Made by a program: the position numbers and the translations under genes. A stretch of DNA of 16,051 bases from Deltaproteobacteria bacterium (lineage in GTDB: Bacteria; DRYD01), in contig JAPYWL010000029.1 of the NCBI GenBank assembly GCA_028276365.1, positions 1 through 16,051 of the forward strand, read 5' to 3'. The notes under the pieces were generated by a model. The model ran no database searches, had not been told where the DNA came from, and saw only the letters and a list, made by a program, of their open reading frames with translations. Shown piece by piece: positions 1 to 16,051 of this stretch. Each line of letters opens with the position of its first letter. Positions within the stretch are counted from its first letter, which is position 1.

Positions 1-1
1 A

Positions 2-781
2 TTTAAAGAATTTTCTGAATTAAAAGATGAGATTATACATTTTGAAAGAGTATCTATTGAAGAAGCTAAAATCCAAGGTTTTAAAGAAGTTTTTGAAAAT
101 TATAAAAAACAAAAGATAGAAAAAGAAGATGAAAAAGTATTAGCTAAATTAAGAGAAAGTTTAAAAGGTAATGAAGAGCTGTTAAAAGAAGTAGAAAAAA
201 AATTAAAAGTAGAAAATCTGAAATTTAATTTCGAAAAATTAGAACTAAAGCATATTTCTCAACATTATTATTTGCCTTTAATTGTAAGCAAAGATGAAAA
301 AATTGATTATATTAAGCATATTATCAAAACTAAAAGTGAATTAGAATTCATAGAAAACTTAGAGAAATATTTAAATGATGATAATAATCAATTAAAAAAG
401 TTTGATTGGTGGATGTTTAGTAAGATAGATGAAAGTTTAGATGAAGTTTACATTCCTTATTACGATTATGAAGATAATTCCCTAAAGAAATTTAAACCAG
501 ATTTTATTTTTTGGCTTAGAAAAGGAAATGATTATTTTATAGTATTTGTTGATCCAAAATCTTATAAATTTACTTCTTATGAAAATAAGATATATTGGTA
601 TAAGAAAATTTTTGAAGAAAACAATAAACCTAAAAAATTTAAGTATAAAAATATAGATTGTTATGTTTATTGTTTTTTGAATACTAATGATGTTGATAGA
701 GTAAAATCTCATTCTTATAGGGATTATTGGTTTGATAATCTTGATGGTGTTTTTAGTAAAATACTAAATAATAAAATATAA
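2..781 (+). CDS. Type III restriction enzyme Res subunit, C-terminal part (partial at 5' end)
   Basis: The reading frame is open from the window edge, so the start lies upstream and about 260 residues are seen. The first 80 residues are a charged helical linker rich in Glu and Lys. From fragment residue about 83 the sequence matches the C-terminal nuclease domain of type III restriction Res subunits and related DEAD/DEAH helicase-nucleases. A HYYLPLIVS segment is followed by WWMFSKIDESLDEVYIPYY and then a PD-(D/E)xK nuclease core with KPDFIFWL (Asp at fragment residue 167) and FVDPKS (Asp184, Lys186). In the family the missing N-terminal part is a superfamily 2 helicase that translocates on DNA with a Mod methyltransferase. 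Neither the helicase motifs nor a mod gene is visible here, so system type rests on the C-terminal domain alone. The rhomboid gene follows 7 bases after the TAA stop. Confidence 0.75.
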   Translation, partial: FKEFSELKDEIIHFERVSIEEAKIQGFKEVFENYKKQKIEKEDEKVLAKLRESLKGNEELLKEVEKKLKVENLKFNFEKLELKHISQHYYLPLIVSKDEKIDYIKHIIKTKSELEFIENLEKYLNDDNNQLKKFDWWMFSKIDESLDEVYIPYYDYEDNSLKKFKPDFIFWLRKGNDYFIVFVDPKSYKFTSYENKIYWYKKIFEENNKPKKFKYKNIDCYVYCFLNTNDVDRVKSHSYRDYWFDNLDGVFSKILNNKI

Positions 782-788
782 ATAAATA

Positions 789-1448
789 ATGCTTCCATTA
801 AAAGATATTAATCCTAAAAGATCTTTTCCCGTTATTACTTTTATTCTGATTTTAATTAATACTGTTGTATTTTTTATAGAAGTTTTTTATAATAAGGAGT
901 TAATTGTTCAGAATTATGGGATAAGTTTTAATAAGCTATTTTATTTAAGAGATTACAAAACTTTAATAACCCATATGTTTTTACACGCTAATTTTACTCA
1001 TTTATTTTTCAATATGTTTTATTTATGGATCTTTGGGAATAATATTGAGGACAAGTTAGGTGCTTTTAAGTTTTTGTTATTTTACATACTTGGTGGGATA
1101 GTAGCAGCAATATTACAGCTTTTATTTATTGGTGATGTTAATATTAATTTAATAGGAGCAAGTGGAGCAGTTAGTGCTATCTTAGGAGCTTATTTAAAAC
1201 TATATCCTACTGCTCCCATCTTAACTTTATATTTTTTCTTTATATTCATAGGATTAACATATGTTCCTGCTTTTGTTTTCATCATATTTTGGTTTATTTT
1301 TAACTTATTAAATTTATTTTTTAATTTTTATTCTAATGTAGCTTATTTAGCTCATATAGTTGGTTTTATTTTTGGATTCCTATTTATTGATATTTTAAAA
1401 AAACTATTTTCTTTTAAAACTAAAAAACGTAGAAAATACTTCTATTAA
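789..1448 (+). CDS. Rhomboid family intramembrane serine protease
   Basis: A 219-residue polytopic membrane protein of the rhomboid family, which cleaves transmembrane substrates inside the bilayer. It begins with the typical MLPLKDINPKRSFP segment seen in many bacterial rhomboids, followed by about six hydrophobic segments. The catalytic pair is visible: Ser125 in GASGAVSA and His189 in AHIVGFIFG. The conserved H-x(4)-H-x(3)-N element is at His66, His71 and Asn75 (HANFTHLFFN). The tail is short and basic (KTKKRRK), which suggests a cytoplasmic C-terminus. The ATG lies 7 bases after the Res stop and has no recognisable Shine-Dalgarno, so translation may be coupled. It is not functionally linked to its neighbours in any obvious way, and its substrate is unknown. 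Confidence 0.93.
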   Translation: MLPLKDINPKRSFPVITFILILINTVVFFIEVFYNKELIVQNYGISFNKLFYLRDYKTLITHMFLHANFTHLFFNMFYLWIFGNNIEDKLGAFKFLLFYILGGIVAAILQLLFIGDVNINLIGASGAVSAILGAYLKLYPTAPILTLYFFFIFIGLTYVPAFVFIIFWFIFNLLNLFFNFYSNVAYLAHIVGFIFGFLFIDILKKLFSFKTKKRRKYFY

Positions 1449-1504
1449 AATATAAAATTATTTTTCAGATTTATTTGATTTTAATTGAGTTTAATAATTA
1501 TTTA

Positions 1505-1535
1505 GATTTAATATTTTTTTGGATTTAATATTTTT
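1505..1535 (+). repeat. Short direct repeat upstream of dnaN
   Basis: A 14-base unit, gatttaatattttt, occurs at 1505-1518 and again at 1522-1535, a period of 17 bases. It lies in the 161-base spacer between the rhomboid gene and dnaN, which would also contain the dnaN promoter. In DNA this AT-rich such a repeat may be accidental, and no function can be assigned. Confidence 0.5.
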
Positions 1536-1609
1536 AAAGAGGACATAATATATAAAAATTGAATATTAAATTAAGAAAGGTAAATAAAAAAGTTTGGGTG
1601 AAGTGATTT

Positions 1610-2740
1610 ATGAAAGTAAATTTATCTACAGTGTATTTAGAAAAGGCTTTATCTGTAGCTAATAAGATTATACCCTCTAAAACTCCTTTAAATGTTTTGG
1701 AAGGGGTAAAAATGGAAGCTAATGATAACCAACTTATTTTAACTACTACTGATTTAGAAAACGAGTTTAAAGCTTTTATCAATTGTGAAGTATTTAGTGA
1801 AGGAAGCGTAATTATTCCATCTAAAGAATTATTTAAAATCGTATCCAAAATTGACTATCCTGAAATTCAATTAGAATTAGAAGAAAATAAATTAATTATT
1901 AATTCATTAGGGTTTAAAGCAGAATTAACTACTATTAGTGAAGGGGAATACCCTGAGCTTGAGTTTGGAGATTTTGAAGATACCATAGTATTAAATAGTG
2001 AAGATTTTGAGAATGCTATTAACCATGTGGTTTACGCTAGTAGTTATCCTGAAGATAGTAACCCTGTTTTTGCAGGGATACTATTTGAAATAGAAGATAA
2101 TAAAATAAATTTTGTAGCAACTGATGGAAGCCAATTAGCCTTTTATTCCCTAAATTATAAAAGCAGTAAAACAAAAGGAGATAGCTATAAATTAATAGTT
2201 CCAGTTAAAAGTTTAAATGCTGTTATTAAAGAATTAAATCAAGAAGTATCTATCGGATTTAATCAAAATAGTATTAGCTTTAGTTATGATACGGAATATG
2301 GTAAGATTGTTATTAATTCTAAGCTAATAGAGGGTAATTTCCCAGAGTATAAGGAGGTTATACCATCTAAGTTTAAAACATCATTTAATGTTAGCAAGAA
2401 ACCATTTTTAAATGCTATTAAAAGGGTTTCTTTACTTAGTAAAAGCAAAGAGCTATCAGGGGTCGTTATTTTTGATATCTCAAAAAATAAATTAGTTATT
2501 GAATCTATAGAAAGTGAAATAGGGAAAGCTAAAGAAGAATTAGTTATTAGTAATTTTAAAGGAGAGCCTTTAAATATTGCGTTTAATAGTAAGTTCTTAG
2601 AAGATATGCTAAATAAAATAAAAGAAGATGAATTAAAACTAAGTTTTATTGATAGTGATAGTCCTCTAAAATGTGAATTAGAAAATAAAGAAGAATTTTT
2701 ATATTTATTAATGCCTGTTAGAATCTCTGCTGTAGTTTAA
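1610..2740 (+). CDS. dnaN: DNA polymerase III beta subunit (sliding clamp)
   Basis: A 376-residue protein, the normal length of the bacterial sliding clamp, which forms a dimeric ring around DNA and tethers polymerase III and repair factors. Family signatures are in order: NPVFAGILFE (151-160) and FVATDGSQLA (168-177) in the second clamp domain, EGNFPEY (241-247) leading into the third, and the C-terminal LMPVRI (367-372), which forms part of the pocket that binds partner clamp-binding motifs. The ATG is preceded by a modest purine-rich stretch (gggtgaag) about 6 bases upstream. dnaN usually follows dnaA near the origin, but here it follows a rhomboid gene with no dnaA or recF in view, and I found no cluster of DnaA boxes. 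Confidence 0.97.
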   Translation: MKVNLSTVYLEKALSVANKIIPSKTPLNVLEGVKMEANDNQLILTTTDLENEFKAFINCEVFSEGSVIIPSKELFKIVSKIDYPEIQLELEENKLIINSLGFKAELTTISEGEYPELEFGDFEDTIVLNSEDFENAINHVVYASSYPEDSNPVFAGILFEIEDNKINFVATDGSQLAFYSLNYKSSKTKGDSYKLIVPVKSLNAVIKELNQEVSIGFNQNSISFSYDTEYGKIVINSKLIEGNFPEYKEVIPSKFKTSFNVSKKPFLNAIKRVSLLSKSKELSGVVIFDISKNKLVIESIESEIGKAKEELVISNFKGEPLNIAFNSKFLEDMLNKIKEDELKLSFIDSDSPLKCELENKEEFLYLLMPVRISAVV

Positions 2741-2913
2741 AAAATATACAAAAATATAAAAAATACAAAAAATAAAATAAAAAGGTAAAATAAAAAGAAA
2801 ATAGAATAAAATAAAAAAGGAGCAATTTTGATAACAAAAAAATAAAATTTAAAAACAAAAAAGAGCTTATAAAACATTAAAAGGATTTAAATCAAAGCAA
2901 TAGATTTAGGACT
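2741..2913 (+). other. A-rich spacer between dnaN and tRNA-Lys
   Basis: 173 bases made largely of A runs on this strand, with very little C. No reading frame of useful length is present. One good Shine-Dalgarno-like sequence (aaaaaaggag, near 2813-2822) stands before a TTG, but the frame closes after five codons (TTG ATA ACA AAA AAA TAA). No hairpin terminator for dnaN was seen. It presumably holds the tRNA promoter, which I cannot place with confidence. Confidence 0.6.
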
Positions 2914-2985
2914 GGGCTGCTAGCTCAGTGGAAGAGCACTTGCCTTTTAAGCAAGGGGTCCTAGGTTCGATTCCTAGGCAGCCCA
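2914..2985 (+). tRNA. tRNA-Lys (anticodon TTT)
   Basis: A complete 72-base cloverleaf. The acceptor stem is GGGCTGC (2914-2920) with GCAGCCC (2978-2984), all seven pairs intact, and the discriminator is A at 2985. The D stem is GCTC/GAGC. The anticodon stem is CTTGC/GCAAG around the loop CTTTTAA, giving anticodon TTT, which reads AAA and AAG, the dominant lysine codons here. The variable loop has 5 bases. The T arm is CTAGG, TTCGATT, CCTAG. The CCA end is not encoded, so a CCA-adding enzyme must be present. A run of six T at 2989-2994 directly after the gene may serve for termination. Confidence 0.97.
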
Positions 2986-3057
2986 CTCTTTTTTATTAAA
3001 TAAATCTCTGATTTCTCTTAAACCTATCTTATGAAAATTAACACTAATTAACTCTAT

Positions 3058-3831
3058 ATGAAAAATCAATCCTTAGCTTCCTATATCATAATTTCCTTTA
3101 TTTTAACTATCTTTTTTATCTTCACTATTTTTCCTATTATTTTTGTTTTATTATTGTCATTTAAAAAAAATTTAATTAATAACTATTTAATTGTTTTAAA
3201 GAATTATGATTTTGGGATATATATTTTAAATTCATTGCTTGTTTCTATTGTAGGAGCGATATTAAGTGTATTAATATGTTTATTAGCTGCTTATTTTTTT
3301 TATAAAAATAAAACTAAATTGAGTTCTTGGCTTTTAACTTTTATTACTTTATCTTTTTTATTTCCTGCTGAAGCTAAAGTTATATATAATTTTTTTATTA
3401 TTATGAAATTGAATTTATTGGATAAATTAGTATCAGTATTTTTACCTTTTTTAGTGAATTTATACACTTTATTATTATTTATTCAAGCTTTTAGGTATTA
3501 TTCTAAGGAAATTGATGATTATACAGAGTTAGAAGGGTTTAATATTTTCCAAAAGATTTTTTTAATACATATCCCAATTTTAAAGCCATATATTATAACG
3601 GGGTTTATAATGAATTTTTTAACTTTATGGAATGACTTCTTATGGCCTTTAATTGTATTACAGGATGAAAAGAAATATACTATTCAAGTGGGGATAAATT
3701 ATATAGCTAAGTCTTTAATATTTGAGCCCTTATATTTTAGTGCCGCAGTGAGTATCTCTATTATTATTCCTATTCTAATTTTTATTGTTTTTAACAGATA
3801 TTTTAGTGTAAAAAATACGGTTAATATTTAG
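3058..3831 (+). CDS. Orphan sugar ABC transporter permease, MalG type
   Basis: A 257-residue inner membrane protein with about six transmembrane segments, of the binding-protein-dependent transport permease family (MalG/CUT1 branch). The cytoplasmic coupling loop (EAA motif) is at 151-177: EIDDYTELEGFN followed by IHIPILKP, with the invariant Gly at 160. The conserved WNDFLWPLIVL (191-201) is typical of MalG-like permeases. In this family the protein pairs with a MalF-type permease, an ATPase and a solute-binding protein, but none of these is nearby. The ATG at 3058 is the first possible start because an in-frame TAA stands at 3049-3051, and no Shine-Dalgarno precedes it. Length and the hydrophobic N-terminus suggest a complete protein. 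The substrate cannot be told from the sequence. Confidence 0.88.
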   Translation: MKNQSLASYIIISFILTIFFIFTIFPIIFVLLLSFKKNLINNYLIVLKNYDFGIYILNSLLVSIVGAILSVLICLLAAYFFYKNKTKLSSWLLTFITLSFLFPAEAKVIYNFFIIMKLNLLDKLVSVFLPFLVNLYTLLLFIQAFRYYSKEIDDYTELEGFNIFQKIFLIHIPILKPYIITGFIMNFLTLWNDFLWPLIVLQDEKKYTIQVGINYIAKSLIFEPLYFSAAVSISIIIPILIFIVFNRYFSVKNTVNI

Positions 3832-3874
3832 TAATTATAGCTATTATAGCAACTAAAATCCAGAAAAATATTAT
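3821..3874 (-). pseudogene. C-terminal tail of a third DUF3592-like copy (remnant)
   Basis: Read on the minus strand from 3874, 17 codons and a TAA give IIFFWILVAIIAIITKY. This aligns codon for codon with the last transmembrane segment of the DUF3592-like gene just upstream (ILCFWLILAVIAIS). The DNA matches without gaps at 32 of 43 positions. It lies past that gene's stop codon, in a different frame, and overlaps the convergent permease gene's 3' end by 11 bases. It has no start. It is either the remnant of a third tandem copy or an old duplication of the gene's 3' end. Confidence 0.55.
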
Positions 3875-4428
3875 ATAGAAATAGCTATAACTGCAAGTAT
3901 AAGCCAGAAACATAATATCATTAATATAATTAATTGACTAGCGATAGTAGGTATAGTTGTAACTTCATAAGGATTCTGAGGATTATATCTTATTTCTATT
4001 TTTTCCCCTACTGTAGGATGTCTACTATAGATTATTTCCTTTTTTATTTTTTTACCATCTACTAAAAATTCTACTTCTATTTTATACTCTTTTTCAGTAC
4101 GTATTACATACTCTTTTTCAGTACGTTTATAACTTTTAGAATATTTATAAGTTCTTGTAACAGTTTCTTTAATACTTAATACTGTGGCTTCTGTTTGTTT
4201 AAACTTCGTCAGATAGTAGTAGTTTTCTTTGAACAAAGGGAAGGTTTTTAGCAAAGCAAAAACAATAAAGGTATAGACAATAAAGAGTATAACAGGCCTT
4301 TTAGCGGAGATCGTTAAAGTGGGCTTATCTTCAATAGACTTTTTACTAGAGATTTTTAAATCAGATTTATCTTCAATCATATTAGTATCGTTTTGTTTAA
4401 TTTTGAATAAAGTTTTTCTTTCTTTCAT
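3871..4428 (-). CDS. DUF3592-like membrane protein with an rpsF-like N-terminus
   Basis: A 185-residue protein with a hydrophobic segment at 44-64, a central charged domain (about 72-160) and a hydrophobic C-terminus (162-185). The segment GEKIEIRYNPQNPYEV (141-156) fits the DUF3592 pattern of a glycine turn followed by YxPxNP; the function of the family is unknown. The N-terminal cytoplasmic part is unusual. Residues 1-15 repeat the start of the rpsF product with two changes, and residues 18-31 and 32-45 are a 14-residue tandem repeat. Residues about 102-117 contain RTEKEY twice. The ATG has a strong Shine-Dalgarno (AAAAGGAGGAAGA). The next gene upstream is a clear paralogue sharing YLTKFK-TEAT and KIEIRYNPQNPY. 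The family call is from pattern recall; the N-terminal duplication is read directly. Confidence 0.72.
   Translation of the reverse strand: MKERKTLFKIKQNDTNMIEDKSDLKISSKKSIEDKPTLTISAKRPVILFIVYTFIVFALLKTFPLFKENYYYLTKFKQTEATVLSIKETVTRTYKYSKSYKRTEKEYVIRTEKEYKIEVEFLVDGKKIKKEIIYSRHPTVGEKIEIRYNPQNPYEVTTIPTIASQLIILMILCFWLILAVIAISI
4084..4126 (-). repeat. 24-base tandem repeat inside the DUF3592-like gene
   Basis: The same 19 bases occur at 4084-4102 and 4108-4126, a period of 24 bases or exactly eight codons. On the minus strand they encode RTEKEYVI followed by RTEKEYKI in the extracytoplasmic domain. Keeping the frame suggests the duplication was tolerated in a translated gene. Confidence 0.8.
4294..4377 (-). 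repeat. 42-base tandem repeat encoding the N-terminal linker
   Basis: Codons 18-31 (4377-4336) and 32-45 (4335-4294) of the DUF3592-like gene encode IEDKSDLKISSKKS and IEDKPTLTISAKRP. The DNA is identical at about 30 of 42 positions, so this is an older duplication than the 24-base one further along the gene. It builds the charged segment between the rpsF-like leader and the first membrane helix. Confidence 0.7.
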
Positions 4429-4466
4429 TCTTCCTCCTTTTAAATTTGTTTTATTTTATTATTATT
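4385..4466 (-). repeat. Duplicated rpsF-type translation leader, copy at the DUF3592-like gene
   Basis: This segment matches the start region of rpsF in two blocks. Positions 4385-4439 match 5553-5607 at about 50 of 55 bases, covering the first 15 codons, the ATG and the Shine-Dalgarno. Positions 4438-4466 match 5645-5673 perfectly (29 bases) in the untranslated leader. Here the two blocks are adjacent, whereas in rpsF they are about 37 bases apart. Upstream of 4467 the similarity ends. Confidence 0.85.
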
Positions 4467-4599
4467 TAGCAAGGTAAAACACTAAAGATTATAAATATCC
4501 ATTTTAAAGATTATAGTATCTGTTTTAATGGAGACTTTTAAAATAGATAATAAATACCACATATTGCCCAAATTCAATTACATATTATGACAAATAGTA
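4467..4599 (-). promoter_or_regulatory. Spacer with possible promoter of the DUF3592-like gene
   Basis: Between the two DUF3592-like genes. On the minus strand TATAATCTTTA occurs twice, at 4515-4505 and 4493-4483, each beginning with a perfect -10 hexamer; no convincing -35 was found at the right distance for either. An imperfect dyad with CCATT/AATGG ends spans 4499-4531 around the first of them. In such AT-rich DNA this is only suggestive. Confidence 0.25.
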
Positions 4600-5076
4600 C
4601 TATTTTAATGTATAATTGTAAAGAAAAATACCAAATAATATAAGAAAAGTTAAAGCAAAAATAAGCCAATTAAATCCGATTTGTGCATAAATAACACCAA
4701 ATATTGTAAAAATCCAAGCAAATATTAAAATAGATATTGATATTTTAATTTCTTTGTCAGAAACTGCTTGATAAGGGTTTTGGGGATTATATCTTATTTC
4801 TATTTTTTGGCCTATTTCAGGTTTTTCGCGTGATGAATAAGTTACTTTTGTTCTTACTTGATTATAACCTGAAGAAAATTCTACTTCTAAATCACATGAA
4901 TAGTAATAGCCACCTTGTTTGCTCTTTATTTTATTTATTTTTTCTATAGCAAGTATTGTAGCTTCTGTCTTTTTAAATTTAGTCAGATATTTATAAAGAT
5001 CTGGTAGTGATAGAATAGTTATTAAGGTGGCAGGAGCTATTATGAGGCTGAGTGTAAAAAATGTAAAACCATCCAA
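4600..5076 (-). CDS. DUF3592-like membrane protein, second tandem copy, start uncertain
   Basis: A paralogue of the adjacent DUF3592-like gene. It has one N-terminal hydrophobic segment, then YLTKFKKTEATILAIEK, a domain of about 70 residues, IGQKIEIRYNPQNPYQAV, and two C-terminal hydrophobic segments. The two genes share 25 identical bases over the KIEIRYNP codons (3980-4004 and 4784-4808). The start is a problem. The frame remains open upstream to an ATG at 5121, but that ATG lies inside tRNA-Gly and the first ten codons would be tRNA sequence. The TTG at 5076 is the first start clear of the tRNA and gives 158 residues, but it has no Shine-Dalgarno. Either it is poorly expressed from the tRNA transcript or its true 5' end was lost. 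The body is free of frameshifts. Confidence 0.6.
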   Translation of the reverse strand: MDGFTFFTLSLIIAPATLITILSLPDLYKYLTKFKKTEATILAIEKINKIKSKQGGYYYSCDLEVEFSSGYNQVRTKVTYSSREKPEIGQKIEIRYNPQNPYQAVSDKEIKISISILIFAWIFTIFGVIYAQIGFNWLIFALTFLILFGIFLYNYTLK

Positions 5077-5091
5077 ATTTTTATATATATA

Positions 5092-5163
5092 AGCGGTAGA
5101 CGGGATTTGAACCCGCGACATCCAGCTTGGGAAGCTGGCGCTCTGCCACTGAGCTACTACCGC
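5092..5163 (-). tRNA. tRNA-Gly (anticodon CCC)
   Basis: A 72-base cloverleaf on the minus strand. The acceptor stem GCGGTAG (5163-5157) pairs fully with CTACCGC (5099-5093), and the discriminator is T (position 5092), as usual for bacterial glycine tRNAs. The D stem is GCTC/GAGC. The anticodon stem CCAGC/GCTGG carries the loop TTCCCAA, giving anticodon CCC, which reads GGG. The T arm is GCGGG, TTCAAAT, CCCGT with one G-T pair. CCA is not encoded. It lies 64 bases after rpsF, and a DUF3592-like gene begins directly at its 3' end. Confidence 0.96.
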
Positions 5164-5166
5164 TTT

Positions 5167-5175
5167 CTCCTCCTT
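5167..5175 (-). promoter_or_regulatory. Orphan Shine-Dalgarno in front of tRNA-Gly
   Basis: AAGGAGGAG on the minus strand, three bases before the tRNA-Gly 5' end. No start codon lies 4-12 bases downstream, since tRNA sequence takes that place. It could be the ribosome binding site of a gene whose coding part was replaced or pushed away by the tRNA, or simply chance. Confidence 0.4.
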
Positions 5176-5227
5176 GCTTACTAAAAAAATTAATTGCTTA
5201 GTTTTAATAAAAGTTAAAAAATAGTTC

Positions 5228-5596
5228 TTAGTCTTCTTTTAAATTTTTTCTAACTACCATGAATCTAACGACTTTTTCATTGTTTTTTAATAGATTTTGT
5301 AATCTTACTACATCATCTGGATAAGCTTTAAAATCAAATAAAACATAATATCCCTTTTTCATTTTGTTAATAGGATATGCAAAATCTTTTTCCCCTATAT
5401 TCTCTACTTTAATTATTTCTCCGTTATTTTCTGTAATAAATTTTTTGTAAGTTTCTATTAATTCATTTCTTTCTTTTTCAGAAGTATTAAAATTAATTAT
5501 AAACATTAGTTCATAGCTTCTTGGTTTTATTATCTGTTTTATCTCTTGGGTGGTATCATTTTGTTTAATTTTTAATAAAGTTTTTCCTTCTTTCAT
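5228..5596 (-). CDS. rpsF: Small ribosomal subunit protein bS6 with N-terminal extension
   Basis: 122 residues. From residue 27 the protein is a normal bS6, beginning RSYELMFIINFNTSEKE, then FAYPINKMKKGYYVLFDF and a C-terminal VVRFMVVRKN. bS6 binds 16S rRNA in the platform of the 30S subunit together with bS18. The family usually starts one or two residues before this R-x-YE; here about 26 residues precede it. The long form is preferred because the ATG at 5596 has a strong AAGGAGG site, while no start codon or ribosome binding site exists nearer the conserved core. The first 15 residues recur at the start of the DUF3592-like gene 1.1 kb downstream. The classic rpsF-ssb-rpsR operon is broken: rpsR is alone at 8802 on the other strand and ssb is not in the window. 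Confidence 0.95.
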   Translation of the reverse strand: MKEGKTLLKIKQNDTTQEIKQIIKPRSYELMFIINFNTSEKERNELIETYKKFITENNGEIIKVENIGEKDFAYPINKMKKGYYVLFDFKAYPDDVVRLQNLLKNNEKVVRFMVVRKNLKED

Positions 5597-5673
5597 ACTA
5601 CCTCCTTGATAGTTTATTAGTTTTATTTTCTAATTACTTCATATTTTTAAATTTGTTTTATTTTATTATTATT
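5553..5673 (-). repeat. Duplicated translation leader, copy at rpsF
   Basis: This is the rpsF partner of the 4385-4466 copy. The coding and Shine-Dalgarno block is 5553-5607, and the perfectly matching 29-base untranslated block is 5645-5673. The 37 bases between them (5608-5644) are absent from the other copy. Which copy is older cannot be told from this window. Confidence 0.85.
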
Positions 5674-5823
5674 GGGATTTTCTATATATATTATTAACTA
5701 TTTTAAGTTTTTTCCCTTTTTGTTTTAATGTAAATTCATTTTTAGAAATTATTTTTTTTATCAATAGGATATTTGAAAAAAATTATAGAAATATAAAATA
5801 AGGAGGGGAAGGAGTTAATAATC
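5674..5823 (+). promoter_or_regulatory. Divergent intergenic region of rpsF and sdhB
   Basis: This region separates the minus-strand rpsF from the plus-strand sdhB, so both promoters should lie here or close by. T-rich runs dominate and no promoter can be fixed with confidence. Two Shine-Dalgarno-like sequences stand in tandem before sdhB (aaggagg at 5800-5806 and aaggag at 5809-5814); the second is correctly placed, 9 bases before the ATG. Confidence 0.45.
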
Positions 5824-6648
5824 ATGAGTTTTATTGAAATTAAAGATATAATTAATAAATTTTTGGGGGCTAAGGAAAATGGAAATAAAAGTAATAATCT
5901 GGAAAAAACAGATAAAATTCATGTAAAAATTAAAAGACAAGATAACATTGATAGCAAACCTTATTATCAAGAGTTTTTAATACCTTATAAAGAACATATG
6001 AATGTTATAATGTTATTAATGTATATAAGAGAGAATCCTGTGGATATAAATGGAGCTGAAGTTAAGCCAATAGCTTTTGAAGCTAGCTGTTTAGAAGAGG
6101 TTTGTGGTAGCTGCACTATGGTTATAAATGGCAAGCCTAGACAAGCATGCTCTACTCTGATTGAAAACTTAGAGCAGCCTATTGTTATTGAACCATTATC
6201 TAAGTTCAAAGTTATAAGAGATTTAATAGTAGATAGATCTAAAATGTTTGAGGGGTTAAAGAAAGTTAGAGCTTGGGTAGATATAGACGGTACATACGAT
6301 AAAGGCCCAGGACCCACTTATTCTCAAGAAATACAACAAATTAGATATGCTCTATCAAGATGTATGACCTGCGGTGCATGCTTAGAAGTTTGCCCTCAGT
6401 ATAATGACATAACCAATTTTGTAGGACCTTATGCTTTAGCTCAAGCTTATTTATTTAATCTACATCCAACAGGTAAAAATTTCGAAAAATATAGACTTAG
6501 TTATTTGATTTCTAAAGAAGGAATAGCTAATTGTGGGAATGCTCAATTATGTGTTCAAGTTTGCCCTAAATCTATACCTATTACTGATGCTATAGCTGAA
6601 CTTAATGGTAGTATAACTAAATATTTATTAACTTTAATATCAAAGTAA
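5824..6648 (+). CDS. sdhB: Succinate dehydrogenase/fumarate reductase iron-sulfur subunit
   Basis: 274 residues, the electron-transfer subunit that passes electrons between the flavoprotein SdhA and the membrane quinone site. All cluster ligands are present: Cys89, Cys94, Cys97 and Cys109 for [2Fe-2S]; Cys180, Cys183, Cys186 and Cys247 for [4Fe-4S]; Cys190, Cys237 and Cys243 for [3Fe-4S]. It resembles the Bacillus-type subunit (EEVCGSCTMVINGKPRQAC, IDGTYDKGPGP, CGNAQLCVQVCPKSIP). The conserved part begins at residue 31 (KIHVKIKRQDN), so there is an extra N-terminal stretch of about 30 residues with a short helix; the strong Shine-Dalgarno before the ATG supports this start. sdhA and sdhC, normally in the same operon, are absent; a small unknown gene follows 6 bases downstream. 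Confidence 0.95.
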   Translation: MSFIEIKDIINKFLGAKENGNKSNNLEKTDKIHVKIKRQDNIDSKPYYQEFLIPYKEHMNVIMLLMYIRENPVDINGAEVKPIAFEASCLEEVCGSCTMVINGKPRQACSTLIENLEQPIVIEPLSKFKVIRDLIVDRSKMFEGLKKVRAWVDIDGTYDKGPGPTYSQEIQQIRYALSRCMTCGACLEVCPQYNDITNFVGPYALAQAYLFNLHPTGKNFEKYRLSYLISKEGIANCGNAQLCVQVCPKSIPITDAIAELNGSITKYLLTLISK

Positions 6649-6654
6649 TAAAAT

Positions 6655-7011
6655 ATGGAAAAAAACTACTCAACTGATAATTTTGTATTGCTTATTCAGC
6701 AGCTTAAAGAACCTTTTGATAAACTAAATCCCGTAATGTCCCATGCAAATTTTTTTAATTTAATGAAAATAAATTTTGAATTATTAGCTGATCAAGTAGC
6801 AAGTAGATATTTAAGAGATAGGGCTGCTTATGGAGGACAATTACCTCCTGAATTAGAGCAACAATACTGTAAAATATTATTGGATTCCCTTAATGAAGGG
6901 AATTTAAAAGTTATGGATTATATTAAATGGCTAGATCAGGTTATTTTGACCTTAGAACAAGATATACCAATTTTACCTGATGAGCTTTTTATGTGGGAAC
7001 AATTTAGTTAA
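6655..7011 (+). CDS. Small soluble protein of unknown function encoded after sdhB
   Basis: 118 residues that I do not recognise. There is no signal peptide or membrane segment, and prediction by eye is mostly helical. Polar and aromatic residues are scattered as in a real folded protein, with a distinctive central part (RYLRDRAAYGG, then LPPELEQQY, residues 51-71). A single Cys at 72 makes metal binding unlikely. The ATG is 6 bases after the sdhB stop and has no Shine-Dalgarno, pointing to translational coupling and to shared expression with sdhB. A role in assembly or regulation of the Sdh/Frd complex is a guess from position only. It does not show the RGxxE motif expected of the flavinylation factor SdhE. 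Confidence 0.75.
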   Translation: MEKNYSTDNFVLLIQQLKEPFDKLNPVMSHANFFNLMKINFELLADQVASRYLRDRAAYGGQLPPELEQQYCKILLDSLNEGNLKVMDYIKWLDQVILTLEQDIPILPDELFMWEQFS

Positions 7012-7038
7012 AAATACAAAATACTTTATTAAAAAATT

Positions 7039-8709
7039 ATGAATCAAAGTTTTTTTTCCTTAAAAAAGTATTTAGAAAATTTATTTTTAGAGGTTTTAAA
7101 ATCCTTAGGTTTTAATAAAGATATTAAGTTTAGTATAGATAGGAGTCCTGTTAGCGAATTCCATTATGGTAGTAATATTTTACTAATTTTAAGGAAAAAT
7201 AATATAGATGATGATTTTATTAATAAATTTGTTAATAAGATTAGATTATGTTATTTTATTGAAAAGGTAGAGCAGATTAAAGGTTTTTTAAATATTAAGT
7301 TTTCTAAAGAGATTTTCAAATTTGTTTTAAATGATTTTATAACTAATGGACTATGGAGTAGTTATAAAATAAGTAATTCTAAGGTTTTAATTGAGTTTGT
7401 TAGTGCTAACCCAACTGGTCCATTAAATGCAGTAAACGGCAGAGCTGCTTCTTTTGGTTTAGTTTTATCTAATGTTCTAAAGTACTTTGGAAATTATGTT
7501 TTTAAGGAATATTATGTTAATGATGTTGGAGAACAAATAGAAAAGCTAATTGATAGTGTTATACAAAGAATAAGAGAAGTTAATAATTTAGATTTTAATA
7601 TTCCTGAGGATGGCTATAAAGGTGAATATTTAAAAGATTTTGCCATTTACTTAAGTACCAAATTTAATATCACTAAAGATAATGTAATAGATTTTGTAAA
7701 AAATAGGGAATTAATTTATAAAGAAACTATAGATTATTTTGTTCAATTGCATATTAATACTTTAAATAAGTTTGGTGTAATTTTTGATAATTTTTTTAAA
7801 CAAAGTAGTATCAAACAAGAAGATTTATTAAATTTAATAAAATATTTAGAAGAAAAGGGATTAATATACGAAGAAAATAATGCTATTTTATTTAGGAGTA
7901 CTTATTTTGGGGATGATAAAGATAGAGTTTTAAGAAAATCAGTAGGTAAAGTTGAATATACTTATTTTGCTTATGATATTGAGTATATAAGGAATAAATT
8001 TAGTAGAAATTTTAATAAGTTAATAACGATATTAGGACCTGATCATCATGGATATGTTAATCGTTTAAAAGCTGCTACCTCTGCTTTAAATCATAATCCT
8101 GATGATCACGAAATAATAGTTTTACAAATAGTTAATGTAGTTATGAAAGATAAGGCTTTAAGAATGTCTAAAAGAAAAGGGATTTTAGTACTACTAGATG
8201 AATTAATAGAAAATGTTAGCCCAGATATTTTAAGATTTTTCTTCTTATCAAGGTTAAAAGACTCTCCTTTAGAATTAGATATAGAGTTTATGAAAAAATT
8301 AACTTTCGATAATCCATTATATTATATTCAATATGTCTATGCAAGAATAAACGGAATTTTAAGAAATTTCTATAACACTGATGAAATAGATCTATTTAAA
8401 GAGATAACTAATTTAATGAATATACTGAAATATGAGTTAATAGATGATAAGGAATTGGAAATATTTATACAAGCAATAGAACTAAGAGATCATATATATT
8501 CTTCATTAAATGATCCTTATTACTTAGTTTTATGGGGTTCCAATTTTGCTAAAGCATTTCATCAGTTTTATAATTCTAATAAAATTTTATGTGAAGATGA
8601 GCTTGGCAAAGATAAACAGAATATAAGATTAGTTTTAATCCTATTTTTTAGATCTTTATTAGAATCATGGGCTTCGTTGTTAAATATTACTTTACCTAAA
8701 AAGATGTAA
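7039..8709 (+). CDS. argS: Arginyl-tRNA synthetase with a variant HIGH motif
   Basis: 556 residues, the usual bacterial length. It joins arginine to tRNA-Arg. Order of parts: N-terminal Add-1 tRNA-binding domain (about 1-110), class I Rossmann catalytic domain with FVSANPTGPL at 120-129, YYVNDVGEQIEKL (158-170), the family segment GPDHHGYVNRLKAA (333-346), RMSKRKG (375-381, the KMSKS equivalent), and a C-terminal helical DALR anticodon-binding domain with NPLYYIQYVYARI (425-437). The HIGH signature, which normally reads HxGH right after ANPTGPL, is NAVN (130-133), so both histidines are replaced. Everything else looks intact, so the gene is probably active and the essential copy. There is no clear Shine-Dalgarno before the ATG, 27 bases after the previous stop. 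Confidence 0.96.
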   Translation: MNQSFFSLKKYLENLFLEVLKSLGFNKDIKFSIDRSPVSEFHYGSNILLILRKNNIDDDFINKFVNKIRLCYFIEKVEQIKGFLNIKFSKEIFKFVLNDFITNGLWSSYKISNSKVLIEFVSANPTGPLNAVNGRAASFGLVLSNVLKYFGNYVFKEYYVNDVGEQIEKLIDSVIQRIREVNNLDFNIPEDGYKGEYLKDFAIYLSTKFNITKDNVIDFVKNRELIYKETIDYFVQLHINTLNKFGVIFDNFFKQSSIKQEDLLNLIKYLEEKGLIYEENNAILFRSTYFGDDKDRVLRKSVGKVEYTYFAYDIEYIRNKFSRNFNKLITILGPDHHGYVNRLKAATSALNHNPDDHEIIVLQIVNVVMKDKALRMSKRKGILVLLDELIENVSPDILRFFFLSRLKDSPLELDIEFMKKLTFDNPLYYIQYVYARINGILRNFYNTDEIDLFKEITNLMNILKYELIDDKELEIFIQAIELRDHIYSSLNDPYYLVLWGSNFAKAFHQFYNSNKILCEDELGKDKQNIRLVLILFFRSLLESWASLLNITLPKKM

Positions 8710-8718
8710 TTTTTTAGG
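8695..8718 (+). terminator. Possible terminator hairpin at the argS stop
   Basis: A perfect 8-base inverted repeat, CCTAAAAA (8695-8702) and TTTTTAGG (8711-8718), with an 8-base loop that contains the argS stop codon, followed by TTTTATT. The stem is AT-rich and weak, so it may only partly stop transcription before rpsR. Confidence 0.35.
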
Positions 8719-8801
8719 TTTTATTAGGAAGGATTTATTTTTTTAGATAAAGAATATTATATTAAATCTTATTAGAAGAATAAAGGAAAAAGGGGGTTAT
8801 T

Positions 8802-9014
8802 ATGGCTAAAAGAAAAAAATGTATCCTATGTAACAATAAAATAGATTATGTTGATTATAAAAATATAGATTTATTAAAGAATTTTATAAATGATAAATAT
8901 AAGATACAGGCAAAGAGAATAACAGGAACTTGTTCAAAACATCAAAGAAAAATATCTACTGCTATAAAACGTGCCAGAATAATGGCTTTAATCCCTTTTG
9001 TTCCTGAAGTTTGA
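8802..9014 (+). CDS. rpsR: Small ribosomal subunit protein bS18, zinc-binding form
   Basis: 70 residues matching bS18 throughout, with YVDYKNIDLLKNFI, RITGTCSKHQRK and the C-terminal IKRARIMALIPFV. bS18 binds next to bS6 on the 30S platform. Cys7, Cys10, Cys44 and His47 form the Cys-rich zinc site of the C+ type; many bacteria have lost it. The ATG follows a purine-rich aaagggggtt. The gene ends in TGA exactly at the family's end. It is alone, away from rpsF, and lies in a plus-strand run with argS and an unknown membrane-anchored protein. Confidence 0.97.
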   Translation: MAKRKKCILCNNKIDYVDYKNIDLLKNFINDKYKIQAKRITGTCSKHQRKISTAIKRARIMALIPFVPEV

Positions 9015-9043
9015 TATGTTTTATTTATATATGTTTTATTTAT
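9014..9043 (+). repeat. 15-base tandem repeat after rpsR
   Basis: The unit atatgttttatttat occurs twice in perfect tandem (9014-9028 and 9029-9043), starting at the last base of the rpsR stop codon. It fills most of the spacer before the next Shine-Dalgarno. No function is evident; replication slippage is the simplest origin. Confidence 0.75.
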
Positions 9044-9066
9044 ATATTTAAAGGAGTGAATTTTAA

Positions 9067-9873
9067 ATGTATAAAAGTGGTGCGATAGGTAGTTTTATTA
9101 TTTTTATTTTATCTATTTTCGTTTATTTTATTTCTTCTTTTCTACCGTTTAATCTCTATGACTTTTATTTTTATACTGACAATAAAGAGTTATTTAATAA
9201 ATTAAATTCTAAATATTCAGAATTAATAAAGTCTTATTCTAATAATAAATATGGTAAATATTTATATCTTAGTTATTCCCAAGATAAAGGTGCTATTATA
9301 GTAAAGGAAGATAAATCAAAAATAGTATTATCAGTATTTGAAAAAGATTATGATTTCTTAGTTAAAAAATTAGGAAGTGAATTAAAAAAGCAAGGTTATT
9401 CTTTTAACATTATTCAATTAAGTGATGGTAGTTATATGCTTTATCTTAACAAAATTTATCCTTCTATAAAACCTTTAGAAGATATATTTAAAATAACTGA
9501 TAGTATTAGGGATTATTTAAGTAAAGATGACGTCAAAGGATTAGCTAATTATCTTTCTAGATATATTGATTCTAAGTATGTTAAAGAAATAATAGATATT
9601 CAACAAAGAATGTTTTCAAAAGGATTTATTTTTTTCTTAGATCATTATAAACAATCATATAAAAGAGATATTTATACCATAAAGATCTTTAATATTCCCT
9701 ATATAACAGATGATCCTAAAATAATTGCTAATATAAATGAAATTTATACTAATGCTTTAAAAAATATAAAACCATTTTATTATAAATCTGAATTAAAAAT
9801 AAAAGTCTCTAATTTAAATGTTTTAGAAAAAAATAAAAAAACTAATAGTAAGGAAAATAATGAAAGAAAATAG
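9067..9873 (+). CDS. Membrane-anchored extracytoplasmic protein of unknown function
   Basis: 268 residues, not recognised. An N-terminal hydrophobic helix (about residues 5-27, with Lys3 before it) is an uncleaved anchor or signal. The remaining roughly 240 residues are hydrophilic and contain several beta-like stretches (YLYLSYSQDKGAIIV, SKIVLSVF, YSFNIIQLSDGSYMLYL) and a later helical part (about 140-195). The last 20 residues are a Lys/Asn/Glu-rich tail. A good Shine-Dalgarno (aaaggag) stands before the ATG. Position between rpsR and glmS suggests neither a ribosomal nor a sugar role with any strength. An envelope function is inferred only from the anchor. Confidence 0.8.
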   Translation: MYKSGAIGSFIIFILSIFVYFISSFLPFNLYDFYFYTDNKELFNKLNSKYSELIKSYSNNKYGKYLYLSYSQDKGAIIVKEDKSKIVLSVFEKDYDFLVKKLGSELKKQGYSFNIIQLSDGSYMLYLNKIYPSIKPLEDIFKITDSIRDYLSKDDVKGLANYLSRYIDSKYVKEIIDIQQRMFSKGFIFFLDHYKQSYKRDIYTIKIFNIPYITDDPKIIANINEIYTNALKNIKPFYYKSELKIKVSNLNVLEKNKKTNSKENNERK

Positions 9874-9931
9874 TAATAAGGGAAAAATAAAGAAAAAAGT
9901 AATAATAAAGGAAAGGTAATAAATAGGAATT

Positions 9932-11791
9932 ATGTGCGGTGTTGTTGGATATAAAGGTAAAGAGATAAAAATTATTGATATTATAAATAGTTTGAAGTTA
10001 TTAGAATATAGGGGCTATGATTCTGCAGGTATCGCTTTTAGTTATAATGGGAATTTAGTTATTCAAAAGAATGAAGGTAAAATTGATAAATTGTTAAGTA
10101 GTTTTAACGGTAAATATAAAGATATAAGTAGTAATATGATTATAGCTCATACTCGATGGGCTACTCATGGAATCCCTAATGATATTAATGCCCATCCTCA
10201 TTTAGATTGTAAAAAAAGAATTGCCGTTGTTCATAATGGTATTATTGAAAATTACAAAGAATTAAAACAAGAGTTAATCAATAAGGGACATGTTTTTGTT
10301 TCTGATACCGATAGTGAAATTTTATCTCATTTAATTGAAGATTTTTTTAATGATAATAAAGGGAATAATTTATTTGAAGTAATTTTAAATATCGTAGCTA
10401 AACTAAAGGGAGCATTTGCTTTTGTTGCTATTGATAATGAATTACAAGAATTGGTAGCTGTTAGATATGAAAGTCCATTAATTATTGGTATTTTTGATAA
10501 CAATAATTATATAATTTCATCAGATATACCTTCTATTCTTAGATTTACTAAAAAAATTATCCCCTTAGAAAATGGAGATATATTTTATGTTAATAAAAAC
10601 AATGAGTATAAGATATGGAATTTTTTAGTTAATAAAGAAGTTAAAAGAAATATAGAGTTTATATCTTGGGATATAAGTATTGCTGAGAAGTCTGGATATA
10701 AACATTTCATGTTAAAAGAAATTATGGAACAACCTAAAGTTATTAAGGATACTTTATTAGAACGTATTGATTTAAATTCGTATGTAGTTAATTTAGATGA
10801 TAAAGTTAAAAATTTAATTGATTTGGTAATAGATAAAATAGATAATGTGATGTATTTAGCTTGTGGGACTAGTTATCATGCAGGATTATTAGGTAAATAC
10901 TACACCTGGGAATTAACTAATTTTAATTCTGATGCTTTTTACGCTTCTGAATATAGGTATATAACAAAGAATATTAATTTAGAAAAGATTTTGTATATAA
11001 TAATAAGTCAATCAGGAGAGACAGCTGATACTCTATTTGTTTCTCGAGAACTAAAAAATTTGGGGGCTAATATTATTGGTATTCCCAACGTTATAGGTAG
11101 TAGTTTATATAGAGAATTTGTATCGTTTCCTACGAGAGCTGGTATTGAAATAGGAGTAGCTGCTACTAAGACTTTTACTGCCCAAGCCATTGCTATATTA
11201 TTACTTAATCTTTATATTAATTCAATTAAAGATGAAGATAATCCTATTTTAAAAAATCTCATTAAAAATTTAAATGAGTTTCATATAATTGTGGATAAAT
11301 TTTTAGAAGATTACATGAATATTCAGGAGTTAGCTATTAAATATAAAGATTATGAGAATTTTTTATATTTAGGTAGAAATTTAATGTATCCTATAGCACT
11401 AGAAGGAGCTTTAAAATTAAAAGAAATATCTTACATTCATGCAGAAGCTTATCCTTCAGGTGAAATGAAGCATGGACCAATTGCTTTAATAGATTCTAAG
11501 ATGCCTACTATGTATTTAGTTCCTTATAATGAGTTAATCTATAAAAATTTATCTAATATTCAAGAGATAAAAGCTAGGAAAGGTAAAATAATTGCTTTAG
11601 TTGATAATAAGTCCTTAGAAATTGTAAGAGATTATGTAGATGATGTAATAGTATTGCCTTATGTAGATAAATTTTTACAGCCTATTTTGTTTAATATTGC
11701 TTTACAATTATTTGCTTATTTTGTTGCTGATTTAAAAGGTTTAGATGTAGATCAACCCAGAAATCTTGCTAAAAGTGTTACTGTTGAATAA
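9932..11791 (+). CDS. glmS: Glutamine--fructose-6-phosphate aminotransferase (isomerizing)
   Basis: 619 residues, normal for GlmS, which makes glucosamine-6-phosphate from fructose-6-phosphate and glutamine, the first step to UDP-GlcNAc for peptidoglycan. The N-terminal glutaminase domain begins MCGVVGY, where Cys2 becomes the nucleophile after Met removal, and carries RGYDSAGIA, HTRWATHG (73-80) and HNGIIENY (101-108). Two SIS sugar isomerase domains follow, with CGTSYHAG (311-318) and SQSGETADT (359-367) in the first, EGALKLKEISYIHAEAYPSGE in the second, and the C-terminal PRNLAKSVTVE that closes the active site. The start is fixed by the need for Met-Cys; the Shine-Dalgarno is weak (taggaat). 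Only 58 bases separate it from the previous gene, too few for a glmS ribozyme. Confidence 0.97.
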   Translation: MCGVVGYKGKEIKIIDIINSLKLLEYRGYDSAGIAFSYNGNLVIQKNEGKIDKLLSSFNGKYKDISSNMIIAHTRWATHGIPNDINAHPHLDCKKRIAVVHNGIIENYKELKQELINKGHVFVSDTDSEILSHLIEDFFNDNKGNNLFEVILNIVAKLKGAFAFVAIDNELQELVAVRYESPLIIGIFDNNNYIISSDIPSILRFTKKIIPLENGDIFYVNKNNEYKIWNFLVNKEVKRNIEFISWDISIAEKSGYKHFMLKEIMEQPKVIKDTLLERIDLNSYVVNLDDKVKNLIDLVIDKIDNVMYLACGTSYHAGLLGKYYTWELTNFNSDAFYASEYRYITKNINLEKILYIIISQSGETADTLFVSRELKNLGANIIGIPNVIGSSLYREFVSFPTRAGIEIGVAATKTFTAQAIAILLLNLYINSIKDEDNPILKNLIKNLNEFHIIVDKFLEDYMNIQELAIKYKDYENFLYLGRNLMYPIALEGALKLKEISYIHAEAYPSGEMKHGPIALIDSKMPTMYLVPYNELIYKNLSNIQEIKARKGKIIALVDNKSLEIVRDYVDDVIVLPYVDKFLQPILFNIALQLFAYFVADLKGLDVDQPRNLAKSVTVE

Positions 11792-11844
11792 CAAATATTT
11801 TATATTTTTATTTATTTTTTTTATTACTTTAGAGGGAGGTAAAT

Positions 11845-12366
11845 ATGGAAAAAATACAAGAATTTTTAGATGAATACAGTAGATTTAAAAGATATTCTAC
11901 ACCCTTTAGTATAGTAGTTTTTAAATTAGTTTTTGAAAACAAAAATGAAGAAATCAATTATTTTAATACTATCTTATTTAATTTACGAATATTTTTTGAA
12001 AAAAATAAAAGGAAATTAGATATATTAGATAGATATAAATCTTTGATTATTATAGCTCTAAGAGAAACTCCTTTTGAAAAGATCAAAGGTTTTTTAGATA
12101 GGTTTTATAATTTGTTAGATTCTTATTTAAAAGATTATATACTTGAGCAAACAACTCAAAAAAATATCCCAAAAGACAAAATAAAAATAATTAGTATTAA
12201 ATTGAATATTTACTTATTAGTTTTTGATAAAATTTTGGATAATGTTATCTTTCTTAATGATTTTAACGAACAGATACTAATATCTCATTTAGAGGAAATA
12301 AATAGTTTAGAGGAAAGAATTTTTGAGATCTGGAAAGTAGATTTTCCCATAATTGAAAAAGATTAA
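11845..12366 (+). CDS. Degenerate GGDEF-like domain protein, probably non-catalytic
   Basis: 173 residues. The first 95 fit the pattern of a diguanylate cyclase (GGDEF) fold: an opening helix DEYSRFKRYSTPFSIVVFKL, a second helix, then LDILDRYKSLIIIALRETPFEK, where typical enzymes have D-x-x-x-RYGGDEF-x-x-x-L-x-x-T. The GGDEF signature itself is replaced by KSLI at 65-68 with one residue lost, and the metal-binding Asp after the first strand is missing, so no c-di-GMP synthesis is expected. The C-terminal 75 residues are helical and unassigned. A strong Shine-Dalgarno (gagggagg) precedes the ATG. Such degenerate domains can act as nucleotide receptors or scaffolds. The fold call is by eye and moderately sure. 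Confidence 0.6.
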   Translation: MEKIQEFLDEYSRFKRYSTPFSIVVFKLVFENKNEEINYFNTILFNLRIFFEKNKRKLDILDRYKSLIIIALRETPFEKIKGFLDRFYNLLDSYLKDYILEQTTQKNIPKDKIKIISIKLNIYLLVFDKILDNVIFLNDFNEQILISHLEEINSLEERIFEIWKVDFPIIEKD

Positions 12367-12419
12367 TAAAGAATATAATTAAATAAATTAAATAAAGTTA
12401 ATAATTAGGGAGGTTTTTT

Positions 12420-13562
12420 ATGAGTCAAAATGAAATAGGAATAATCGATTTAGCTTTATTAGATGATAAAAAAATTAAAGAAGAGCTGCTTGAATTAGTT
12501 TTTAATTTAATTAGATTTAAAACTATAGCTTCTAATGAAGATGAATTAAAAAAGATTATTGATTTTACTGAAAACTATTTAAAAGATAATAAATTATTAA
12601 AAATAGAAAAGTTTAAAGTTAATAATAAATACAATTTGATAGCAAAAATTAATGATGAAGTAAAAGTTTATTTTGTAGTTCATTTGGATGTAGTTGATGC
12701 TAAAGAGGAACAATTTAATCCTTATTTAGATGGGGATAAAATAGTAGGTAGAGGAGCTTTAGATATGAAAGGACCCGCTGCTACTGTTTTATATCTATTT
12801 AGAAATCTTAATAAGTTTATTCCTATCGGTTTAATAGCTACTACTGATGAAGAAGTAGGTAGTTTAAATGGGGTTAAATATATAACTGAGAATATGGATA
12901 TAAAAGCAGATGTTGTAGTTATACCTGATGGAGGAGAAGATTTTAATATAATAACTAAAGGTAAGGGAGCTTTTCATTTTAGAGTTAAGTCTTATGGGAA
13001 ATCTGCTCACGGAAGTACTACATGGTTAGGTGTTAATGCTGTTGATAAGTTATTAGAATTTTATAAAGAATTGAAAAATATTATTTTAGAATATAAGGAT
13101 GATAATGAAAATATTGAGAATAATTGGTATAATACATTAAATTTAGGTAAAATTGAGGGTGGAGTTAAAGTTAATGTAGTACCTGATTATGCATATGCTG
13201 AATTTGATATTAGATTTACAGAAAAGTATAGCTTAGATAATATTTATAATGTAGTTGATTATTTAACTAAAAAACATAATTTAGAATTAGAAGTATTATC
13301 TACTGGTAGTCCTGTTAGTATTGATTTAAATAATAAGTATTTACAAAAGTTTATACAAAGTTATAAAGAGATACTGAGCGAACCTAAATTCTCAGTAGAA
13401 CATGGAGCTACAGATGGTAGATTTTTTGCTGCTAAGAATATCCCTGTTATTACTATTTATCCTCAAGGTCAAGGATTACATTCTGATTACGAATGGGTTA
13501 GCTTATCTTCTTTAGTAACTCTTTTTAAGTTATTTTATAATTTTATTTTAAAAATAACATAA
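12420..13562 (+). CDS. M20 family metallopeptidase (ArgE/DapE/CPG2-like)
   Basis: 380 residues, the usual length for M20 zinc hydrolases, which release amino acids or acyl groups from peptides and N-acylated amino acids. Metal and catalytic residues can be placed: His88 and Asp90 (VVHLDVVDA), bridging Asp115 (GRGALDMKG), Glu144 as base and Glu145 as ligand (TTDEEVGS), Asp170 (IPDGGE) and His354 (GLHSDYEW). The inserted dimerisation lid domain begins near KGKGAFHFRVKSYGKSAHGS, with His197. The set is complete, so activity is likely, but exact substrate (dipeptide, succinyl-diaminopimelate or acetyl-ornithine type) cannot be decided. A strong Shine-Dalgarno (agggagg) stands before the ATG. The LCP gene follows after 18 bases. 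Confidence 0.9.
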   Translation: MSQNEIGIIDLALLDDKKIKEELLELVFNLIRFKTIASNEDELKKIIDFTENYLKDNKLLKIEKFKVNNKYNLIAKINDEVKVYFVVHLDVVDAKEEQFNPYLDGDKIVGRGALDMKGPAATVLYLFRNLNKFIPIGLIATTDEEVGSLNGVKYITENMDIKADVVVIPDGGEDFNIITKGKGAFHFRVKSYGKSAHGSTTWLGVNAVDKLLEFYKELKNIILEYKDDNENIENNWYNTLNLGKIEGGVKVNVVPDYAYAEFDIRFTEKYSLDNIYNVVDYLTKKHNLELEVLSTGSPVSIDLNNKYLQKFIQSYKEILSEPKFSVEHGATDGRFFAAKNIPVITIYPQGQGLHSDYEWVSLSSLVTLFKLFYNFILKIT

Positions 13563-13580
13563 AAATAGACATAGAATAGT

Positions 13581-14903
13581 ATGAGCATATTTAGATTAAA
13601 TAAAGTAGGGTTATTTTTAGGGTTAATAATATTATTTTTACTCGGATTTTCTTTAGGAATTTTCATTGGTAAAAAAACAATTAATAATTCTAAAAATCAA
13701 AATAATAATATTCTTTCTTTTTTATTTGATAATAAAAATAAAGAAAAAGTTAAAAATGATTATGTTAAAGTATTTGGTACTAAGAAGATAGTTTTTTTAA
13801 TATTAGGAAGTGACTATAATTGGACATCTGATCATAAACCTACAAGCGAGAAAGCTAGAACTGATACTATTATTTTAGCTACTTTGGATATATATAATAA
13901 TGAATTACGGTTGCTTTCTATTCCGAGAGATTTAAGGGTTTATTATGATGAACCTTATAATTATTATGATAAAATTAATGCTGCTAATGCTATTGAAGGT
14001 CCAAAATTAACTAAAAAAATTATTTCTAATCTGTTTAATATTCATATAGATTATCTTATTTTAATAAAACAAAAGGCCATTAAAGAATTAGTAGATGCTA
14101 TTGGAGGGGTTTATATTAATGTCGAAAAAGATATGAATTATAATGATAATTGGGGTAATTTACATATAAATTTAAAGAAAGGTTATCAATTATTAAATGG
14201 AGATCAAGTTATTGGATATATGAGGTTTAGGATGGATGAAGAAGGTGACTTGGGTAGAATTAGAAGACAGCAACAAGCTATAAAAGAAATTCTCTCTCAA
14301 CTTAAAGATAAAATTAATATTAGTAATTTATATGTTATTATTGATAAAGTATTACCTTATGTTCAAACAGATTTAAATAAACAAAATATTATTAATTTGG
14401 TAGATTATCTTAAAAATAATTCAATAAAAATGAAAACTTATACTTTACCTGTAGTTACCAATGATATAGAGGGAATAAGCTATGTAGAATTGGCTGAAGA
14501 TTATAAAAAAGCTATTGAAGCTTTTTATAAAGGATATCCTGTTATTTCCGTTTTTAATGGTACTGACTATGATAATTATATCTTAAATAAATTAAATGAT
14601 TATTATTACCTTGATAAAAGATTTTATATAATTAAATCAGATTATGCTGATGATTATTATAATCAAACTATTATAATTACTGCAGATAAATCTAAAAATT
14701 CAAAATTATATTATGTTATACCTGTTTGTAAAGTTTTTAATGTTCAAGAATTTATTTATAACAAATATTATAATACTAAGAGTGATATTTACTTGGTTAA
14801 TAAAAATTTATATGAACAAAGTAAAGATTTATTATTAAATGCTATTAATAAATCAGATGAAGTATTGATATTAGGTAATGATATGAAAGACTATTTAAAG
14901 TGA
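13581..14903 (+). CDS. LytR-CpsA-Psr (LCP) family wall polymer transferase with LytR_C domain
   Basis: 440 residues. A membrane helix at 11-30 anchors an extracytoplasmic LCP domain (about 68-245), a family that transfers lipid-linked glycopolymers onto peptidoglycan. Conserved charged residues that bind the pyrophosphate and metal are visible: Arg93 and Asp95 (ARTDTIIL), Arg116 and Asp117 (SIPRDL), Asp184, and the MRFRMDEEGDLGRIRRQQQ block (214-232). After a linker, VISVFNGTDYDNYILNKL (from 321) begins a C-terminal domain of the LytR_C type. The ATG has only a weak Shine-Dalgarno. The gene ends in TGA and rsfS follows 39 bases on, an LCP-rsfS order I recall from Firmicutes. With glmS it points to a cell with a peptidoglycan wall carrying attached polymers. 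Confidence 0.93.
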   Translation: MSIFRLNKVGLFLGLIILFLLGFSLGIFIGKKTINNSKNQNNNILSFLFDNKNKEKVKNDYVKVFGTKKIVFLILGSDYNWTSDHKPTSEKARTDTIILATLDIYNNELRLLSIPRDLRVYYDEPYNYYDKINAANAIEGPKLTKKIISNLFNIHIDYLILIKQKAIKELVDAIGGVYINVEKDMNYNDNWGNLHINLKKGYQLLNGDQVIGYMRFRMDEEGDLGRIRRQQQAIKEILSQLKDKINISNLYVIIDKVLPYVQTDLNKQNIINLVDYLKNNSIKMKTYTLPVVTNDIEGISYVELAEDYKKAIEAFYKGYPVISVFNGTDYDNYILNKLNDYYYLDKRFYIIKSDYADDYYNQTIIITADKSKNSKLYYVIPVCKVFNVQEFIYNKYYNTKSDIYLVNKNLYEQSKDLLLNAINKSDEVLILGNDMKDYLK

Positions 14904-14942
14904 AAATTAAAAAAAGATAATTTGAAATAAAAAAGGAGTTGG

Positions 14943-15470
14943 TTGTTTTTGAATAAAAAAAAATCTACTGATCTAAAAAATAAAAAAAAGGATATTCAAT
15001 CTAAGATTAATAAAAGTAAAATAAATAATAAAGATGAAGTTTTAAAAATTATAGATTATGATTCTTTAATAAAAAAATCAATTGATTATATTATAGATAT
15101 ATTAAAATCTAAAAATGCCTTTAATATAACTGTTATAAATACCCCCGATTATTTAACTGATTATTTTGTTATAGCTTCTGTTGATAATAAAATAACCTTA
15201 CAAACTATTGCTAAATACTTTATTAATGAATTTTTTATAGAATTAAAAGATAATGAATTAATAAAATTCTTTAAGGATATAAAAATAAAGTTTGATGGAA
15301 CTTACGAAAGTGGATGGATTGTTATCGATATTTATTATATTTGGATACATTTATTCTTACCAGATATTAGAGATAAATATTCCTTAGAAAGATTATGGAA
15401 TCTTAGAAATACTATGAAAAAATTAGGAGATGAATCCAATGAAGAAGATAAAGAAATTACAACTAATTAA
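14943..15470 (+). CDS. rsfS: Ribosome silencing factor RsfS with Lys-rich N-terminal extension
   Basis: 175 residues from TTG at 14943. The Iojap/RsfS domain occupies about 43-155: SIDYIIDILKSKNAFNITVIN, then TDYFVIAS, SGWIVIDIYYIWIHLFLPDIRDKYSLERLW. RsfS binds uL14 and blocks subunit joining when nutrients are short. The usual G-x-S after VIAS is changed to VDNK, and the DYGD of most members reads DIYY, so this is a diverged copy. About 40 Lys/Asn-rich residues precede the domain. Two TTG starts are possible: 14943 is only 4 bases from the aaaaggag site, while 14949 is 10 bases away and gives MNKKKST; I cannot choose firmly. A run of nine A at 14955-14963 falls in the first codons. Confidence 0.9.
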   Translation: MFLNKKKSTDLKNKKKDIQSKINKSKINNKDEVLKIIDYDSLIKKSIDYIIDILKSKNAFNITVINTPDYLTDYFVIASVDNKITLQTIAKYFINEFFIELKDNELIKFFKDIKIKFDGTYESGWIVIDIYYIWIHLFLPDIRDKYSLERLWNLRNTMKKLGDESNEEDKEITTN

Positions 15471-16051
15471 AAATTTGTTAATAAATTTCATTTTTTTACT
15501 ATTTTTTTTAAAAGTTAGTATTAGTGCTATTGAATTAAAGCTAGAGTTAATCAATCCTAAAGATACTGTTATAACTAAGCATCCTGAAATTATTATAAAG
15601 TTTCCTATAGATGTTAGCCCTATTGTAGATAAAAATAGTATTAGGGTTATTATTAATAATATTGATTTTACTAATTATATTAGATACGATTTTAGCTCCC
15701 CTGAATTGTATCTTATTATTAATTCTACAAAACCTTTAAATAATGGAGTTAATATTGTTACAATTAAAGGTAAATTAATTAATAATGATATTTTTGAAAA
15801 CTCTTTTAAAATTGTTGTTGATCCTAAGAAAAATTCAGAAATAAGAAACATTATGCTAAAATTAGATAATTCAAAAGATAATAAAACAAAGTCTTATTAT
15901 TATAACGAACTAGCTAAGATTTATGAAAAGCTAAAGTACTATCCCGATGCATTGGGATATTTCAATGTAGCAATGACTTTGGACCCTAATAATAAAGAAG
16001 CTAAAAACAATTTCAATAAATTATTCTCTGCTTTTAATAGTAAAGCTCTTA
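15439..16051 (+). CDS. Secreted protein with Ig-like and TPR regions (partial at 3' end)
   Basis: An open frame of 204 codons from ATG 15439 to the window edge with no stop, overlapping the end of rsfS by 32 bases in another frame. A Shine-Dalgarno (taggaga at 15424-15430) inside rsfS sits 8 bases before the ATG, so coupling is likely. The product starts with a basic signal peptide (KKIKKLQLIKN, then a hydrophobic stretch) with a probable cleavage after SISA at residue 30. Residues about 32-127 look like a beta-sandwich, Ig-like domain (NPKDTVITKHPEIIIKF, SIRVIINNIDFTN, LNNGVNIVTIKG). Residues 152-195 resemble tetratricopeptide repeats (NELAKIYEKLKYYPDALGYF, then MTLDPNNKEAKNNF). Function unknown; an envelope protein-interaction role is inferred from the domains. 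Confidence 0.85.
   Translation, partial: MKKIKKLQLIKNLLINFIFLLFFLKVSISAIELKLELINPKDTVITKHPEIIIKFPIDVSPIVDKNSIRVIINNIDFTNYIRYDFSSPELYLIINSTKPLNNGVNIVTIKGKLINNDIFENSFKIVVDPKKNSEIRNIMLKLDNSKDNKTKSYYYNELAKIYEKLKYYPDALGYFNVAMTLDPNNKEAKNNFNKLFSAFNSKAL

Follow-up and report, generated by a model that had tools for sequence, protein, structure and literature searches.

The rpsF translation start is duplicated onto a DUF3592 membrane protein gene in a draft bacterial genome

How does a membrane protein gene come to begin with the translation start of a ribosomal protein gene? This question is raised by a locus in a draft bacterial genome (1.59 Mb in 124 contigs, 87% complete), of which we analysed the whole of contig C82, a stretch of 16,051 nucleotides referred to here as the window. 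On its minus strand, rpsF is followed by tRNA-Gly(CCC) and by two genes of the DUF3592 family, gene A and gene B. A permease gene (3058-3831) converges on gene B from the other side, and an sdhB-like gene (5824-6648) diverges from rpsF (Table 1). Named relatives of this rpsF lie in an uncultured bacterium metagenome-assembled genome (MAG; 89% identity) and in a Candidatus Calescibacterium MAG (46%), and the organism is therefore placed with that lineage; judged from these rpsF matches, the host is allied to Candidatus Calescibacterium.

Table 1 Features of the duplicated rpsF start and its surroundings in the window
Feature	Position	Strand	Observation
rpsF (bS6), donor of the copied start, with 26-residue N-terminal extension	5228-5596	-	Pfam Ribosomal_S6 E 2.9e-29, domain from residue 28
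rpsF Shine-Dalgarno, ATG and first 15 codons, donor copy	5553-5607	-	50/55 identical to 4385-4439
29-nt block in rpsF 5' UTR, donor side	5645-5673	-	exact second copy at 4438-4466
37 nt of rpsF UTR between the shared blocks, missing from the copy	5608-5644	-	from gapped alignment
Copied rpsF Shine-Dalgarno, ATG and 15 codons, front of gene B	4385-4439	-	50/55 identity
Copied 29-nt UTR block	4438-4466	-	exact match to 5645-5673
Gene B, DUF3592 membrane protein, recipient	3871-4428	-	PF12158 E 8e-6, just above cut-off
24-nt in-frame tandem duplication in gene B	4078-4125	-	single copy in sister species
34-nt near-duplication (27/34 alike), TM2-coding end of gene B	3836-3906	-	
Gene A, DUF3592 paralogue of gene B	4600-5121 (frame)	-	PF12158 E 8e-6; 37-39% amino acid identity to gene B
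tRNA-Gly (CCC), between rpsF and gene A	5091-5164	-	also directly after rpsF in sister species G001

A second copy of the rpsF start

The Shine-Dalgarno sequence, ATG and first 15 codons of rpsF match the front of gene B at 50 of 55 bases, compared with 32 for the next-best 55-mer in the window and a maximum of 36 over 200 dinucleotide shuffles of the window. Further upstream, a 29-nt block of the rpsF leader is fully identical to the sequence preceding gene B, a match that no shuffle yields and of which none is expected by chance. The shared blocks are contiguous at gene B and are separated in rpsF by 37-39 nt of additional UTR, and similarity past codon 15 or upstream of the 29-nt block does not exceed that in shuffles, leaving both ends of the copied tract sharp. 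The duplication of the rpsF translation start onto the gene of a DUF3592 membrane protein, as claimed in the initial annotation with about five differences in 55 bases and 29 identical leader bases, is thus confirmed with rpsF as the donor, and the recipient carries another gene's start beyond chance. The translations given there are likewise correct, MKEGKTLLKIKQNDT for bS6 and MKERKTLFKIKQNDT for the DUF3592 protein.

The genome is very AT-rich and contains weak look-alikes elsewhere (E 4e-7 to 1e-3), as might be expected if two A-rich, lysine-coding gene starts had come to resemble each other by chance or convergence. Chance similarity is refuted by the shuffles, however, and the exact 29-nt block is found in addition and in the same order. 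In a whole-genome search the E value of the second copy (5.8e-18) is some 11 orders of magnitude smaller than that of any match away from the locus (4e-7 at best), making coincidence extremely improbable. The match at E 4e-7 is an AT-rich tract resembling a Shine-Dalgarno sequence, upstream of a gene whose N-terminus is unrelated, and the three weak genomic matches that we inspected are AT-rich and fall at the starts of genes encoding unrelated N-termini or, in one case, at the end of a gene. An assembly or binning artefact might be suspected in a metagenome-assembled draft of this fragmentation and completeness, but a faulty join of identical reads would account neither for the 5 mismatches in 55 bases nor for the 39-nt difference in UTR, and both flanks are syntenic with the sister species G001; we consider such an error very unlikely.

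rpsF as the donor

The N-terminal extension of bS6 comprises 26 lysine-rich residues ahead of the S6 fold (5519-5596) and is conserved in all five of the family rpsF genes found, with the pattern MKxGKxLLKxKxN...EIxQxxKxRSYE spanning two genera. S6 matches from other lineages mostly begin only after it. Conservation across two genera indicates that the extension is native to rpsF, and by this comparison of rpsF starts it is an ancestral, conserved feature of the lineage and not a graft. The extension noted in the initial annotation is present, but the proposal that part of it is a mobile-looking leader is not supported.

A search of the own and related genomes with the rpsF leader likewise returned strong matches only to the G001 rpsF orthologue and to the gene B copy. 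Two copies at a locus where small local duplications are common could point to a dispersed repeat or regulatory cassette that spreads the leader to many genes, but a third copy is absent from the own 1.59-Mb genome and from G001, G002, G003, G005 and G006, and the extension belongs to rpsF in the whole family, so that spread of this kind is highly improbable. Viral contigs contained no match to the start sequence, and phage records yielded nothing but ordinary S6 matches.

The direction of copying emerges from a three-way site comparison of the Shine-Dalgarno sequence and 44 coding nucleotides of gene B, the own rpsF and the G001 rpsF. At variable sites gene B groups with the own rpsF at seven and with the G001 rpsF at one, and five changes are private to gene B. 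Together with the family-wide extension, this nesting of sites indicates that rpsF was the donor and that copying probably took place after the split from the sister species. On these site patterns the direction from rpsF to gene B is shown, the donor being identifiable and intact; the dating depends on few sites (7 to 1), as the leader is short. The shorter G001 leader contains no clear equivalent of the 29-nt block.

An older recipient and the route of the copy

Genes A and B both score 26.9 bits against the DUF3592 model (PF12158; cut-off 25.3), and their proteins have hydrophobic segments at either end, which in gene B correspond by hydropathy to two predicted transmembrane segments at about residues 44-62 and 161-185. 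The frame of gene A opens inside the tRNA gene, with a TTG near 5076 as the likeliest start. In each of the two species, the gene downstream of tRNA-Gly begins within about 10-15 nt of the tRNA 3' end (window 5076-5164; 2510-2593 of the sister locus L045), with a TTG or GTG start and no Shine-Dalgarno sequence, and the products are unrelated (DUF3592 versus methyltransferase).

Over their aligned part, genes A and B share 39% protein and 55% DNA identity, compared with 91-100% nucleotide identity between the leader copies; at 70% neutral identity the probability of a 29/29 match would be near 3e-5. By this measure of divergence the A-B paralogy is shown to be older than the leader copy. In G001, a methyltransferase gene occupies the place of gene A and of the 5' half of gene B, and a 3' fragment of gene B lies at the same place, adjoining the same permease (82% nucleotide identity over 88 codons). 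The A-B divergence and the fragment in G001 together suggest that the body of gene B most likely predates the leader copy. The own genome also contains a homologue of this methyltransferase gene of G001 (G000:C50:125-750, L080); it has in-frame stops and is apparently a pseudogene.

These observations bear on the origin proposed in the initial annotation, a tandem duplication of leader, rpsF, tRNA and DUF3592 gene followed by deletion of rpsF and the tRNA from one copy. Gene order fits this proposal, as do the spacings of 1207 and 1168 nt, and bacteria are known to capture promoters through tandem duplication (PMC11111574). It requires, however, that A and B be as alike as the leaders, and a fragment of gene B is already present in G001; a single tandem duplication is thus rejected as the origin of the recipient. 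A variant, in which a unit of about 1.2 kb was duplicated beside an existing gene B and a deletion then fused gene B to the second rpsF at codon 15 of the latter, evades both objections but needs two events. No remnant of rpsF past codon 15 and no second tRNA-Gly accompany gene B, the window holding one such tRNA gene, and we regard tandem duplication followed by deletion, in either form, as unlikely.

We instead consider it likely, from the sequence comparisons above, that an existing gene B captured, in frame, a copy of roughly 85 nt of the rpsF 5' end after the split from the sister species. The patch, consisting of part of the UTR, the Shine-Dalgarno sequence, the ATG and 15 codons, would have landed at the head of the already existing DUF3592 gene, about 1.2 kb downstream of its source, and would have replaced that gene's own ribosome-binding site. 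Codon 17 of gene B is an ATG (4378-4380), one codon past the copied 15, and given where the copied tract ends, Met17 is probably the original start, so that the join would lie one codon before it. Gene B is then predicted to be translated from an rpsF-type start and would have gained a lysine-rich N-terminus of 15 bS6-derived residues ahead of its first membrane segment. G001 lacks the 5' half of gene B and so does not display the state of the gene before the copy, and a 1.2-kb duplication and deletion beside an existing gene B would leave identical sequence.

Template switching and replication slippage produce short duplications, and template switching or illegitimate recombination may have placed the patch in this AT-rich locus with its other small duplications. 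In addition to the 24-nt tandem duplication and the 34-nt near-repeat, between whose copies the gene B stop falls, the linker of gene B after the leader contains a weak 42-nt repeat (28/42 alike); these three repeats suggest slippage or template switching as a local mutational habit. As in such events, the patch is short and sharp-ended with small tandem duplications nearby. By contrast, its source lies about 1.2 kb away, a 39-nt difference interrupts it and it is known from one genome.

Capture of promoters or 5' ends by tandem duplication or deletion is known in bacteria from activation of Salmonella histidine genes and from the citrate transporter gene in the E. coli long-term experiment (PMC11111574). 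Like the downstream genes in those captures, gene B gained the 5' signals of a neighbour by local rearrangement. Unlike them, it received a short stretch of UTR, a Shine-Dalgarno sequence and 15 codons as a translational fusion, the donor remained intact and promoter transfer is putative. The event is a genuine case of local, ordinary 5'-end capture of a known kind, with a recent-looking and clean record. It provides a natural example of a gene that obtained a new translation start and N-terminus from some 85 nt of a nearby ribosomal protein gene, no transposon being evident. It also shows at how little cost a rapidly evolving accessory gene can acquire the ribosome-binding site of another gene, and the locus documents an N-terminal bS6 extension conserved in this lineage.

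Expression and evolution of gene B

The initial annotation described gene B as driven by a ribosomal protein leader. The rpsF_leader is an mRNA structure in the 5' leader of rpsF that binds S6:S18 (PMC4647458), and the source of the copied tract is also an rpsF 5' leader. Unlike the known element, the leader here has no rpsF_leader match in an Rfam search of the locus up to E 1 and no significant fold, and rpsR (bS18) lies apart at 8802-9014. Apart from the tRNA itself, the only Rfam matches at the locus are weak ones to two unrelated families overlapping the tRNA, and these are not genuine. Neither leader folds into a significant structure (z -0.64 and 0.13), and a small hairpin around the rpsF Shine-Dalgarno sequence is within the range of shuffles. 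Promoter and terminator scans of the locus gave counts no higher than in shuffles, and the copied tract does not evidently include the rpsF promoter. With no known rpsF-leader motif and 39 nt of rpsF UTR missing from the copy, the description of gene B as driven by this leader is not upheld. A scan between rpsF and gene B found no terminator-like site, so read-through from rpsF is possible. rpsR is encoded on the other strand about 3 kb from rpsF, and the locus has no rpsF-ssb-rpsR operon.

The captured start may affect expression of gene B. Selection may maintain it, tying output of the membrane protein to ribosomal protein synthesis, although this seems quite improbable. If selected, the start would give a high rate of initiation, perhaps escaping regulation that acts through the 39 nt of UTR left out of the copy, and gene B would represent a naturally occurring translational fusion to the leader of a ribosomal protein. 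Comparison of gene B with the G001 fragment gave pN 0.19 and pS 0.15 (dN/dS near 1.3) and no sign of purifying selection, suggesting that gene B may be no constrained functional gene. Such a result is expected if the truncated G001 copy is decaying, and it lends no support to a constrained role for gene B, which is a fast-changing accessory gene.

Divergence between the two species also varies along the locus, the permease having a dS of 0.11 and the gene B fragment one of 0.17, against 0.65-0.83 for rpsF, sdhB, argS and dnaN. The low dS of the permease-gene B tract relative to both sides suggests that the tract was probably exchanged between the lineages by homologous recombination after their split, which blurs the timing of the leader copy. 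The tract covers 3058-4170 of the window and 462-1600 of L045. Immediately ahead of tRNA-Lys, at the end of the G001 contig, positions 1-297 of L045 consist of 13.5 copies of a 22-nt unit (AAAAAATAAAAACAGGTTGATT).
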